Shown in pieces: positions 1 through 64,000 of a stretch of 64,000 nt of DNA. The notes below the pieces were generated by a model. The model searched no databases. It was not told where the DNA came from and worked only from the letters and a program-made list of their open reading frames with translations. The DNA comes from Thermococcus sp. (GTDB lineage: Archaea; Methanobacteriota_B; Thermococci; Thermococcales; Thermococcaceae): positions 1 through 64,000 of the forward strand of contig NZ_JACDNS010000006.1 of the NCBI RefSeq assembly GCF_017656495.1, read 5' to 3'. The first letter of the stretch is position 1. The number at the start of each line of letters is the position of its first letter. The translations under genes were made by a program, and so were the position numbers.

Positions 1-53
1 TCAAGATCCACTCCCGTAGGGGTTCCGGGGTTCAAATCCCCGCCCCCGCACCA
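1..53 (+). tRNA. tRNA-Leu(CAA), 3' part
   Basis: The window opens inside a tRNA at about nucleotide 33. The anticodon CAA (2-4) is followed by the 3' side of the anticodon stem (TCCAC), a long variable arm typical of tRNA-Leu or tRNA-Ser (TCCC GTA GGGG), a T arm (CGGGG, TTCAAAT, CCCCG) and the acceptor strand CCCCCGC with discriminator A. The CCA end is encoded (51-53). Long variable arm, CAA anticodon and A discriminator together give Leu. The 5' half lies outside the window. A short T-rich stretch just after it (about 61-68) may stop transcription, and the convergent MATE gene ends at 69. Confidence 0.9.
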
Positions 54-68
54 TTCTAACAAACTTTT

Positions 69-1466
69 CTAAGTTGTTGATCCAGATTTTCTAACATCTT
101 CCTCAATAATCCTCTTCATCCAAGAGCCTTTGAAGAACCACAGCAATCCTACTCCGGAGGCTATGAAGTTGCTCAAACCCATGCCCAAGAAAACTCCTTT
201 TGATGACATGAAGATGTGGTATCCCAAAATATAGCTTAAAGGAATTCTAAGCCCCCAAAGTCTCAAAATCCCTAACACCATGCTCTTCTTTGTATGTCCC
301 GAACTCCTAAAGACATTGTCAACAACCATGAAAATGCCGTTGAAAAACGGCACTGAAATGAGAAAGTACTTCAGCACTATTGCACTCTCTGCTATTACTG
401 CGGGATCATTTAGGAATACTCTAAAAACTTGAACCCTAAAAATCCCAATTAAAAGAATCGCAATGCTTGCAATGGTGAAGTTGACAATCATAGTTCGTTC
501 AGCTATTTTCTTTGCTCTTTTGTATTTTTCTGCTCCAATATTTTGGGCAATCATTGTTCCCATTGCCATTGAAATTCCTCTTGAAATGCTCGTCAGAAAG
601 TTCACCAAACGGGTTGTTATTGTGTAAGCGGCGTAGGTAACGTCCCCAAATCCAAAGATAATCCTAGTTAGAATTACAAATCCAAAGCTGTTGGCTGAAG
701 AGCCTATGCTTGAAGGCAGACCCACTCTAAATATTTTTGCGTAGAAGCTCAAGTCTGGTTTTAAATCTTCTTTTGTTAGGTGAATGCCCACTTTCCCAGT
801 TAACAGAAGATATGCCCCAATTATTGAGCCGGTGGTGTTTGAGATTATTGTGGCTAATGCAGCTCCCGCCACACTAAGCTCTGGGAGGCCAAATAAACCA
901 AAAATTAGGAGTGGATCAAGAACTATATTTAGGCCCACTGTGAGAAGACTTATTTTAACAGGGGTTTTCGTATCCCCTGTTGCTCTCATAAGGAAGCTAA
1001 ATGTCATAAAGCTAAAAGCAAAGGGGATTCCGGCAAAGATTATTCTTGTGTAGCTCAATGAATATGGATATACGTTTTCGGTAACTTTCATAAACCTCAA
1101 AGCATAGGGAACTATCGAATAACCAACAACAGCGACTATGGAAGCAAAGATGAACATTAACGAATATAGTGCTCCGGCAGCTCTTTCAGCTTTCTTATAT
1201 TCTTCTGCTCCTATATACTGTCCCACAAATGCAAAGCCAGCAGTTGCAAAGCCCATTCCGAGGCTCATGAGTGTTCCAATTAGAGGCCATGCAACACCAG
1301 GTGCAGATAAAGCCTCTCTCCCAAGTCTGCCAAGCCAAAAAGTGTCTGTTATATTATAGAGTACTTGAATTATGTTGTTCACTATTAAAGGCCAAGCTAG
1401 CCTAAAAAGGGTCTTTTCTATATTGCCCTCAACGATTTCTTGTCTCATCTCGTGTATTTTTGGCAT
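69..1466 (-). CDS. MATE-family multidrug/cation efflux transporter (copy 1)
   Basis: This 465-residue polytopic protein has about 12 membrane segments and the two-lobed MATE arrangement. An N-terminal amphipathic lead (HEMRQEIVEGN) precedes TM1, and characteristic stretches such as NITDTFWLGRLG and TGDTKTPVKI are visible. MATE proteins export organic cations or drugs using an H+ or Na+ gradient; the substrate cannot be told here. It is a paralogue of the next gene upstream (1501-2871) and shares most motifs in the same order, so the pair looks like a tandem duplication. The ATG at 1466 sits about 27 bases from a TATA element and has no Shine-Dalgarno sequence, so the transcript is probably leaderless. 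Confidence 0.93.
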   Translation of the reverse strand: MPKIHEMRQEIVEGNIEKTLFRLAWPLIVNNIIQVLYNITDTFWLGRLGREALSAPGVAWPLIGTLMSLGMGFATAGFAFVGQYIGAEEYKKAERAAGALYSLMFIFASIVAVVGYSIVPYALRFMKVTENVYPYSLSYTRIIFAGIPFAFSFMTFSFLMRATGDTKTPVKISLLTVGLNIVLDPLLIFGLFGLPELSVAGAALATIISNTTGSIIGAYLLLTGKVGIHLTKEDLKPDLSFYAKIFRVGLPSSIGSSANSFGFVILTRIIFGFGDVTYAAYTITTRLVNFLTSISRGISMAMGTMIAQNIGAEKYKRAKKIAERTMIVNFTIASIAILLIGIFRVQVFRVFLNDPAVIAESAIVLKYFLISVPFFNGIFMVVDNVFRSSGHTKKSMVLGILRLWGLRIPLSYILGYHIFMSSKGVFLGMGLSNFIASGVGLLWFFKGSWMKRIIEEDVRKSGSTT

Positions 1467-1476
1467 AGTAAAATAT

Positions 1477-1500
1477 AAATCGAAGCGTTAATATATAAGA
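1477..1500 (-). promoter_or_regulatory. Promoter of MATE copy 1 with shared element
   Basis: On the minus strand TCTTATATATTA (1489-1500) is a good TATA box about 27 bases before the ATG at 1466. Directly downstream lies AAATCGAAGCGTTA (plus-strand reading, 1477-1490). It recurs with one change at 2885-2898 in front of MATE copy 2. Its place between TATA and start would suit a repressor. Confidence 0.55.
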
Positions 1501-2871
1501 TTAATGGTCTATTATTCTTTTCATCCAAGATCCTTTAAGGAACCAAGCGAGAGCTACCAAAGCAGCTACAACATTGCTTAAACCCATTCCCAACCAAACA
1601 CCAACTGTACTTGCCGTCAATTTCCCCAGCCAATAAGCCAAAGGTATTCTGAGAACCCAGAGCCTTAGCATTCCCAACACCATACTCTTCTTTGTGTGCC
1701 CAGCACTCTGGAAAACGTTGCTTACAGCAGCCAATATTCCAAAGAAGGGAAGTGAGAAGGCAAAGTACTTTACAAACACTGCGCTCTCTGCTAAAACAGC
1801 ATTATCTTTTATAAATGCCCCAAAGATTTGGGGTCTAAACATCACTACAATTAGTGTTCCAATGCTTAAAATGATGAAGTTTGTCAGCATAGCCTTTTCT
1901 GCAATCTTTTTAGCTCTTTCATACTTTTCGGCTCCAACATTTTGTCCGACCATAGTCCCCATTGCTTGGCTTATTCCATTTGCTATGGCAAACATGAAGT
2001 TTGTCAACCGGTTGGCTATTGTATAAGTCGCAAATGCAACAGTTCCATAGTAGTAAATAATTCTCGTGAGAACGATAAAGCCAAAGGCATCTGTGGAGAA
2101 GCCTATACTTGAGGGTAAACCTACTCTAAATATTCTCGCATAAAAGTTCCAATCAGGCCTAAGATTTTCGAGGGTGAGATGTATTCCTACTTTGCCAGTG
2201 AATAGCAAATAGCCTCCAATTATCGAGCCTACGCTATTGGAGAACATAGTTGCAACAGCAGCACCAACAACACCTAACTTTGGAAATCCAAGCCATCCAA
2301 ATATCAAGAGAGGATCTAAAACAATGTTTAGGAAGACAGTAAACATGTTTATCTTCACTGGGGTTTTTGTGTCTCCTACAGCCCTTAAAAGGAAGTTGAA
2401 AGCAAAAAGCGTGAAGGAGAATGGTAGTCCTATGAAAATAACTCTAATATAGTTCAAAGCATAGGGGTAGACCTCTGGAGTGACCCTCATGAATCTGAGT
2501 GCATAAGGAGTTATTATTACTCCAAGCAGTGCAATAAGGATCGCAAATATCATCATGAGGGAGTATAAAGCACCAGCAGCTTTATTTGCCTTATCGTATT
2601 TTTTAGCACCGATATACTGGCTGACAAAAGCAAAGCCAGCAGTTGCAAAGCCCATTCCTATGCTCATGAAGAACCATACGAGGGGCCAAGCTGTTCCTGG
2701 AGCAGAAAGCTCTTCCCTTCCAAGTCTCCCAAGCCAGAAAGTATCTGTAAGATTGTACAAAACTTGAACCATATTATTAATGATGAGAGGATAAGCTAAC
2801 CTGAGAAGGGTTCTCTCTATGTTCCCTTCAACAATTTCTCTGCGCATCTCGTGTATTCTCTCATCGTTCAT
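1501..2871 (-). CDS. MATE-family multidrug/cation efflux transporter (copy 2)
   Basis: This is the second MATE exporter, about 456 residues with the same 12-TM layout. It keeps the motifs seen in copy 1 (HEMRREIVEGN lead, NLTDTFWLGRLG, VGDTKTPVKI). A TTG three codons upstream (2880) extends the frame. The ATG at 2871 (MNDERIHEM) is preferred because it lines up with the start of copy 1 and lies about 31 bases from a TATA box. Only 34 bases separate its stop from the start of copy 1, and they contain a separate TATA, so the two are tandem but separately promoted. Function by family: proton- or sodium-coupled efflux of cationic compounds; substrate unknown. Confidence 0.92.
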   Translation of the reverse strand: MNDERIHEMRREIVEGNIERTLLRLAYPLIINNMVQVLYNLTDTFWLGRLGREELSAPGTAWPLVWFFMSIGMGFATAGFAFVSQYIGAKKYDKANKAAGALYSLMMIFAILIALLGVIITPYALRFMRVTPEVYPYALNYIRVIFIGLPFSFTLFAFNFLLRAVGDTKTPVKINMFTVFLNIVLDPLLIFGWLGFPKLGVVGAAVATMFSNSVGSIIGGYLLFTGKVGIHLTLENLRPDWNFYARIFRVGLPSSIGFSTDAFGFIVLTRIIYYYGTVAFATYTIANRLTNFMFAIANGISQAMGTMVGQNVGAEKYERAKKIAEKAMLTNFIILSIGTLIVVMFRPQIFGAFIKDNAVLAESAVFVKYFAFSLPFFGILAAVSNVFQSAGHTKKSMVLGMLRLWVLRIPLAYWLGKLTASTVGVWLGMGLSNVVAALVALAWFLKGSWMKRIIDH

Positions 2872-2884
2872 CTCAATCAAATCA

Positions 2885-2907
2885 AAATCGAAACGTTATT
2901 ATAAAAA
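2885..2907 (-). promoter_or_regulatory. Promoter of MATE copy 2 with shared element
   Basis: TATA box TTTTTATAAT on the minus strand (2898-2907) is followed toward the gene by the element AAATCGAAACGTTA (plus reading, 2885-2898). It matches 13 of 14 bases of the element at 1477-1490. The ATG at 2871 lies at the expected distance. Confidence 0.55.
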
Positions 2908-3019
2908 CCTTATTGTGGATAAAGCATCCAAGAAGCAGGGAAAGAAAAATTCTATGAAAATTGGACACTAAATACGAAATGAAAAGCAAAATTAACAAAA
3001 GGAGAAAAGTTAAGAGACC

Positions 3020-5386
3020 TCAGAAGAGGTCTTCTTCGTCCTTAAAGATTTGCCTTCTTGCAGCCTCGAGCATTATCTTGCGCTCCTCTTGTGCAACGAC
3101 CTTTCTGATGAGCTCTACTGCATCTGGGTTGGCTGAGATGCTGTCAATTCCAAGTCTGACAAGGATTCTTGCCATCTTTGGATCACTTCCAGCTTGTCCA
3201 CAGATGCTTGTTTCAACACCGTACTTCTTACAGACCTTGATGACGTGCTTGATGAGCTTAAGCACAGCTGGGTGTGTCTCGTCGTAGAGCTTTGCAACTC
3301 TCTCGTTGTCTCTGTCAAGAGCGAGTGTGTACTGGGTGAGGTCGTTTGTACCGAAGCTGATGAAGTCAATTCCTTCCTTGATGAGGTCTTCAATGATTAT
3401 TGCAGCTGCTGGAACCTCAATCATGACACCAAAGGCAATATCCTTGTGTGGCTCAAGACCGACTTCTCTTGCAATTCTCTTTGCTTCTCTGATCTGGTAT
3501 GGGTGGCTGACGAGTGGAAGCATTACACCGACGTTATTGTAGCCTTCCTCAACGACCTTCTTGATTGCAGTAAATTCTGCCTTAAGGAGCTCTGGCTGGT
3601 CGAGGCTTCTTCTAATTCCTCTCCATCCGAGCATTGGGTTTCTCTCGTCTGGCTCGTCCTCTCCACCTGGCATCTCCTTGAACTCGTTTGTTGGAGCGTC
3701 TAATGTTCTGTACCAGACTGGTCTTGGATAGAATGCGGCTGCAACTGTTCTAATTCCATCAGCGAGTCTCTCAACAAGCTCGTCGAACTTTCCTTCCTTG
3801 ATGAACTTGATTGGGTGCTGTCCGATTGTAAGGATCATGTGCTCTGCTCTAAGTAGTCCAACACCGTCTGCACCTGTTGCAGCAGCTCTTTCAGCGACCT
3901 CTGGCATTGAAACGTTGACCTTGACCATTGTTCCTGTGACGAGTGGAGCGCCTGCAACGACGACTTTTCCTTCTGCCTTCTCCTCTTTCTCCTTCTTGAC
4001 GAGGCTCTTGACGATTCCCTTGTAGACGACACCTCTTGTACCATCAACTGTGACGTAGTCGCCGGTCTTGAGCTTCTTGGTTGCCTCTTTTGTACCGACA
4101 ACACATGGAATTCCGAGCTCTCTTGAGACGATTGCAGCGTGGCTTGTTCTTCCACCCTCATCTGTTACAATTGCAGCAGCTCTCTTCATTGCTGGAACCA
4201 TATCTGGGTTTGTCATTGTTGTAACGAGGATATCTCCTTCCTTGACCTTGTCAATCTCGCTAGCATCAAAGATTACGACAACCTTACCTGCACCAATTCC
4301 TGGTGAAGCACCAAGACCCTTGAGAATAACCTCTGCCTCTTCAACTTCCTCAACTTCTTCTCCACTGACTTCTTCTTTGAGTGTTGTAATTGGTCTTGAT
4401 TGGACAATGTAGAGCTTTCCATCATCCTTGTCATAAGCCCACTCGATGTCCTGTGGCCATCCGTAGTGCTCCTCAATCTTTGCACCGATCTTGGCGACCT
4501 CGATAATCTGTTCATCTGTGAGGACTTGCTTCTCAACCCACTCTGGGCCGAGGTACTCAGCGACCTTAACGTAAACGGTTCCCTTTTTGGTCTCTGGGTT
4601 TCTAACAACCATAACTTCCTTCTTTGCGATGAACTTCTCCTTAATCTTCCATGTTCCTTTTTCAACGATGTACTCGTCTGGAGTAACTGAACCGCTAACG
4701 ACAGCCTCACCAAGTCCCCATGAAGCGTTGATCATGATCTCATTTCTGTTGTTTGTAACTGGGTTAGCTGTAAACATAACACCGCTCTTCTCGCTGTTGA
4801 CCATCTTCTGAACCACTGCTGAGAGGTAAACCTTCATGTGATCAAATCCTTGCTTCTCTCTATAGAAGGTAGCTCTTGCAGTCCAGAGTGAAGCCCAACA
4901 CTTCTTAACTTTATCAATAACGTCATCAGCACCGAGAACGTCTAAGTATGTCTCCTGCTGACCAGCGAATGAAGCCTCAGGTAAGTCTTCAGCGGTAGCT
5001 GATGATCTGACAGCAACGTAAACTTCATCCTTACCAAATCTTTGGCTGAGCTCTTTGTAAGCTTCTCTAATTTCCTTTTCAATTTCTTCTGGCATTGGAA
5101 GTGAGATGATCTTCTCTCTAATCTTAGCAGTGTTCTCTTGGAGTTGCTTTGAGTCATCAACGTTGGTCTTGCTGATTACGTCCATAATCCACTCTTGGAG
5201 TGTTCTTCCATCTTCGACCTTAACATTCTCAACAAAGTACTTATATGCTTCAGCTGTAACACAGAATCCTGGTGGGACTGGAATTCCTGCCTTTGTCATT
5301 TCTCCAAGGTTTGCACCCTTTCCACCAACAAGTGGCACGTCTTCTTTGCTCAGTTCTTCAAACCACTTTATGAATTTGTACGCCAT
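3020..5386 (-). CDS. ppsA: Phosphoenolpyruvate synthase
   Basis: This 788-residue enzyme catalyses pyruvate + ATP to PEP + AMP + phosphate. The N-terminal ATP-grasp-like PPDK domain starts with VPLVGGKGANLGEM. The swivelling domain carries the phosphohistidine motif GGRTSHAAIV (His416). The C-terminal PEP-binding TIM barrel carries FGTNDLTQYTLALDRDN and the catalytic Cys in CGQAGSDP (Cys729). Length is normal for the family. Strong SD (GGAGGG) before ATG 5386. In Thermococcus the enzyme has been shown to be needed for glycolysis as well as gluconeogenesis. Its G/C-ending codon use is stronger than in neighbouring genes, as expected of a highly expressed gene. A Thermococcales glycolytic motif lies in its promoter. 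Confidence 0.98.
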   Translation of the reverse strand: MAYKFIKWFEELSKEDVPLVGGKGANLGEMTKAGIPVPPGFCVTAEAYKYFVENVKVEDGRTLQEWIMDVISKTNVDDSKQLQENTAKIREKIISLPMPEEIEKEIREAYKELSQRFGKDEVYVAVRSSATAEDLPEASFAGQQETYLDVLGADDVIDKVKKCWASLWTARATFYREKQGFDHMKVYLSAVVQKMVNSEKSGVMFTANPVTNNRNEIMINASWGLGEAVVSGSVTPDEYIVEKGTWKIKEKFIAKKEVMVVRNPETKKGTVYVKVAEYLGPEWVEKQVLTDEQIIEVAKIGAKIEEHYGWPQDIEWAYDKDDGKLYIVQSRPITTLKEEVSGEEVEEVEEAEVILKGLGASPGIGAGKVVVIFDASEIDKVKEGDILVTTMTNPDMVPAMKRAAAIVTDEGGRTSHAAIVSRELGIPCVVGTKEATKKLKTGDYVTVDGTRGVVYKGIVKSLVKKEKEEKAEGKVVVAGAPLVTGTMVKVNVSMPEVAERAAATGADGVGLLRAEHMILTIGQHPIKFIKEGKFDELVERLADGIRTVAAAFYPRPVWYRTLDAPTNEFKEMPGGEDEPDERNPMLGWRGIRRSLDQPELLKAEFTAIKKVVEEGYNNVGVMLPLVSHPYQIREAKRIAREVGLEPHKDIAFGVMIEVPAAAIIIEDLIKEGIDFISFGTNDLTQYTLALDRDNERVAKLYDETHPAVLKLIKHVIKVCKKYGVETSICGQAGSDPKMARILVRLGIDSISANPDAVELIRKVVAQEERKIMLEAARRQIFKDEEDLF

Positions 5387-5405
5387 TTCAATCCCTCCTT
5401 TTTAG

Positions 5406-5443
5406 AATAACCGATGGTGATATATGGAGGAGGCTATTTAAAA
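5406..5443 (-). promoter_or_regulatory. ppsA promoter with Thermococcales glycolytic motif (TGM)
   Basis: On the minus strand TATCAC-CATCG-GTTATT (5422 to 5406) matches the TGM consensus TATCAC-N5-GTGATA at 6/6 and 4/6 positions with exact spacing. A TATA-like TTTTAAATAG lies upstream at 5434-5443 and a second one (TTTTATAA) at 5471-5478. With the nearer TATA, the TGM covers the expected transcription start, the geometry described for repression by Tgr/TrmBL1. A weaker TATATA overlaps the motif itself, so the true start is uncertain. Confidence 0.55.
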
Positions 5444-5533
5444 TTAACTGTTCAGATGTGGCTTTTAAGTTTATAAAACAGCCGATTAAGTTTCCTTTTG
5501 CAAAAACAAAACCAAAAAATTTTGGTTAAAAGA

Positions 5534-8002
5534 CTAAAAAGGATGAAGTTCTAAAATGTTCTCGAGTATATCTAATGCACGTTCAAGCCCATAGCTGTAC
5601 TCTAATGCTCTTAATATGTCAAGGGTAGCTTGCAAAGGTCTTGGTTCTTTTTGCAGATTATAAGTATCTTCAATTATTTTGAGCATCTGCATTTCTTTGT
5701 CTTTCATGCCGGCAATATGGTATATGAAAAGAACATTTGCATAAGTTGCTCTTGAGTACCCATATCCAACCTCGCCTTTGAATCTTCCGTTTTCTTCTTG
5801 CTGTTCTGAAATCCACTCAGCAGCTTTCTTAATTGCTGGTAAAACCCTTTCGTCTCCACTGAGCTGATAATATCTTGCTAATCCAAAGGCTGTAACAATA
5901 GTTCCACCTAAGCTCTTCTTCCAGCTTCCATCGTCTCTCTGCTCTTCGAGGATCTTTTCAATCAAGTTGTTTGTTGTAGTTTCATTTAGAACCCCAAGCT
6001 CGTAAAGTATTGGCAACATCTGTGCTTCAGCGAATAAGTCCCCTTTCTTGTCTTTTGGTGTTGTCATTATGTAATCTTCCTTTACTCTGCTTTTTAGATA
6101 GTTGAGGGTCTTATCTTTTCCTTCAAAAGGCAAATCTTTGAGAGGCTCCATTGTGAATGCTGTGTATAATGTGAAATCATTTGGTGGGACTCCTTCAGGG
6201 AAACCTCCATTATCTAACTGCCTGTATGCCAGCCACTTAAGTAGCCATTGGTATCTTTCCTTTAACTGGTCATTCCCAGTTTTTTGGTAAAGGTATGCAT
6301 ATAGCCGAGCAATCCTTGCATTCAAGAAAAAGTCGGCTTTATACCCATCATCAAAATCAGCATAATTAAACCCTGTCCAGAATTTTTCCAAGAAGTTGAC
6401 AATTGCTGAGTATTTTCCAGTATAGCTGAGTGGGTTTAGATCATATGGCTTCAGCGGTGGATTTGGAATGAACTTGTAGATTTCAGAGTTTCCATTAACA
6501 AAGAGAGTTTTGAAGTGAGTGTCATAGGTTATGTATTCCATTAATCCATATTTGATCAGACCTAAGCTCCTCATCCTCCTATCCGAATAAACATAGGTTG
6601 CATTGTACTTTTCCATAAGTTTGTACACTCTTTCTTTCTGTGTTGTTCCAAACATCGTTACGACATCATTATACGCTTGTATTGCTTCTCTTGGGTCAGG
6701 GGCTTTTTCAAAAAATCCTTGATAAACCTTCTTCCACATAACAATGTCTTTTCTGTGAGTGTTTCCAATTAGGAGATAACCAACATCCCACCATGTAAGG
6801 AAAACTGCATCTGGAGGCGTGTTTTCTCTAATCCACTCAAAAGCCTCCCTGTCCTTTACTGTTGGAGGGATTATGTATTTATATGAAGAATATGCTCCCT
6901 GAACGATTGGGACTAGGACGAGAGCAGCAATTATGATTGCTCTTGTTTTCTTACTCAGAACGATCCTCCTAAACAGCTCTGCACCTTTTCCGCTTGTATC
7001 TTTGATTACAACATTTAGCCAAGTGTTCAGATTTGGAAGGAACTCATCGTAGAAAAATTCAGCAGCCATAATTGAAAGTGGTAAGGAGGCATATGGATCC
7101 CTGAACCTGAATGCTGTAGCTCCGGCAATCATGAAAGCCCAGGCCCAGAGTACAATTCCCTGTCTTATGGGATCGCTTTTAAGATATTTTTTAGTTGCAA
7201 GGATTCCAAAGATTAATTGAACAACACCAATCCATTTAAGGTACCCTAGGGCTGTAACTTCTTCTTTTGGCATTCTCAGCAGGAGACCGGCAATAAAGTG
7301 GTGTATTGGAGGGATGAAGTATAATACTACACCTACCAGCACAGCTAGGGCAAAGTAGTGGAGGTTTTTCTTTATCCAAGGAATTAGGTGGATAAAGAGC
7401 ATTATTACAGCAACCGCAACGAAGAAGACCCAACCTCTGTGGGTGAGCATGTAAATTGGCAATAAAATCACTAGTCCAATTATGTATTTATAGTTCCAGC
7501 TTTTGAGAAACTTCACAAGAAGTATCATTCCAGTTATAAAAAGCACAAGTCCAAGGTTTTCTGGGATATAGAGGCTGGTTCTATATACAAAATTTGGAGC
7601 AAAGGCTAGAAAAGTCGTGGCTAGAAGGGCTTTTTTGCTATCCCCAAAAATCTCCTTTGAGAGCAGATAGAAAAGACTTACACTTATCGTGCCATAAACT
7701 GCTGGGAGAATGAAGAACACATACTCAGTTGGAAAGAGCTTGTACACGAGGGCTCCAACTATGTGGAAGAGGGGAGGATAGCTGTATGCTTTAAGCCCGA
7801 GGAGCGAGCCAATGTCCTTTGAAATCACGCCTATCCCTTCGTTGACAATTCTCAGGGTTATATCCCTATGTAGGTATTCGTCGTATACCGCCAGCAGCAG
7901 GTTTCTGTGAGGTATGAGCCTTATTATGAATGAGGTTAGGAGCAATAGAATGAGGTATATTTTTTCCTTCTTCACTTTTAACACCCCTAACTCTTTTAAC
8001 AT
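5534..8002 (-). CDS. STT3/AglB-like membrane glycosyltransferase with C-terminal alpha/alpha-toroid-like domain
   Basis: The protein has 822 residues. The first 390 or so hold about 11-13 membrane segments with the GT-C layout, including an acidic first loop (VYDEYLHRD) and a later loop with FRFRDPYASL. WWDVG (residues 404-408) corresponds to the WWDYG signature of the oligosaccharyltransferase subunit STT3/AglB, which transfers lipid-linked glycan to Asn. Unusually, residues from about 560 to the end look like alpha/alpha-barrel repeats (DNGGFPEGVP, RDDGSWKKSLGG, EENGRFKGEVGYGYS), as in terpene cyclase/prenyltransferase-like toroids, rather than the usual beta-rich OST C-terminus. It may be an OST paralogue with another acceptor. 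ATG 8002 leaves only 29 bases to the divergent gene at 8032; a GTG at 7975 is an alternative. Confidence 0.72.
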   Translation of the reverse strand: MLKELGVLKVKKEKIYLILLLLTSFIIRLIPHRNLLLAVYDEYLHRDITLRIVNEGIGVISKDIGSLLGLKAYSYPPLFHIVGALVYKLFPTEYVFFILPAVYGTISVSLFYLLSKEIFGDSKKALLATTFLAFAPNFVYRTSLYIPENLGLVLFITGMILLVKFLKSWNYKYIIGLVILLPIYMLTHRGWVFFVAVAVIMLFIHLIPWIKKNLHYFALAVLVGVVLYFIPPIHHFIAGLLLRMPKEEVTALGYLKWIGVVQLIFGILATKKYLKSDPIRQGIVLWAWAFMIAGATAFRFRDPYASLPLSIMAAEFFYDEFLPNLNTWLNVVIKDTSGKGAELFRRIVLSKKTRAIIIAALVLVPIVQGAYSSYKYIIPPTVKDREAFEWIRENTPPDAVFLTWWDVGYLLIGNTHRKDIVMWKKVYQGFFEKAPDPREAIQAYNDVVTMFGTTQKERVYKLMEKYNATYVYSDRRMRSLGLIKYGLMEYITYDTHFKTLFVNGNSEIYKFIPNPPLKPYDLNPLSYTGKYSAIVNFLEKFWTGFNYADFDDGYKADFFLNARIARLYAYLYQKTGNDQLKERYQWLLKWLAYRQLDNGGFPEGVPPNDFTLYTAFTMEPLKDLPFEGKDKTLNYLKSRVKEDYIMTTPKDKKGDLFAEAQMLPILYELGVLNETTTNNLIEKILEEQRDDGSWKKSLGGTIVTAFGLARYYQLSGDERVLPAIKKAAEWISEQQEENGRFKGEVGYGYSRATYANVLFIYHIAGMKDKEMQMLKIIEDTYNLQKEPRPLQATLDILRALEYSYGLERALDILENILELHPF

Positions 8003-8031
8003 AAAGTTTACTTTATTAAATTGGTGGTGAA

Positions 8032-9072
8032 ATGAAATCCTTAAAACTCTTTAGCTTGGCCTTTTTCATCTATATCCTGCTCACCCTTTATGCCAATATT
8101 TTCCTTAAGGATAAATTATATGCTGCTGAGCTAGACATGTCCAGAATATGGGCTGCTTCACTGGTTGCAATTTTATTCTTTGTTTTTCTTGTAGCTGGAT
8201 ATCTAAAGCCCGCTGAGCTTCCTGCTTGGGCTTACTGGTTGATACTTCTTGTGCTGTCTTTTGCTCTCCCGCTCTATGGTGCCATTGCAGTGGCGTTTAT
8301 CTTCTTATTTTCAATGAAATACAATCCGTTTGAAAAGCATGCCCACATTTGGTTGATTTTTTCAATAATTCTGTTAGTTTCTATTTACCTTTTCAAAGGA
8401 GTTCCGCTTTTTAACTGGAATTTAAGGTTTGAATTAAGCAAGATTCTTGTGTTTTTAGCTTTTCTAAGCGGGGTTTCATTGGTTTATGTTAATTGGAACA
8501 TCAAATTTAAAACTCTGGCTTTTTTAATTCTTGAAATGCTGTTTTTCCTTGGAACCTTTAGATCACTTATGCTTCTTATATTCCTAATGTACATTCTACA
8601 TTTTTACTTTGAAGAAAGGCTTACATTGGACAAAATCTGCCTCGCTATTCCAGTGTTTTTACTAATTCTTTACCTCAGCGGAAGTTTGGAGGGGTTATTA
8701 GTTAGAATTGGCTTTACGTTTTTGATTTTCCATAACTTAGTCCATGTATCCATGCCCTTTGGGTTTTTCCATGGGAGACTTTTGCTTCACAGCGATCCAA
8801 GATGGAGGGTTGCTTTTATGTTCACCCTAAAGAATTGTTACACCTACTTCCTTTTTGGTCAGCCAATAGCAGATTTTGGAATTTTTGGAGTAGTAGAAGC
8901 TTATTTCGTTGGAACGTTGCTTAAGTTGTCTGAAAGAAACGTCAAGACAGCAGTAATTGTTCTCTCAACCCTGATTTATGCTATTGAAAGTGGAATTGAT
9001 GCATTTCTGCTTTCAGTCTTACTTCTCTTTGGTGCACTTTACTCTAAGACAAATATCGAAACACTAAAATAA
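8032..9072 (+). CDS. Polytopic membrane protein of unknown function
   Basis: A 346-residue, very hydrophobic protein with roughly 10-11 predicted membrane segments and one longer hydrophilic loop around residues 240-270 (FFHGRLLLHSDPRWR). I do not recognise the family. The topology resembles polysaccharide polymerase or other lipid-glycan membrane proteins, and it is divergent from the STT3-like gene, so a role in surface glycan assembly is possible but only inferred. SD GGTGGTGA precedes ATG 8032. The M20 gene follows after 31 bases and may be co-transcribed. Confidence 0.7.
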   Translation: MKSLKLFSLAFFIYILLTLYANIFLKDKLYAAELDMSRIWAASLVAILFFVFLVAGYLKPAELPAWAYWLILLVLSFALPLYGAIAVAFIFLFSMKYNPFEKHAHIWLIFSIILLVSIYLFKGVPLFNWNLRFELSKILVFLAFLSGVSLVYVNWNIKFKTLAFLILEMLFFLGTFRSLMLLIFLMYILHFYFEERLTLDKICLAIPVFLLILYLSGSLEGLLVRIGFTFLIFHNLVHVSMPFGFFHGRLLLHSDPRWRVAFMFTLKNCYTYFLFGQPIADFGIFGVVEAYFVGTLLKLSERNVKTAVIVLSTLIYAIESGIDAFLLSVLLLFGALYSKTNIETLK

Positions 9073-9103
9073 CTATCTTGCCAAATTATCTTGGTGGTTT
9101 AAA

Positions 9104-10252
9104 ATGAATCCCGTTGAAGAAGCTTTGAAAATAAAAGACCAGATTATAGCGTGGCGTAGGGATTTCCACATGTATCCAGAACTCAAATATGAAGAGGAAA
9201 GAACTTCCAAGATTGTGGAAGAACACTTGAGAGAGTGGGGCTATAAAATTAAGCGCGTTGGAACAGGAATAATAGCTGATATCGGAGAGGGTGATAAAAG
9301 AATAGCTCTTAGAGCAGATATGGACGCTCTGCCAGTTCAAGAGGAAAATGAAGTCCCTTACAAGTCTAAGGTTCCAGGAAAGATGCATGCTTGTGGACAC
9401 GACGCTCACACTGCCATGCTCTTAGGAGCTGCAAAAATCATAGCCGAACATGAAGATAAACTCCAAAATGCAGTTCGTTTAATATTCCAGCCGGCTGAAG
9501 AAGGAGGTAATGGAGCATTAAAGATGATTGAAGCCGGTGCTCTGGAAGGAGTTGATGCAATCTTTGGAATACATGTATGGATGGACTTGCCAAGCGGGGT
9601 TTTTGGAATTAGAGATGGACCGATCTTAGCAGGAGCTGGAACATTCAGCATTAAAATAAAAGGGAGAGGTGGCCATGGGGCAGCACCCCACGAAACAATA
9701 GATCCCATTCCAATTGCTGCTCAAGCAATTTTAGCTTTCCAGACAATTGTAAGCAGGAATCTCAATCCAATTGAGACAGGTGTTGTGAGTGTGTGTGCAG
9801 TTCAAGGAGGAACGGCGTTTAATGTCATTCCAGAAGAGGTCGAAATGAAAGGCACTCATCGCTTTTTCAGTGAGGAGGTTAGGAAGTTAATAGAGAAAAG
9901 GATGGACGAAATTTTGAGAGGTCTAACTTCAGCTCATGGAGCAACATATGAGCTTAACATCAAAGAGCTTGTTCCACCAACGATAAACCATCTAAGAATG
10001 ACAAGTTTTGTGAGACAAGTGGCTTTAAAATATGGCATGAAGATTGGAGAGGTTGCCAAATCTATGGGTGCAGAAGATTTTGCTTACTATCTTCAAAGAA
10101 CCCCTGGAGTGTTCATACAATTGGGAATTAGAAACGAAAAGAAGGGCATAATCTATCCGCACCATCATCCAAAATTCGATGTTGATGAGGATGTTCTTCA
10201 TTTAGGGACTGCGCTGGAAGTTGCATTGGCTTTTGACTTTTCAAATTTGTAA
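9104..10252 (+). CDS. M20-family metal-dependent amidohydrolase/carboxypeptidase
   Basis: A 382-residue M20D hydrolase of the CpsA/HipO/aminoacylase type. Motifs: LRADMDALPVQEENEVPY, CGHDAHTAMLLGAA (Cys97, His99, Asp100, His102), QPAEEGGNGA (Glu132/Glu133), the dimerisation domain with RGGHGAAPHETIDP, and GAEDFAYYL. These supply the two-metal site and general base. Family members cleave N-acyl amino acids or C-terminal residues of peptides; the Thermococcales homologues act as carboxypeptidase/aminoacylase. Cytoplasmic, no signal peptide. SD TTGGTGG before ATG 9104. Likely role: use of peptides taken up as growth substrate. Confidence 0.92.
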   Translation: MNPVEEALKIKDQIIAWRRDFHMYPELKYEEERTSKIVEEHLREWGYKIKRVGTGIIADIGEGDKRIALRADMDALPVQEENEVPYKSKVPGKMHACGHDAHTAMLLGAAKIIAEHEDKLQNAVRLIFQPAEEGGNGALKMIEAGALEGVDAIFGIHVWMDLPSGVFGIRDGPILAGAGTFSIKIKGRGGHGAAPHETIDPIPIAAQAILAFQTIVSRNLNPIETGVVSVCAVQGGTAFNVIPEEVEMKGTHRFFSEEVRKLIEKRMDEILRGLTSAHGATYELNIKELVPPTINHLRMTSFVRQVALKYGMKIGEVAKSMGAEDFAYYLQRTPGVFIQLGIRNEKKGIIYPHHHPKFDVDEDVLHLGTALEVALAFDFSNL

Positions 10253-10430
10253 GGCTTATTTGGATATTTTCTATTTATTTAGTTACCTTTTTGTTTAGTT
10301 TTTACTATATTTATTGTCGAATTTAAGATTTCTACAACTAGATATTGATTACTCTACAAAGTTTGCTAAATGTACATAGATGTTTTACATTAATCATCAA
10401 GTGCAAGATGTGAACTTTACTCATAGAAAC

Positions 10431-10483
10431 GTTTATATTTTTGGCTGAAGTAGTATATCACTGAACAATTATAGCCGGAGGTG
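10431..10483 (+). promoter_or_regulatory. Promoter and SD of the pyrolysin gene
   Basis: TATA box GTTTATATTT (10431-10440) with the purine-rich TAGAAAC upstream, then a leader of about 25 bases and a strong SD GGAGGTG (10477-10483) before ATG 10489. The rest of the 236-base gap (10253-10430) is AT-rich with no repeat or ORF that I can support. Confidence 0.6.
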
Positions 10484-10488
10484 TCTGA

Positions 10489-13400
10489 ATGAATAAAAGG
10501 ACAGTGAGCCTTCTTATTGTGGTGTTAATGATCCTCTCAGCAATTCCAGTAGCTTTACCAGTAACATTGGTGAGTGCTGGGAATACATCAACACCGCAGA
10601 CTCTTACTTTGATTACTAAAGAAGAATCGCCCTTTACACCAGCACTAGAGAAAGCTATTCAAATGCAACTTGCTCTTGGAAAAAAGGAAATCAGGTTCAT
10701 TGTGGCCCCTAAAGATGGTTATGAATGGGACGTTTATAATGAGCTTAAGAAGATAGGCATCGTTGACCCAATGAGTAAGCCGCAGTATAAGTTTATAGTT
10801 GTCACAGTTCCAAAAAGCAATATAAACAAGCTCAAAGAGGTAAAAGGAATTATGAAGATTTGGCTGGATAAGAAAGTGACACTTCCAAAACCCGATAAAG
10901 AGAAATTGGACGAGCTATTAAACGCTCCAACTCCAGTTGAACCTCAGATGTTCATGAGTATTTTCACAATCGGAGCATACAATGCATGGATGGACTATGG
11001 AGTTTATGGCAACAATGTAACTGTTGCAGTTCTTGACACAGGAGTTGACCCACTTCATCCATTCCTCCAAGTCACTCTTGACGGAAAGAGAAAGATAATT
11101 GACTGGAAAGACTTTACTGATGAGGGATATGTTAGCACAGTTTATTATTCAAACAAGACTAGCGATGGGGTCCTTATTGTTAATCAGACAGTAGACGGGG
11201 TATACATTGACAACGTAACAATTGGAGGTATAACATCTGCTAGTGGAGAGTATCACTTTGGTTTACTCCATGAGGAGTACTTTGACTTAGATTTCAATGA
11301 AAACACATCATGGCACTTTGTCTTGTTTGTTGACTCCTCAAATGCAGGATGGTATGATACAGTTTACATTGACACTGACAATGATCTCAATTTAACAGAT
11401 GAGACACCAATCCATTTGTTCTCAGAAACTGGAGATGTTGCAGTGTTCAACACCAGTAAGGTTGGTGTTGTTTTAGCTGACTATGATCCAAGTGGAACTT
11501 ATGTCGTACTAGGATGGGACGGACACGGCCACGGTACTCACGTAGCAGGAACAATAGCTGGCGTTGGTCTTCCAGATGATCCAGTTTTTGCTGGAGTTTA
11601 CGGTGTTGCTCCAAATGCTCAAATAATTGCTGTTAGAGTCTTGGTCTCTTGGGGATTTGGATACATGTCTTGGATAATTGATGGTATGATTTATGCATCA
11701 ATATATGGACCAGACTGGATGCCTTTCAGTGGAGATGAAGCAGACGTAATAAGCATGAGCCTTGGTGGATTAGCTGAGTATAACGATGGAACGGAGAGTC
11801 CAGAGAATTTCTACGTAAACTATCTGACAGAGTTAACAGGAGTTACATTTGTCATTGCTGCAGGGAATGAGGGACCGGGATTAAACACCGTTGGGTCCCC
11901 AGGTAATTCAGATTATGCAATAACAGTTGGTGCAATGTGGGAAGGAGAGAGACTGGATCTCCTTTCAGGAGGATTATACTCCGGTGTTCCAGATAGCGTG
12001 GTTCTGTTCTCATCAAGAGGTCCAAGGATGGATGGTAGGCTTGACCCAGATGTAGTTGCACCTGGAGTGTGGATATTCTCATCAGTTCCAGTATGGTACA
12101 CAGTTGCATATGATGATCCATACTACTATTATGACTACTGGTCAGGTACTTCAATGGCAACGCCCCATGTCTCTGGTGCAGTAGCTTTGATGATAAGCTA
12201 TGCTAAAAGTCATGGTATAGATTACAACCCCTTCAAAATAAGAAAAGCCCTTATGCAGTCAGCCAAGAAGCTTGAGTACGACACAATGGTTGATCAAGGA
12301 TTTGGGCTTATACAGGTAAATAAAGCAATTGAAGAACTTGAAAAGATGGCAAGTGAAAGCACTGTAGAAATCTACGCTGGAACAACATTTACAACATTCA
12401 AGGATGCATTAGGAAAAGACAAGATACCAACTGTTCCGCTTTACGATTACATTTCAAACGTGTATGGATTACCATATCTCTTCAAAGGAGTTTATGCAAG
12501 AAACGAACTCCCAAGTGGGGTTCCAATTTATGTGTATGCCCTGAAGTACAACGAAACCTCTGGATATATGCAAATAATAAATGGTACCTACAAGTTAAGC
12601 ACTAACGTTGACTGGATAGAGCTCAGTACAGATGAGATAACCGTGACTGAAGACGGTGCGATTTTCTACATCACCATTGATTATTCAAAGATCCAACAGC
12701 CAGGTGTTTACGATGGAATCATTTACATTGATGATCCGAATACCGAACAGCTTGAGGGATATGTACCAGTGATCCTAATAGTTCCGTTCAACAGCAATGA
12801 GTTTGAAGGACAAATCAGTGACAGTGAGAAGCCAGGGCAGTCAAAACACTATTTCTTTGATGTTCCAGAGGGAACACAGATGTTAGAGATCACACTTACT
12901 GTGCCTGTAGATGAAAATGGCAATCCACTGGGGAGAACCTGGATTGATGTGCTAGCTCCTACTGGCAGATGGGAAGACTGGAGCGGATATGTAGGTGCAG
13001 GGGCAGATAACAATACAGTCACTTTGTACATACAGAATCCAGAACCTGGAACTTGGGAGATGGCAGCTTACAGTAGCATAGCATTGAGCTACTATGGCCT
13101 TAATATGAGTATGTACACAATCTCAGTAAAGGTGTACTCTGTTAATATGGATCCAAGTTTCATCAGAAAGGATGTTGATAAGCCAGGAGTTGTAGGGGTC
13201 AAGGCCACTGCTACAAATGCATTTGAGGACTTCAACGCAAGTATCATTGGCGTTGGCGTTGGAAGAACAGACACAGCTTATGCATGGGTCGAAAATGTCT
13301 CACAAGATGAGTGGAAACTTGTTGATATAATAGACGCAAGTTCCCTCTCGGGAGTATATTACTTCAAAGTAGGTATCACCCAACCAGAAGTTCCAGAAGC

Positions 13401-14634
13401 GGACTTGGACTTGTACATTGATTATTACGATGAGGATTGGAACTATGTGACAACCTACTGGCAACAGATTGGTCCAACATCAGAAGAAAGCTTTGAACTA
13501 TTCATGCCACAACCAGGATATTACGTGGTGTGGGTATATGGATATGACACAGCAGGATACAATCCAGTACACTTCATATACTACAGACAAGTTTTGACAG
13601 ACAACGGAAGTGTTAGTGTTGACACAACACCATTTATATTCAAGAAGGGTGAAACAAAAGAAATTTCAGCAACAGTCAACCTCACAGATAATGGAACTTA
13701 TCTCGGCGTGCTTGGAATTGCTGATGCTGACAGTGGAACAGTACTCACGTATGCTCCAATGATACTCCAAGTAGGTCAACCAGAAATGTTCGTTGCACTC
13801 TATGGAGAACCCGTGCTTGGAGAACCTACAATGCTCACACTCAAGATTCTCGACAAAGCAACACTTAAACCCATTGAAGGAGAGGTACAAGTCGTTATAA
13901 ATGGCAAAACATATTACGCAGAGAACGGTGAGCTCAAATTCTACTATACTGCAACTTCCCTTAAGGATAGGGTATTTGATATCAAAGTTATAAGTGCCCA
14001 GTACAAGGACTTTAATGGTAAGTTTACTCTGCCAGTTAAGGAGCCAATTTCAAAGGTAGCAACTGAGAGTGATATCAGTGCTAGCGTTGTTCTTGGAAAC
14101 GGTGCACTAATGGCATTCGAAAAGTCTCATGGTAGAGTAACTGTAACAGTCGACGGGAAGACAGGAGAAACGTCCATGATAATGTTAGTACTACCAAAAG
14201 ATGCTCAAAACATCAGAATTAATGGAGACACTGATCACATTCTTGACTATTACATAGAGACAGGCAAGTATGCACAATATCTTATAATTACTGTACAGTT
14301 TGCATCATCAGTTACTATAGAGGTTTCATACTTAACAGCAATTGATGTCATTAATCAAATGACATTCGTTTGGTACATGATGTATCGCAGATATCTTCAG
14401 AAGTTCGACGAGCTCTACAACAAGAGTATTGAGCTTGGAATTGATAATGAGACTATTCAGGAGGCACTGCACTACAAGCAGCTTGCAGAACAGTATTATG
14501 AGGAAGCATCAAGCTTTGGCAGTCCACTCACCAATCCAATAAAAGCATTAGCACCAATACGAAAAGCTTACCTTAATATCATGAAGGCAGTAGAGACCCT
14601 CAGCAAAGCTATAGAAGAGGCTGAAAGCTCTTGA
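10489..14634 (+). CDS. Pyrolysin-like extracellular subtilisin (S8) protease
   Basis: A 1381-residue secreted serine protease. The signal peptide (about residues 1-30, hydrophobic core then LVSAGN) is followed by a propeptide of about 120 residues. The triad is Asp183 (AVLDTGVDPLHP), His351 (GHGTHVAG) and Ser555 (SGTSMATPHVSGA). The 168-residue stretch between Asp and His is the long insertion typical of pyrolysin and stetterlysin. After the catalytic domain come several beta-rich domains (about 640-1280) and a helical C-terminal stalk (about 1285-1381, many Tyr and Glu) that may tether the enzyme to the S-layer or cell surface. Many NxS/T sequons suggest N-glycosylation. Function: digestion of proteins outside the cell to feed peptide fermentation. 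T-rich tracts after the stop (14640-14690) look like a terminator. Confidence 0.97.
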   Translation: MNKRTVSLLIVVLMILSAIPVALPVTLVSAGNTSTPQTLTLITKEESPFTPALEKAIQMQLALGKKEIRFIVAPKDGYEWDVYNELKKIGIVDPMSKPQYKFIVVTVPKSNINKLKEVKGIMKIWLDKKVTLPKPDKEKLDELLNAPTPVEPQMFMSIFTIGAYNAWMDYGVYGNNVTVAVLDTGVDPLHPFLQVTLDGKRKIIDWKDFTDEGYVSTVYYSNKTSDGVLIVNQTVDGVYIDNVTIGGITSASGEYHFGLLHEEYFDLDFNENTSWHFVLFVDSSNAGWYDTVYIDTDNDLNLTDETPIHLFSETGDVAVFNTSKVGVVLADYDPSGTYVVLGWDGHGHGTHVAGTIAGVGLPDDPVFAGVYGVAPNAQIIAVRVLVSWGFGYMSWIIDGMIYASIYGPDWMPFSGDEADVISMSLGGLAEYNDGTESPENFYVNYLTELTGVTFVIAAGNEGPGLNTVGSPGNSDYAITVGAMWEGERLDLLSGGLYSGVPDSVVLFSSRGPRMDGRLDPDVVAPGVWIFSSVPVWYTVAYDDPYYYYDYWSGTSMATPHVSGAVALMISYAKSHGIDYNPFKIRKALMQSAKKLEYDTMVDQGFGLIQVNKAIEELEKMASESTVEIYAGTTFTTFKDALGKDKIPTVPLYDYISNVYGLPYLFKGVYARNELPSGVPIYVYALKYNETSGYMQIINGTYKLSTNVDWIELSTDEITVTEDGAIFYITIDYSKIQQPGVYDGIIYIDDPNTEQLEGYVPVILIVPFNSNEFEGQISDSEKPGQSKHYFFDVPEGTQMLEITLTVPVDENGNPLGRTWIDVLAPTGRWEDWSGYVGAGADNNTVTLYIQNPEPGTWEMAAYSSIALSYYGLNMSMYTISVKVYSVNMDPSFIRKDVDKPGVVGVKATATNAFEDFNASIIGVGVGRTDTAYAWVENVSQDEWKLVDIIDASSLSGVYYFKVGITQPEVPEADLDLYIDYYDEDWNYVTTYWQQIGPTSEESFELFMPQPGYYVVWVYGYDTAGYNPVHFIYYRQVLTDNGSVSVDTTPFIFKKGETKEISATVNLTDNGTYLGVLGIADADSGTVLTYAPMILQVGQPEMFVALYGEPVLGEPTMLTLKILDKATLKPIEGEVQVVINGKTYYAENGELKFYYTATSLKDRVFDIKVISAQYKDFNGKFTLPVKEPISKVATESDISASVVLGNGALMAFEKSHGRVTVTVDGKTGETSMIMLVLPKDAQNIRINGDTDHILDYYIETGKYAQYLIITVQFASSVTIEVSYLTAIDVINQMTFVWYMMYRRYLQKFDELYNKSIELGIDNETIQEALHYKQLAEQYYEEASSFGSPLTNPIKALAPIRKAYLNIMKAVETLSKAIEEAESS

Positions 14635-14708
14635 AATCTTCCTTATCTCTTTGTTTTAACTTTTCTTAATTCTTTTCATTTGTCGGCATAATCTTTAACT
14701 AGCGAAAA

Positions 14709-14756
14709 CTTTATATTAAGTTTTACTAATAAAAGTTCAAAATACTACATGGAGGG
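14709..14756 (+). promoter_or_regulatory. Promoter and SD of the stomatin-nfeD pair
   Basis: TATA-like ACTTTATATTA (14708-14718) and SD GGAGGGG (14751-14757) before ATG 14763. The upstream GTG at 14757 lies inside the SD and is unlikely to be the start. Confidence 0.5.
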
Positions 14757-14762
14757 GTGGTA

Positions 14763-15722
14763 ATGCCAGCAACTTTTGCGCTTGTAATATTAGGTGTCTT
14801 CCTCTTGTTGATGCTTGTTTTGAGTGTTAAAGTTATCAGACCATACCAAAAGGGCCTCGTTGAAAGACTTGGAAAGTTCAACAGAATCTTAGAACCAGGA
14901 ATACACTTCATTATACCATTTATGGAGAGGGTAAGGATAATAGACATGAGAGAGCACGTCATTGATGTTCCACCGCAAGAAGTTATCTGTAAGGATAACG
15001 TTGTTGTTACAGTTGATGCCGTTGTGTATTATCAAATATTGGATCCCGTAAAGGCTGCATATAACGTTAGTGACTTTCTCTTAGCTATCATAAAACTTGC
15101 ACAAACAAACTTAAGAGCGATAATCGGTGAGATGGAGCTTGATGAGACACTAAGTGGGAGAGACATCATAAATGCTCGCTTGAGAGAAGAATTGGATAAA
15201 ATAACAGATCGCTGGGGCGTGAAGATTACAAGGGTTGAAATTCAAAGAATTGACCCACCAAGGGATATACAAGAGGCAATGGCTAAGCAAATGACTGCTG
15301 AGAGAGAAAAGAGAGCAATGATTTTGATAGCTGAAGGTAAGAAGGAGAGCGCAATCAAGCAAGCCGAGGGTGAAAAACAAGCAAGAATCTTAAGGGCAGA
15401 GGGTATCAAGCAGGAGCAGATTCTTATTGCTGAAGGTCAAGCGGAGGCGATAAGAAAAGTTCTTGAAGCTTTAAAATTGGCTGATGAAAAGTATCTAACG
15501 CTTCAGTACATTGAGAAACTTCCAGAGTTAGCTAAATACGGGAACTTAATTGTTCCTTATGACACAGAAGCCCTAATTGGATTGTTGAGAATTCTCCAAA
15601 AAGTCAGTAAAACAAAGCTGCCAACGCCAAAAGAAAATCCACCTGAAGATTCATCAAAGAATTCTCCAGCAGAAACAGAAAATAATAAAAACGTAGAAAA
15701 GTTGAAGAAAATATGGGAGTGA
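14763..15722 (+). CDS. Stomatin/prohibitin-like SPFH membrane protein
   Basis: About 319 residues. One N-terminal membrane helix is followed by an SPFH domain (GLVERLGKFNRILEPGIHFI, VDAVVYYQILDP). A long charged coiled coil (about 175-235, with ERDKRA-type heptads and IKQAEGEKQARILRAEG) follows, and then a polar Pro/Asn/Glu-rich tail. In Pyrococcus the homologous p-stomatin (PH1511) is cleaved by the NfeD-type protease encoded beside it. Here the partner downstream is only a short NfeD without the protease domain. Likely role: membrane scaffold and quality control. Start chosen at ATG 14763 after SD GGAGGGG. Confidence 0.93.
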   Translation: MPATFALVILGVFLLLMLVLSVKVIRPYQKGLVERLGKFNRILEPGIHFIIPFMERVRIIDMREHVIDVPPQEVICKDNVVVTVDAVVYYQILDPVKAAYNVSDFLLAIIKLAQTNLRAIIGEMELDETLSGRDIINARLREELDKITDRWGVKITRVEIQRIDPPRDIQEAMAKQMTAEREKRAMILIAEGKKESAIKQAEGEKQARILRAEGIKQEQILIAEGQAEAIRKVLEALKLADEKYLTLQYIEKLPELAKYGNLIVPYDTEALIGLLRILQKVSKTKLPTPKENPPEDSSKNSPAETENNKNVEKLKKIWE

Positions 15723-15725
15723 CGT

Positions 15726-16142
15726 ATGATGGATTATTTCCCCATTTTACTTTTAATTTTAGGCTTGCTGATCATAGTCCTTGATATGATGGTTGCAGCG
15801 TTTATAACACCGATTGGGATAGCCTTTGTTGTTCTTGGCTTATTGCTTGGGTTTGGTGTGAATTTCAACATTGCATTTGTAGTATCATTAGTTGCTGCCG
15901 TCGTTAGTTATCAGCTCTTTGCCAGATTAATAAAGAAAGAAACTGTTGATATTGGAAAGCCCAAATACACCTTCGAGCTTAAAGGGAAAAGAGGAAAAGT
16001 GAAGAAAGTTAAGGAAGATGAAGTTTGGGTTGAGCTCGAAGGAGAAGAATGGCTTGCCAAACCTCTTGATGATATTAAAGAAGGAGATGAAGTTGTTGTA
16101 GTTGATGTTGATGGTATAAAACTCATTGTTCGCAAAGCTTGA
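15726..16142 (+). CDS. Short NfeD-like membrane protein (OB-fold type)
   Basis: 138 residues. Two to three N-terminal membrane segments (about 1-65) are followed by a C-terminal beta-barrel of about 60 residues (GKRGKVKKVKEDEVWVELEG, EGDEVVVVDVDGIKLIVRK), the OB-like NfeDC domain. It lacks the ClpP-like serine protease domain of full-length NfeD. It starts 3 bases after the stomatin stop, so the two are one operon. This is the usual SPFH-NfeD pair. A second ATG follows immediately at 15729. Confidence 0.9.
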   Translation: MMDYFPILLLILGLLIIVLDMMVAAFITPIGIAFVVLGLLLGFGVNFNIAFVVSLVAAVVSYQLFARLIKKETVDIGKPKYTFELKGKRGKVKKVKEDEVWVELEGEEWLAKPLDDIKEGDEVVVVDVDGIKLIVRKA

Positions 16143-16190
16143 TTAGATTTTTAAACCCTTTTACTCCTTCTTCTATTAAAGGTGGCTCAA

Positions 16191-16493
16191 ATGAAAATAT
16201 ATGTGAAAATTTATCGTGTTCAAGGTGAGATTTTATTAGCAGCTTGTGATGAAGATTTAATTGGTAAGACTTTTAGGGAGGGCGAGCTTAAGTTAGAGGT
16301 CAAGGAGAGATTTTACAAAGGTGAGCTTAGAGACGTTGAAGAACTTGAGCATTTCTTAAAGGAGGCAACAATAGCAAACTTAGTTGGAGAAAGATGCGTT
16401 GGTAAAGCCATTGAGCTTGGCTATGTTGACAAAGAGAGAGTGCTTTACATCCAAGGGGTTCCTCATGCACAGATGGCCAAAATGTTATTATAA
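16191..16493 (+). CDS. DUF424 family protein
   Basis: About 100 residues, starting MKIYVKIYRVQGE after SD GGTGG. It has the compact alpha/beta pattern of the archaeal DUF424 family (COG2412), with LLAACDEDLIGKTF and ATIANLVGERCVGKA. The family has no confirmed biochemical role. It is widely found beside translation and RNA genes, as here, where nmd3 follows 20 bases later. RNA or ribosome association is therefore inferred. The GTG at 16182 lies inside the SD and was not taken as start. Confidence 0.85.
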   Translation: MKIYVKIYRVQGEILLAACDEDLIGKTFREGELKLEVKERFYKGELRDVEELEHFLKEATIANLVGERCVGKAIELGYVDKERVLYIQGVPHAQMAKMLL

Positions 16494-16513
16494 TGAGTTA
16501 GGAGGTGGCAGTC

Positions 16514-17674
16514 ATGAGTGAGAGATTCTGTTATAGATGTGGGATAAGTGAGAGTGAGGGAGGACCTCTAATAGATGGATTATGTCAAGTCTGCTTTAGA
16601 AAAGAAAATCCTGTACTATTAATGGAGAGTGAAATTAACACTGAGTTGTGCCAGAACTGTGGGAGTTATAAAAAGAGGGGAGCATGGGTTGATCCACAAA
16701 ATTACGAACTCGACCAGCTGATATTTGAAGTTGCTGAAAATGCTCTGCTTGAAAATATAACTTTAGATGAACGCGTTAGAGAAATCAGGATTGTGTCAAG
16801 GGAAGAGCTAGATGAAATTGAAGAACTTCCAGTTGGCGTTGCATACCTAAGTTATGAACCAGTTAACTGGCACATTGATTATTTCCCAGCAATTGTAATT
16901 TATGAAATTGAGATTAAAGCTCGTATACATGAACTCCAAAAAGAACTACATCATGAAAAAAAGACTGTTACAGTTTATGTCAGGCAAACAGTTTGTCCAA
17001 GATGTCAAAAGTTCCTTGGAGGCTATTTTGAGGCTATTTTACAGGTGAGAGCTGAGGACAGAGAGCTGACCAAGGAGGAGAGAGATGAAATAGTCAAGCT
17101 TGTTCAGGAGAAAGTTGATGAGATAATGAAAAAGGACAGAATGGGATTCATTCAAGATACGGTTGAGCTTGAGGAGGGCCTCGATTTTTATATGGGCTCT
17201 ACAAGATCGGCAAGAAAGCTTGCTCAAGCGATAAGAGATAGATATGGTGGAACAATAAGTGAAGCCTATGAGCTTGTTGGTCTTGATAGACAGACAAGCA
17301 AAGAAATCTACAGAACTAGTGTGAGTGTTAGACTGCCTAAGTTCAGGAGGGGAGACATCGTTAGTGACAAGAATGGAAACATATATCGGGTCGATGAGGT
17401 TAATGGGAAAGGTATGAACCTTACAAACTTGGCAACCCATGAAAGTGAGCACAAAGACTGGAAGACTATAAAAAGGGACGGAGTGAATTTGATTGAACAC
17501 GAGAAAAAAGAAGCCATGCTCACAAGCTTAACTCCTAAAGAGGCTCAATTCATGGACATGGAAAACTATGAAACATTTGAGATTGAGAGGCCAAAGATTG
17601 ATCTGAAGGAAGGAGAAATCTACAAGCTCGTGAAAATTAAAGGCAAATACTACATTGAGAGTAAAAAGGAATAA
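16514..17674 (+). CDS. nmd3: Archaeal Nmd3, ribosome large-subunit biogenesis factor homologue
   Basis: About 386 residues. The N-terminus carries Cys pairs typical of Nmd3 treble-clef zinc sites: CYRCG (near residue 6), CQVC, CQNCG, and later CPRCQ. The middle keeps the Nmd3 core (YVRQTVCPRCQKFLGGYFEA, STRSARKLAQAI) and the C-terminus the OB-like part (RRGDIVSDKNGNIYRVDEV). In eukaryotes Nmd3 binds the 60S subunit and recruits the exporter Crm1. Archaea keep the ribosome-binding part, presumably for late 50S assembly. Start at ATG 16514 following SD GGAGGTGG (16501-16508); the GTG at 16505 lies in the SD. Likely co-transcribed with the DUF424 gene. Confidence 0.94.
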   Translation: MSERFCYRCGISESEGGPLIDGLCQVCFRKENPVLLMESEINTELCQNCGSYKKRGAWVDPQNYELDQLIFEVAENALLENITLDERVREIRIVSREELDEIEELPVGVAYLSYEPVNWHIDYFPAIVIYEIEIKARIHELQKELHHEKKTVTVYVRQTVCPRCQKFLGGYFEAILQVRAEDRELTKEERDEIVKLVQEKVDEIMKKDRMGFIQDTVELEEGLDFYMGSTRSARKLAQAIRDRYGGTISEAYELVGLDRQTSKEIYRTSVSVRLPKFRRGDIVSDKNGNIYRVDEVNGKGMNLTNLATHESEHKDWKTIKRDGVNLIEHEKKEAMLTSLTPKEAQFMDMENYETFEIERPKIDLKEGEIYKLVKIKGKYYIESKKE

Positions 17675-17724
17675 TCTCACAACTTTTATAATTCTTGGCA
17701 TTTCTCTTTTTCTTGGGTGATAAA

Positions 17725-18792
17725 ATGAGGGTTATAGGAGTTGATCCTGGAACAAGGAGCTTTGACGTTATTGGTCTCGAGGATGGAAAGATAAAGCTCG
17801 ACTTAAGCTTTCCAAGTGAGGTTGTAGCTAAAGAGCCTAGTAAGATTGTGAAGGCCATTGAAGAGTTCAATGCTGACATAATAATTGGCCCTTCTGGTTA
17901 TGGAATTCCGCTGAAGCACATCAGTGAGCTAACTGAGAAAGACAGATTTGAGATGACGCTCGTTAGAGAAGAAGAGATGAAGCAAATCCCCGTTTTAATT
18001 GGTCTCCAGAAGATGGTTGATGAGATGAGAGAAAAAGAGATGAACGTTTGGTTTATTCCAGGAATAATACACCTTCCAACGGTACCCGAATTTAGGAAAT
18101 ACAACAAGATTGACATGGGGACTGCAGATAAAATGGCAATAACTGTTTTAGCAATCTACGATCAAGCTAAGCGCTTAAACATTCCCTATGAAGAGGTTTC
18201 ATTCGCTCTGCTTGAGGTTGGCTTTGGCTACAACTTCGCTGGAGCAGTTGACAAAGGAAAGATAGTTGATGGAATTGGTGGAACTATCTTCCCTGGGCCG
18301 GCATTTGTCAACAGTGGCGCTTTGGATGGAGAAGTTGCTTATCTGATTGGTGGGATAAAGAAGTGGCATCTCTTCTACGGAGGGGCTTCAATAATAGCAA
18401 CTGGTGAGATTTTATCTCCAGAAGAATTCGCCAAGCGTTTAGATGAAGAAAGTTTTGCAAAAGCCTGGGAAGCAATGAAAGATGGCTTTGTAAAAGCCAT
18501 AGCAAGTGAACTGGCAGTTATTGAAAAGCCGAGGGAGATAATCCTCTCTGGAAGGCTTATGCGCATCAAAGAGCTTAGGGAAGACGTTAAAGATCTCTTT
18601 GAGGAAAAGTTCGGTTTGCCTGTGGTTAAGCAGAGAGGCTTAGAAGGAAAAGCCAAAGAAGCTGCTCAGGGAAGTGCAATAATCGGAGATGGCCTCTTAG
18701 AGGGTCAGTTTAAGGATTTAGTTGAACACATTGAGATTAAAAAAGCTAGAGGAAGCGTTTTGGATTATGTTAAGTTTCCTCTGAATCTTTAG
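17725..18792 (+). CDS. DUF1464 sugar/acetate-kinase-like protein
   Basis: About 355 residues. The N-terminal phosphate-1-like motif MRVIGVDPGTRSFDVIGL and a central glycine-rich region (GGTIFPGPAFVNSGALDGE, FYGGASIIATGE, IILSGRL) place it in the ASKHA superfamily, archaeal DUF1464 family, related to butyrate or acetate kinases. The substrate is unknown. SD GGGTGAT precedes ATG 17725; the upstream TTG at 17695 would add a hydrophobic stretch with no SD. There are 50 bases between nmd3 and this start. Confidence 0.85.
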   Translation: MRVIGVDPGTRSFDVIGLEDGKIKLDLSFPSEVVAKEPSKIVKAIEEFNADIIIGPSGYGIPLKHISELTEKDRFEMTLVREEEMKQIPVLIGLQKMVDEMREKEMNVWFIPGIIHLPTVPEFRKYNKIDMGTADKMAITVLAIYDQAKRLNIPYEEVSFALLEVGFGYNFAGAVDKGKIVDGIGGTIFPGPAFVNSGALDGEVAYLIGGIKKWHLFYGGASIIATGEILSPEEFAKRLDEESFAKAWEAMKDGFVKAIASELAVIEKPREIILSGRLMRIKELREDVKDLFEEKFGLPVVKQRGLEGKAKEAAQGSAIIGDGLLEGQFKDLVEHIEIKKARGSVLDYVKFPLNL

Positions 18793-18827
18793 CTTTTCTA
18801 TATTCCCCAACTTTTTTAAAACCTTTG

Positions 18828-18844
18828 GTTTTGAACCTTTAGTG
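18828..18844 (+). promoter_or_regulatory. SurR-like operator in the sulfur-reductase promoter
   Basis: GTTTTGAAC (18828-18836) fits the SurR half-motif GTT-N3-AAC, and the next bases CTTTA-GTG follow the extended GTTn3AACn5GTT consensus with one mismatch. The motif sits inside two nested inverted repeats: AAAACC-TTT-GGTTTT (18819-18833) and GGTT-TTG-AACC (18827-18837). It lies downstream of a TATA-like TTTTTTAAAAC (about 18812-18821) and before ATG 18856, which suits repression. SurR is known to repress the NADPH-dependent sulfur reductase in Pyrococcus until sulfur oxidises it. Confidence 0.7.
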
Positions 18845-18855
18845 GTGAAGAAAAA

Positions 18856-20181
18856 ATGAGTAAGAAAGTAGTCATTATCGGCGGTGGAGCTGCTGGAATG
18901 AGTGCTGCTTCAAGGGTCAAGCGTTTAAAGCCTGAGTGGGATGTTAAAGTCTTTGAAGCCACAGAATGGGTAAGCCACGCTCCTTGTGGGGTCCCTTATG
19001 TTGTCGAAGGAATTTCCCCAAAAGAAAAGCTGATGCACTATCCGCCAGAGTTCTTCATAAAGAAGAGGGGCATTAATCTGCACTTAAATGCTAAAGTTGT
19101 GGAAGTTGAGCAAGGACAAGTTAGGGTTCAGGAAAAAGATGGTGAGCACAAATATGAGTGGGACTACTTGGTTTTTGCCAATGGGGCCTCACCTAAGCTC
19201 CCACCAATTGAAGGAATTGACTTAGAGGGAGTTTTTACAGCTGATTTGCCCCCCGATGCAGTTGCGATAAGGGAATATATGCAGAAATATGATGTTGAAG
19301 ATGTGGTGGTTATCGGAACAGGATACATAGCACTAGAGATGGCTGAGGCTTTCGCTGCTCAAGGAAAGAATGTAACGGTCATTGGAAGGAGCGAGAGAGT
19401 TCTAAGGAAAAGCTATGACAAAGAAATCACAGATATAGTTGAAGCAAAGCTTAGGGAGCATATAAATCTCCGCCTGCAGGAGCTAACAATAAGAATTGAA
19501 GGCAAAGAGAGGGTTGAGAAAGTCGTTACTGATGCAAATGAGTACAAGGCTGATTTAGTTGTGATAGCAACGGGAATAAAGCCAAACATTGAGCTGGCAA
19601 AGCAGCTTGGCGTTAGAATTGGAGAAACTGGTGCAATATGGACAAACGAAAAAATGCAGACTAGTGTTGAGAATGTTTATGCAGCTGGAGACGTTGCTGA
19701 GACAAAGCACATAATTACTGGGAGGAGAGTCTGGGTTCCTTTAGCTCCCCCAGGAAACAAAATGGGTTACGTTGCAGGTAGCAACATAGCTGGAAATGAA
19801 ATTCACTTCCCTGGTGTTCTAGGAACGTCAATAACGAAGTTCATGGACTTGGAAATCGGAAAGACAGGACTAACTGAAGAAGAAGCTCTTAAAGAGGGCT
19901 ATGATGTTAAAACTGCTTTCATTGAAGCAAGAACAAAGCCTCACTACTACCCAGGTGGAAAGAAAATCTGGCTCAAGGCAGTGGCAGATAAAGAAACAAA
20001 CAAGCTTTTAGGGCTACAAGCAGTTGGTTCAGATGTATTACCAAGGATTGACGCATTTGCCATAGCTCTACAAGCTGGCTTTACGACAAAAGACTTGTTC
20101 TTTGCTGATTTAGCATATGCTCCTCCTTTTGCACCAGTATGGGATCCACTACTAGTGCTAGCAAGGGTTTTGAAGTTCTAA
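18856..20181 (+). CDS. cdr: CoA-disulfide reductase / NAD(P)H sulfur oxidoreductase
   Basis: A 441-residue FAD-dependent disulfide reductase. FAD Rossmann motif [15 protein letters not shown] at the N-terminus; active-site Cys44 in [13 protein letters not shown] (single Cys, as in CoADR/NADH oxidase, not a CxxxxC pair). NAD(P)H-binding motif [20 protein letters not shown] motif near [14 protein letters not shown], and the C-terminal dimerisation domain. Thermococcales homologues reduce CoA disulfide and elemental sulfur (NSR) with NAD(P)H. The SurR-type site in its promoter supports the sulfur-reduction role. Length is standard for the family. Confidence 0.95.
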
Positions 20182-20189
20182 CCTTTCTT

Positions 20190-21443
20190 TTAAATTCTCA
20201 CCTTTTTCAGTAGCATTAGGCTCAAGAGAGCAAATAGTGAAGATGCTCCAAAGTTTGCTGTAAATCCACCCGCGTAAACTAAGAATCCACTTGAAAAGCT
20301 TCCTATTATGTACCCAAGTGAGTTGATTAAGTTAAATGTTCCCATTGCTGTTCCTTTTTCCTTCTCGCCAGCAAGTTTTCCAACAATTGAAGTTGATGAA
20401 ATGCTTATGAATGACCATGAATAACCAGCAAGGAAGTATGAAAGAAAGGCTAATGGTAAGAGATATGGAACTATAAATGTTCCTATAAGGATGGTTGTAA
20501 TTCCGATCAGTCTCAGTGCTATACCCTCCTTTAAAACCTTCAGCTTGTCTCTGTTTTCAAGCATTAATCCAACTCTTAAATACATAAAAGCTGAAACTGA
20601 AGAGTTGAGTATTGCTGCCAAATAAATATATCTTCTCTCAAAACCGTTTTCTGCTAGTAGCACTGGAAACTGCGAGAAATACATTCCAACGGATATCCAG
20701 AATAAGAATGATGCGAAGTAAAACTTCCCAAATTTTGGTTTTCTGAGATTTATATGTAGCATGAAAGTTGGCACGTAGCGGATTTTCTCAACTACATAAT
20801 TTCCAAAAATCATAATGCTCTTTCTATTCACGTAAATCGGAATCTCTCTAATTGTTTTGGCTCCCCAGATGAGTGATGGAATATTGAGGATAGCAAAGAG
20901 AAGCAAGAGTTGTCCTATTGTGAGATACTGAGATAAAACGAAGCCTAAACCAAGTCCAAAAACCCATGCCCAACCGCTTATCTCGTTGAACTTTCCTATT
21001 CCATAGTTCCAGCTGTGCTTTCTAACACTTCTAAGAACGAGGACTATTGGTACGGAAATCGTTGAAGCTAGGAAAAATGAGTAGACTGCGTTGAGTAGAA
21101 TAAATTCAACTGGACTGTTTGTGAAAGAAAGGCCTGCTAGGAATACACTCACACTGAGGAATCCGAGGAGTATGAAGACCTTTCTCCTCAATGTCTTATC
21201 GCTCAGCTTCCCCCAGAACAAGCTGCCAATCATTGAAGATAGACTTGCGAGAGAGTTCATTATTCCGACCATCTGGGCATTTCCGCCGAGCTGAAGTAGG
21301 TATAGAGGCATTAGAATTGAACTTCCACCAGTTGAGATCTTGAAAGGCACGAAGGAGTAGAACCACTTAGGGGCCTTTGATATTCCATAATACCTATGAG
21401 AGACCTTCTTTGCATGCATTGTGGCGTTTATTCTTTGACTCAT
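20190..21443 (-). CDS. Major facilitator superfamily transporter
   Basis: A 417-residue protein with 12 predicted membrane segments. The loop between TM2 and TM3 has the MFS signature LFWGKLSDKTLRRKVFILLG, and a matching GxLADR-like loop occurs in the second half. Substrate unknown. It ends 8 bases from the convergent reductase gene. SD AAGGTGAT precedes ATG 21443, and a TATA box CCTTTATAAACC lies on the minus strand at 21479-21490. Confidence 0.9.
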   Translation of the reverse strand: MSQRINATMHAKKVSHRYYGISKAPKWFYSFVPFKISTGGSSILMPLYLLQLGGNAQMVGIMNSLASLSSMIGSLFWGKLSDKTLRRKVFILLGFLSVSVFLAGLSFTNSPVEFILLNAVYSFFLASTISVPIVLVLRSVRKHSWNYGIGKFNEISGWAWVFGLGLGFVLSQYLTIGQLLLLFAILNIPSLIWGAKTIREIPIYVNRKSIMIFGNYVVEKIRYVPTFMLHINLRKPKFGKFYFASFLFWISVGMYFSQFPVLLAENGFERRYIYLAAILNSSVSAFMYLRVGLMLENRDKLKVLKEGIALRLIGITTILIGTFIVPYLLPLAFLSYFLAGYSWSFISISSTSIVGKLAGEKEKGTAMGTFNLINSLGYIIGSFSSGFLVYAGGFTANFGASSLFALLSLMLLKKVRI

Positions 21444-21642
21444 TCAAATCACCTTGAGGCTGGTGAAGGGCAAGTTTAGGTTTATAAAGGTTGCTGAAAA
21501 GAAGAGGACTTTGATGAACACCAATATGCATTTCCTTGCTGGGAAATAAAGAAGAAGGAGCCTTAAAAGATGAACTGACTGTTTTCTTGCTGGAACCTCA
21601 TCATTGGATTCAACTAAAGTGTCAAAACTTCAATCAGAAGCA

Positions 21643-21681
21643 GTTATAAAAAGTTGTTGGATTAAAGATTGAAAGGGGTGG
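21643..21681 (+). promoter_or_regulatory. Promoter and SD of trmO
   Basis: TATA-like GTTATAAAAAG (21643-21653) and SD AAAGGGGTGG (21673-21680) ahead of the probable TTG start at 21687. The rest of the 243-base gap back to 21444 contains the MFS promoter and no supported gene. Confidence 0.45.
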
Positions 21682-21686
21682 AGCTA

Positions 21687-22181
21687 TTGAAAAGTAACGT
21701 AATATGTTATAAACCCATCGGCATTATTCACACTCCATTTAAAGAGCCGAGAGGAGTTCCAATACAGCCTTCTGCAGCGAGAGGAATTGAAGGGAAGGTA
21801 GAAGTCTTCCCAGAATATGTCCGAGGCTTGAAAGATCTTGAAGGATTTTCGCATGTAATTTTAATTTACCACTTCCATCTGGCAAAACCCAGCAGTTTGT
21901 TGGTCAAGCCTTATATGGACGATGAGTATCATGGAGTCTTTGCCACCAGAGCTCCAAGTAGGCCTAACCCAATAGGTCTCTCTATAGTGAGGCTTGTCAG
22001 AGTTGAGGGAAACATACTTCACGTTAGAGATGTCGATATAGTGGATGGAACACCTCTCTTGGATATCAAACCCTACGTCCCGGATTTCGACGTTAGAGAG
22101 GTTGAAAGAATAGGCTGGCTTGAAAACAATATTCATAAACTTTTAAAGGCGAGGGATGATGGGAGGTTTATAATAGAGTAA
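21687..22181 (+). CDS. trmO: TrmO/TsaA-like tRNA t6A37 N6-methyltransferase
   Basis: About 164 residues with the SAM-binding beta-barrel fold of YaeB/TrmO. Motifs: IGIIHTPFKEPRGVPIQP, GFSHVILIYHFH, FATRAPSRPNPIGLSIVRL and VDIVDGTPLLDIKPYVP, all class hallmarks. Bacterial TrmO methylates N6 of t6A at tRNA position 37; archaeal members are presumed to act on tRNA as well. The frame opens with TTG at 21669, but SD AAAGGGGTGG is best spaced for TTG 21687 (MKSNVICYKPIG). No ATG is available at the family-typical start. Confidence 0.9.
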   Translation: MKSNVICYKPIGIIHTPFKEPRGVPIQPSAARGIEGKVEVFPEYVRGLKDLEGFSHVILIYHFHLAKPSSLLVKPYMDDEYHGVFATRAPSRPNPIGLSIVRLVRVEGNILHVRDVDIVDGTPLLDIKPYVPDFDVREVERIGWLENNIHKLLKARDDGRFIIE

Positions 22182-22215
22182 ATAAATTGAAAATCTTCAA
22201 AAACAAAAAGAAGGC

Positions 22216-22389
22216 TCAATAATACCAAATTGGTGTCCTATATGGCCAGTATGCTCTTCTACCATAAATCCATCCGGGCCTTTGCCATGGTGGAAGGTAA
22301 CTAAAAGGTCCATTTCCTGGCCAGGGTCCAGTCCATCTGCCTCTACCAAACCAACCTCTTCCTCTACCTCTTCCCCATCCTCTTGGCAT
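22216..22389 (-). CDS. Gly/Arg/Trp-rich mini-protein (PGNGPFSxLPPW family, copy 1)
   Basis: About 57 residues starting MPRGWGRGRGRGWFGRGRW. The SD GGAGGTGA lies 5 bases before ATG 22389; the frame continues upstream to 22404 through the SD. The first half is glycine/arginine rich. The second half holds GPWPGNGPFSYLPPW followed by RPGW, then Tyr/Trp-rich ends. The core is shared with the next mini-gene (22455-22661). Function unknown. The small MPRG.. proteins beside NifX-like genes in other anaerobes (DUF5320-like) are a possible parallel. Confidence 0.7.
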   Translation of the reverse strand: MPRGWGRGRGRGWFGRGRWTGPWPGNGPFSYLPPWQRPGWIYGRRAYWPYRTPIWYY

Positions 22390-22454
22390 GAGCGTCACCT
22401 CCATTTACTTTTGACCAAATCTAACGCAAAAATAAAAATTTCAAAGGAAAGAAT

Positions 22455-22661
22455 TCACCAATCCCACCAATAGGCCCACCAGGGATAGTAGTATGGATAG
22501 TAATTCCTAAGCCATGCATAATATCCCCATGGTCCTCCAAAGAGCCACCAGCACGCTCCCCTTCCAAAGAGCCATCCAGGCCTCAGCCATGGTGGAAGCC
22601 AACTGAATGGGCCGTTTCCAGGCCAAGGCTTCCACCAATACCAGCCCCAACCCCACGGCAT
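22455..22661 (-). CDS. Trp/Tyr/Pro-rich mini-protein (PGNGPFSxLPPW family, copy 2)
   Basis: About 68 residues beginning MPWGWGWYWWKPWPGNGPFS and continuing LPPW..RPGW, then a very aromatic tail (YYPYYYPWWAYWWDW). Roughly a third of residues are aromatic. The ATG overlaps the stop of the NifX-like gene (TGATG at 22659-22663), with SD GGAGGTGG upstream, so translation is coupled. It is homologous to copy 1 through the PWPGNGPFS-x-LPPW core. Function unknown. Low complexity makes family assignment hard, but the tight coupling and paralogy argue that it is a real gene. Confidence 0.72.
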   Translation of the reverse strand: MPWGWGWYWWKPWPGNGPFSWLPPWLRPGWLFGRGACWWLFGGPWGYYAWLRNYYPYYYPWWAYWWDW

Positions 22662-23278
22662 CACCACCACCTCCAAGGAGCGTTCTTTGGGATGAAAAAC
22701 GGGCAGGCGGGATCATCGGCGTGAACAGTTAGATTCCAGAATTCACACTTGCCGTTCTTATAATGGATGCAATCCTTGTGTCTAGGTGGTTCCGGTATTG
22801 GTGGTCTTGCTGGTATCGGGAATGGAGGATAGTAAGCTTGTGGCTGAGGAGCGGGTGGGTAGTATGGTGGGACTTGAGATTGTTGAGGTGGATAGGGTGC
22901 CTGTGGTGGTGCCTGGAAAGGTTGTGGATATTCTGGTGGTTGCGGGGTTTCGCCTTTACTTATCCTCTCAATAGCTTCCTTTATTGGGGTTCCCGGTGGA
23001 AATGTGTAAACCTTAATTCCTGCAGCTTGCAGAGCAGCCATTGCGTTTGGGCTAAGTTGAGGAGCAATCACTGCATCAACGCCTTCCTTAATGAGCATTT
23101 GCACAACTATTGGTCCTGCTCCACTTGGAACATTCATAGCTTCGTTTTTGATAGTTCTAACGTTTTTAATTTCTCCATTCTCTATATCAACGATTGTAAA
23201 CACAGGAGCCCTCGCAAAGACTGTTGAAATTGTGTCTTCTAATCCCCCACTTCTTGAACTTGGTATTGCAATTCTCAT
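22661..23278 (-). CDS. NifX/NafY-type dinitrogenase cofactor-binding domain protein with Pro-rich linker
   Basis: 205 residues. Residues 1-105 form the Fe-Mo-cofactor/NifX-like fold (MRIAIPSSRSGGLEDTIS, VFARAPVFTIVDIENGEI, GAGPIVVQMLIKEGVDAVIA). A Pro/Gln/Tyr-rich linker (about 110-165) follows, and then a small Cys cluster (CIHYKNGKCEFW, then DDPACPFF) ending in PWRWW. The organism shows no nitrogenase here. Such proteins are generally thought to carry iron-sulfur or other metal clusters. The tail ends in aromatic residues like the two mini-proteins that follow. SD GGGGTGAT before ATG 23278. Confidence 0.85.
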   Translation of the reverse strand: MRIAIPSSRSGGLEDTISTVFARAPVFTIVDIENGEIKNVRTIKNEAMNVPSGAGPIVVQMLIKEGVDAVIAPQLSPNAMAALQAAGIKVYTFPPGTPIKEAIERISKGETPQPPEYPQPFQAPPQAPYPPQQSQVPPYYPPAPQPQAYYPPFPIPARPPIPEPPRHKDCIHYKNGKCEFWNLTVHADDPACPFFIPKNAPWRWW

Positions 23279-23295
23279 GACATCACCCCATTATG

Positions 23296-23334
23296 TGCAT
23301 ATGCAAAAAAAGTTTAAAAATTTTGTTGGACAAA
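23296..23334 (-). promoter_or_regulatory. Promoter region of the NifX-like/mini-protein operon
   Basis: On the minus strand a TATA-like AATTTTTAAACTT (23308-23320) lies upstream of ATG 23278. Two symmetric elements flank it: the perfect palindrome TGCATATGCA (23296-23305) downstream and the inverted repeat TTTGT-TGG-ACAAA (23322-23334) just upstream. Either may bind a regulator. The rest of the gap to 23560 is AT-rich and contains the repeat at 23526-23543. Confidence 0.4.
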
Positions 23335-23525
23335 TTTGAGTATAACCAAAGGTTGAAATGACGAAAAACCTTTATTTTGCTTAGAAAATCTAATTTCGGG
23401 CACTTTAATAAGCAAAAATAGGAGCTCAAGAAAATTAAAGAGGTCTTCAAAATTATGATTATCAAAATCTGATTTCTCACAAATGATTATTTTTGAGTCT
23501 ATTTCGTGATTAAGAATCTAACAAC

Positions 23526-23543
23526 ATTTTGTGTAAACAAAAT
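23526..23543. repeat. Inverted repeat ATTTTGT-GTAA-ACAAAAT
   Basis: A perfect 7-base inverted repeat with a 4-base spacer lies between the DUF364 stop and the NifX-like promoter. Its central 16 bases recur with one change at 25071-25086, upstream of the frameshifted lipoprotein gene. Confidence 0.5.
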
Positions 23544-23560
23544 TAGAACAAACAAAGTGC

Positions 23561-24301
23561 TTAACTAACTGCTATTGTGTACTTTCTGCTTTCCTTCGAA
23601 AATCCTCTAAAACAACCTAACTTTAACTTTTCTATTGCTCTCTCAATATCAACAACCTTCATAGATGCAATATGGGTTATTCCTATTCCTTTAAATAACT
23701 CTGGCAAAGCCTGCCCAGTGGGTCCTGTAAGGAGGACAATTTTTGCATTCTTTGCTCGTTCAGCTATCATATCAACAGTTCCGTTTACTATACAAGTTGC
23801 GCTTGCAATAACTGCATCCATCTCTGGCAAAAGCCAGTACTCCAGAGAATCGCTCAGCGTTTCTTTGTCCCACAGCTTTGGGTTGCGTTCAAAGATGTAT
23901 AACTCAAAATTTCTTCCTCGCAAAGCTTTAACTATTGGGGGCATGTTTCCAATGACTGCTATCTTTTCAATATCATCAGAAAGAAGCTCTGTGGCGTCAA
24001 TCCAATCCGCATTGCTCAAGTTAATGTGATATTGGGAGACTGCATTTATTGCTGCCAAAGCTAGTGTTCTTTCGACAATGTTCAGACTGTCAGCCATTTT
24101 TATGAACTCCTCCAGGCTTGGCTCTTCAATTAAGTTTTCATATCTTTGAATTTCCTCTGGCAGAGTCATGGCAACTCCGAGGGCTCTGCCCTTCTCACCC
24201 TTAACGAGGACATAAGTATAGGGAAGACCAAAGGAAAAATCAATGAGCTCCAAACCTTTTGCAAGCTTTAGTGCTTCTCTTTTGAATTTCCTCAACAGCA
24301 T
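23561..24301 (-). CDS. DUF364/DUF4213 putative heavy-metal chelation protein
   Basis: About 246 residues. The N-terminal DUF4213-like half (LLRKFKREALKLAKG, ALAAINAVSQYH) is followed by the C-terminal DUF364 half (KIAVIGNMPPIVKALRG, LYIFERNP, ASATCIVNGTVDMIAERA, LLTGPTGQALPELFKGIG). DUF364 is annotated as a putative chelation domain with a Rossmann-like fold; members are found near molybdenum/tungsten or iron genes. Substrate unknown. Start ATG 24301 with SD GAGGGTGAT; an upstream TTG (24319) lies before the SD. It follows the broken lipoprotein gene by 4 bases and was probably one operon with it. Confidence 0.85.
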   Translation of the reverse strand: MLLRKFKREALKLAKGLELIDFSFGLPYTYVLVKGEKGRALGVAMTLPEEIQRYENLIEEPSLEEFIKMADSLNIVERTLALAAINAVSQYHINLSNADWIDATELLSDDIEKIAVIGNMPPIVKALRGRNFELYIFERNPKLWDKETLSDSLEYWLLPEMDAVIASATCIVNGTVDMIAERAKNAKIVLLTGPTGQALPELFKGIGITHIASMKVVDIERAIEKLKLGCFRGFSKESRKYTIAVS

Positions 24302-24305
24302 ACTA

Positions 24306-25029
24306 TCACCCTCTTTCAACTCTAATCCCTTTCAGGCCCTCTATTCCAAGCTCAGGAATTTTGAACTCGCCATTTTCATAGATAATCGTTGGGTTTTTAT
24401 CAAGCACTTCTTTGAGGGAATATTCAAATCTTCCGTTTTTCGTTACGAAGACAACTTTCTTCGCAGTTTCCTTTAATATTGCCTTGTCAAGAACATCCTT
24501 AAGCTTTGCTGAATTGCTTTCGTTCTTTACTATTGCATCTATTCCATTAAAGATGTTCAGGGTTCTCGGCGAGAAGTAGAGTATGTTGAAGACCTCTCCA
24601 TAGACGGAGAAGCACTCCTTCTTTCTCACAAACTCCACAACTCTGATTTTCTTAGTCCAGTTGCACCTGCAGCTGTTTTGCTTGCCATTTTTACCGTTCC
24701 GTGATTTGTAAAATCGAGGATTACGTCTTTTACTTGCTCCTTTATGAGCTCTATCTTGCCGTTCACACCTTTGATTATCACCTTCTGGTAAGAAAACTCC
24801 TTCAGCAAGTCCTCAAGTGCTGGACCTTCCTGTTCCTTGCCATTGACCTCGAACTTGACCATCTTGAACTTCTTAAGCTCGTCAAGAGTGTACTCTTTCA
24901 AAATCTGTCCATTCTTCACTATTTTTACATTGTAAACGTTGCTGCTTGGGTTGATGTTGTCCCTTTTTCTGTACACCCCAAGCTAAAGGTGAGAATCAGC
25001 AACACAAACAGCAATCCAAGCTTCTTCAT
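24306..25029 (-). pseudogene. Lipoprotein gene with two apparent frameshifts
   Basis: Three overlapping frames make one plausible gene. Frame A starts at ATG 25029 after GGTGG and encodes a lipoprotein signal (MKKLGLLFVLLILTFSLGC) but stops within 40 codons. Frame B (from about 24970 to 24626) encodes YNVKIVKNGQILKEYTLDEL and a first domain ending in AAGATGLRK. Frame C (about 24650 to 24306) continues with RVVEFVRKKECFSVYGE and a second, similar domain (both have an L-[EK]-D-[LV]-L segment, then strands ending in a hydrophobic turn). Adding one base in the A5-G3 run near 24968 and one A in the A4 run near 24651 restores a single frame of about 240 residues. Either the gene is dead or the sequence has two homopolymer errors. 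Function unknown. Confidence 0.7.
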
Positions 25030-25069
25030 TTAACCACCCAGAGGATACACATCCTTATGAAATTTAAAC

Positions 25070-25087
25070 ATTTTGTGTAAATAAAAA
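25070..25087. repeat. Second copy of the TTTTGTGTAAAYAAAA element
   Basis: ATTTTGTGTAAATAAAAA repeats 15 of 16 core bases of the element at 23526-23543. It lies immediately upstream of the minus-strand TATA-like TGTTTAAATTTC (25059-25070) of the lipoprotein gene. A related half, GTGTTTACAAAAA, occurs in inverted orientation at about 25105. Confidence 0.45.
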
Positions 25088-25189
25088 CATTTAATTAAAT
25101 AGAAGTGTTTACAAAAATCCATGGATAACCGAAATATTCAAATATAAAATTTCATATGTAAGTTTTACCTGTATAGGGGGCTTGAATGT

Positions 25190-25981
25190 ATGGAAAGGAG
25201 AATAGCAATTGCTTTCATAATCTGTGCAATTATTACTGCGATGCCTTTTGCAGTTAAGATCGCCGAAAATAGTATTGAAAGCAGCACAGAAATTCCCTCT
25301 TCTCCAAATATAACTACTACACTTGGAGGAATAACCTACATCGGCTCAGCAGTTTCTCATGAAGGTTCTGACTTGCTCTGTGTTATTCCTGCCAAAGCTT
25401 ATGTTCCAGAGGCTGGGACTGAAGTTACACTCAACGTTACGGTTAAGTTTAAGCATGCCCAACCATGTCCCTACTCTGACTGGGAAATTCTAACTGAAAA
25501 TCCTGTCAATGTTGAAGTTGTCAGCGAGAGTGAGACTAAGTTGACTGATGCATACACGGCAGTTAAGCAGTACACCGTTAAGGTTCTTGGCAATGGCTCG
25601 CTTGATGTAGTATTTAAATATGGAAGTGGCTGTCCTTATGGTACAGAGGAAAGGGTTACAGTTTACTTCTACATTGGAACCCCATCAGAAGAGGAGATGA
25701 CAAATGCTTCTGCTCAGATTCCTAAGCTTAACATAACTGAAAAGATTATAACAGGTGTTATTGAAGAGGTAAATCTCGAAGAACGCTATTTCGTTGTTAA
25801 CTCAACTAAAATTGCAGTTAGAGGAAAGTGGAAAAGTGAAGATGGTACAGAGTACAACTGGAGGGAGATGCTTGCCCTCCTTAAAGTTGGAGAAAAAGTT
25901 GAAGTCAAAGCAACTTATGAAGATGGGGAATGGAAGGCCTATGAGATAACGATAAACGGCAAAACATTCGTTAAGGGGTGA
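25190..25981 (+). CDS. Secreted or membrane-anchored protein of unknown function
   Basis: 263 residues. The N-terminal hydrophobic segment (about 5-25) acts as signal or anchor. A Ser/Thr-rich linker and a beta-rich domain follow, with paired cysteines (LLCVIPAK, QPCPYSDWE, SGCPYGTEE) that could form disulfides outside the cell. A C-terminal OB-like module (about 190-263: GVIEEVNLEERYFVVNSTKI, LLKVGEKVEVKATYEDGEW) completes it. I do not recognise the family. It is divergent from the frameshifted lipoprotein and 4 bases upstream of the small membrane protein at 25986, with which it is probably co-transcribed. TATA-like AATATAAAAT at 25141-25150. Confidence 0.75.
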   Translation: MERRIAIAFIICAIITAMPFAVKIAENSIESSTEIPSSPNITTTLGGITYIGSAVSHEGSDLLCVIPAKAYVPEAGTEVTLNVTVKFKHAQPCPYSDWEILTENPVNVEVVSESETKLTDAYTAVKQYTVKVLGNGSLDVVFKYGSGCPYGTEERVTVYFYIGTPSEEEMTNASAQIPKLNITEKIITGVIEEVNLEERYFVVNSTKIAVRGKWKSEDGTEYNWREMLALLKVGEKVEVKATYEDGEWKAYEITINGKTFVKG

Positions 25982-25985
25982 TAAA

Positions 25986-26228
25986 ATGAGCTTCAAGCTA
26001 AGAATGTGGGTGTCGCTGACTCTCTTTGTTTTGTGGCTGATAACGGGAATAAGCGGTATTTTCCTTCTTATAGGTCCCCTCTTTGCAAAGTTGGGGATTT
26101 CTCTGCCGATATCTTTGATGGATACAATTCACACATATATTGGCTTTGCCTTCTTTGGACTCTCGGTTGTGCATGTTGCTCTCAACTGGTCTGCAATGAA
26201 AAGCTACTTCCGCAAGCTTATGCAATAA
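25986..26228 (+). CDS. Small two-helix membrane protein, DUF4405/cytochrome b-like
   Basis: 80 residues with two membrane helices (about 8-30 and 47-67). The second helix has two histidines in IHTYIGFAFFGLSVVHVALNW, 14 residues apart on a helix that could ligate haem, as in DUF4405/b561-like proteins. SD GGGGTGAT, ATG 25986, 4 bases after the preceding stop. Possible electron-transfer or metal-linked role in the membrane; this is inferred from the histidines and the neighbours. Confidence 0.75.
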   Translation: MSFKLRMWVSLTLFVLWLITGISGIFLLIGPLFAKLGISLPISLMDTIHTYIGFAFFGLSVVHVALNWSAMKSYFRKLMQ

Positions 26229-26255
26229 GTTTATATTTTATTAGGCTTACCTAAT
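26229..26255 (+). promoter_or_regulatory. Promoter with ATTAGG-N4-CCTAAT operator (copy 1)
   Basis: TATA box GTTTATATTTT (26229-26239) is followed at once by the palindrome ATTAGG-CTTA-CCTAAT (26240-26255), then SD GGTGAGG and ATG 26269. The same palindrome in the same position occurs at 26731-26746. It resembles TTAGG..CCTAA operators of DtxR/IdeR-type metal regulators. Confidence 0.7.
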
Positions 26256-26268
26256 TTTTGGTGAGGAA

Positions 26269-26664
26269 ATGAGGAAGCTTAGGGTAGCGTTTGGAATGGA
26301 AAATGAGGGAAAGCTGTCAGACGCTCACTATGGGGACTCAGAGTTCTTCTTAATCTACGAAATCTTAGAAGATGGAACTGCAAAGCTCTTGGAAAAGAGA
26401 CCAAACAGAGTTAAGGATATGGAGGAACATGATGGGGAACACGGCGATCCTAGGAAGTTTAGAGCTATTATTGAGCAGCTGAAAGACGTTGATGTGCTGG
26501 CGGCATTCAGAATGGGCCCCAACTTCTTGAGAATCAGAGACCAGAGCAATAAAGTTGTATTCTTTACGAGTACGAGGGATCTAAATTTAGCACTTCAAAG
26601 GGTTATTGAAAGCTTTGAAGAGCTTTGGAAGCAAGTTGAAGAGAAGAAGTCAAAGCATGCTTGA
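26269..26664 (+). CDS. NifX-like dinitrogenase cofactor-binding protein
   Basis: 131 residues with the NifX/Fe-Mo-cofactor-binding fold: LRVAFGMENEGKLSDAHYGDSEFFLIYEI at the N-terminus (with the conserved SDAHYGDS turn), then IIEQLKDVDVLAAFRMGPNFL and a C-terminal helix rich in Glu and Lys. His-rich loop EEHDGEHGD. It is a second member of the family in this cluster (compare 22661-23278) and shares an operator sequence with the radical SAM gene just downstream. Probable role: carrier or chaperone of a metal cluster. Cytoplasmic. Confidence 0.88.
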   Translation: MRKLRVAFGMENEGKLSDAHYGDSEFFLIYEILEDGTAKLLEKRPNRVKDMEEHDGEHGDPRKFRAIIEQLKDVDVLAAFRMGPNFLRIRDQSNKVVFFTSTRDLNLALQRVIESFEELWKQVEEKKSKHA

Positions 26665-26719
26665 ATTTTCAGTTTTACTTTTTTTGTTTTGTTCAACTTC
26701 ATAAATCCTAATTCGAAAT

Positions 26720-26746
26720 CTTTATACACCATTAGGTTCACCTAAT
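26720..26746 (+). promoter_or_regulatory. Promoter with ATTAGG-N4-CCTAAT operator (copy 2)
   Basis: TATA box CTTTATACACC (26720-26730) followed at once by ATTAGG-TTCA-CCTAAT (26731-26746), then GGTGA and ATG 26761. Arms are identical to copy 1 at 26240-26255; only the spacer differs. Confidence 0.7.
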
Positions 26747-26760
26747 TTCGGTGAAAGTCA

Positions 26761-27711
26761 ATGATAGCATTTGGTCCTGTTCCATCTCGCAGATTAGGAA
26801 AAAGCCTAGGCATAAACAACATTCCAGATAAAGTATGCTCATATGCTTGTGTTTACTGCCAAATTGGGAGAACAATTAAGATGGAAGTTGAAAGGAGAGC
26901 ATTTTATAACCCAGAATTGATCCTCAAGGAAGCTAAAGAAAAAATTGAAAAAGCCAGAGCAAAAGGAGAGCACGTTGATTACATCACATTTGTCCCAGAT
27001 GGTGAACCGACTTTGGACATTAACCTTGGAAAGGAAGCTGAGTTGCTGAAAGAACTTGGGATCCCTTTGGCAATTCTAACAAACTCTTCCCTAATCTGGA
27101 GGAAGGACGTTAGGAAAGATTTATTGAAGTTTGATTTTGTCTCTCTAAAGCTTGATGCTGTGAGCAAAGGCTTGTGGAGAAAAATTGACAGACCGCACAA
27201 AAGCTTAAAGCTCGATGAAATCCTTGATGGAATGCTCGAATTCAGAAAAGAGTTCAAAGGAAAACTCGTAACAGAGACTATGCTCATCGATGGAGTTGAT
27301 TATGGAGACGAATTTGAGAAGATTGCTGAGTTTCTGAAGAAGCTTAAACCAGATATAGCTTACATAGCTATTCCAACGAGGCCCCCAGCGGAGAAGTGGG
27401 TTAAGCCAGCTAGTGAGGAGACAATAAACAGAGCGTTTCAGATTTTTGCCAAGGCTTTAGGAAGTGATAGAGTGGAGTATCTCATTGGTTATGAGGGGAA
27501 TGCATTTGCTTTTACAGGAAATGTTGAGGAGGATTTACTGAGCATAACGTCGGTTCATCCAATGCGAGAAGATGCCGTTGAAGACTTTCTCAAAAAGGCT
27601 AATGCAGATTGGAGCGTTGTTGAGAAGCTTTTAAAGGAAGGAAAGATTATTGAGCTTGAATATGAAGGTAGAAAGTTTTACATGAGGAGGCTCAAGAGCA
27701 GAAACCTTTAA
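26761..27711 (+). CDS. Radical SAM protein (COG0731-like Fe-S oxidoreductase)
   Basis: 316 residues. It starts MIAFGPVPSRRLGKSLGINN and has the radical SAM cluster motif CSYACVYC (Cys27, Cys31, Cys34), binding a 4Fe-4S cluster and SAM. A glycine-rich SAM strand (FVPDGEPTLDI) follows, with partial TIM-barrel strands (LAILTNSSLIW, SLKLDAV). A C-terminal winged-helix-like region (about 255-316) is present. The substrate is unknown. The shared operator with the NifX-like gene suggests that both act in the same metal-dependent process. Confidence 0.9.
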   Translation: MIAFGPVPSRRLGKSLGINNIPDKVCSYACVYCQIGRTIKMEVERRAFYNPELILKEAKEKIEKARAKGEHVDYITFVPDGEPTLDINLGKEAELLKELGIPLAILTNSSLIWRKDVRKDLLKFDFVSLKLDAVSKGLWRKIDRPHKSLKLDEILDGMLEFRKEFKGKLVTETMLIDGVDYGDEFEKIAEFLKKLKPDIAYIAIPTRPPAEKWVKPASEETINRAFQIFAKALGSDRVEYLIGYEGNAFAFTGNVEEDLLSITSVHPMREDAVEDFLKKANADWSVVEKLLKEGKIIELEYEGRKFYMRRLKSRNL

Positions 27712-27753
27712 TTATGTTCCATTATGAGATAATTATCTGGAAGGTGATGCCTC

Positions 27754-28530
27754 CTGATAGCTCTCATATCATTCCTATTAGTTATTCTCGTTTCAATTAT
27801 AATCGTTAGAATAGGGGCTGTTGCACTAGAGATGACTGGGCTTTCTAGAGATGTTGCAGCTTTTCAGGCTCAGTCAGCTTTTTCTGGAACTGGATTCACA
27901 ACTTCAGAGTCAGAATATGTGGTATCTCATCCAGTGCGAAGAAAAATAATTAGGATTCTCATCTTTTTGGGAAGTGCGGGAATAACTTCGGCTATAGCTA
28001 CTCTTGTACTGACCTTCATTGGCAAGAGTGCTGAAGAAGCTAAGCAGACTTTCATTTTACTCCTGGGTGGTTTACTGGTTCTATATCTTTTTGTGAGGTC
28101 TAGATGGATAGATAGAATGATGAGGAAAATAATTAGAAAGCTTCTCAACAGATTCTTTCCTTCACTTAAAATTTACGATTACAATCAGCTTTTAGGTATA
28201 AGCAGAGGATATTCAATCGCACAGATAAAAGTCAAAAAGAACAGTTGGCTGGCAAATAAAACTTTAAGAGAACTGCAGCTTGATAAGGAGGGAGTTCTTG
28301 TCCTTGGAATTTACAGAAAAGTCGGAGAAAAAGAAGTCTACCTTGGTGCTCCAAGTGGTGATACAAAAATACTACCTGGAGACCTAGTTGTTCTTTATGG
28401 ACCTGAAGATGTCATATTGAATCTCTCGAAAAGGGTTAAAGGAATTAGGGGTAAGATTGAGCATGAAGAAGCAGTTGAAAAAGCAAAAATTAGAGCGATA
28501 CAGGAAGAGATGGAGCTTAAGGGTGAGTAA
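27754..28530 (+). CDS. Membrane protein with C-terminal TrkA-C (RCK_C) domain
   Basis: The open frame runs from 27748, just after an in-frame TGA at 27745. It encodes LLIALISFLLVILVSIIIVR, an N-terminal membrane helix, then two more helices (about 70-115) and a TrkA-C domain (about 160-230: AQIKVKKNSWLANKTL, GVLVLGIYRK, ILPGDLVVLYGPED). The first ATG in frame is 27832, which would cut off helix 1. SD GGTGAT (27743) is well spaced for a CTG at 27754. Alternatively ATG 27747 plus loss of one C would give MLLIALISF. TrkA-C domains bind ligands that gate ion transport, and an ion channel gene follows 2 bases later. Confidence 0.75.
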   Translation: MIALISFLLVILVSIIIVRIGAVALEMTGLSRDVAAFQAQSAFSGTGFTTSESEYVVSHPVRRKIIRILIFLGSAGITSAIATLVLTFIGKSAEEAKQTFILLLGGLLVLYLFVRSRWIDRMMRKIIRKLLNRFFPSLKIYDYNQLLGISRGYSIAQIKVKKNSWLANKTLRELQLDKEGVLVLGIYRKVGEKEVYLGAPSGDTKILPGDLVVLYGPEDVILNLSKRVKGIRGKIEHEEAVEKAKIRAIQEEMELKGE

Positions 28531-28532
28531 AT

Positions 28533-29981
28533 ATGTGCGAATATGTGTACGAAAATGGAGAGAAATGCAAAACAAAGCCACTACAAGGTTCTCAATATTG
28601 CTCACTGCACATACCTTATGAGGAAGGAGAACTTCTCTATGGAGAAAAGATTAAAGAGATTAAGAAGAGAGCTTTTCTTAAAAAACTCAAGAGAGGTGTT
28701 ACTTATTTTGAAGGGGTTTATCTCTATGATGTTCGTATTTCAAACTTCAAGAGCAATCAGACTTTAGTTTTTAAAAATTCAAAGATAAAGACCCTTATAA
28801 TAGACAGCTCAGAAATTGGTGGATTGACAATATACAGCTCTTCAATTGAGAGGATAATAATCTTTGAAACAACATTAAAAACCCTCATGATAGCAAAATC
28901 AAATATATTTGGCGTTAATATTCTCAGGCTAAAATTCTCTGGTTCCCTTTATCTCAAGGATAGCGGCATTAGATATATCATGATGAATTCCTTTCAATAT
29001 GTCAAAACTGAAGAGAAGCCAAGTGAAGAAGAATACGGTGAGAGAAGCAAAGCCTATGGTAGAATTGAGCTTTTTAACATTAATGGCGTGAGAAGGATAG
29101 GAATTAATTCAAGATATCCTCTCTTAAGACAGATCCTTGAGGAGCATGGAATTAGGGTCACCGAGGTTTCGAGGAAGCATGCAAGGGCTGAAATTTTTGT
29201 AATTAGTGGAGTCCATTTTGATGAAAATCCTCGTTTTAAGCGTCAAGTTAGGGTTTCAATTAGAGGTTTTAATGGGCAGCTTTTAATGGAAAATCTCGAG
29301 ATTCCTGGACATGTTCAAATAACTCAAAGTAAAGTTAAACTTCCAGAGTTCGTTCATGTCAAGATTCTGAACAATATAATTTTTCGGAAAGTCCACTTCT
29401 ATAGCGATGTCACTTGGAACCTAACGGTTCTGCCTAATCTCGTGGCAGAGCTGGATGTTGAGGGTTTTATCTTGCTTGAGGAATGTCAGTTTAATAACTC
29501 TCATATTGAGGAGATATTCTACCGACTAGCTCGCACCACCTGGGAAAAAAGCGGGGATAAGGACAAGGCTGATGAATATTATTACAAAGAGATGGTTGCA
29601 AAGAGAAAACAGCGCATGACAGCATATAGGAAGGGTAAGAAAAAGATTATCCTCATTGAGCCTTATGTGGAGTGGCTCCTGGCAGATCTTACATGCAAAT
29701 ATGGCACCACTTGGAAAAGACCAATTGTAATCTGGATTATCACTGTAAATATAATATTCCCGATACTCTTTTACATTACAAAAAGTGTTGAAGGAAGTGG
29801 AGTTCCTTTGAAGTCTTTTTTGGATTATGTGTATTTCAGCATAGTCACTGCAACAACACTTGGTTATGGAGATTTGCATCCAGTTGGAATTGGAAGAGTT
29901 TTGGCTTCAGGTGAAGCTATATTTGGAATGTTCATGTGGGCAGTGCTGTTAACAGTTTTTGCTAGGAAGTATATGAGGTGA
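28533..29981 (+). CDS. Two-TM K+-channel-like protein with N-terminal zinc motif and beta-helix-like domain
   Basis: 482 residues in an unusual order. Residues 1-27 hold Cys2, Cys12, Cys23 and His26 (CEYVYENGEKC, then YCSLH), a likely zinc site. Residues about 60-340 show pentapeptide- or adhesin-like short strands (FKNSKIKTLIIDSSEIGGLT, YSSSIERIII), suggesting a beta-helix. The last 100 residues hold two membrane helices around a pore loop with the selectivity filter TLGYGD (442-447). By family it should be a tetrameric K+ channel with a cytoplasmic sensing domain. It lies in one operon with the TrkA-C protein and the NAD-kinase-like gene. SD GGGTGAG. Confidence 0.85.
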   Translation: MCEYVYENGEKCKTKPLQGSQYCSLHIPYEEGELLYGEKIKEIKKRAFLKKLKRGVTYFEGVYLYDVRISNFKSNQTLVFKNSKIKTLIIDSSEIGGLTIYSSSIERIIIFETTLKTLMIAKSNIFGVNILRLKFSGSLYLKDSGIRYIMMNSFQYVKTEEKPSEEEYGERSKAYGRIELFNINGVRRIGINSRYPLLRQILEEHGIRVTEVSRKHARAEIFVISGVHFDENPRFKRQVRVSIRGFNGQLLMENLEIPGHVQITQSKVKLPEFVHVKILNNIIFRKVHFYSDVTWNLTVLPNLVAELDVEGFILLEECQFNNSHIEEIFYRLARTTWEKSGDKDKADEYYYKEMVAKRKQRMTAYRKGKKKIILIEPYVEWLLADLTCKYGTTWKRPIVIWIITVNIIFPILFYITKSVEGSGVPLKSFLDYVYFSIVTATTLGYGDLHPVGIGRVLASGEAIFGMFMWAVLLTVFARKYMR

Positions 29982-29985
29982 AAAA

Positions 29986-31113
29986 ATGAGGGCAGGCTTA
30001 ATAATTAATCCAATAGCTGGAATGGGAGGTAAAGTTGCTTTAAAAGGTACAGATGGAGTTGTCGAAGAAGCGATAAGAAGAGGAGCTAAGCCGATAGCAT
30101 TAGATTTGGCTAAGCTCTTTTTAAGTGAGCTTTCTCATTATCATGAATCTAAGGACATAGAATTCTTGACAGGTCCTAAAGAGCTTGGTGAATACGCTTT
30201 TAAGGATTTTAACTTTTTATATAGTGTTATTAGGCACAGAGAAATTGGTTATAAAGAGATTTTTGGAGTTAGAATCCCGGATACCACAAGTGAAGACACA
30301 AAAACTTTAGCAAAGTTAATGGCAGATAAAGTTGATATTTTGGTTTTTGCAGGGGGAGATGGAACTGCAAGAGATGTATATTCTGCAGTTAATAAGAAAG
30401 TCCCAATTCTTGGAATTCCAACGGGAGTAAAGATGTTTTCAGGAGTTTTTGCTTCATCTCCAGAAGATGCTGCTAAGCTGTTAATTGAATTCCTTAAGGG
30501 AAATGCTCAAATTGTTGAGCGTGAAATTTTAGATTTGGATGAAAACGCTTACAGACATGATGAGATAAAAGCCAGGCTTTATGGCACAGCGCTAACTCCC
30601 TATTTTGAAACCTTAGTCCAAGGCTCCAAAGAGCCAACAAACGTTGATGAAAGTGAGGAGCTTGAAGTTTTGGCTGAAGCTATTGTTGAAGAGCTGGAAG
30701 ATGGAATCTACTTCTTGGGAGCAGGCTCAACAATAAAGAGGATTAAGGACAAACTTGGCATTGATGGAACTCTTTTGGGGGTTGATATTGTTGAAATTAA
30801 AGATGGGAGGGCTAGGCTTTTAGTCAAAGATGCTCAAGAAAGGGATTTGCTGAAGTTCATTAATAAAAATCCAAAAATAATTGTTACAGTTGTAGGGGGT
30901 GTTAATTTCCTTTTCGGAAGGGGCAATCAGCAGTTTTCTGCAGATGTTCTTAGGCATATCCCAAAAGAAAACATCATTGTTGTTGCAACTCCGTCAAAAG
31001 TTGAAAAACCAATAAGGGTGTATACAGGGAATAGAGAAGTCGATAAAAAGCTTAAAGGATACATAAGGGTCCGCATTGGTGCTTGGAGAGAAAGACTAGT
31101 AAAAATTATTTAA
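29986..31113 (+). CDS. ATP-NAD kinase-like protein (COG3199)
   Basis: 375 residues. GLIINPIAGMGG at the N-terminus and GGDGTARDV (residues 123-131) are the diacylglycerol/NAD kinase-like nucleotide-binding motifs; PILGIPTGVKMFSGVF follows. The C-terminal half (about 210-375) is the beta-sandwich part (FLGAGSTIKRI, VTVVGGVNFLFGRGNQQFS). The archaeal COG3199 family is annotated as predicted polyphosphate/ATP-dependent NAD kinase, but the true substrate is not settled. It starts 4 bases after the channel gene. Confidence 0.88.
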   Translation: MRAGLIINPIAGMGGKVALKGTDGVVEEAIRRGAKPIALDLAKLFLSELSHYHESKDIEFLTGPKELGEYAFKDFNFLYSVIRHREIGYKEIFGVRIPDTTSEDTKTLAKLMADKVDILVFAGGDGTARDVYSAVNKKVPILGIPTGVKMFSGVFASSPEDAAKLLIEFLKGNAQIVEREILDLDENAYRHDEIKARLYGTALTPYFETLVQGSKEPTNVDESEELEVLAEAIVEELEDGIYFLGAGSTIKRIKDKLGIDGTLLGVDIVEIKDGRARLLVKDAQERDLLKFINKNPKIIVTVVGGVNFLFGRGNQQFSADVLRHIPKENIIVVATPSKVEKPIRVYTGNREVDKKLKGYIRVRIGAWRERLVKII

Positions 31114-31190
31114 ATGGGTAGAGGCTTTTTATTTTGGATTGGTCTTGTACCTTTCTTTAAATCATTTAAAAAAGTCAACATAAGAAAGGC

Positions 31191-31225
31191 GTTTATATGA
31201 AAAAGTGTAACTAAAAATGGTGAGA
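31191..31225 (+). promoter_or_regulatory. Promoter of the 31229 gene
   Basis: TATA box GTTTATATGA (31191-31200) and SD GGTGAG (31220-31225) before ATG 31229. Confidence 0.5.
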
Positions 31226-31228
31226 TTT

Positions 31229-32131
31229 ATGAAGTATAGCAAACTTACGGTTGAACTACTCAAAGGAGCAGAGCAGGTAATTTATTACGATCCCGTCTAT
31301 CATGGCAGAACACTAAAGATATTTGGTATTGACAATGATCCAACAAAAATGGTGAAGTATCTAGCAGACAAATACATCGAAAAAGAGTACGGGCAAATCA
31401 TCTTTGATACAACAGGAGAATATCCAAAGGACGGGTTTGAGACCATAATAAAAATTAACGATGGCAAACCAACGGGTCTTGATCCAATAAGGATGGCTAA
31501 GGAGGGAATAATAAGCGATCCCTATGCAGCAGTAACAATAGTTCAAACTATCTACGAGCTGGATAGAAGTTTAACAGAAAAGCTTTATGCTGATGTTCTA
31601 TCTGGGAAAATTAAGAGCGTTCCTCAAGCCGCATCATCTAAAGAGAAATATGGGGAAGTGATTAGAGAAAGCTACACTGCCCTTGATGAAGTCTTCTTTC
31701 AAGGTGATATCCCTGAGTTTGGAAACTCCATTCTTGTGGACCTTAGCGATGCGCACAGCATTACGATAGTTGGGATGGCATTTCTTATTGTTGCAGCGGG
31801 GGTGAGAAAAAGGAGACATGTATTCATAGGTTTAGACGATGCAGCAGTTTTGGGCTACACTCCCGCTGGTAGTGCTGCAATACCACTCTTGACTCAGCCA
31901 ATGAGAGGCAGAGTAACTGTTTTGGCAACAAGATATGCTATTGAGTCAATTCTCAACATTTCTGGGCCGACATTAGTTATGTATACGGATCCTGACATAC
32001 AAAGCTTGATTTATGAGTCAAATGGGGTTCCCCCAGGTGCAATGAGGAAACGAGTTTTGAAAGGCAAAGGAGCATTTATCTGGAGAACTCCAGAGACTAT
32101 AAATGTCGAAGAAGGTGATCTTCCATTTTAA
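31229..32131 (+). CDS. Unknown protein, possibly degenerate HerA/FtsK-like ATPase fold
   Basis: About 300 residues, not recognised. An ATG at 31217 lies upstream, but SD GGTGAG (31220-31225) favours 31229 (MKYSKLTVELL). The order of features recalls HerA-type P-loop proteins: an acidic motif after a strand (IIFDTTGEYP), a strand ILVDLSDAHSITIVGMAFLI, and HVFIGLDDAAVLG in the place of Walker B. No Walker A (GxxxxGK[ST]) is present, so ATP hydrolysis is doubtful. Stand-alone gene with its own promoter. Confidence 0.6.
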   Translation: MKYSKLTVELLKGAEQVIYYDPVYHGRTLKIFGIDNDPTKMVKYLADKYIEKEYGQIIFDTTGEYPKDGFETIIKINDGKPTGLDPIRMAKEGIISDPYAAVTIVQTIYELDRSLTEKLYADVLSGKIKSVPQAASSKEKYGEVIRESYTALDEVFFQGDIPEFGNSILVDLSDAHSITIVGMAFLIVAAGVRKRRHVFIGLDDAAVLGYTPAGSAAIPLLTQPMRGRVTVLATRYAIESILNISGPTLVMYTDPDIQSLIYESNGVPPGAMRKRVLKGKGAFIWRTPETINVEEGDLPF

Positions 32132-32194
32132 GTCTCTTCTTTGTCTCTTTTAGAATTGTGATCCTAAGTATAACAAATGAAAATTCGAGAGAAA

Positions 32195-33307
32195 TTAGAA
32201 CAAGGCCCCATATTTGTAGAAAATGTGACATGTTCCCTCATATGAAACCATACACGGTCCAACTGGGTTCCTCGGGGTGCATGTCTTTCCAAAGTGAGGA
32301 CACTGTGGAGGCAACGCTAATCCACGGAGTATTGCGCCGCAAAGGCAGCCTTTCTCCAAATCGGGCAACTTAGGAACTTTAACGTCATAATAAGTCCTTA
32401 TCTCCAGGTTTTTGTACTCATCTTTAAGCTCAAGCCCACTCTTTGGAATCACTCCTAAAGCTCTCCATTTTGCATCTACAACTTCAAAGAACTTGTTTAT
32501 CAGCTTTTGAGCTTCAACATTTCCTTCATATTTTACAACCCTCGTATATTCGTTCTCTATTTTTATTTCTCCCTTTCTTATCATTCTCAGAAGCATTAGA
32601 ATTCCCATCAACACATCAACAGGCTCAAAACCTGCCACAACTTGGGGAACTCCATATTTCTCTGTTATATATGCCCATCCTTTGACACCTATTATTGTTG
32701 AAACATGACCTGGGTCAATTAGTCCGTCAAAAGCTGTGCCTTGCTTGACCAATGCCTCAACAGCAGGTGGAGTTAAGCGGTGAACAGAATAAATCTTAAA
32801 GTTTTCCAGGTTTTCCTCGACAACTGCATTAAGCATTCCAGCAGCGGGAGCAGTTGTGGTTTCAAATCCTGGGGAGAAATGAACAACCAGCTTGTCTGGA
32901 TTGTTTTTGGCAATCTTATATGCGTCATAAATTGAATAGACTATCCTAACGTCATATCCTTCACTTCTCAAGTCAGCAAAACTTCCTCTTGGCGTGGGAA
33001 TTTTATACATGTCGCCAAATGTCGTTAGAATTATTTTTTCTCCTTCCTCGTAGGCTTTCCTCATTATCTCTTGCATCTTCACGATGTCCTCAACTGGGGT
33101 TATGCAGACGGGACATCCAGGCCCACTGACGATTTTAACGTTTTCTGGCAAGAGTGAGCGGATTCCGCTCCTTGTTACCGTATCCTCGTGGGTTCCGCAG
33201 ACGTGCATAATTTTAACTACCCTTCCTATTTTTTCGGCCTCCTTGTGAATGAGCCTTGTTATCTTTTGAGCAAGCTCTTTGTCTCTAAAAACACTAAAAG
33301 CTTCCAT
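32195..33307 (-). CDS. hypD: Hydrogenase maturation protein HypD
   Basis: About 370 residues. It has the HypD signature cysteines: MHVCGTHEDTV, SGPGCPVCITP and the C-terminal cluster motif with CLCGAILRG, CPHFGKTC and GPCMVSYEGTC. HypD carries a 4Fe-4S cluster and, with HypC, is the scaffold on which Fe(CN)2CO is built for NiFe hydrogenases. Start at ATG 33307 (MEAFSVFRDKEL) with SD GGAGG 7 bases away; ATG 33313 overlaps the hypC stop and is too close to the SD. Downstream of and coupled to hypC. Confidence 0.96.
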   Translation of the reverse strand: MEAFSVFRDKELAQKITRLIHKEAEKIGRVVKIMHVCGTHEDTVTRSGIRSLLPENVKIVSGPGCPVCITPVEDIVKMQEIMRKAYEEGEKIILTTFGDMYKIPTPRGSFADLRSEGYDVRIVYSIYDAYKIAKNNPDKLVVHFSPGFETTTAPAAGMLNAVVEENLENFKIYSVHRLTPPAVEALVKQGTAFDGLIDPGHVSTIIGVKGWAYITEKYGVPQVVAGFEPVDVLMGILMLLRMIRKGEIKIENEYTRVVKYEGNVEAQKLINKFFEVVDAKWRALGVIPKSGLELKDEYKNLEIRTYYDVKVPKLPDLEKGCLCGAILRGLALPPQCPHFGKTCTPRNPVGPCMVSYEGTCHIFYKYGALF

Positions 33308-33309
33308 TT

Positions 33310-33534
33310 TCATTCCTCCATAGCTTTTAGAACTTCTTCCCATGCTTGCAGAATCTCTTTTGCAGTTCTTTCATCTAACTTTTCTATTGCGAAGCCAGTG
33401 TGAACTATTACATAATCGCCAATTTTAACATCAGGAAGCAGATCAAGACGTGCCTCTCTCTTTACGCCACCGAAATCAACAATTGCAACTTTTCCATTGA
33501 TTTCAAGAACCTTAGCTGGGACCGCTAGACACAT
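33310..33534 (-). CDS. hypC: Hydrogenase maturation chaperone HypC
   Basis: 74 residues. It starts MCLAVPAKVLEINGKVAIVD, with the essential N-terminal Cys2, then the small beta-barrel typical of HypC/HupF (GDYVIVHTGFAIEKLDE). The frame runs farther upstream (to 33636), but the Met-Cys start with SD GGGTGAG at 33534 is the family start. It hands the iron precursor to the hydrogenase large subunit together with HypD. A SurR consensus site lies 50-67 bases upstream. Confidence 0.96.
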   Translation of the reverse strand: MCLAVPAKVLEINGKVAIVDFGGVKREARLDLLPDVKIGDYVIVHTGFAIEKLDERTAKEILQAWEEVLKAMEE

Positions 33535-33584
33535 ATTTCTCACCCACTCTTTGTTTAGTGGGCGGGCTTTATAGGTGTTTTTAA

Positions 33585-33601
33585 AACTTTGTGTTTGAAA
33601 C
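33585..33601 (-). promoter_or_regulatory. Full SurR consensus site upstream of hypCD
   Basis: On the minus strand GTTTCAAAC-ACAAA-GTT (33601 to 33585) matches GTTn3AACn5GTT at every fixed position. It lies just upstream of, and touching, a TATA-like TTTTAAAAAC (about 33577-33587) and farther upstream of a second one, CCTATAAAG (33568-33576). A site upstream of BRE/TATA is the position from which SurR activates hydrogenase genes. Confidence 0.75.
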
Positions 33602-33682
33602 CTAGCTAAGCTGGGGTATTTTTTGAAGATAACCAAAAACTTAAAGTCTTCATGACTGGTTTTTACTTGCAGAGGTGAGAGT

Positions 33683-34105
33683 ATGAGTATTGAAGAAGCA
33701 AAAAGGGCACTTTTTAAGAGGCTCAGAGAATTCTACGGGGATAATTTACTCTCTGTAGTCTTTTATGGTGCACACTTGAAAGGAAAGCTTGATGAGATTG
33801 ATGTTTTGGTAATTATAGATAAGCCTACTGATTCAGTGAAAGTTAACAGAGTTGCTGAGTTTATAGAGAACATTAAAGAGCCTATTGAGGACAAGTTTGG
33901 GTATTTCATAGCTTTTGAACTCTATACAAAGGAAGAAGCAGAGAACTTTCACTCCTCCTACTTGGACGTTGCAGTTAACTATGAAGTTGCTTATGACAAG
34001 AACAACTACTTCCAGAACCTATTAAAGGAAATGCTCAACCCCAAGAAGACAATGGAGTACGTGAAATATCTCTCAACAATAGAATATGTCAGAAAAGATG
34101 AGTGA
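33683..34105 (+). CDS. Small nucleotidyltransferase-like (MNT) protein, degenerate motif
   Basis: 140 residues with the minimal nucleotidyltransferase layout. The helix-strand-turn has FYGAHLKGKLDEIDVLVI where active enzymes have G-S-x10-D-x-D. The Ser is replaced by Ala and one of the paired acidic residues is Val. A later acidic strand (YFIAFELYTKEE) could supply the third carboxylate. It may be a non-catalytic relative; a HEPN partner was not found next to it. SD GAGGTGAGAG before ATG 33683. Confidence 0.7.
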   Translation: MSIEEAKRALFKRLREFYGDNLLSVVFYGAHLKGKLDEIDVLVIIDKPTDSVKVNRVAEFIENIKEPIEDKFGYFIAFELYTKEEAENFHSSYLDVAVNYEVAYDKNNYFQNLLKEMLNPKKTMEYVKYLSTIEYVRKDE

Positions 34106-34332
34106 TAGTAAGATGAAGCCTTGCTTTTGGCATTTAGATGCTGTGAGTATCTTGGGATTTCTCCAGATTGATCCCAATTTTTAGATTTGTGCAGAAGCTT
34201 AAAGAAGCTTTTTGGATTATTTTAACCTTATGTTATACACCTACCGTTTTGAAAAGCGTTAAAAATTGCCATTTTAATTCCCATTTGATAATACGAAATC
34301 TAAAATCAGTAGCACAAATGGTGGTGAAATTT

Positions 34333-36471
34333 ATGAAGAGTAGCAAAAAATTTTTGGCTTTGCTTGTGCTGTCAGTTTTAGTTTTCAGTGTCTTCAGTGC
34401 TGGGTGTATAAATCAAAACTATCAGACAAAAACAACAAGCAAGGTTACAGCTAAATCCTCCACTACCCAAGGCATTCAGGAACAGAAACCTGAAACAACT
34501 ACAAGCAAAGCTAAATATCCAATAACACTTACGGACTTTGCTGGGAGAACTGTAACAATAGAAAAGCCACCAGAGAGAGTTATTGTTCTAACGAGCTATT
34601 GGGCCGAAATTTTGTGTATCCTTGGGGTTCAAGATAAGATTGTAGGTATTGGAAAGTACATCCCTTATGATCCGTATATTCCAGATGATGTCAAAAAGAA
34701 GCCCGTAGTGGGGAGCAGCTTCAAAGGCTTGAACTGGGAAACTGTTGCAAGCTTGAATCCAGATTTGATAATCGTGGACTGGTATGGAGGAAAGTACAAA
34801 GACGCTGAGACGATTAAGAAAGCTGAAGAGCTCGGGATACCCGTTATAGCTCTGAGTGCAAAGAGTGTTGAGGACAATATCAAGGTCATTGAGCTTCTAG
34901 GAAAAGTTTTCGGAAAAGAGGAGAAAGCTGAGGAACTTGCAAGCTGGATGAAGGAAAAGCTGGATGAAGTTAACAAAATAGCCAGTCAGATTCCAGCAGA
35001 TAAGAAAAAGAACGTTCTTCTTATAAGCGCTCCGAAAGATATAGGTGGTCCAATCACTGTTTATGCCAAAGGAAGTGCTTGGGCGAGCATCGTTGAGCTC
35101 GTCGGCGCTCACAACTTGGCTTTTGACAAAGAGTTTGACACTCAGTGGCCAAAGCTCGACTTGGAGAAGATAATAGCCTACTGGGGAGACAAGGCTGATG
35201 TTATAATAGTTGTTTCATTCAGCCAAGACAAGCTTGAGAAAGCTGTGAATGACATTAAAAATGATCCAAGATGGAGAGAGATTAAAGCTGTGAAAGAAGG
35301 TCATGTTTATAGCATTTTAGCTGGTTCTAAAGCTTTCTTGGACTGGGGACCAAGGATAATAATTGGAGTCTATCAAATGGGTGGACTAATTTATCCTGAG
35401 TATTATCCAGAGTGGAAGCCAATAGCAAAAGAGCTGCTTGAAAACTTCTATGGGGTTAAATACGAAGCTCCAGTAACTGTCATGGATTCAATGGGAAGAA
35501 AAGTAACTTTTGAGAAAGTTCCGGAGAGGGTAATTGTTCTGAGCAGTTACTGGGCTGAAGTTATGTACTGCTTGGGAGTTGCAGACAAGATAGTGGGGAT
35601 TGATAAGTACACACCAAAGAATCAGTTCTTACCGGAAAGCGTTAAAGAAAAGCCTCAAGTCGGAAGCACTTACAAGAAGGGCATAAACTGGGAAACTGTT
35701 GTAAGCTTAAATCCAGACTTGATAATTATGGGCCGCTGGAAGGGAAGTTTCACTTCAGGAGAGCAGGATGTTATTGAGAAATCAAAAGAGCTTGGCTTTA
35801 AAGTTCTGGCATTTGGAATCCCTGACTCCAATGTAACTGGAACAAAAATGCCCTACGAAAACATTAGAATAATCAGGGTTCTTGGAAAAGTTTTTGACAA
35901 AGAGAGAAGGGCTGAAGAACTTGCAAGCTTCTTAGAGAAGTATTACAACGAAGCTTTAGACATAGCAAGCAAGATACCAGCTGATAAGAAGAAAAACGTT
36001 CTAATAGTCTATGGTTCATCAATAGTCGGAAAATATGCTACCGGTGCAATAAGCATATCTTATAAGGGCTCAGCATATGCTGAGACTGCCGAGCTTGTAG
36101 GGGCGCATAACGTTGCATTTGACTACAACTTCTCAACTCAGTATCCAAAGCTTGACCTTGAGAAGCTCATAGCATACTTTGGAGACAAGACAGACGTTTT
36201 AATAGTGGTTGATTGGGACCCAGATAGGCTCAACGAAGCTGTGGAAAAGATAAAGAGCGATCCAGCATGGCAGGAAATCAAAGCTGTCAAAGAAGGGAAC
36301 GTCGTTGGAATATTGGTGAGTTCATGGAGGAAAGATGCTACTGCTCTCTATGGACCAAGATTCATCACCGGAATCTATGCCTTTGGACATGCGATTTACC
36401 CAGAATATTACCCAGACTGGAAGCCGATATACGAAGAGCTCCTCAAGAGGTTCTACGGCATGGAGGGCTGA
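34333..36471 (+). CDS. Lipoprotein with two tandem BtuF/FecB-type substrate-binding domains
   Basis: About 712 residues. Lipobox FSVFSAGC puts the acylated Cys at residue 25, followed by a Ser/Thr/Lys linker. Domain 1 (about 60-365) and domain 2 (about 370-712) are both class III periplasmic-binding-protein folds. They repeat the same blocks: ITLTDFAGRTVTIEKPPERV and VTVMDSMGRKVTFEKVPERV, GLNWETVASLNPDLIIV and GINWETVVSLNPDLIIM, PADKKKNVL in both, ending in YPEYYPEWKPI and YPEYYPDWKPI. Such domains bind cobalamin, haem or ferric siderophores; two in one chain is uncommon. SD GGTGGTGA before ATG 34333; the frame upstream to 34168 has no signal. The 227-base gap before it has weak TATA-like sequences only. 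First gene of the chelatase locus. Confidence 0.92.
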   Translation: MKSSKKFLALLVLSVLVFSVFSAGCINQNYQTKTTSKVTAKSSTTQGIQEQKPETTTSKAKYPITLTDFAGRTVTIEKPPERVIVLTSYWAEILCILGVQDKIVGIGKYIPYDPYIPDDVKKKPVVGSSFKGLNWETVASLNPDLIIVDWYGGKYKDAETIKKAEELGIPVIALSAKSVEDNIKVIELLGKVFGKEEKAEELASWMKEKLDEVNKIASQIPADKKKNVLLISAPKDIGGPITVYAKGSAWASIVELVGAHNLAFDKEFDTQWPKLDLEKIIAYWGDKADVIIVVSFSQDKLEKAVNDIKNDPRWREIKAVKEGHVYSILAGSKAFLDWGPRIIIGVYQMGGLIYPEYYPEWKPIAKELLENFYGVKYEAPVTVMDSMGRKVTFEKVPERVIVLSSYWAEVMYCLGVADKIVGIDKYTPKNQFLPESVKEKPQVGSTYKKGINWETVVSLNPDLIIMGRWKGSFTSGEQDVIEKSKELGFKVLAFGIPDSNVTGTKMPYENIRIIRVLGKVFDKERRAEELASFLEKYYNEALDIASKIPADKKKNVLIVYGSSIVGKYATGAISISYKGSAYAETAELVGAHNVAFDYNFSTQYPKLDLEKLIAYFGDKTDVLIVVDWDPDRLNEAVEKIKSDPAWQEIKAVKEGNVVGILVSSWRKDATALYGPRFITGIYAFGHAIYPEYYPDWKPIYEELLKRFYGMEG

Positions 36472-36473
36472 TT

Positions 36474-37520
36474 ATGAAAAGGTTCCTCTTTCTTTTACTT
36501 TTAGTTTCTCCAATTTTTGCGTTCTTCATAAGCCTATGTATCGGAGCATATCATATGCCACTTTCTGCTATTGTGGATATGGTGATATTAAAGACTCTTC
36601 AGATCATTTCTGGAATTTTGGCTAAAATAACTTTTGGAAGGATTGATTTTGCTATTCAAATTCCCTATCCAAGTGTTTATCAGACTATTATTTTCAAAAT
36701 AAGGCTTCCAAGGGTTATCTTGGCGATGATTGTTGGATCTGCTTTAGCCCTTTCTGGAGCAGTTTTGCAGGCGATATTTAGGAATCCCCTTGTTAACAGC
36801 TATATTTTGGGAATCTCAGCGGGGGCTGCTTTTGGCGCTGCTTTGGCTATAGGACTTTCTCTAAGCTTAGGAATAACACCCTTAGCCTTTGCCTTTGCTA
36901 TACTCGCTGTATTCTTGACAACTTCTCTGGCCAAAATCGGTGGAAGAATAACCCCTGTTTCGCTAGTTCTTGCTGGAGTAATTGTTAATGCGTTCTTTTC
37001 GGCTTTAACCTCCCTGTTAAAGTTTTTGATGGAGCATGAAAAGCTGGCGAGTGTTGTTTACTGGCTCATGGGAAGTTTTGCAGATGCCGACTGGCATTCA
37101 GTCAAGGTGGCTTTTCCTGTAATCTTTCTTGGATGTGTGTTAGTGTATCTAATGCGCTGGCAATTAAACGTCTTGTCTTTTGGAGAAGAGGCCAAAATTG
37201 TTGGAGTCGAAACTGAAAAGTTGAAGTTTGTCTTTATCATAATAACCTCTCTCATAACTGCCGCTTCTGTAGCTTTCTGCGGAATAATTGGATGGGTAGG
37301 CTTAATGATTCCGCACATTGTTAGAATGGCATTTGGGCCAGATCACAAAACACTGATACCCCTAACAATAACCGTAGGAGCTTCATTCATGGTTTTAGCT
37401 GATACATTGGCGAGGTCAATTGCCACTTATGAAATCCCAATTGGTATTTTGACAACAATCCTTGGAATTCCATTCTTTGCGTATCTACTAAGAAAGACGG
37501 GCGGTGGTTGGAATGCTTGA
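36474..37520 (+). CDS. BtuC/FecCD-type ABC transporter permease
   Basis: About 348 residues starting MKRFLFLLLLVSPIFAFF after SD GGAGGG, 2 bases past the preceding stop. About 10 membrane segments. FecCD family motifs: RLPRVILAMIVGSALALSGA, QAIFRNPLVNSYILGISAGA and GWVGLMIPHIVRMAFGPDHK. Imports a metal chelate or corrinoid with the binding protein before it and the ATPase after it. The frame extends upstream to 36267 inside the previous gene, but no SD supports that. Confidence 0.95.
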   Translation: MKRFLFLLLLVSPIFAFFISLCIGAYHMPLSAIVDMVILKTLQIISGILAKITFGRIDFAIQIPYPSVYQTIIFKIRLPRVILAMIVGSALALSGAVLQAIFRNPLVNSYILGISAGAAFGAALAIGLSLSLGITPLAFAFAILAVFLTTSLAKIGGRITPVSLVLAGVIVNAFFSALTSLLKFLMEHEKLASVVYWLMGSFADADWHSVKVAFPVIFLGCVLVYLMRWQLNVLSFGEEAKIVGVETEKLKFVFIIITSLITAASVAFCGIIGWVGLMIPHIVRMAFGPDHKTLIPLTITVGASFMVLADTLARSIATYEIPIGILTTILGIPFFAYLLRKTGGGWNA

Positions 37521-38283
37521 AGTCAAAAGCCTATCATTCAGCTACGGTGATTTCAGCGTTGAGGATGTCTGCTTTGAGGTGAGAGAGGGTGAGATTTTAA
37601 CGCTACTCGGCCCAAACGGCAGTGGGAAAACTACAATTTTGAAAAACATTTATGGATTGTTAAAACCAAAGAAAAAGTGTGTCTTCGTAGATGGTAAGGA
37701 CTTTCACTCACTCTCTTTAAAGGAAAGGGCTAAGTTAGCTGGTTATGTCCCTCAGTCTCATCATCCTCCCTTCCCTTATACTGTTTTGGACGTCGTGGTT
37801 ATGGGCTTAGCCTCTCAGCTTGGAGTTTTTGAGAGCCCAAGGGAAGAGCACTATCAAAAGGCTTTAGAGAAGCTCAAGCTCATAGGAATGGAGCGCTTTA
37901 AGGATAAGCCCTACACACAGCTGAGTGGAGGTCAGTTGCAACTTGTCCTCATAGCAAGGGCTCTCGTGCAAGAACCAAAAGTCCTTCTCTTAGATGAGCC
38001 CACTGCCCATTTGGATTTTAAGAACCAGGTAAAGGTCCTTGGAATAGTGAAGAGGTTGGCAAAAGAGGAAAGCATCTCTGCAGTTATGACGCTCCATGAT
38101 CCGAATTTGGCTTCACTTTATTCAGACAAGATTGCCCTTGTTAAAGAAGGCAGAATTAGAGCCCTTGGAAAGCCGAATGAAATTCTGAAGGAAGAAATTC
38201 TCGAGGAAGTGTACGGCGTCCCGATATGCATTCTTGAATTCAACGGATTTAGACTTATACTTCCAAAAACAGAGGTGGTTTAA
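37513..38283 (+). CDS. BtuD/FepC-type ABC transporter ATPase
   Basis: About 256 residues. Walker A GPNGSGKTT, Q-loop YVPQSHHPPFPYTV, signature LSGGQLQLV, Walker B VLLLDEPTAHLD and the H-loop TLHDPNLA are all complete, so it should hydrolyse ATP. It overlaps the permease by 8 bases (ATG 37513 after SD GGCGGTGG; GTG 37504 is the SD itself). Family: iron-chelate/cobalamin importers. Confidence 0.95.
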   Translation: MLEVKSLSFSYGDFSVEDVCFEVREGEILTLLGPNGSGKTTILKNIYGLLKPKKKCVFVDGKDFHSLSLKERAKLAGYVPQSHHPPFPYTVLDVVVMGLASQLGVFESPREEHYQKALEKLKLIGMERFKDKPYTQLSGGQLQLVLIARALVQEPKVLLLDEPTAHLDFKNQVKVLGIVKRLAKEESISAVMTLHDPNLASLYSDKIALVKEGRIRALGKPNEILKEEILEEVYGVPICILEFNGFRLILPKTEVV

Positions 38284-38285
38284 AA

Positions 38286-39230
38286 GTGGAATTGCTGATA
38301 ATTTCAGCTGGAATTGCATTCAATTTCCTAAAGCGCTCTGTCCCCGGGTTACTTATTGGGATATTCATAGCTGAGCTTCTAATCGAGAAGGGCATAGTGG
38401 AGAAAGTCTCATTCATTGGTAAACCATTCGTTAAGCTCTCAAACCTACCAGCTGAGTGTGCATTAACCTTCGCAACAGCTTTTTTGAACACGAGAGCTGC
38501 TAATGCCATGCTTGTGGATTTTTATAGGGGGGGTAAAATTGGAAAGAGAGAACTCTACATTGCCTCGCTCATGAACGCTTTTCCAGCAATGGTTAGGCAT
38601 TGGAATTCTCTAATTCCTGTTCTCTTGGCTACACTCGGAAGGCTTGGCTTGCTCTACTTTGGAATTTTGGTTTTCATAGGGTTAATTCAGACAACGGTTT
38701 TTGCAGTGGCTGGGAAGATTTTGATTAAAAATCCAAGAAAAATAAGCAATCCCCAAAAGCAGATGACGAAGAAAAAGCCTTTTAAAGAGGTCTTAAGGAA
38801 TGCTTTGGCAAAAACAAAGAAAACTTCAACCCCAATTTTGAAGACCATGATTATAGTGACTTACATAACGGCTCTGCTCATAGCGGTTGGATTTTTCAAT
38901 CATCTAAGTGATCTCGTGAGGAGCTTTGCGGAGTCTTTACCATTTTCACCAGAGGAGCTGAGTGTGGCCTTAAGTGCAATGGCTAGTAGCATAGCAGCCT
39001 ATACTCTCGGCGCAAACCTATTAAAAGCTGGTTTAATAAGTGAAAAAGCCCTAATAAGGGCTCTTCTTCTCGGTTCAATTTTCGCAAATATAACCTTCCT
39101 AAGGGTGTTGATTCCTTATTATGTCGGGCTTTATGGTCCAAAAGATGGAACAAAGCTCATGCTCATCTCAATGACAACGAGGAGCGTGATTATCTTGTGC
39201 ATTATCGCTGTTATGGGGGTGGTGTTGTGA
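38286..39230 (+). CDS. Gate-domain (nucleoside-recognition-like) membrane protein, copy 1
   Basis: 314 residues with GTG start 38286, 2 bases after the ATPase stop. About 8-9 membrane segments in two repeats, each like the Gate/nucleoside recognition fold found in FeoB and spore-maturation proteins: LPAECALTFATAFLNTRAAN in the first half and LSAMASSIAAYTLGANLLKA in the second. Homologous to the protein at 44891-45805: both have an [IV]P-[YV]-L..LG..GLLYF-type stretch and end in P[YF]Y-x-GLY. Unknown transport or scaffolding role in the same system. Confidence 0.82.
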   Translation: MELLIISAGIAFNFLKRSVPGLLIGIFIAELLIEKGIVEKVSFIGKPFVKLSNLPAECALTFATAFLNTRAANAMLVDFYRGGKIGKRELYIASLMNAFPAMVRHWNSLIPVLLATLGRLGLLYFGILVFIGLIQTTVFAVAGKILIKNPRKISNPQKQMTKKKPFKEVLRNALAKTKKTSTPILKTMIIVTYITALLIAVGFFNHLSDLVRSFAESLPFSPEELSVALSAMASSIAAYTLGANLLKAGLISEKALIRALLLGSIFANITFLRVLIPYYVGLYGPKDGTKLMLISMTTRSVIILCIIAVMGVVL

Positions 39231-42200
39231 TATGTTTAATCATAGGTTATGGGGCAAGGGCTTTGCCTTTACTTCAGGGAATCCTTAGAGAAGAAGGAAT
39301 AAAGGGGATTGTGCTCACTGATCAGAACTGTGAGAGGGAGCTGGATAAGGTAGAGACAGCTGAGGTAATCTTCATCTATGCCCATGAGCTTCCCGAAATA
39401 GTGGAGGAGAAAATTAGAGAGAGTAAAGCTAAAGTCATCGCTTGTGCAGGACTGGAAAGCCTAACCAACGTTCCGGAAGAAGTCATAATCAAAGCGAAGA
39501 CATATTATGTCCTTGGAGGCGAGAAGAATCTTAGGAATATGGTCAGATTTTTAGCAAGCTTATCTGGAGAGGCAATTGAATACGAAGAACCAGAAGAAGT
39601 TCCCATGCACGGCATCTATCACCCGAATTTTGGAGTTTTTGAGAGCTTAGAGGACTATTTAATGGTTTACAAGAAAAGACCGCTTGTTGGAGTTCTCTTC
39701 TGGAGAAGTGCCTGGCTTTATAAGGAATTTAAACCAATTGGAGGGCTCATCAAAGCCCTTGAAGAAGAAGGCTTCGGTGTAATTCCAGTGTTTACCTATG
39801 GGAAAGACTCGACGACAGGGCTTGGGAGAGAGAAGAGCGAGGCTGTTGAAGAGTTCTTCATGAAGGATGGAAAGCCGATTATAGATGCCCTCGTGAGCTT
39901 AATTTCCTTCGGCACGGTTGATTTAAAGAATCTGCAAAAGCTCAACGTTCCAGTTTTTGCTCCGATAAGATCTTACTACCAGTCCCTTGAAGAGTGGGAG
40001 AAGAGTGAACAGGGCGTTGACTATATGACTCAGGTTTATGGAGTGATAATCCCAGAAGTTGCAGGAGCAATTGAGCCAATTTTCATAGCTGGGACCAGAA
40101 ACATTGAAGGCTACAAGGTTGGAGAGCCTTACGAAGAGCACATGAAATATTTAGCCAAAAGAGTAAAGAAGTGGATTGAGCTCAGGAAGAAGCCAAAAAG
40201 CGAAGTTAAAATTGCTATAGTCCTAATAAATCCTCCATGTAAAGGGCTTGAGGCGAACATCGGTGTTGGACTTGGTTTGGATGTTCCGGAGAGCATCGTT
40301 AGACTTCTGCACAAGCTTAAGGAGGAAGGCTACTACGTTGGCGAAGATTTGCCAAAGAATGGGGAAGAGCTGATAAAACTGATTTTGAAGAGAAAAGCGA
40401 TAAGCGAGTTCAGATGGACAAGCGTTGAGGAGATAGTCAAAAGCGGAGGAGCAATTGACTTTGTAGACTTGGAGGAGTATCTGGAGTGGTTCAACGAGCT
40501 TCCGGAGGATTTGAGGGAGAGAATCATCAAGGACTGGGGAAAGCCAGAGGATGTCTTAGCCGGGAAGGTGGACAAGGTATTGGTTGGAATGGTCTACGAA
40601 GGGAGATTTGTCGTTCCCGGGATAAGGTTCGGGAACGTCTTCATAACTCCCCAGCCAAAGTTTGGCTGTGCTGGAGCCAGGTGCGATGGAAGGGTGTGCA
40701 GAATTTTGCATGATCCAACAATAGTCCCACCGCATCAGTGGTGGGCAGTGTATAGGTGGATAATGCGCAAATTTAGGGCTGATGTAATGATACACTTCGG
40801 AACCCACGGCTATCTTGAATTTAGGCCCGGAAAAGGTGTTGGGCTTTCTCCTTCATGTGTTCCCGAAGCGAGCTTGGATGATGTTCCCCATTTATACGTT
40901 TATGTTGTCTCTAACCCAATGGAGGGTGTTATTGCTAAGAGGAGAGGCTATGCAACGCTTATAGACCACATTTATCCTCCGATGGGGATGGCAGAGGTTT
41001 TGGATGATTTGGATTCCCTCCTAACCCAGTATGCAAAGGCAAAGAGCTTGGGAGATGAAGCAAGGAGAAAGAAAATTTATGAACAGATTCTGGAGAAAGC
41101 TAAGGAAAACAAGCTGAGAATAGCGAATCCAGAAGATGAAGAGCAGACGATAGAGGAAATTCATCGTTATGTTGAGCTGATGAGGGGTTCTCAAATAAAT
41201 CTCGGCCTTCATATATTTGGACATCCACCAAAAGAACCCGAAAGATTGGCGGAATACATTGCCACGGCAATGGCTTATGATTCTTACGCTTCCCCTTCAA
41301 TTAGGCGCGTTATAGCTGAAGCAATAGGCTTGGACTATGACGAGATAAGAAAGAACCCCTTGGGGACGACAAATGGATTTACGAACAGAGAATTGTTGGA
41401 GATCCTCCACAAGATAGCCATCAAGAGCTTAGAGCGTTTGCTTAAGAGGGAGGGCTTTGATGTCATTGAGGAAGTACTTGAGAAGTTTGGATTCCAAGTT
41501 AAGGAGAAAGAAAAGCTTGAAGAAACGTTTAGAAAAGCCCTTGAAGTTGCAGAGAAAATAATTGAATGTGAAAAAGAATACGACGGCTTCTCGAAGGGAC
41601 TGAGTGGAGAGTATGTGGAACCTGGCCCATCAGGAGCGATAACGAGAGGAAAATTTGAGATTCTACCAACAGGGAGGAATTTTTACGCTGTCGATCCGAG
41701 AACTCTACCAACTAAAGCAGCATGGCAGATAGGAGTTGAAACTGCTGAAAAACTTTTGAAAGCTTACAAAGAAAAGCACGGAAAGTATCCGGAGAGTGTT
41801 GGGCAGGTTCTCTGGAGCATAGACGGTTATAAGGCGGATGGGGAGCAGATAGCTCAAATTCTTTATTTGATTGGAGTTAGGCCGGTTTGGAAAGGAGATG
41901 TAGTTGCTGGGCTTGAAGTCATACCCTTGGAGGAGCTCGGAAGACCAAGGATTGATGTTCTGGTTAGAATAAGTGGAATCGTGAGGGATACCTTGCCAAA
42001 CTACATCTACCTAATTGATGAGGCTATAGAAAAAGTTGTTATGCTGGATGAGCCTTTGGAGATGAACTACATCAAAAAGCACTACATTGAGCACATTAAA
42101 AAGCTCATTGAACTCGGCAAGAGTTTTGAAGAAGCCCAAAGGTTTGCCCGCTTTAGAGTCTTTTCAGCCCCACCTGGTGCCTACGGGGCTGGAGTGAATT

Positions 42201-42985
42201 TAGCAGTCGAATCATCGGGCTGGAGGAATGACGAGGATTTAGCTAAAGTGTGGGTTCAGTGGAGCGGTTATGCTTATGGAAAAGATGCCTTTGGCGTTGA
42301 AGCTCATGAATCATTGGTTTTGAACTTAAGAGAGGTGGATGTAATCAACAGAAACCACATAAGTGATGAGCACGACCCGACGAACTGTTGCTGCTATTTT
42401 GCACATCACGGGGGCTTTAAGACGGCTGTTGATGCCTTAACAGGCAAGAACGTTGAAGTGGTTCAGACAGACACAAGGGACATAAGCGATGCCAAAATAG
42501 TTGACATGAAAGTTGAGCTTGAAAGGGTCGTTAGGACGAAGCTTCTCAATGATAGGTGGATTGAGGAAATGAAGAAGCATGGCTACAGAGGGGCTAGTGA
42601 GTTCTCCAAGAAGATTCTTCACTTATACGGCTGGGAGGCAACGACGAAGCTCGTTGAAGATTGGGTTTTTGATGAGATAGCACAGAAATACGTCCTGGAT
42701 GAAGAAATGAGGAGATGGTTCGAGGAGCACAATCCCTACGCTATTGAGGAAATTGCAAGGCGTTTGATTGAAGCTTATGAGCGCGGCTTATGGAAGACGA
42801 GTGATGAATTAATTGAAAAGCTCATGGAGGTCTATTCCGAGATTGAGGGAATTTTGGAAGAGAGCCTTGGTGAAGGAGAAGTCCAAGGCGGAACGATTGA
42901 AATCTACACGACTGAGGATGATGAGCACTGGAGTGAAAACATGAGGGAGGTGGATAAAATATGGAGCCTCGTGAAAAACGCTTAG
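39227..42985 (+). CDS. cobN: CobN/ChlH-family chelatase large subunit
   Basis: About 1252 residues, normal for CobN. GTG start 39227 overlaps the previous stop (GTGA) with SD GGGGGTGG. CobN blocks: [60 protein letters not shown] and [14 protein letters not shown]. It also has unusual Cys-rich sites: [11 protein letters not shown] (Cys481, Cys486, Cys491) and a CCC triplet (1054-1056) followed by FAHH (His1060, His1061). CobN inserts Co into hydrogenobyrinic diamide with ATPase subunits; relatives insert Mg or Ni or have been implicated in taking Fe from haem. Which reaction occurs here is not known. It overlaps the AAA/VWA partner by 25 bases. Confidence 0.93.
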
Positions 42986-44886
42986 TCTTTCCATTCTCTG
43001 CAATAGTTGGGCAGGAAAAGGCTAAGCTAGCATTGTTAGCTGTAGCTGTTAACCCACTAATTGGTGGTGTTTTGCTTAAAGGAGATAAGGGGACGGGAAA
43101 ATCGACCCTAGTTAGGGCTTTGGCTAACGTTTTGCCTGAAATTGAGGTCGTTGATGGCTGTCCCTTCAACTGCAATCCGAGGAATCCTTTGGAGATGTGC
43201 GACAGCTGTTATGAGAGATATGAAAATGGTGAAGAGTTGCCCATAGCAAAGAGGAAGATGCGCGTTGTGGACTTGCCCTTAAGCGTTACAATAGACAGGC
43301 TTGTTGGAACCGTAGATGTCGAGAGATTTTTAAAAGAAGGGAGAAAGGCATTACAGCCCGGAATTTTGGCAGAAGCAAACAGAAACGTGCTCTACATTGA
43401 TGAAGTGAACCTCTTGGATGACTACATAGCCGATTCACTCTTGGATGCTGCAGCAATGGGATGGAATACAATAGAGAGGGAAGGAATTTCCTTTAAGCAT
43501 CCAGCAAGATTCATCTTAGTTGGAAGCATGAACCCAGAGGAGGGTGAGCTCAGACCTCAAATCCTCGACAGGTTCGGTTTATGCGTTGAAGTTTCAGCAC
43601 CTATGAACCCGGAGGAGAGGATAGAGATAGTCAAGCGCGTTGAGGAGTTCCATGAAGACCCCATAAACTTCTACAAAAAGTATGAGAGCGAAGAGAAGAA
43701 GCTCACGGAGAGGATCGTTAAGGCGAGGGAGGTTCTGCCGAAGGTCGAGATAAGCGACGATTTGCTGAAGCTTTTGGCTGAAACGGTCGTTAACCTGGGA
43801 ATCAAAACCAACAGGGCCGAGATAGCGACGATAAAGACGGCCAAAGCAATAGCCGCCCTAAACGGAAGGAGAAGGGTCTCACTGGAAGACTTAGAAAAAG
43901 CCATGGAATTGGCTCTACCGCACCGCCTGAGGGACAGGCCGTTCCAAAAGCCGCCGCAAATGAGGCCTCCAAAGCCTAAAGATGATAAGGAGCACAATCA
44001 TGACCACAAACACGACCACAAGCATGAGCACAAGAATGAAGAAAAAAATGAAAGGAGAAACCAGGAGTCTCGAAGTCAGGGGATTGGAAATTTAGAGCAA
44101 AATTTTCGCTCAAGCGAAGCTAAAATCCCAAGGATAGAGAGCAGAAACTTTGATGGAAGCGAATTCACGGGATATCGCTCCTCAAGAGACGTCAGCGTTA
44201 CAGTAATAAACTTCCCCAAAGGCGTTCCAGTTTCGTATCTCCCACCAACCAACGGCAAAATTAAAGACGTTGATTTTTACAACTCTCTGGTTTGGGCAGT
44301 TTTGAATGGAAAAAAGCCTCCAATAAAGCTTGATTTAAAGGACGTTCGTGTTAGGGTTAGGAAGGCAAAAGCCCCCACGCTCTGGGTTTTGCTCTTGGAT
44401 TCAAGCGGAAGTATGGCTGTGCAGAAGAGAATCAGCATTGCGAAGGGAATAGCGGAGAAATTAGTTGAGAACGGCTACATTAAAAAGTCAAAGGTGGCTT
44501 TGATAGTCGCAAAAGGTAATCGAGCGGAAATATTCGTTCCACCTACAAAAAACTACCTTAAAGTCGTAGAAATGATTGAAAACGTCCCCACTGGAGGCAG
44601 AACACCTTTAAGCTCTGCCCTCTATAATCTTCTTCTGCTTGCTGAACGTGAGAGGAGAAAAGACAAGTCCCTGAAAGTTAGGGCATTTTTGATAACCGAC
44701 GGAAAGGCCAACGTCTCGCTTTTTGGAAAGCGAATTAAGGATGAAATCATTGAGCTGGCAAAAGCTCTGAGGAAAAAGGGAATAGAACTTAACATTTATG
44801 ACACGAGAGGAAGAGGGATAAATCCAGGAATTTCATATGTCCCGTTGTTGAAGGAAGTTGCAAACGCCAAAGTTTACAGGGCGTGA
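42961..44886 (+). CDS. ChlI-ChlD fusion chelatase ATPase with His-rich linker
   Basis: 641 residues. AAA+ ChlI part about 1-340: Walker [10 protein letters not shown], the ChlI Cys-rich insert ([17 protein letters not shown]), Walker [17 protein letters not shown], sensor [20 protein letters not shown] linker of about 70 residues contains [19 protein letters not shown], able to bind metal. The C-terminal VWA domain (about 470-641) has MIDAS DSSGSM. ChlI/ChlD (BchI/BchD) power Mg- or Co-chelatases in complex with CobN/ChlH, so this is the motor of the adjacent CobN. SD GGAGGTGG, ATG 42961. Residues about 240-340 are encoded by locally GC-richer DNA. Confidence 0.94.
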
Positions 44887-44890
44887 GAGC

Positions 44891-45805
44891 TTGGACTTTT
44901 TAAAGCTCTACATAATTTCGATGGCCTCAATTACTTTTGGGTATATTTTAGCCGAGACTCTAAGTGAGACTAACCTGATAAAGCTCATTGGGGCTAAAAC
45001 TTCCAAGATAACAAAACTTGGCATTCACCCGGCTCTGACGCCAGTTCCGGCGCTGTATTTGGTCAGCCCGAGGGTTGCCCATGCAAATGCCTCTGCCTTG
45101 TTGAAAGAAGGGTTAATTGAGCCAATTGACCTTTACATAGTCATCCTTGCTTCAAATCTCTCGTTGAGAGTTATGTACATTTATCGCTATTATTTACCCG
45201 TGCTTCTACCTCTCTTGGGAATTGTAACGCTTTATTTCATTGGTCTGAGGATTCTCTTTGATTTTCTTCTTGTTTTTGTGGTTTTGATGATTGGACGTAG
45301 GAGATACAAGGGTGTAAAACTCAACGGCGAGAATAACAAAATTAAGCTTAACTTTTCAAGGAAAGCTTTCAAAAAGGGGTTAATCAAGGGATTAAAAGCC
45401 TCACTAAACTTTGCTTTAAGGTTTACGCCTCTTTTCCTCTTGGTTGTCTTTATGCTTAAGTCGGGTATCTCATATAAGATGACCCTTGCTCTATCTCCCA
45501 TACTTGGAAAGCTTGGCTTAGACTCTTTGGGTATTACTTACATTACAACCGCCATCTTCAGCCCGAGGGCTGCTTATGGAATAGCTAAGGTGATGCTGGG
45601 TTACAATTACCCAATGCAAAAAGTCTTAGGTTGCATGTTCCTTGGGAATGGGCTGTTTGTTCTTCTCAATGAAAGCTGGGTTAGGATTCTGCCGTTTTAT
45701 TCTGGGCTCTATCCGAGGGAAGTGACTTTAAGGCTCCTATTCCTTCAAGCTGGATTATCTTCTCTTTACAACATCTTTTTGGCAATTGTTCTGCTTAAAC
45801 TCTAA
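44891..45805 (+). CDS. Gate-domain membrane protein, copy 2
   Basis: About 305 residues, paralogous to the protein at 38286-39230, with about 8 membrane segments in two Gate-like repeats ([20 protein letters not shown] and [20 protein letters not shown]). The start is uncertain: TTG 44858 overlaps the previous gene, TTG 44891 fits GGGCGTGAG as a weak SD, and ATG 44921 would trim the first helix. Last gene of the chelatase locus; it overlaps the convergent nadE by 4 bases. Probably the second half of a membrane complex with copy 1. Confidence 0.8.
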
Positions 45806-46566
45806 AATTCTGGTCCTGTTGGTAGTCTTCTTTTGTGTTCGCTCTTTTTTATTAGGTTTTCCACGTATTCAACTTTCTCGAGTGGAATGCCTAACTCCTC
45901 AGCAATCTTCTCCTTAGGCATTTTCAAGTCAACTAATCTGTAAAGGATTTCATCTAAAAGTTTGTAACTTATGCCGAGTTCATCCTCATCCGTCTGCCCA
46001 ATCCAAAGGCCAGCAGTGGGCTTCTTCTTAATAATCCTCTCTGGAACGCCTAATCTTTTGGCAATCTCCCAAACTTCAGTCTTATACAAGTTTATCAGTG
46101 GAGCATAATCGCTCGCCCCATCGCCCCACTTAGTGTAATACCCAGTCAAAAGCTCGCTCTTGTTGCTTGTTCCCAAGACGAGGAGGTTATACTGGTTTGC
46201 GTGAGCGTAGAGCAAAATCATCCTCGTCCTAACCATTATGTTGCCCTTGGTAATTTTGTTTGGCTCGAAGTCAAGGCTTTTTTCAAAAGCATCAACAATT
46301 GGCTTAATGCTGATGATCTTGTAGTTTATCCCAAGAGTTTCACAAACTAATTTCGCATCCCCCACGTCCCGATTCTCATAATAAGGCATTATCAAACCAA
46401 GAACTTTCTCCTTCCCCAAGGCCTTCACTGCAAGGAAAGCAGTAGTCGCACTATCAACGCCCCCACTAACACCAACCACAACACCATTCACACTCACCTC
46501 ATTGACCTTCTCCCGAATAAAAGAAACCAACTTTTCAATCACCTCATCATAGTCGAGTTGCCTCAT
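45802..46566 (-). CDS. nadE: NAD synthetase (ammonia-dependent)
   Basis: About 254 residues. PP-loop SGGVDS (34-39) binds the ATP pyrophosphate; [20 protein letters not shown] and [17 protein letters not shown] are NadE signatures. Converts deamido-NAD + ATP + NH3 to NAD. There is no glutaminase domain, so free ammonia is used. ATG 46566 (MRQLDYDEV) has SD GGGAGTGAT; the GTG at 46575 is part of the SD. Confidence 0.96.
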
Positions 46567-46613
46567 TGTAATCACTCCCTAAGGGATATAGAATAAAAGA
46601 AAGCTTTAAACCT

Positions 46614-47678
46614 TTACATTTCAACGGCAAGTATTTTCACGTGTTTATCTCTGTTTTTTACAAGCTCTTCAAAGCCCTTCCCTATTATTTCTTCCAGCTT
46701 AACCTTTGAAGTTATTAAAGGCCTAACGTCAACCCTCTTTGATGCAACTAAAGAAATTCCCCTGCAGAAGTCATCGGCGCTGTGGGAGACCGATCCGATT
46801 ATACTTTTTTCTCCAACTACAAGTCCTTTGGCATCAAAAGAGGTTAAGCACTTAAAAACTCCCAGAGCAACTGCTCTACCGCCTTTTCTTATGCTCTCTA
46901 CAGCAACTTTGAACGTTTCGTTTAGTCCAACACACTCAAAGCTGACATCAGCTCCAAGTTCTGTCTCTCCTCTTATCTCTTCGATAACCTCTTCAACACT
47001 TTTCCCGCTTGGATCAATTGTTATATCAGCACCAATCTCCTCTGCCTTCTTTCTCCTTGCTTTGGAAGGCTCTACGACGATTATTTTCCCTGCTCCAGAA
47101 GCTTTTGCAACCAAGAGAACACACAAACCAATGGGTCCAGCACCGATTATCACCACGCTGTCACCGGGCATCAGCTGGGCCTTTTTAACAGCCCTAACGC
47201 CAACTGAGAGCGGCTCAACTAATGCGCCCTCTTCAAATGAAACGCTGTCTGGTATTTTATATGCCTGATAGGGTCTAACTAGAGCATATTCGGCAAAACC
47301 ACCGTCTTCGCTCAACCCTGTTACCCCAAAGTTTACACATAAGTTTTCCAGACCTCTCTTACAGAAGTAGCACTCGCCGCAGTGAATTACTGGGAAGACA
47401 GCAACCTTATCTCCTACTTCAAAACCCTTAACTCCTTCTCCAACCTCAACAACCTCCCCAGCAAATTCATGACCAATGGTGACTGGAGCGGTTTTTCCTG
47501 TGAGAGGATGGGGTTCTCTGGTTGGTATAAAAATCGGGCCGTTTAAATACTCATTTAAGTCTGTTCCGCAGATGCCGCATGCTTTCACCTTGATTTTAAT
47601 GAAACCTGGCTTTATATTTGGCTCTCTAACTTCTTCGATTCTTAGGTCTCTCTTCCTGTACCATCTAACTGCGAGCAT
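46614..47678 (-). CDS. Zinc-dependent medium-chain alcohol/butanediol dehydrogenase
   Basis: 354 residues. Catalytic zinc motif ACGICGTDLNEY and GHEFAGEVVEVGEG; structural zinc cysteines in HCGECYFCKRGLENLC; NAD-binding GAGPIGLCVLL. The stretch PHPLTGKTAPVTIGHEFAGE is typical of 2,3-butanediol dehydrogenases. The archaeal substrate is not established and could be another polyol or alcohol. Stand-alone; the short gap before nadE contains the nadE promoter. Confidence 0.9.
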   Translation of the reverse strand: MLAVRWYRKRDLRIEEVREPNIKPGFIKIKVKACGICGTDLNEYLNGPIFIPTREPHPLTGKTAPVTIGHEFAGEVVEVGEGVKGFEVGDKVAVFPVIHCGECYFCKRGLENLCVNFGVTGLSEDGGFAEYALVRPYQAYKIPDSVSFEEGALVEPLSVGVRAVKKAQLMPGDSVVIIGAGPIGLCVLLVAKASGAGKIIVVEPSKARRKKAEEIGADITIDPSGKSVEEVIEEIRGETELGADVSFECVGLNETFKVAVESIRKGGRAVALGVFKCLTSFDAKGLVVGEKSIIGSVSHSADDFCRGISLVASKRVDVRPLITSKVKLEEIIGKGFEELVKNRDKHVKILAVEM

Positions 47679-47798
47679 TTTTCTTCACCTAGCGTTCATG
47701 AACAAAAATTCATGAATTTAATTCTTTCCCTTTGATTTTTGGAGAAGTGACAACTCAACTTTTTTATACTCCTTGCCATGTATGGGAATGCGAGGAAG

Positions 47799-48374
47799 AT
47801 GATAGCGGCAGTACTGGCTGGTGGGAAGTCCCGAAGATTCGGGGAAAATAAACTCCTATACAAAGTTGATGGAAAGCCTATTGTTATGCACACGATAGAG
47901 CGGCTGTTGAAAGCTGAGAATATCGATGATGTAGTAATTGTTACATGCCAGGAAAAAAAGGAAGACTTTGAGGCGTTGGGGTTTAGGGTTCTGATTGATG
48001 ACCTCTTGGTTGGGCCAATTGGTGGCATTTTTGTGGCTCTAAAAGAGGTTGGCGACGCCTTTATTGCGGCTGGAGACATGCCGCTGATAAATCCAAAATT
48101 TGTAGACTACATTGTTGAATGCTTTTACGAGAGTACGTCCTTGGTGTGCATCCCAATGTGGGCAAATGGCTATATAGAGCCGCTGCATGCTGTTTACTCC
48201 AAAAATTTTGTCCCAGTTTTAAAGGAGCAGATAGAGAAAGGGGAGTACATGATACGAAAAGCTATAGAGAAAGTAGATCCTTGTTACATTCTGATTGACG
48301 ATCTACCGGAGGAATTTAAGGAGAGCTTCTTCAACATAAACACGAAGCATGATTTAAAGCGTCTTCTAGGTTAA
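47799..48374 (+). CDS. mobA: Molybdenum cofactor guanylyltransferase-like protein
   Basis: About 191 residues, nucleotidyltransferase fold. N-terminal MIAAVLAGGKSRRFGENK is the MobA nucleotide loop; VGPIGGIFVALKEV and FIAAGDMPLINPKFVDY (metal-binding GDMP) follow, then EPLHAVYS. By family it transfers GMP to molybdopterin or a similar cofactor, relevant to the tungsten enzymes of Thermococcales. The frame opens at ATG 47778, but a TATA (TTTTTATACT, 47760-47769) and GAGG place the start at ATG 47799. Confidence 0.9.
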   Translation: MIAAVLAGGKSRRFGENKLLYKVDGKPIVMHTIERLLKAENIDDVVIVTCQEKKEDFEALGFRVLIDDLLVGPIGGIFVALKEVGDAFIAAGDMPLINPKFVDYIVECFYESTSLVCIPMWANGYIEPLHAVYSKNFVPVLKEQIEKGEYMIRKAIEKVDPCYILIDDLPEEFKESFFNINTKHDLKRLLG

Positions 48375-48392
48375 GCACAGTAACAGAGACTC

Positions 48393-49316
48393 TCACAAGG
48401 TTTTTGTAAGGATCACAAATCTATCAAGGACTTTGGGCTTGAAAGCTTGAATTTTCTCAAGGTCTTTTTCTGAGATTGAAGTCCTAATCTCTCTAAATCC
48501 CAACTCCTCTGCTCTATTTCCAATCTGTAAAATGAGTTTTTCAGAATCTTTTCCCCATGCATATAACGTTGCAATGTCTTTTCCAAAGAAGCTTCCCTCA
48601 AGGATGTAATAGCTCTCTCCAATTTGTCCACTTTCGAAGTAAAGGGTATTGTCTACCCCAGCTATTTTATCCTTGAATGCTGTGAACCAGTGATGATAAG
48701 AGCTCTGAAATTTTCCGAGAATTATTTCTTTGTCTTTAACTTCTTTCCAAGAAAATTCTCGAACACTAAATTCAGCTTTAACATCTTTATTCGGGAGCAT
48801 TGAGGGGTTGAGACTAATGAAGCAACCCTTGTGGAGGATGTCCTTAATTCCAACTTTTTCATAAAACCCTACTGCTTCCTTCTCTGGTGTAACTGTTAAA
48901 AGTTCACATTTCTCTTTTCTTGCAAGCTCTTCAGCGGCTTCTACAAGTTCTCGTCCTATTCCTTGTCCTCTAAACTCCCTGTGAACTTCAAGAACATCTA
49001 TGTGAGCTATCTTCTTAGTTCTTCCATTTATGCGCTCTTCGCTTATGAACAGCTCCAATTCTCCAATAATTTTGCCTTCAATTTCTGCTACCAATGGAAT
49101 TTGTCCGTTAAGAATGAGGTTATTCAAATGAATGGCACATGTTTCAATACTCATCCAAGGTCCGCCGTGCAGATACCTTTCTTTGAGAGTTAAATTGTCG
49201 TAGAGATCTGCTTCTCTTCTCTGTCCATTTTCGTAGTGATACCACTCTTCTACATCGGAACAGTGGACTTCTACAATCCCATTAGTGTCTTCAAGCTTGG
49301 CAATCCTAATCTTCAT
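48393..49316 (-). CDS. GNAT-family N-acetyltransferase
   Basis: About 307 residues. The GNAT core is about 1-165: IDVLEVHREFRGQGIGRELV holds the Q/R-x-x-G-x-G/A acetyl-CoA motif and VTPEKEAVGFYEKVGI the C-terminal strand. The remaining 140 residues form a second, diverged GNAT-like half, as in some two-domain acetyltransferases. Substrate unknown. ATG 49316 (MKIRIAKLED) follows SD GGTGATGG; the frame upstream to 49349 has no SD. Confidence 0.88.
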   Translation of the reverse strand: MKIRIAKLEDTNGIVEVHCSDVEEWYHYENGQRREADLYDNLTLKERYLHGGPWMSIETCAIHLNNLILNGQIPLVAEIEGKIIGELELFISEERINGRTKKIAHIDVLEVHREFRGQGIGRELVEAAEELARKEKCELLTVTPEKEAVGFYEKVGIKDILHKGCFISLNPSMLPNKDVKAEFSVREFSWKEVKDKEIILGKFQSSYHHWFTAFKDKIAGVDNTLYFESGQIGESYYILEGSFFGKDIATLYAWGKDSEKLILQIGNRAEELGFREIRTSISEKDLEKIQAFKPKVLDRFVILTKTL

Positions 49317-49345
49317 TCCATCACCAATGAAAATTGAAAAAAGAA

Positions 49346-50305
49346 TCAAAGCTCAGCTTCGCCTAGGAATTCAAGTAAGTCCAGTAATCTTCTGTCTTTA
49401 ACTTTAAGCACTGCCTCACTTACCTCTTCCCTTCCGATCTTACCATCCTTAAACAGTGCAATTGCCTTAATGCCCTCAAAGAAGTCCTTCAGCTCTGGAA
49501 CGGCATTGGCAAACATATCAATGTTGTTGTAAATTATTTCAAATTCATCTTCAATCATGAGCTGCCAGATTACGTCAATTAGTGCATCAAATGCGATATC
49601 GAAATATTCTCCCTCCTTAGCTTCTATCATAGCATAGAGACACTCTTGCAGGGCAGCTTCGTAATTGTCTTGCTCTTCAAATATTTCTTCAAATGCCAAG
49701 TGGACTTGGGCTTTAAGCTGGGGTTTGTCAAGAACCTTTGGCAAAATCTCGGCTAGTTTTGCTTTTGCTGTTGGAATGTCTCCTTTCTCAAAAGTTACAT
49801 ATGCTCTATAAATCTGGATGTGGAGAACATCTTCATATCTTCCGAGCTCTTTTAGAATTTCCTCTGCTTTTTTCATTAGTTCAAGTGCTTTGTCGTATTC
49901 CATTAATTCTTCATGGATAAGTGCCATGTTGTAGTAGACCTTTGCAATGTTTTCCTTATCTCCTTTCTCTGTCTCTTCTTCAAGTATCTGTCTGTAAAGG
50001 TCGAGAGACTTTTCGAGATTTCCGATGAGGAAGTACAAATCTGCAAGGTGATATTTAGCTTCAAAAGTGTCTTCCTTTTCCACTATTTTTTCAAATTCAG
50101 CAATTTTATCGATCTCAAAGAACTCGAGATAATAATAAACAACTAACTTGTAAAGCTCAAAGTCTTTACACTCTAAGGCCAATTTCTCAGCTTTTTCAAG
50201 AACCTCTTTTAAGTCCTCTTCGCTGAGTTCATCAACTTTGTAATACAAAAGGCTTGCAACCTTTTTGCAGTCTTTCTCTTGAATTGCTTTGAGAATCTCC
50301 TCCAT
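49346..50305 (-). CDS. TPR-repeat protein
   Basis: About 319 residues, almost entirely helical and acidic, with tetratricopeptide repeats (for instance AKYHLADLYFLIGNLEKSLD, AKVYYNMALIHEELMEYDKA, AQVHLAFEEIFEEQDNYEAA). No catalytic motif. Probably a protein-binding scaffold; partner unknown. ATG 50305 (MEEILKAIQEKD) follows SD GGGGTGAAG; upstream codons to 50362 lack an SD. Divergent from the secreted protein gene at 50417. Confidence 0.88.
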   Translation of the reverse strand: MEEILKAIQEKDCKKVASLLYYKVDELSEEDLKEVLEKAEKLALECKDFELYKLVVYYYLEFFEIDKIAEFEKIVEKEDTFEAKYHLADLYFLIGNLEKSLDLYRQILEEETEKGDKENIAKVYYNMALIHEELMEYDKALELMKKAEEILKELGRYEDVLHIQIYRAYVTFEKGDIPTAKAKLAEILPKVLDKPQLKAQVHLAFEEIFEEQDNYEAALQECLYAMIEAKEGEYFDIAFDALIDVIWQLMIEDEFEIIYNNIDMFANAVPELKDFFEGIKAIALFKDGKIGREEVSEAVLKVKDRRLLDLLEFLGEAEL

Positions 50306-50380
50306 ATCTTCACCCCTAATATTTTTGGAGCTTTGAATATTTAACCTTATGCACCAAAGCAAAGCTTTTAAATATCACTT

Positions 50381-50392
50381 ACAATTGTAAAA
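50381..50392. promoter_or_regulatory. Palindrome TTACAATTGTAA between divergent genes
   Basis: A perfect 12-base palindrome lies between the TPR gene (start 50305, minus) and the secreted protein (start 50417, plus). It directly follows TATCAC (50375-50380), but the right half does not fit a TGM (3 of 6), so I do not call it one. It may be an operator shared by the divergent promoters. Confidence 0.35.
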
Positions 50393-50416
50393 ATAAAAAC
50401 GTTTGAAGGTGAGATT

Positions 50417-51409
50417 ATGAGAAAACTTTTATTAGTGTTTGTCCTCCTGGATCTTTTTCCACTGGTTAATGCTTACAGCTTCAACTTTTCTGTTGACAAC
50501 TATAAGATAATTGAAAAACCGACTTTTGCTTGGGCTGATTTTGGCAATACGACATTTGAGTGGCATGATTATGAGCTGAACACAACCGACTATCTCTACT
50601 GGGCTGGAATCCTTGTCTCTACCCTTGGGAACTGCACATTAAAAAATGAAGTTGATATTGTTGATAAGGATGGAAAGAAACTTCATGTGGATTACGGCAC
50701 TTCATCTGAGAGAGAACTTCTCTATATCCCGATTTTTGAGGCGGATTTGTATTCCTCCCCATATTATAACTTCAGCAGAGGTCCTTACACATTCAACATA
50801 ACCCTAAGAGCTGAAAACTGTGAGATTGTCGTGAAAGATTTTATCTTTGTGACTTCAAAGATTAATCCTATGAAACTTCCTTTAAAGCTCATTCCTCCCA
50901 GCTGGTGTCCGATGAAGGAACCAAAAATTAGAGCAGTTGAGTTTTCAAATAAAACATACTGGAGAGAATTTGAGCTAAACTTTACGTACATTTATGATGG
51001 AGGTTTCTCTGATCTGGTTGTTGGATGGAAAGAGGAGCCATGTCCAGTGCTCAGTCTTAACGAGGATAAGGTCTGTTTAGCCGATCACTACTGCAGTTGT
51101 CATGAGGCAAAAGCATCACTTCCACCAGGAACGTATAAGGTATCACTAAGCCTGAAGGAGGGAAATCTATCTGTTAAGATCTTCAAGGATAAACTGGTAT
51201 TCAAGAAATCTGTGCATGTTAAACATCCTCTCTATTTAGAATCAATTGGGGACCTATGCTCTGGTAAAATAGTCGGCAACGTGAGCTTTCATGGTGTTGA
51301 GAGTTCACCTTCGGAGACCTTTAACACCCTCAAAGAGGATTACGGAAGCTTTATTTTTGCAGTTGCAGTTGTTGTTGCGTTTATAGTTGCACTCAGGTGG
51401 AGGAGATGA
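50417..51409 (+). CDS. Secreted, C-terminally membrane-anchored protein of unknown function
   Basis: 330 residues. Signal peptide (about 1-19, LLLVFVLLDLFPLVNA), a beta-rich ectodomain with many NxS/T sequons and at least ten cysteines (WCPMKEP, EEPCPVLS, HYCSCHEAK), and a C-terminal membrane helix (about 308-326) with RWRR stop. The family was not recognised. Layout of a cell-surface protein stabilised by disulfides. SD GGTGAG before ATG 50417. Stand-alone. Confidence 0.75.
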   Translation: MRKLLLVFVLLDLFPLVNAYSFNFSVDNYKIIEKPTFAWADFGNTTFEWHDYELNTTDYLYWAGILVSTLGNCTLKNEVDIVDKDGKKLHVDYGTSSERELLYIPIFEADLYSSPYYNFSRGPYTFNITLRAENCEIVVKDFIFVTSKINPMKLPLKLIPPSWCPMKEPKIRAVEFSNKTYWREFELNFTYIYDGGFSDLVVGWKEEPCPVLSLNEDKVCLADHYCSCHEAKASLPPGTYKVSLSLKEGNLSVKIFKDKLVFKKSVHVKHPLYLESIGDLCSGKIVGNVSFHGVESSPSETFNTLKEDYGSFIFAVAVVVAFIVALRWRR

Positions 51410-51493
51410 AAAAAGCGGCTTTAGTTTTTGCCTTTTTACATGGATTATATCCTATGGGAAATAGCTTTTAAGTTTTCTTGCTAATTTTAAATC

Positions 51494-52417
51494 ATGCTCG
51501 AAGTAATCTTCCTTGGAACCGGCGGGATAATGCCAAACAGAGAGAGAAACGTTCCTTCAATAGCTCTACGTTATAATGGTGAGATTATACTCTGGGATGT
51601 GGGTGAAGGAACTTTAAGACAGCTTAACACCGCTAAGCTCAGTCCAATGAGGATTGAAAAGATTTTCATAACTCACTTTCATGGAGATCATTACCTTGGG
51701 TTGATGAGTTTAATTCAGACGATGACCCTATGGAACAGAGAAAGGCCCCTTCACATTTATGGGCCTAAATATACCTTTGAATTTATACAAAACTACTTGA
51801 AAAGCGGCTTTTTTGCCCCGAGCTTCGAAATTCATGTTCACGAGCTTGGTGAGGCAAGGTTGAAATTTGGGAATTATGAAATTTGGAGCTTTAAGGTTGA
51901 ACACGGTATTCCTGCTTTGGGCTATGCGTTTAAGGAAAAGGACAAGCGTGGAAACTTTGATTTGGAGAAGATTAGGGAGCTTGGCCTAAAACCTGGTCCT
52001 TGGATGAAAGAGCTTGAGCTTAAGGGAAAAATCGAAATCAATGGGAGAGTTATTTACCTTGAAGATGTCACTGGAAGACCTAAAAAAGGTGTTAAGATAG
52101 TTTATACTGGGGATACAGAGCCTTGTGAAAGAGTTAAACTGTTCTCAGAGAGAGCGGATTTGCTTATCCATGAGGCAACTTACCTAACCGATGAAGAGAG
52201 AGGAGAGAGTTATCACTCAACTGTGAACGAAGCATGTGAAGTTGCAAAGAAGGCTAAAGTTAAGCTTTTGGCTTTGTTCCATAGGGCACCGAGGTATGAA
52301 TACGATGAATATCTCCAAAAAGCGAAGCAGTTGTGCGACCATAAATTTATAGTGCCAAAAGATTTTGATAAAATAAGCTTCAAGGGTGAAAATTATGAGT
52401 TATCTTCGATACGTTAA
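51494..52417 (+). CDS. rnz: Ribonuclease Z (tRNA 3' processing endonuclease)
   Basis: 307 residues of the metallo-beta-lactamase fold. Zinc motif HFHGDHYLG (His61, His63, Asp65, His66), LGTGGIMPNRERNVP near the N-terminus, EHGIPALGYAF, VYTGDTEPC and the late His in HSTVNEACEVA. Cuts pre-tRNA after the discriminator base. There is no SD before ATG 51494, and a TATA-like TTTTAAG lies about 25-30 bases upstream, so it is probably translated from a leaderless mRNA. Confidence 0.97.
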   Translation: MLEVIFLGTGGIMPNRERNVPSIALRYNGEIILWDVGEGTLRQLNTAKLSPMRIEKIFITHFHGDHYLGLMSLIQTMTLWNRERPLHIYGPKYTFEFIQNYLKSGFFAPSFEIHVHELGEARLKFGNYEIWSFKVEHGIPALGYAFKEKDKRGNFDLEKIRELGLKPGPWMKELELKGKIEINGRVIYLEDVTGRPKKGVKIVYTGDTEPCERVKLFSERADLLIHEATYLTDEERGESYHSTVNEACEVAKKAKVKLLALFHRAPRYEYDEYLQKAKQLCDHKFIVPKDFDKISFKGENYELSSIR

Positions 52418-53063
52418 AGTTACTGGAACAATGCATGTCTCTCCAGAGAGCAAAGAGAGAGTTAGGGAAACAATACTAAAAGAAAAGCCGCATGCAATAG
52501 CTATAGAGCTTGATAAGAGACGATTCTACGCAATGCAGAATCCTCAAAAAATGACATTTAAGGATGCAGTTAAGTATGGGAAGAAAGGGATCATTCAGTA
52601 TATTCTTACAAAGGTTGAGGAAAAACTGGGGGAAGAGTTTGGTATGATGCCCGGTGGGGAGATGATAGAAGCAATAAATCTGGCTGGACTTTTAGGAATT
52701 CCTTTGTACCTCATAGATGAGGACATAAATGTTATAACAATGAAGATTCTTAAAGCACCTTTTAGGGAAAAGATTCTCCTTATTCTTGAGAGTTTGGCTG
52801 TGTTCCTACCTTTTCCAAGAAAAGGAGAGGAAGAAAGAGATTTGCTTAAAGATTTTAAAATCATGATGATTCAGTTCAAGAGAAGGTATCCATATTTGTA
52901 TCGGGTTCTCCTCGAGGAGAGAAACGAAATAATGGCTAGGAATTTAATAGCCATTGTGGACAGTTTAAAAGCAAAGGGAGTTAAAAAACCTAAAGTTATT
53001 GCAGTTGTCGGTTTGGGACATAAAAAAGGTGTAGAGAGGATATTAAACTCACATAAGGCATGA
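52395..53063 (+). CDS. TraB-family protein (archaeal form)
   Basis: About 222 residues. VTGTMHVSPESKERVRETI at the N-terminus, HAIAIELDKRRF, and VIAVVGLGHKKGVERIL at the C-terminus are TraB/PrgY (GTxH.. Gx2H) family motifs, possibly metal-binding. Related to proteins limiting pheromone signalling in enterococci, but the archaeal function is unknown and peptidase-like activity is only suspected. It overlaps rnz by 23 bases with SD GGGTGAAA inside rnz, so it is translationally linked. Confidence 0.88.
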   Translation: MSYLRYVKVTGTMHVSPESKERVRETILKEKPHAIAIELDKRRFYAMQNPQKMTFKDAVKYGKKGIIQYILTKVEEKLGEEFGMMPGGEMIEAINLAGLLGIPLYLIDEDINVITMKILKAPFREKILLILESLAVFLPFPRKGEEERDLLKDFKIMMIQFKRRYPYLYRVLLEERNEIMARNLIAIVDSLKAKGVKKPKVIAVVGLGHKKGVERILNSHKA

Positions 53064-53107
53064 CAACTCTTTTATACTCTCTAGATGATGTTGTTTTGGT
53101 GATGCTC

Positions 53108-53284
53108 ATGGAAAGGCAGCAGTTAAGATGCCCGTTATGTGGCGGAACAGATTTTCGAGTTGAAGAAGGTAAACTCGATAGCAAATGGGGATTCACAGCT
53201 CATAAAGTGAAGATAGTCATCTGCAAAAACTGTGGCTATGTTATGATGTTCTACAAAGGAAGAACTATCTGGGACTTTGATTGA
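53108..53284 (+). CDS. Small zinc-ribbon protein
   Basis: 58 residues: MERQQLRCPLCGG at the N-terminus and VICKNCGYVMMFYKG near the C-terminus give two CxxC knuckles 30-odd residues apart, a classical zinc ribbon. SD GGTGAT is 3-4 bases before ATG 53108, and a TATA (TTTTATACT) lies near 53070. The longer frame from 53060 has no SD. Role unknown; nucleic-acid or protein binding is typical. Confidence 0.85.
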   Translation: MERQQLRCPLCGGTDFRVEEGKLDSKWGFTAHKVKIVICKNCGYVMMFYKGRTIWDFD

Positions 53285-53337
53285 AGCAAGTGTTAAGGTT
53301 TATATTTGAGCGTCTCAATTTACTTTGGGGATGATAG

Positions 53338-53517
53338 ATGATAGAACGGTTAAAGCAAATGCTTCGTGTTGATGTAATAGATGTTGAATACTCTGGGGAC
53401 AAGATTATAGTATATGTCCCAAAGGATCAAGTGAGAATTGCCGTTGGTACTGGGGGTTCTGCTGTAAAAGCTGCGGAGCTTGTCTTAGGAAAGAAGATTG
53501 AAATCAGGGGGAGGTAA
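53338..53517 (+). CDS. Small NusA-like KH-domain protein
   Basis: 59 residues. ATG 53338 (MIERLKQMLRVDVIDVEYSG) runs to TAA 53515. It ends VRIAVGTGGSAVKAAELVLG followed by KKIEIRGR, which is the GxxG loop and following helix/strand of a type II KH domain, closest to NusA KH modules (RIAIGRGG..). RNA binding is expected. A TATA (GTTTATATTTG, 53299-53309) and TTGGGGATGAT supply expression signals. The M50 protease gene starts 1 base after the stop, using GGGGGAGG at the end of this gene as its SD, so the two are coupled. Confidence 0.85.
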   Translation: MIERLKQMLRVDVIDVEYSGDKIIVYVPKDQVRIAVGTGGSAVKAAELVLGKKIEIRGR

Positions 53518-53518
53518 T

Positions 53519-54106
53519 GTGGTTATTAAAGATTTTAGAAAGCAGGAGCTTGAAGATTTGGCGGTTTCGTATATAGTGCTGCTAATTCTGTTTTCAAACT
53601 TTGAGCTGAAGAACATGCCCTATGTTGCTTTAGCTGTTTTTACGGCTTTTGTCTTTCATGAGCTAGCCCACAGACAAGTTGCAAAGAAATATGGCTACAT
53701 AGCGTTCTACAAGCGATGGGACCCTGGAATTTTAATAGCCCTCTTGCTTGGAATAGTGGGGAAGGTAATATTCGGTCATGCAATATTTTTTGCCGCATTA
53801 GGGGCTGTTTACATCTATGCCCCTTATCAGTATTGGGAAGATAAAGAAGCTGAGGGTTGGATAAGCTTATCTGGGCCTTTGACAAATATAATAGTTGGAA
53901 TAGTTGCCCTAATTTTGCTGAAGACGTTATCGCTTCCACTTCATGTGATGATCTCCCTATTCTACACTGCCATAGTGAACTTCTGGATAGCGTTCTTCAA
54001 CCTTTTGCCGTTTCCACCTCTCGATGGCTACAAAGTTCTCAAGTGGAATGCTGGCTATTGGGCTGTTGCAATAGGGATAGCATATGTTTTGAAATCTTTA
54101 GTTTAA
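53519..54106 (+). CDS. Site-2-protease-like M50 membrane metalloprotease
   Basis: About 195 residues. HELAH (His47-His51) in a membrane helix is the HExxH zinc motif, and NLLPFPPLDGYKVL is the second M50 motif with the metal-ligand Asp. About 5-6 helices, no PDZ or CBS domain; a compact archaeal S2P. GTG 53519 (MVIKDFRKQE) is chosen because SD GGGGGAGGT lies just upstream; the TTG at 53498 precedes the SD. Intramembrane proteolysis of an unknown target. Confidence 0.9.
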   Translation: MVIKDFRKQELEDLAVSYIVLLILFSNFELKNMPYVALAVFTAFVFHELAHRQVAKKYGYIAFYKRWDPGILIALLLGIVGKVIFGHAIFFAALGAVYIYAPYQYWEDKEAEGWISLSGPLTNIIVGIVALILLKTLSLPLHVMISLFYTAIVNFWIAFFNLLPFPPLDGYKVLKWNAGYWAVAIGIAYVLKSLV

Positions 54107-54130
54107 ATTTTTTCAACACTTTCGGTGATA
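54102..54130 (+). promoter_or_regulatory. pgiA promoter with Thermococcales glycolytic motif
   Basis: TATA-like TTTAAATTTT (54103-54112) is followed by CAACAC-TTTCG-GTGATA (54114-54130), matching TATCAC-N5-GTGATA at 4/6 and 6/6 with exact spacing. The motif downstream of TATA is the arrangement through which Tgr/TrmBL1 represses glycolytic genes without sugar. Confidence 0.7.
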
Positions 54131-54185
54131 TACAAGGAAAAAGTTAAAATACTTGCTGCATTAGGCTATATTAGAGGTGATGCTG

Positions 54186-54755
54186 ATGTACAAAGAGCCA
54201 TTCGGTGTTAAGCTCGATTTCGAAACTGGAATAATTGAAAATGCCAAAAAGTTAGTGAGAAAGCTGAGCGACATGAAGGGATATTTCCTTGATGAGGATG
54301 CATGGAAACAGCTTGTAGAAAAAGGCGATCCAATTGTTTATGAAGTCTATGCAATTGAGCAGGAGGAGAAAGATGGAGATTTAAACTTTGCAACAACGGT
54401 TCTATATCCCGGGAAGGTTGGAGATGAATTCTTCTTCACAAAGGGTCACTATCATGCAAAAGCTGATAGAGCAGAAATATACTTTGCTTTGAAAGGAAAA
54501 GGTGGGATGCTTTTGCAGACACCGGAGGGAGATGCAAAGTTTATTGAAATGGGGCCCGGGACAATAGTTTATGTTCCACCATACTGGGCGCACAGAACGA
54601 TAAATACGGGAAATGAACCCTTTATCTTCTTGGCTGTCTATCCAGCTGATGCTGGTCATGACTATGGAACGATAAAGGAGAAGGGTTTTTCAAAGATAGT
54701 CGTTGAAGAAGATGGAAAAGTAGTTGTTAAAGACAATCCAAAGTGGAAGGAGTGA
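54186..54755 (+). CDS. pgiA: Cupin-type phosphoglucose isomerase
   Basis: 189 residues. Glucose-6-phosphate to fructose-6-phosphate isomerase of the archaeal cupin type, unrelated to the common PGI. Metal ligands: His88 and His90 in KGHYHAK, Glu97, and His136 in PPYWAHRTI. It starts MYKEPFGVKLDFETG, as in Pyrococcus. ATG 54186 has SD GAGGTGAT; GTG 54177 is within the SD. Step of the modified Embden-Meyerhof pathway, feeding both glycolysis and the mannose branch downstream. Confidence 0.98.
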   Translation: MYKEPFGVKLDFETGIIENAKKLVRKLSDMKGYFLDEDAWKQLVEKGDPIVYEVYAIEQEEKDGDLNFATTVLYPGKVGDEFFFTKGHYHAKADRAEIYFALKGKGGMLLQTPEGDAKFIEMGPGTIVYVPPYWAHRTINTGNEPFIFLAVYPADAGHDYGTIKEKGFSKIVVEEDGKVVVKDNPKWKE

Positions 54756-54769
54756 ATTTTAGCTGTTCT

Positions 54770-56245
<1,476 letters not shown>

Positions 56246-56261
56246 TATCTTTCCTTCTTTG

Positions 56262-56286
56262 GTAAATTTTATATACGCAAATTTAC
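56262..56286 (+). promoter_or_regulatory. mpgS promoter with inverted repeat around TATA
   Basis: GTAAATTT-TATATACGC-AAATTTAC is a perfect 8-base inverted repeat with a 9-base spacer that contains the TATA-like TTTATATAC. A dimeric regulator bound here would block TBP. The leader to ATG 56378 is long (about 80 bases), with SD TGGAGGTGAT. Confidence 0.55.
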
Positions 56287-56377
56287 TAATAATTCATGAA
56301 GTTCCATTTGAAGCTTTAGTGCTCTTTAGTGGTTTTCAAAGGCCTAAATTTCGTTCTAATCATCTGGAGGTGATAAT

Positions 56378-57562
56378 ATGCTTTTAGAAGCTCCCGTTTA
56401 CAAGGAAATATTTGGAGCTGTTAAGATTTACGAGTTACAAAAGCTACTCAAAATGGACACTGAGACAGAAGAAGTTCCAATGTTTACGGTTATGAACATT
56501 CCAAGGGAGGACATTTACCGTACATTGGGAGAAATGGCAGTTGTTGTCCCAATGAAAAATGAAAAACTCCACTTAGTTGACGGTGTTTTAAAGGCAATAC
56601 CACATAAATGTCCTATAATTATAATCTCAAACAGCAAGAGAGAAGGCCCTAACAGGTATAGGCAAGAGGTAGACTTAGTTAGACACTTCTACAATCTAAC
56701 CCATTCAAGAATTATCATGGTTCATCAAAAGGACAGTGGAATAGCTAAGGCATTTGAAAAAGTTGGCTATACTGCAATACTCGATGAGAATGGGAATGTT
56801 AGGAGTGGCAAGGGTGAGGGAATGGTCATTGGAATTTTGCTTGCAAAAGCTATTGGTGCAAAATATGTAGGATTTGTTGATGCTGATAATTACATTCCTG
56901 GAGCTGTTAATGAATATGTAAAAGACTATGCTGCTGGATTTCTCATGAGCGAGAGTGAATACACAATGGTTCGCCTTCACTGGAGGCATAAGCCCAAAGT
57001 TACAAAGGGTAGCTTGTATTTCAAAAAATGGGGAAGGGTAAGCGAAATCACAAACCGCTATCTTAATCAACTCATAAGCGAACAAACTGCGTTTGAAACT
57101 ACGATAATGGTCACTGGCAATGCTGGGGAACATGCAATAACGATGAAACTGGCTGAGATAATGCCATTCTCAACTGGCTACTCAATAGAGCCGTATGAGA
57201 TAGTCTACCTCCTCGAAAGATTTGGAAGATGGGAGAACGTTGAAGAGTATCAAGATGTCTTTGAGCAGGGGATTGAGATATTTCAAATTGAAACTCTTAA
57301 TCCGCACTTCCATGAGGATAAGGGGCAGAGACATGTGAAAGAAATGATTTTGATGTCTCTGGCAACTATTTATCACTCGACTTTAGCTTCAGAGAGCCTC
57401 AAGAGAAAGATACTTGAAGATTTAAGAATGCACGGCATAATAAGTGAAAATGAAGAGCCACCAAAACCAATTGTAATGCCTCCGATTAAAGATGTTAATG
57501 TTAAGAAATGGATGAGAATCGTTGAGAATAACTCTGAATCATTACTCAAACTCGGTTTGTAG
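56378..57562 (+). CDS. mpgS: Mannosyl-3-phosphoglycerate synthase
   Basis: 394 residues, GT55 family, GDP-mannose + 3-phosphoglycerate to mannosyl-3-phosphoglycerate. [19 protein letters not shown] opens the GT-A fold; DXD is Asp168-Ala-Asp170 in [25 protein letters not shown] and the C-terminal helices match the family length. First gene of the mannosylglycerate operon described in Pyrococcus horikoshii. The product is a compatible solute for heat and salt stress. Confidence 0.97.
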
Positions 57563-57570
57563 GTGGTTTA

Positions 57571-58308
57571 ATGAAAGTGATATTCCTCGATCTCGATAAA
57601 ACTTTAATTGGAGAAGACTATTCACCAGAGCCAGCAAAACCAATAATTGATGAATTAAAAAGAAAGGGGTTCAGGATAGTATTTAATTCGTCAAAAACTA
57701 GAGCTGAGCAAGAATATTATAGGAGAGCCTTAAATGTTGAAGACCCGTTCATAGTGGAAACTGGAAGTGCGATATATATTCCAAAGAAATATTTCCCATT
57801 TAGTTTCAATTTTACAAAAGATGTAGGGGATTACTTTGTTATAGAGCTTGGTGAAAGATATGAAGTTATCAAAAAAATCCTTGATGAACTTAGTAAAAAG
57901 TTTGGCCTGAAATATTATGGGAACTCAAGCATTGAAGAGGTCATGGAGTTTACAGGGCTTCCAAGACAGTTAGCGGAGCTTGCAATGATGAGAGAATATT
58001 CGGAAACAATCTTTCGCTGGAAGGATGAATGGTTCATCGAAGCAGTGAAATCAAAGGGACTTAAAATTTCAAAAGGAAGCAGATTTTATAATGTTCATGG
58101 AAACACGAACAAAGGAAAAGCTGCACATATCTTGCTCCTCCTATATTCTAAGTTCTTTGGGGATATTGAGACATATGCCGTTGGGGATGGGTTGAATGAC
58201 TTTCCTCTATTTGAAGTTGTTGGAAAAGCGTTCATAGTAGGAAATCTAAAGCATCCAAATGCTGTGAATATAAATTCAATAGAAGAACTGCTGGAGGTGA
58301 TAGAATGA
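57571..58308 (+). CDS. mpgP: Mannosyl-3-phosphoglycerate phosphatase
   Basis: 245 residues, HAD superfamily (MPGP type, IIB cap). Motif I FLDLDKTL (Asp7, Asp9), motif [11 protein letters not shown], motif III with the Lys in [10 protein letters not shown], motif [13 protein letters not shown]. Removes phosphate to give mannosylglycerate. It starts 8 bases after mpgS (SD GGTGG) and overlaps manC by 4 bases. Confidence 0.96.
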
Positions 58309-59687
58309 AGACGCTGATATTAGCTGGAGGAAAAGGAACTCGTCTCTGGCCTTTAAGCAGAGAGTTGATGCCAAAGCAATTCATAAGGATATTCGATGAC
58401 ACTTCACTGTTCCAGAAGACTGTAGAAAGAGCTCTGCTCTTCTCAAAACCAAAGGAAATTTTTGTAGTAACTAATAAAGAGTATCGCTTCAGAATTTTTG
58501 ATGAGCTTAGGGATATGGGCATTGAAATCCCAAAAGAAAACGTCCTTCTTGAGCCAATAGGGAAGAACACCCTTCCAGCAATTTACTGGGGGTTGAAAAC
58601 AATCCATGAAAACTTTGGAAAATCAAAAGTCGCTGTTTTGCCATCAGACCATTTGATTGATGTAAATGAAAAGTACATCAAAGCTTTTAGAACAGCAGAG
58701 AAACTCGCTGAGAACTACTTTGTAACATTTGGAATAAAACCGACGAAACCACATACTGGTTACGGTTACATAAAGCCTGGAGAAAAATTGGAGGGCGGCT
58801 ACAAAGTTGCTGAATTTAAAGAAAAGCCAGACCTAGAGACAGCTAAGCGCTATGTAGAGGAGGGTTACTATTGGAACAGCGGAATGTTCATGTTCGACAC
58901 AGAGCTTTTCATTGAAGAGGTCAAAAGATTGGCTCCAGAAATCTACAATGCATTTGAAGAGGCCAAAAGCATCGAGGAAGCTTATGAATTAGTTCCAGAT
59001 ATCTCAGTTGATTACGGGATCATGGAGAAGACTGACAAAGCCGCAGTTGTGCCATTGAATGTTTACTGGAACGATTTAGGAAGCTTTGATGCAATCTACG
59101 ATGCATTCGAGAAAGATGAAGACGGGAATGCAGTTAAAATTAGAGGATTAAAGGCAGATTACATAGGAATAGACTCAAAGAACAACCTCATCATGACCGA
59201 GCGCTTAACGGCAACAGTTGGAGTGAATGGCTTAATCATAATTGACACTGGAGATGCACTGCTTGTTGCTCACAGAGGGGAAAGCCAGAAGGTTAGGGAG
59301 GTTTACAAGAGGCTTAAGGAAAAAGGCGATGAGAGGGTTATCGTTCACAGAACTGCTTACAGACCTTGGGGAAGTTATACCGTTCTCGAAGAAGGAGACC
59401 GCTATAAAATCAAGCGCTTGACAGTTCTGCCTGGCAAAAAATTGAGCCTCCAGATGCATTACCACCGCTCAGAGCACTGGGTCGTTGTTAGGGGAACGGC
59501 AAAGGTCATAGTTGGGGATAAGGAAATCCTCCTGAGACCTGGGGAGAGTACATTCATTCCTGCTGGGGTTAAACATAGATTAGAGAACCCTGGAAAAGTA
59601 GTTTTGGAAGTCATTGAGACTCAGATAGGCGAGTATCTTGGGGAAGATGACATAGTAAGGTTCCAAGATGACTTTGGAAGGGATTGA
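58305..59687 (+). CDS. manC: Mannose-1-phosphate guanylyltransferase / mannose-6-phosphate isomerase
   Basis: 460 residues, bifunctional type II. Nucleotidyltransferase domain about 1-330 with [20 protein letters not shown] and [15 protein letters not shown]-terminal cupin isomerase domain about 345-460 with [34 protein letters not shown] and [14 protein letters not shown] (metal-binding His and Glu). Gives GDP-mannose for MpgS and for glycan synthesis. Starts with ATGA overlap at the mpgP stop. Confidence 0.97.
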
Positions 59688-59756
59688 GATGGGGCTTGTT
59701 CCTTCTAGTCTTTTTATAAACATTAAAATCCAAGAAATTGCGAAAAGGTGATGGAA

Positions 59757-61130
59757 ATGGGAAAGCTGTTCGGAACATTTGGAGTCAGAGGAATCGCAAA
59801 TGAAAAGATAACCCCAGAATTTGCTCTCAAAATAGGAATGGCATTTGGAACTCTGCTAAAACGGGAACAGCCAGACAAAGAGCTTTGGGTTGTTGTGGGA
59901 AAAGACACAAGAGTGAGCGGTGAAATGTTGAAAAACGCTCTAATCTCTGGGCTTTTGAGTGTTGGAATAAATGTTATTGATGTAGATATTGCTCCAACTC
60001 CTGCAATTCAGTTCGCATGCAGATACTTTAGAGTCGATGGCGGGGCTGTGATTACTGCATCCCACAATCCTCCAGAATACAATGGGATTAAGCTTTTAGA
60101 GCCAAATGGATTGGGTTTAAAGAAGGAGAGAGAAGCAATTGTGGAGGAGCTATTCTTCAAGGAAGAGTTTGATAGAGCAAAGTGGTACGAAATTGGCCGC
60201 TTGGAGAAGAGAGACATAATAAGACCTTACATCGATGCAATAAAGTCTAAGGTTGACGTGGAGGCAATAAAGAAGAGAAAGCCCTTTGTAGTTGTGGATA
60301 CTTCAAATGGAGCAGGCTCGTTGGTGCTGCCCTACCTACTTAGGGAGCTTGGCTGTAAGGTTGTTAGCGTGAATGCTCATCCAGATGGCCACTTCCCAGC
60401 AAGAAATCCTGAGCCAAACGAAGAGAACCTTCAAGGATTCATGAAGATTGTCAAAGCATTGGGGGCAGATTTTGGTGTTGCTCAAGACGGAGATGCAGAC
60501 CGTTCAGTGTTTATTGATGAAAATGGGGACTTCATTCAGGGAGACAAAACATTTGCACTAGTTGTTAAGGCAATGCTTCAAGAGCACGGTGGAGGCTTGG
60601 TTGTTACAACAATAGCAACCTCACACATAATTGATGAGCTTGCAAAGCAGTATGGAGGAAAAGTTCTCAAGACGAAGGTTGGAGATTTGATAGTCTCGAG
60701 AGCTTTACTTGAGCACAACGGTTTGGTTGGCGGAGAGGAGAACGGCGGTGTTATCTTCCCAGATCATGTCTTGGGCAGAGATGGAGCAATGACTGTGGCA
60801 AAGATAGTCGAGATATTTGCAAAGAGCGGAAAGAAGTTCAGCGAACTTATTAACGAGCTTCCCAAGTTCTATCAAGTGAAGACAAAGAGGCACATTGAGG
60901 GAGATAGGCATGCAATAGTTGGAAAAGTTGCCAAAATTGCAGAGCAGAAAGGCTTTAGAATCGACACAACCGATGGAACAAAGATTCTCTTTGACGATGG
61001 CTGGGTGTTAGTTAGAGCAAGCGGAACAGAGCCAATAATAAGGATTTTCGCAGAAGCAAGGAGTGAAGAGAAGGCTAAAGAATACCTTGATTTGGGACTG
61101 AGTCTTTTGGATGAGGCTTTAGAGGGCTAA
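59757..61130 (+). CDS. manB: Phosphomannomutase/phosphoglucomutase
   Basis: About 457 residues of the alpha-D-phosphohexomutase family. GTFGVRGIANEKITPEFA, the phosphoserine loop TASHNPPEYNG (Ser102), the Mg loop DGDADRS, the sugar loop GGEENGGV and the phosphate loop RASGTEPIIRI. Interconverts mannose-6-P and mannose-1-P. ATG 59757 after SD GGTGATGG. A TATA (TTTTTATAAAC, 59710-59720) lies in the 69-base gap, so it can be transcribed apart from the mpgS operon. Confidence 0.96.
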   Translation: MGKLFGTFGVRGIANEKITPEFALKIGMAFGTLLKREQPDKELWVVVGKDTRVSGEMLKNALISGLLSVGINVIDVDIAPTPAIQFACRYFRVDGGAVITASHNPPEYNGIKLLEPNGLGLKKEREAIVEELFFKEEFDRAKWYEIGRLEKRDIIRPYIDAIKSKVDVEAIKKRKPFVVVDTSNGAGSLVLPYLLRELGCKVVSVNAHPDGHFPARNPEPNEENLQGFMKIVKALGADFGVAQDGDADRSVFIDENGDFIQGDKTFALVVKAMLQEHGGGLVVTTIATSHIIDELAKQYGGKVLKTKVGDLIVSRALLEHNGLVGGEENGGVIFPDHVLGRDGAMTVAKIVEIFAKSGKKFSELINELPKFYQVKTKRHIEGDRHAIVGKVAKIAEQKGFRIDTTDGTKILFDDGWVLVRASGTEPIIRIFAEARSEEKAKEYLDLGLSLLDEALEG

Positions 61131-61214
61131 TTTTTCATTCTACATTTTATTCTACCAAAAACTTTTAGGGTGTATAATCGAATCTTTTTTCATATATTGT
61201 GGAGGGAGAATTCA

Positions 61215-61697
61215 ATGAATGTGACTACTGTGTTTATAAATGCTTTAGCTGGTGTATGTCTGGTTTTTGCTTTAATAAAGGATCCTGCAAAAACAAAACA
61301 AGCACTAAAGATGGCAGTGATCTCATTCTTTAGAATCTTTCCCACTGTTCTTGCCATAATAATCATTATAGGCCTACTTTCTGGTTTCGTACCAGAAAGT
61401 CAAATTTCCAAGATCGTCGGTGAAAATGCAGGGTTTAGAGGAGTGCTTACTGTTGCACTTTTGGGAGCAGTACTGCATATTCCTTCGTTGATATCTTTCC
61501 CGTTGGCAGCATCTCTCCTTGAAAAAGGAGCTTCGATTACCTCAGTTGCTGTCTTTATAACCACACTGACAATGATTGGAATGGTCACTTTGCCTCTTGA
61601 AATAAGGATATTGGGGAAAAAGCTGGCATTGCTTAGAAATGGATTGAGCTTTGTCATTGCAATTATCATTGGACTCATTATGGGGGCGATATTATGA
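61215..61697 (+). CDS. Permease half-protein, DUF318/UPF0718-like (first half)
   Basis: About 160 residues with 4-5 membrane segments. LLSGFVPESQISKIVGENAG and HIPSLISFPLAASLLEKGAS recall the repeats of the YraQ/DUF318 permease family, usually one protein of about 300 residues with two halves. ATG 61215 follows SD GGAGGGAG. It shares an ATGA-type overlap with the next gene, so the two halves are made together. Substrate unknown. Confidence 0.75.
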   Translation: MNVTTVFINALAGVCLVFALIKDPAKTKQALKMAVISFFRIFPTVLAIIIIIGLLSGFVPESQISKIVGENAGFRGVLTVALLGAVLHIPSLISFPLAASLLEKGASITSVAVFITTLTMIGMVTLPLEIRILGKKLALLRNGLSFVIAIIIGLIMGAIL

Positions 61698-62248
61698 AAA
61701 AGATGTCGAAAGAAAAACAGAAAAAGGGACTCGTAAAAGATATGCTCTTTTTAGGGATTACATTAGCGGTTGCAGTGGTTTTGCTATTAATGTTTCCCGA
61801 AAAGAAAGAACTTGTAGTTTCATCTTCAAAGGGGTTCTTTATGGAAATGATTCTGATACTGCCTGCCGTGATGATATTGATGGGACTTTTTGCGGTGTTT
61901 GTTCCAAATGATGTCATCGTGAAGTATTTGGGGAGAAGTTCTGGAATAAAAGGTATATTCCTTGCTATACTTATGGGAGCATTTCCTACAGGTCCTCTTT
62001 ATGTGGCTTTTCCCATAGCCGCGACTTTACTTAAAAAAGGCGCCCGTATCTCCAACATTATTGCCTTTCTTTCAGCATGGGCATGCATCAAGATTCCTCA
62101 AGAGCTAGTGGAGCTCCAATTTCTTGGACTGAAGTTCATGATAACGAGAGTTGTTTTAACTGTAGTTTTTGTAATTGTCATGGGGATAGCAATAGAACAA
62201 ATAGTTTTGTGGAGCGAAAAGACAAACAAACATGAACAAACTTCATGA
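61694..62248 (+). CDS. Permease half-protein, DUF318/UPF0718-like (second half)
   Basis: 184 residues, 4-5 membrane segments, homologous in pattern to the preceding protein: FVPNDVIVKYLGRSSGIKG corresponds to FVPESQISKIVGENAGFRG, and FPTGPLYVAFPIAATLLKKG to HIPSLISFPLAASLLEKG. Polar N- and C-termini rich in Lys. ATG overlaps the previous stop by 4 bases. Together the pair would form one pseudo-symmetric permease. Confidence 0.78.
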   Translation: MKKMSKEKQKKGLVKDMLFLGITLAVAVVLLLMFPEKKELVVSSSKGFFMEMILILPAVMILMGLFAVFVPNDVIVKYLGRSSGIKGIFLAILMGAFPTGPLYVAFPIAATLLKKGARISNIIAFLSAWACIKIPQELVELQFLGLKFMITRVVLTVVFVIVMGIAIEQIVLWSEKTNKHEQTS

Positions 62249-62285
62249 AGATGCTGCTACGTTCTCTTTGTAAAGAAAGTTTGTT
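62235..62285. repeat. Inverted repeat AACAAACTT / AAGTTTGTT
   Basis: A 9-base inverted repeat (62235-62243 and 62277-62285) spans the end of the second permease gene and the gap after it. It can fold into a long-loop hairpin just before the GC-rich terminator hairpin. Confidence 0.4.
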
Positions 62286-62288
62286 TGT

Positions 62289-62308
62289 GGGGGAGATTCT
62301 TCTCCCCC
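62289..62308. terminator. GC-rich hairpin between convergent genes
   Basis: GGGGGAGA-TTCT-TCTCCCCC is an 8-bp stem with a 4-base loop followed by TTTC. It lies between the permease stop (62248) and the convergent gene stop (62318) and could stop transcription from either side. Confidence 0.6.
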
Positions 62309-62317
62309 TTTCATACA

Positions 62318-62788
62318 TCAACCGAAGAAAGCACCCATCATATCCATCTGCTCTTCGCTGAAGCTTTTAACCTTGAACTCTGGCATTTCTGGGATTAATT
62401 TCTCATAATCAGTTGGACTTATCTTCTCGGCATTCCCATCCTTAACCCTAAAATAGAGCCCAATTCCTTCACTCCTATAGGCAACTAGGAATTCTTCACT
62501 CTCAATGTCGCTCATCTTAACAAATATTGCGTTTCCGCCTGTATAGGGCTTTTTACACTTGAATGGAAAGCTTGCCGAATTTAACATAGCATCTCCAAGA
62601 GCCATGTTCGCCTTTTTGCCGTTAATCTCTGTCCAAAACTTAGTCCCTTCAAAATCCCCTTCTACCACGAGGAGGAATTTCTCGCTGTCAAGCTCTATTA
62701 TGGGAGCACCTTTCTTTTCGAGAATCTCAAAGAGTTTTTCAATTGTTTCCGCATTCCTCAAACTTGCAACAAATCCTTCAACTTTCAT
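62318..62788 (-). CDS. Conserved small protein of unknown function, ECF-linked
   Basis: 156 residues, acidic, alpha/beta, no signal peptide or membrane segment: KVEGFVASLRNAETIEKLFE, FLLVVEGDFEGTKFWTEING, GGNAIFVKMSDIESEEFLVA. I do not recognise the family. Its SD GGGAGG lies within the last codons of cbiO, with 2 bases between the stop of cbiO and its ATG, so it is co-expressed with the ECF transporter and may serve the same substrate. Confidence 0.75.
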   Translation of the reverse strand: MKVEGFVASLRNAETIEKLFEILEKKGAPIIELDSEKFLLVVEGDFEGTKFWTEINGKKANMALGDAMLNSASFPFKCKKPYTGGNAIFVKMSDIESEEFLVAYRSEGIGLYFRVKDGNAEKISPTDYEKLIPEMPEFKVKSFSEEQMDMMGAFFG

Positions 62789-62790
62789 TT

Positions 62791-63618
62791 TTAATGCCTC
62801 CCGTTATTCACTCTGAGCTTTTGAGTTGAAAGACTTAAAAAGTTAGCTATCTTTTCTCTAGCATCTTCGAGGTTCTTTGGAACACCTAAGTTTAAGCTGA
62901 GAAACAGCTCAATGAGAGGAGGAATGTCTAGGTTGTGGGCTTTTAAGAGTTCAACACTTCCCAAAATTTCCTCTGGAGTGCCAACCTTAATTATCTCCCC
63001 TCTATCAATTAATGCAATTCTATCGCAGAGCGTTAAATACTCAGCTTCATGGGAGGCTAAGATTATTGTTTTTTCTCCTCTAAAATGCTCGATCAGTGTT
63101 CTAACTTGTTCTTTTCCTCTAAAGTCGAGGTTTGCAAAAGGCTCATCAAAGACCAGAATTTCCGGATCCATAGCCAAAACAGTGGCTATTGCAATTCTCT
63201 TTTTCTCTCCAAAGCTTAGATGCTTTATCTCTCTGTCAGCATACCTTTCCATTCCAACAGCTCTCAATGCTTCATAAACTTTCTCTTCGAGTTCCTTACC
63301 TCTCAATCCTAAGTTATAAGGCCCGAAGGCGACGTCTTCAAAAACTGTTGGTGAGAAAAGTTGGTCATTTGGGTCCTGAAAAACTATTCCTACTTTTCTC
63401 CTAACTTCCCGTGGATTTTTAACTGGATTTAATCCATCAACCAGAATTTCTCCCTTTTTGGGCTTTAGTATGCCATTCAAATGTAGAATGAGGGTTGATT
63501 TCCCAGCTCCATTTGGGCCTAATAATCCAAAAACTTCCCCTTTCTTGATTTCTAAATTTATGTCTCTGAGTATTTCCCTTTCACCATAGGAAAAATGTAG
63601 ATGCCTTATTTCTATCAT
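62791..63618 (-). CDS. cbiO: ECF transporter ATPase (CbiO/EcfA-like)
   Basis: 275 residues. Walker A GPNGAGKST (34-42), Q-loop VFQDPNDQLFSPTVFEDVAF (typical of ECF ATPases), signature LSFGEKKR, Walker B ILVFDEPFANLD, H-loop LASHEAEYL. Powers uptake of a vitamin or transition metal with EcfT and an S component. Overlaps the cbiQ stop by 4 bases. The S component is not in this window, so the substrate (Co, Ni, biotin or other) cannot be named. Confidence 0.94.
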   Translation of the reverse strand: MIEIRHLHFSYGEREILRDINLEIKKGEVFGLLGPNGAGKSTLILHLNGILKPKKGEILVDGLNPVKNPREVRRKVGIVFQDPNDQLFSPTVFEDVAFGPYNLGLRGKELEEKVYEALRAVGMERYADREIKHLSFGEKKRIAIATVLAMDPEILVFDEPFANLDFRGKEQVRTLIEHFRGEKTIILASHEAEYLTLCDRIALIDRGEIIKVGTPEEILGSVELLKAHNLDIPPLIELFLSLNLGVPKNLEDAREKIANFLSLSTQKLRVNNGRH

Positions 63619-64000
63619 ATTAGGACACCTATCAGCGCAATTACGCTGAAGATTAATGGCATGATGCTTTTATGTCTTTCGAATTTTGGAAATTCGCCAA
63701 AGCATCTTGAAAGCATTGCTTTGTAAATCTTGTCATTTCTGATGTAAGCTCTCACAAAAATCTCGCTGAGTAATGCACCGAGCTTTTGATAATATTCCCT
63801 TTTTCCTATGCCGAAAGCTCTTGAATCTAAGGCTCGTTTCATTCTCAGTGCTTCGTCTTTAAACAAGTCAAGATAGCGGTAAGTGAATGCAAGTGTTAAA
63901 ATTAGTATCCTTGGAAATCTAAGCTCTTCCATTTCAGCCAAAAGCCTTGAGAAGCCTAAAGAGTTAGATGTCACAACAACAGCTGAAGAAGACAAGAAAG
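63615..64000 (-). CDS. cbiQ: ECF transporter transmembrane protein (CbiQ/EcfT), partial
   Basis: C-terminal 128 residues; the gene continues past the window end (frame open through 64000). It has the EcfT coupling motifs: RMKRALDSRAFG (the A-R-A/G-x helix that contacts the ATPase) and a preceding helix RILILTLAFTYRYLDLFKDE, plus a last membrane helix. Forms the membrane scaffold with the ATPase encoded just downstream. Confidence 0.9.
   Translation of the reverse strand, partial: FLSSSAVVVTSNSLGFSRLLAEMEELRFPRILILTLAFTYRYLDLFKDEALRMKRALDSRAFGIGKREYYQKLGALLSEIFVRAYIRNDKIYKAMLSRCFGEFPKFERHKSIMPLIFSVIALIGVLI

Follow-up and report, generated by a model that had tools for sequence, protein, structure and literature searches.

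The window, the whole stretch of 64,000 nucleotides of a Thermococcus sp. contig that was analysed, contains a seven-gene operon coding for an ABC transporter, a CobN-like chelatase with its motor subunit and two membrane proteins, preceded by conserved promoter elements:

34224..34248, + strand: extended SurR-type operator AACn5GTTn3AACn5GTT with 1 mismatch, found in 17/17 promoters
34251..34266, + strand: putative BRE/TATA-like element gaaaagcgttaaaaat, a conserved A+T-rich box assigned by inspection
34292..34311, + strand: second conserved palindrome, lying between the promoter and the start codon: TACNAAATNNNAAATYAGTA, with <=2 mismatches in 17/17 promoters
34333..36471, + strand: SBP, a two-domain substrate-binding lipoprotein (Peripla_BP_2 x2; PF01497, 219.6 bits; lipobox FSAGC)
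36474..37520, + strand: permease of the FecCD/BtuC type (PF01032, 291 bits)
37504..38283, + strand: ABC transporter ATPase (PF00005, 109.6 bits)
38286..39230, + strand: Gate1 membrane protein (PF07670, 27.0 bits with a cut-off of 29.6, E 6e-6)
39197 (GTG) or ~39227..42985, + strand: CobN-like class I chelatase H subunit, cysteine-type (PF02514, 1224 bits)
42961..44886, + strand: ChlI-ChlD fusion motor subunit (AAA+ plus von Willebrand A domain; TIGR02442, AAA_lid_2, VWA_2)
44858..45805, + strand: Gate2 membrane protein, a paralogue of Gate1 (hhalign to Gate1 99.6%)

The preliminary description had proposed seven contiguous, co-directional genes, and indeed all seven open reading frames lie on the + strand and either overlap or stand 2 nt apart, with junctions from SBP through Gate2 of +2, -17, +2, -34, -25 and -29 nt. 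Nearly identical spacings are found in 17 other genomes for whichever of the genes they have, and the order SBP-permease-ATPase-CobN-ChlID is kept at almost constant distances in other Thermococcaceae that carry CobN. The binding protein had been described as two-domain, which holds for the window with its two Peripla_BP_2 stretches but is not universal, as relatives from another genus possess a single-domain SBP and lack the Gate gene. ABC genes lie close upstream of CobN in 20/20 well-covered Thermococcaceae cysteine-type loci. In G070, the ABC genes are lost and CobN is reduced to its C-terminal half, suggesting that transporter and chelatase decayed together. When gene order was compared across archaea, as had been suggested, the linkage proved to be kept well outside the Thermococcales: cysteine-type CobN and ABC genes are linked in Archaeoglobi (L066, L067, L109), in the Thermoproteota (Thermoprotei L064), in Methanomethylicota (L065), in ANME/Methanosarcinales (L058, L059, L125), in Methanothrix-type archaea (L060, L069) and in a Nitrospiraceae bacterium (L104). 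A wider phylum search returned matches from Thermococcaceae only. In the window's genus, hypD lies upstream of the operon, an adjacency seen in that genus only.

With a Peripla_BP_2 lipoprotein, a FecCD permease and an ATPase in one operon, the locus encodes an ABC importer that belongs to the FecCD/BtuC class. Models for B12, haem and siderophore transport match SBP, permease and ATPase, with all scores below cut-off. The transporter class is shared with the B12 importer BtuFCD, whereas the genome encodes a separate BtuF-like SBP beside CobQ together with another FecCD/ATPase pair, and the residues of the window's SBP are clearly unlike those of that BtuF-like protein. In the Nitrospiraceae locus, SBP is preceded by a TonB receptor that scores best against the haem receptor model TIGR01785 (231 bits, cut-off 317).

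The two Gate proteins had been envisaged as carriers of the released metal or as couplers of the chelatase to the membrane. Such a required role finds no support, since the chelatase core is complete in many genomes that have no Gate gene at all. The family occurs only in CobN-bearing genomes and there at CobN loci, and its absence from many such genomes indicates an accessory function. Gate2 alone has no Pfam match; in its family, 3/5 members match PF07670. The structure model of Gate1 (pLDDT 77.7) has the nucleoside transporter CNTnw as its nearest PDB fold (TMq 0.58, E 0.029). The Gates thus share a weak PF07670 match and a CNT-like fold with Gate-domain proteins and concentrative nucleoside transporters, but differ from them in their low sequence identity and, in these genomes, their confinement to CobN loci. 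A FeoB-like role was considered and rejected: FeoB is not among the fold matches listed, the best of which is CNT.

The CobN model (pLDDT 84.5) has the class I chelatase H-subunit fold, with 7c6o CobN as the best Foldseek match (TMq 0.78, E 8e-70) and further matches to ChlH and 9d26 HmuS. The sequence models barely separate CobN and BchH, with 834 bits for the curated CobN equivalog TIGR02257 (cut-off 822) and 826 for BchH (cut-off 829). By inspection, no signal peptide, terminal hydrophobic helix or methionine-rich insertion is seen in the 1262-aa protein, which looks cytosolic. In a tree of the CobN clade, the cysteine-type sequences have a single origin (support 100/99), and six clade-specific cysteines (348, 491, 496, 501, 1064 and 1065) are present in 20/20 cysteine-type and 0/20 other sequences. 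Methanogens and ANME archaea have members of the family as well. The active-site candidates are encoded at the following positions:

40238..40240, + strand: Cys348 codon (PPCKG), 20/20 cysteine-type, 0/20 others
40667..40699, + strand: Cys491-Cys496-Cys501, motif CAGxxCDGxVC inserted in the Loop I-equivalent loop, 20/20 versus 0/20
40805..40807, + strand: His537 of HFGTHG, equivalent by motif match to catalytic HmuS His-538 (PMC12583661)
42386..42394, + strand: Cys1064-Cys1065-Cys1066, aligned to HmuS LDH(1209); C1064 and C1065 20/20, C1066 16/20, others 0/20

The loop with Cys491/496/501 is of low confidence in the structure model. HFGTHG, at residues 533-538, conforms to the HFG(T/A)HG motif of HmuS, a motif that is superfamily-wide.

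The closest known systems share some of these features and differ in others. The haem de-chelatase HmuS (Bacteroidota hmu operon; PDB 9d26) had been cited as a precedent, and a sound one it is: the two share the class I chelatase fold (TMq 0.79), HFGTHG with its catalytic histidine, linkage to uptake genes and hosts that take up the ring. Nevertheless, the clade-specific cysteines, two of them beside the His-1209 position, mean that the window's CobN is not HmuS. LSLDHxxEFMGG with the axial His-1209 is missing from CobN, where Cys-Cys-Cys takes these positions, whereas the HmuS-like control L130 carries LSLDHVYEFMGG. Moreover, CobN has no visible terminal membrane anchors, and its locus encodes an ABC importer and an AAA+ partner, the ChlID ATPase. 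For HmuS, the structure and mutagenesis have assigned the roles of Loop I and of His-538/His-1209 (PMC12583661). The aerobic cobaltochelatase CobNST has a CobN subunit (PDB 7c6o) with the same fold, ~28-32% identity and an AAA+/vWA partner, but the window's gene lies outside any cob cluster in a host without corrin synthesis, and its cysteine loop and Cys-Cys replace DSDD-type residues. Magnesium chelatase (ChlH/BchH, ChlI and ChlD) has the same fold and partner architecture; in the window, ChlI and ChlD are fused (TIGR02442 657 bits, under the cut-off of 779), a cysteine cluster is present and the genome lacks tetrapyrrole synthesis. The known ATP-driven chelatases, CobNST and ChlHID, insert metal, and HmuS demetallates without a ChlI/ChlD partner. 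As ChlID is the motor of insertion enzymes, its presence favours insertion as much as removal.

In family searches of the genomes, HemB was found in 0/48 (the window's own genome and 47 relatives), so that any ring has to be imported; corrin ring synthesis, which a cobaltochelatase of B12 synthesis would call for, is thus absent. Together with the conserved linkage, this supports the earlier claim that import and chelatase serve a ring not made by the cell. The two outcomes that would speak against that claim, a complete corrin or haem pathway elsewhere and separate transcription or regulation of transporter and chelatase, did not appear. The imported ring could be a metal-free or wrongly metallated corrinoid into which CobN-ChlID inserts cobalt to feed B12 salvage. 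M. tuberculosis CobN as nearest structural match, the insertion-type motor and the CobS-type salvage in the genome fit this idea, which we nonetheless consider unlikely. CobQ, CobY-like, CobS, CobZ, CbiB, CobD-like, the BtuF-like SBP and the second FecCD/ATPase pair are all encoded elsewhere in the genome, so that a corrinoid, one of the rings first suggested, has become less likely. CobS is present in 17/18 CobN+ genomes, the exception being G076, and is kept in 26/30 CobN-less ones; most CobN-less relatives thus retain CobS, and the window's genome has a separate B12-salvage cluster, indicating that cobalamin salvage is independent of this locus. B12 salvage was rejected as the main reading because of the separate cluster and this distribution. 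The locus also lies outside any cob cluster, unlike the CobN of the B12 clusters of Halorussus and Spirosoma, from which the six cysteines are absent.

SurR is a switch for hydrogen and sulfur metabolism. Its extended palindrome is found upstream of SBP with <=1 mismatch in 17/17 genomes (mean of shuffles 0.05), the exact long site in 10/17, and is directly followed by the A+T-rich box, which is conserved in the promoter alignment. In the same genome, the palindrome also occurs at surR/pdo, three MnhE-led operons, CoA-disulfide reductase and shyB, while the genome-wide motif count is 15 versus 15 for a reversed-pattern control. At the sequence level, the operon combines a GTTn3AACn5GTT-type promoter site with SurR encoded in the genome (NF047699, 401 bits), and SurR probably controls it together with hydrogenase and sulfur-reduction genes. 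The second palindrome occurs nowhere else in the genome in perfect form and was discarded as a regulon-wide operator (4 sites in the genome scan, 4 in the control).

The SurR motif, common to hydrogenase-linked operons, raises the idea that the operon takes up F430 or a different nickel tetrapyrrole originating from methanogens nearby and removes its nickel to supply [NiFe]-hydrogenases, SurR matching supply to synthesis. The family's presence in methanogens and ANME archaea and the upstream hypD agree with it, but we regard it as quite improbable: a direct tie to nickel genes is missing, the hypD adjacency is confined to one genus, SurR may act as a repressor and the Nitrospiraceae member pairs with a haem-receptor-like protein. 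It is very unlikely that the transporter imports a non-tetrapyrrole metal chelate (siderophore or metallophore) while CobN-ChlID, merely co-regulated, acts on another substrate, since, even if the SBP and permease models fail to discriminate ligands, the linkage recurs across phyla in differing gene orders, CobN is truncated where the transporter is lost and internal tetrapyrrole synthesis is absent.

We therefore propose, with a probability of roughly 50%, that the operon encodes a tetrapyrrole-salvage machine, in which import is followed by an ATP-driven chelatase, with net metal removal likely; here we infer ring, metal, reaction direction, cysteine role and sign of regulation. The lipoprotein and the FecCD-type transporter would import a metallated tetrapyrrole intact to the cytosol, where the CobN-like subunit would hold the ring in the central cleft of its fold and the ChlI-ChlD ATPase would power metal exchange. 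In this anaerobic subfamily, His537 would lie opposite the cysteine cluster (Cys348, the gating-loop insert Cys491/496/501 and Cys1064/1065), which might stand in for the second HmuS histidine or for the acidic residues found in classical CobN. Most likely, the cluster would capture a soft metal or carry an iron-sulfur centre that reduces the metal, and as metal trap or reductant it would make removal the probable net reaction. The metal would serve nutrition, with haem iron as the first candidate and F430 nickel as the next, although FeoB in 48/48 genomes suggests that iron is not obviously scarce. The Gate pair might be an accessory secondary transporter, perhaps with the released ring as its cargo. 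The earlier picture of a scavenging machine was thus right in outline, except for metal carriage by the Gates, and the locus probably encodes a demetallase that recovers metal from haem (or F430). Whether it represents a new class of ATP-driven, cysteine/iron-sulfur-assisted demetallases, importer-coupled and SurR-wired, that mine haem/F430 for iron/nickel in anaerobic archaea is a bolder and rather doubtful proposition.

For one large group, the locus offers a testable answer, a chelatase coupled to import, with distinctive active-site cysteines, in hosts unable to make the ring. Genetic manipulation is feasible in some Thermococcus species, which opens ligand, metal and direction to direct tests, and the SurR link indicates under which conditions to look. 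Papers dealing with SurR, with T. onnurineus and with T. gammatolerans make no mention of the chelatase; new here are the cysteine clade of CobN, the SurR-type promoters (17/17) and the restriction of Gate proteins to CobN-bearing genomes. In many relatives, NrdD-NrdG is encoded upstream of the locus, but not adjacent to it in the window; considered as an iron transporter, the pair was recognised by inspection of the sequences as anaerobic ribonucleotide reductase and its activase.

All seven genes that the preliminary description assigned to the operon at 34333-45805 (+ strand) are present, adjoining and in the same direction, coding for a binding protein (SBP), FecCD permease, ATPase, Gate1, CobN, a ChlI-ChlD fusion (ChlID) and Gate2. 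The junctions (+2, -17, +2, -34, -25 and -29 nt) keep nearly the same lengths in 17 further genomes of Thermococcaceae, as far as these have the genes, and the gene 3' of the operon, NadE, is convergent. HypD (hydrogenase maturation; 32195-33343, - strand) lies a short distance upstream, divergent, in the window's genus. PF02514, the CobN family, is present in 27 of 94 Thermococcaceae genomes. ABC transporter genes lie directly upstream in 20/20 well-covered loci with cysteine-type CobN, the clade of the window's protein; these include L050, where the ATPase alone is visible before the contig end. Genome G070 has lost the transporter and its CobN is cut down to the C-terminal 631 residues. Comparison of gene order, as proposed earlier, revealed that, beyond the Thermococcaceae, the linkage recurs in Archaeoglobi, Thermoprotei, Methanomethylicota, ANME/Methanosarcinales, Methanothrix-type methanogens and one Nitrospiraceae bacterium. 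As the gene order varies, this repeated association argues for a functional link, against chance or neighbourhood inertia. The operon is a real, conserved import-chelatase module, the function of which we infer here.

Several loci carry additional genes. One genome has a SAM-dependent methyltransferase gene (L034:5905-6795) that separates ATPase from Gate1, and in L104 a methyltransferase gene stands 3' of ChlD. By inspection, nrdD-nrdG are directly upstream of SBP or CobN in L039, L042, L043, L048, L049, L051, L053 and L054, with inteins apparent within the NrdD frame of L048. SBP-permease-ATPase-ChlI-ChlD-CobN clusters in Paenibacillus and Vulcanisaeta (L111:2105-12961, L112:3011-12817, L118:4176-13623) include CobW-like or Gate genes, and their CobN is without the cysteine motifs.

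In an alignment that includes CobN, HmuS-like proteins and the second archaeal CobN, the window's CobN displays CAGxxCDGxVC (Cys491/496/501), three consecutive cysteines (1064-1066) and Cys348. Residues 348, 491, 496, 501, 1064 and 1065 are cysteines in 20/20 clade members versus 0/20 other sequences, the clade has a single origin (support 100/99), and neither of the two main motifs is present without the other in the 38 sequences tested. B12-cluster CobN of Halorussus and Spirosoma lacks these cysteines. The AlphaFold model, good overall (pLDDT 84.5) with low confidence in the cysteine loop, matches CobN, ChlH and HmuS structures. In HmuS, the haem de-chelatase of Bacteroidota, the ring site lies between two opposing histidines, His-538 and His-1209, and is gated by Loop I (PMC12583661). 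The window's CobN retains His537, matching His-538. The cysteine insert falls in the aligned Loop I region, as judged from a histidine 32 residues ahead of His537, like His-506 ahead of His-538 in HmuS, and Cys1064-1066 align with HmuS residues up to His-1209. Together, the insert, the Cys1064-1066 alignment and the kept His537 suggest that soft-metal capture or an iron-sulfur centre is built around the ring site. We class the module as a variant of the class I chelatases, distinguished by a putative cysteine active site and by the SurR-type promoter of the operon. Inspection of the CobN sequence showed neither a signal peptide nor a membrane helix at either end, and we read the chelatase as cytosolic.

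A second archaeal paralogue, CobN-B (~35% identical), adjoins cysteine-type CobN at the following loci; it has a DHYYE motif as in HmuS and lacks the cysteine cluster.
L038:2334-5909, CobN-B
L066:13754-17329, CobN-B
L109:12704-16300, CobN-B
L060:15450-19307, CobN-B
L069:9461-13330, CobN-B
Perhaps one member of the pair removes metal and the other inserts it.

HemB is needed for all tetrapyrroles. Neither the window's genome, which is 99.95% complete, nor any of 47 relatives has it, whereas 11 of 14 control genomes gave a hit; this bears out the proposed lack of de novo tetrapyrrole synthesis. With no biosynthetic pathway for the locus to feed, demetallation by CobN-ChlID is favoured, as it is by the HmuS precedent, the cysteine cluster and a haem-receptor-like TonB protein before SBP in the Nitrospiraceae cluster (231 bits, under the cut-off). 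A further argument for demetallation comes from a published proteome (PMC10846266) in which two CobN-like proteins of M. barkeri respond to the source of Fe/S. We give a probability of about one half to haem or another metalloporphyrinoid being the metal source. Metal insertion would fit the ChlID motor, as in CobNST/ChlHID; corrinoid metallation in particular seems unlikely, and F430 as a nickel source is more doubtful still. Transporter models match different ligands without discriminating. A B12 salvage cluster (BtuF-like SBP, CobQ, CobY-like, CobS, CobZ, CbiB, CobD-like) lies on another contig, and a further FecCD/ATPase pair is encoded in the genome. Of the genomes with CobN, 17/18 have CobS, versus 26/30 of those without CobN, so B12 salvage can do without the locus, and, as one CobN-containing genome is missing CobS, the locus is not limited to B12-salvaging genomes. 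FeoB is universal among the genomes examined, so the locus is an accessory and does not itself form the basic iron system.

By hhalign (99.6%) the two Gate proteins are homologues, and the Gate1 model's resemblance to concentrative nucleoside transporters (TMq 0.58, E 0.029) is suggestive only. The family occurs in 10/18 genomes with CobN versus 0/30 without. Being confined to the CobN locus and missing from 8/18 CobN-containing genomes, the Gate proteins are dedicated but dispensable; our guess is that they export the stripped ring.

CoA-disulfide reductase is a textbook target of SurR, the hydrogen/sulfur-metabolism switch. Two palindromes are relevant here:
18820-18844, extended SurR palindrome directly upstream of the CoA-disulfide reductase (NSR-type) gene
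34292-34311, second palindrome TACNAAATNNNAAATYAGTA, conserved, between promoter and SBP start
The extended form, AACn5GTTn3AACn5GTT, contains the SurR site GTTn3AACn5GTT (PMC12162507, PMC8595942) and precedes SBP with <=1 mismatch in 17/17 promoters (shuffle mean 0.05, maximum 2), a count that, the promoters being related, is a phylogenetic footprint and not 17 independent events. In the window's genome it also occurs at surR/pdo, three MnhE-led operons, CoA-disulfide reductase and shyB; as the genome-wide total equals that of the reversed-pattern control, the evidence lies in placement, not number. The site is immediately 5' of a BRE/TATA-like box, as at SurR-activated mbh (PMC12401011), an arrangement that predicts operon activation without S0; repression via the site is possible. 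The second palindrome, which has no further perfect copy in the genome, is possibly the operator of a regulator.
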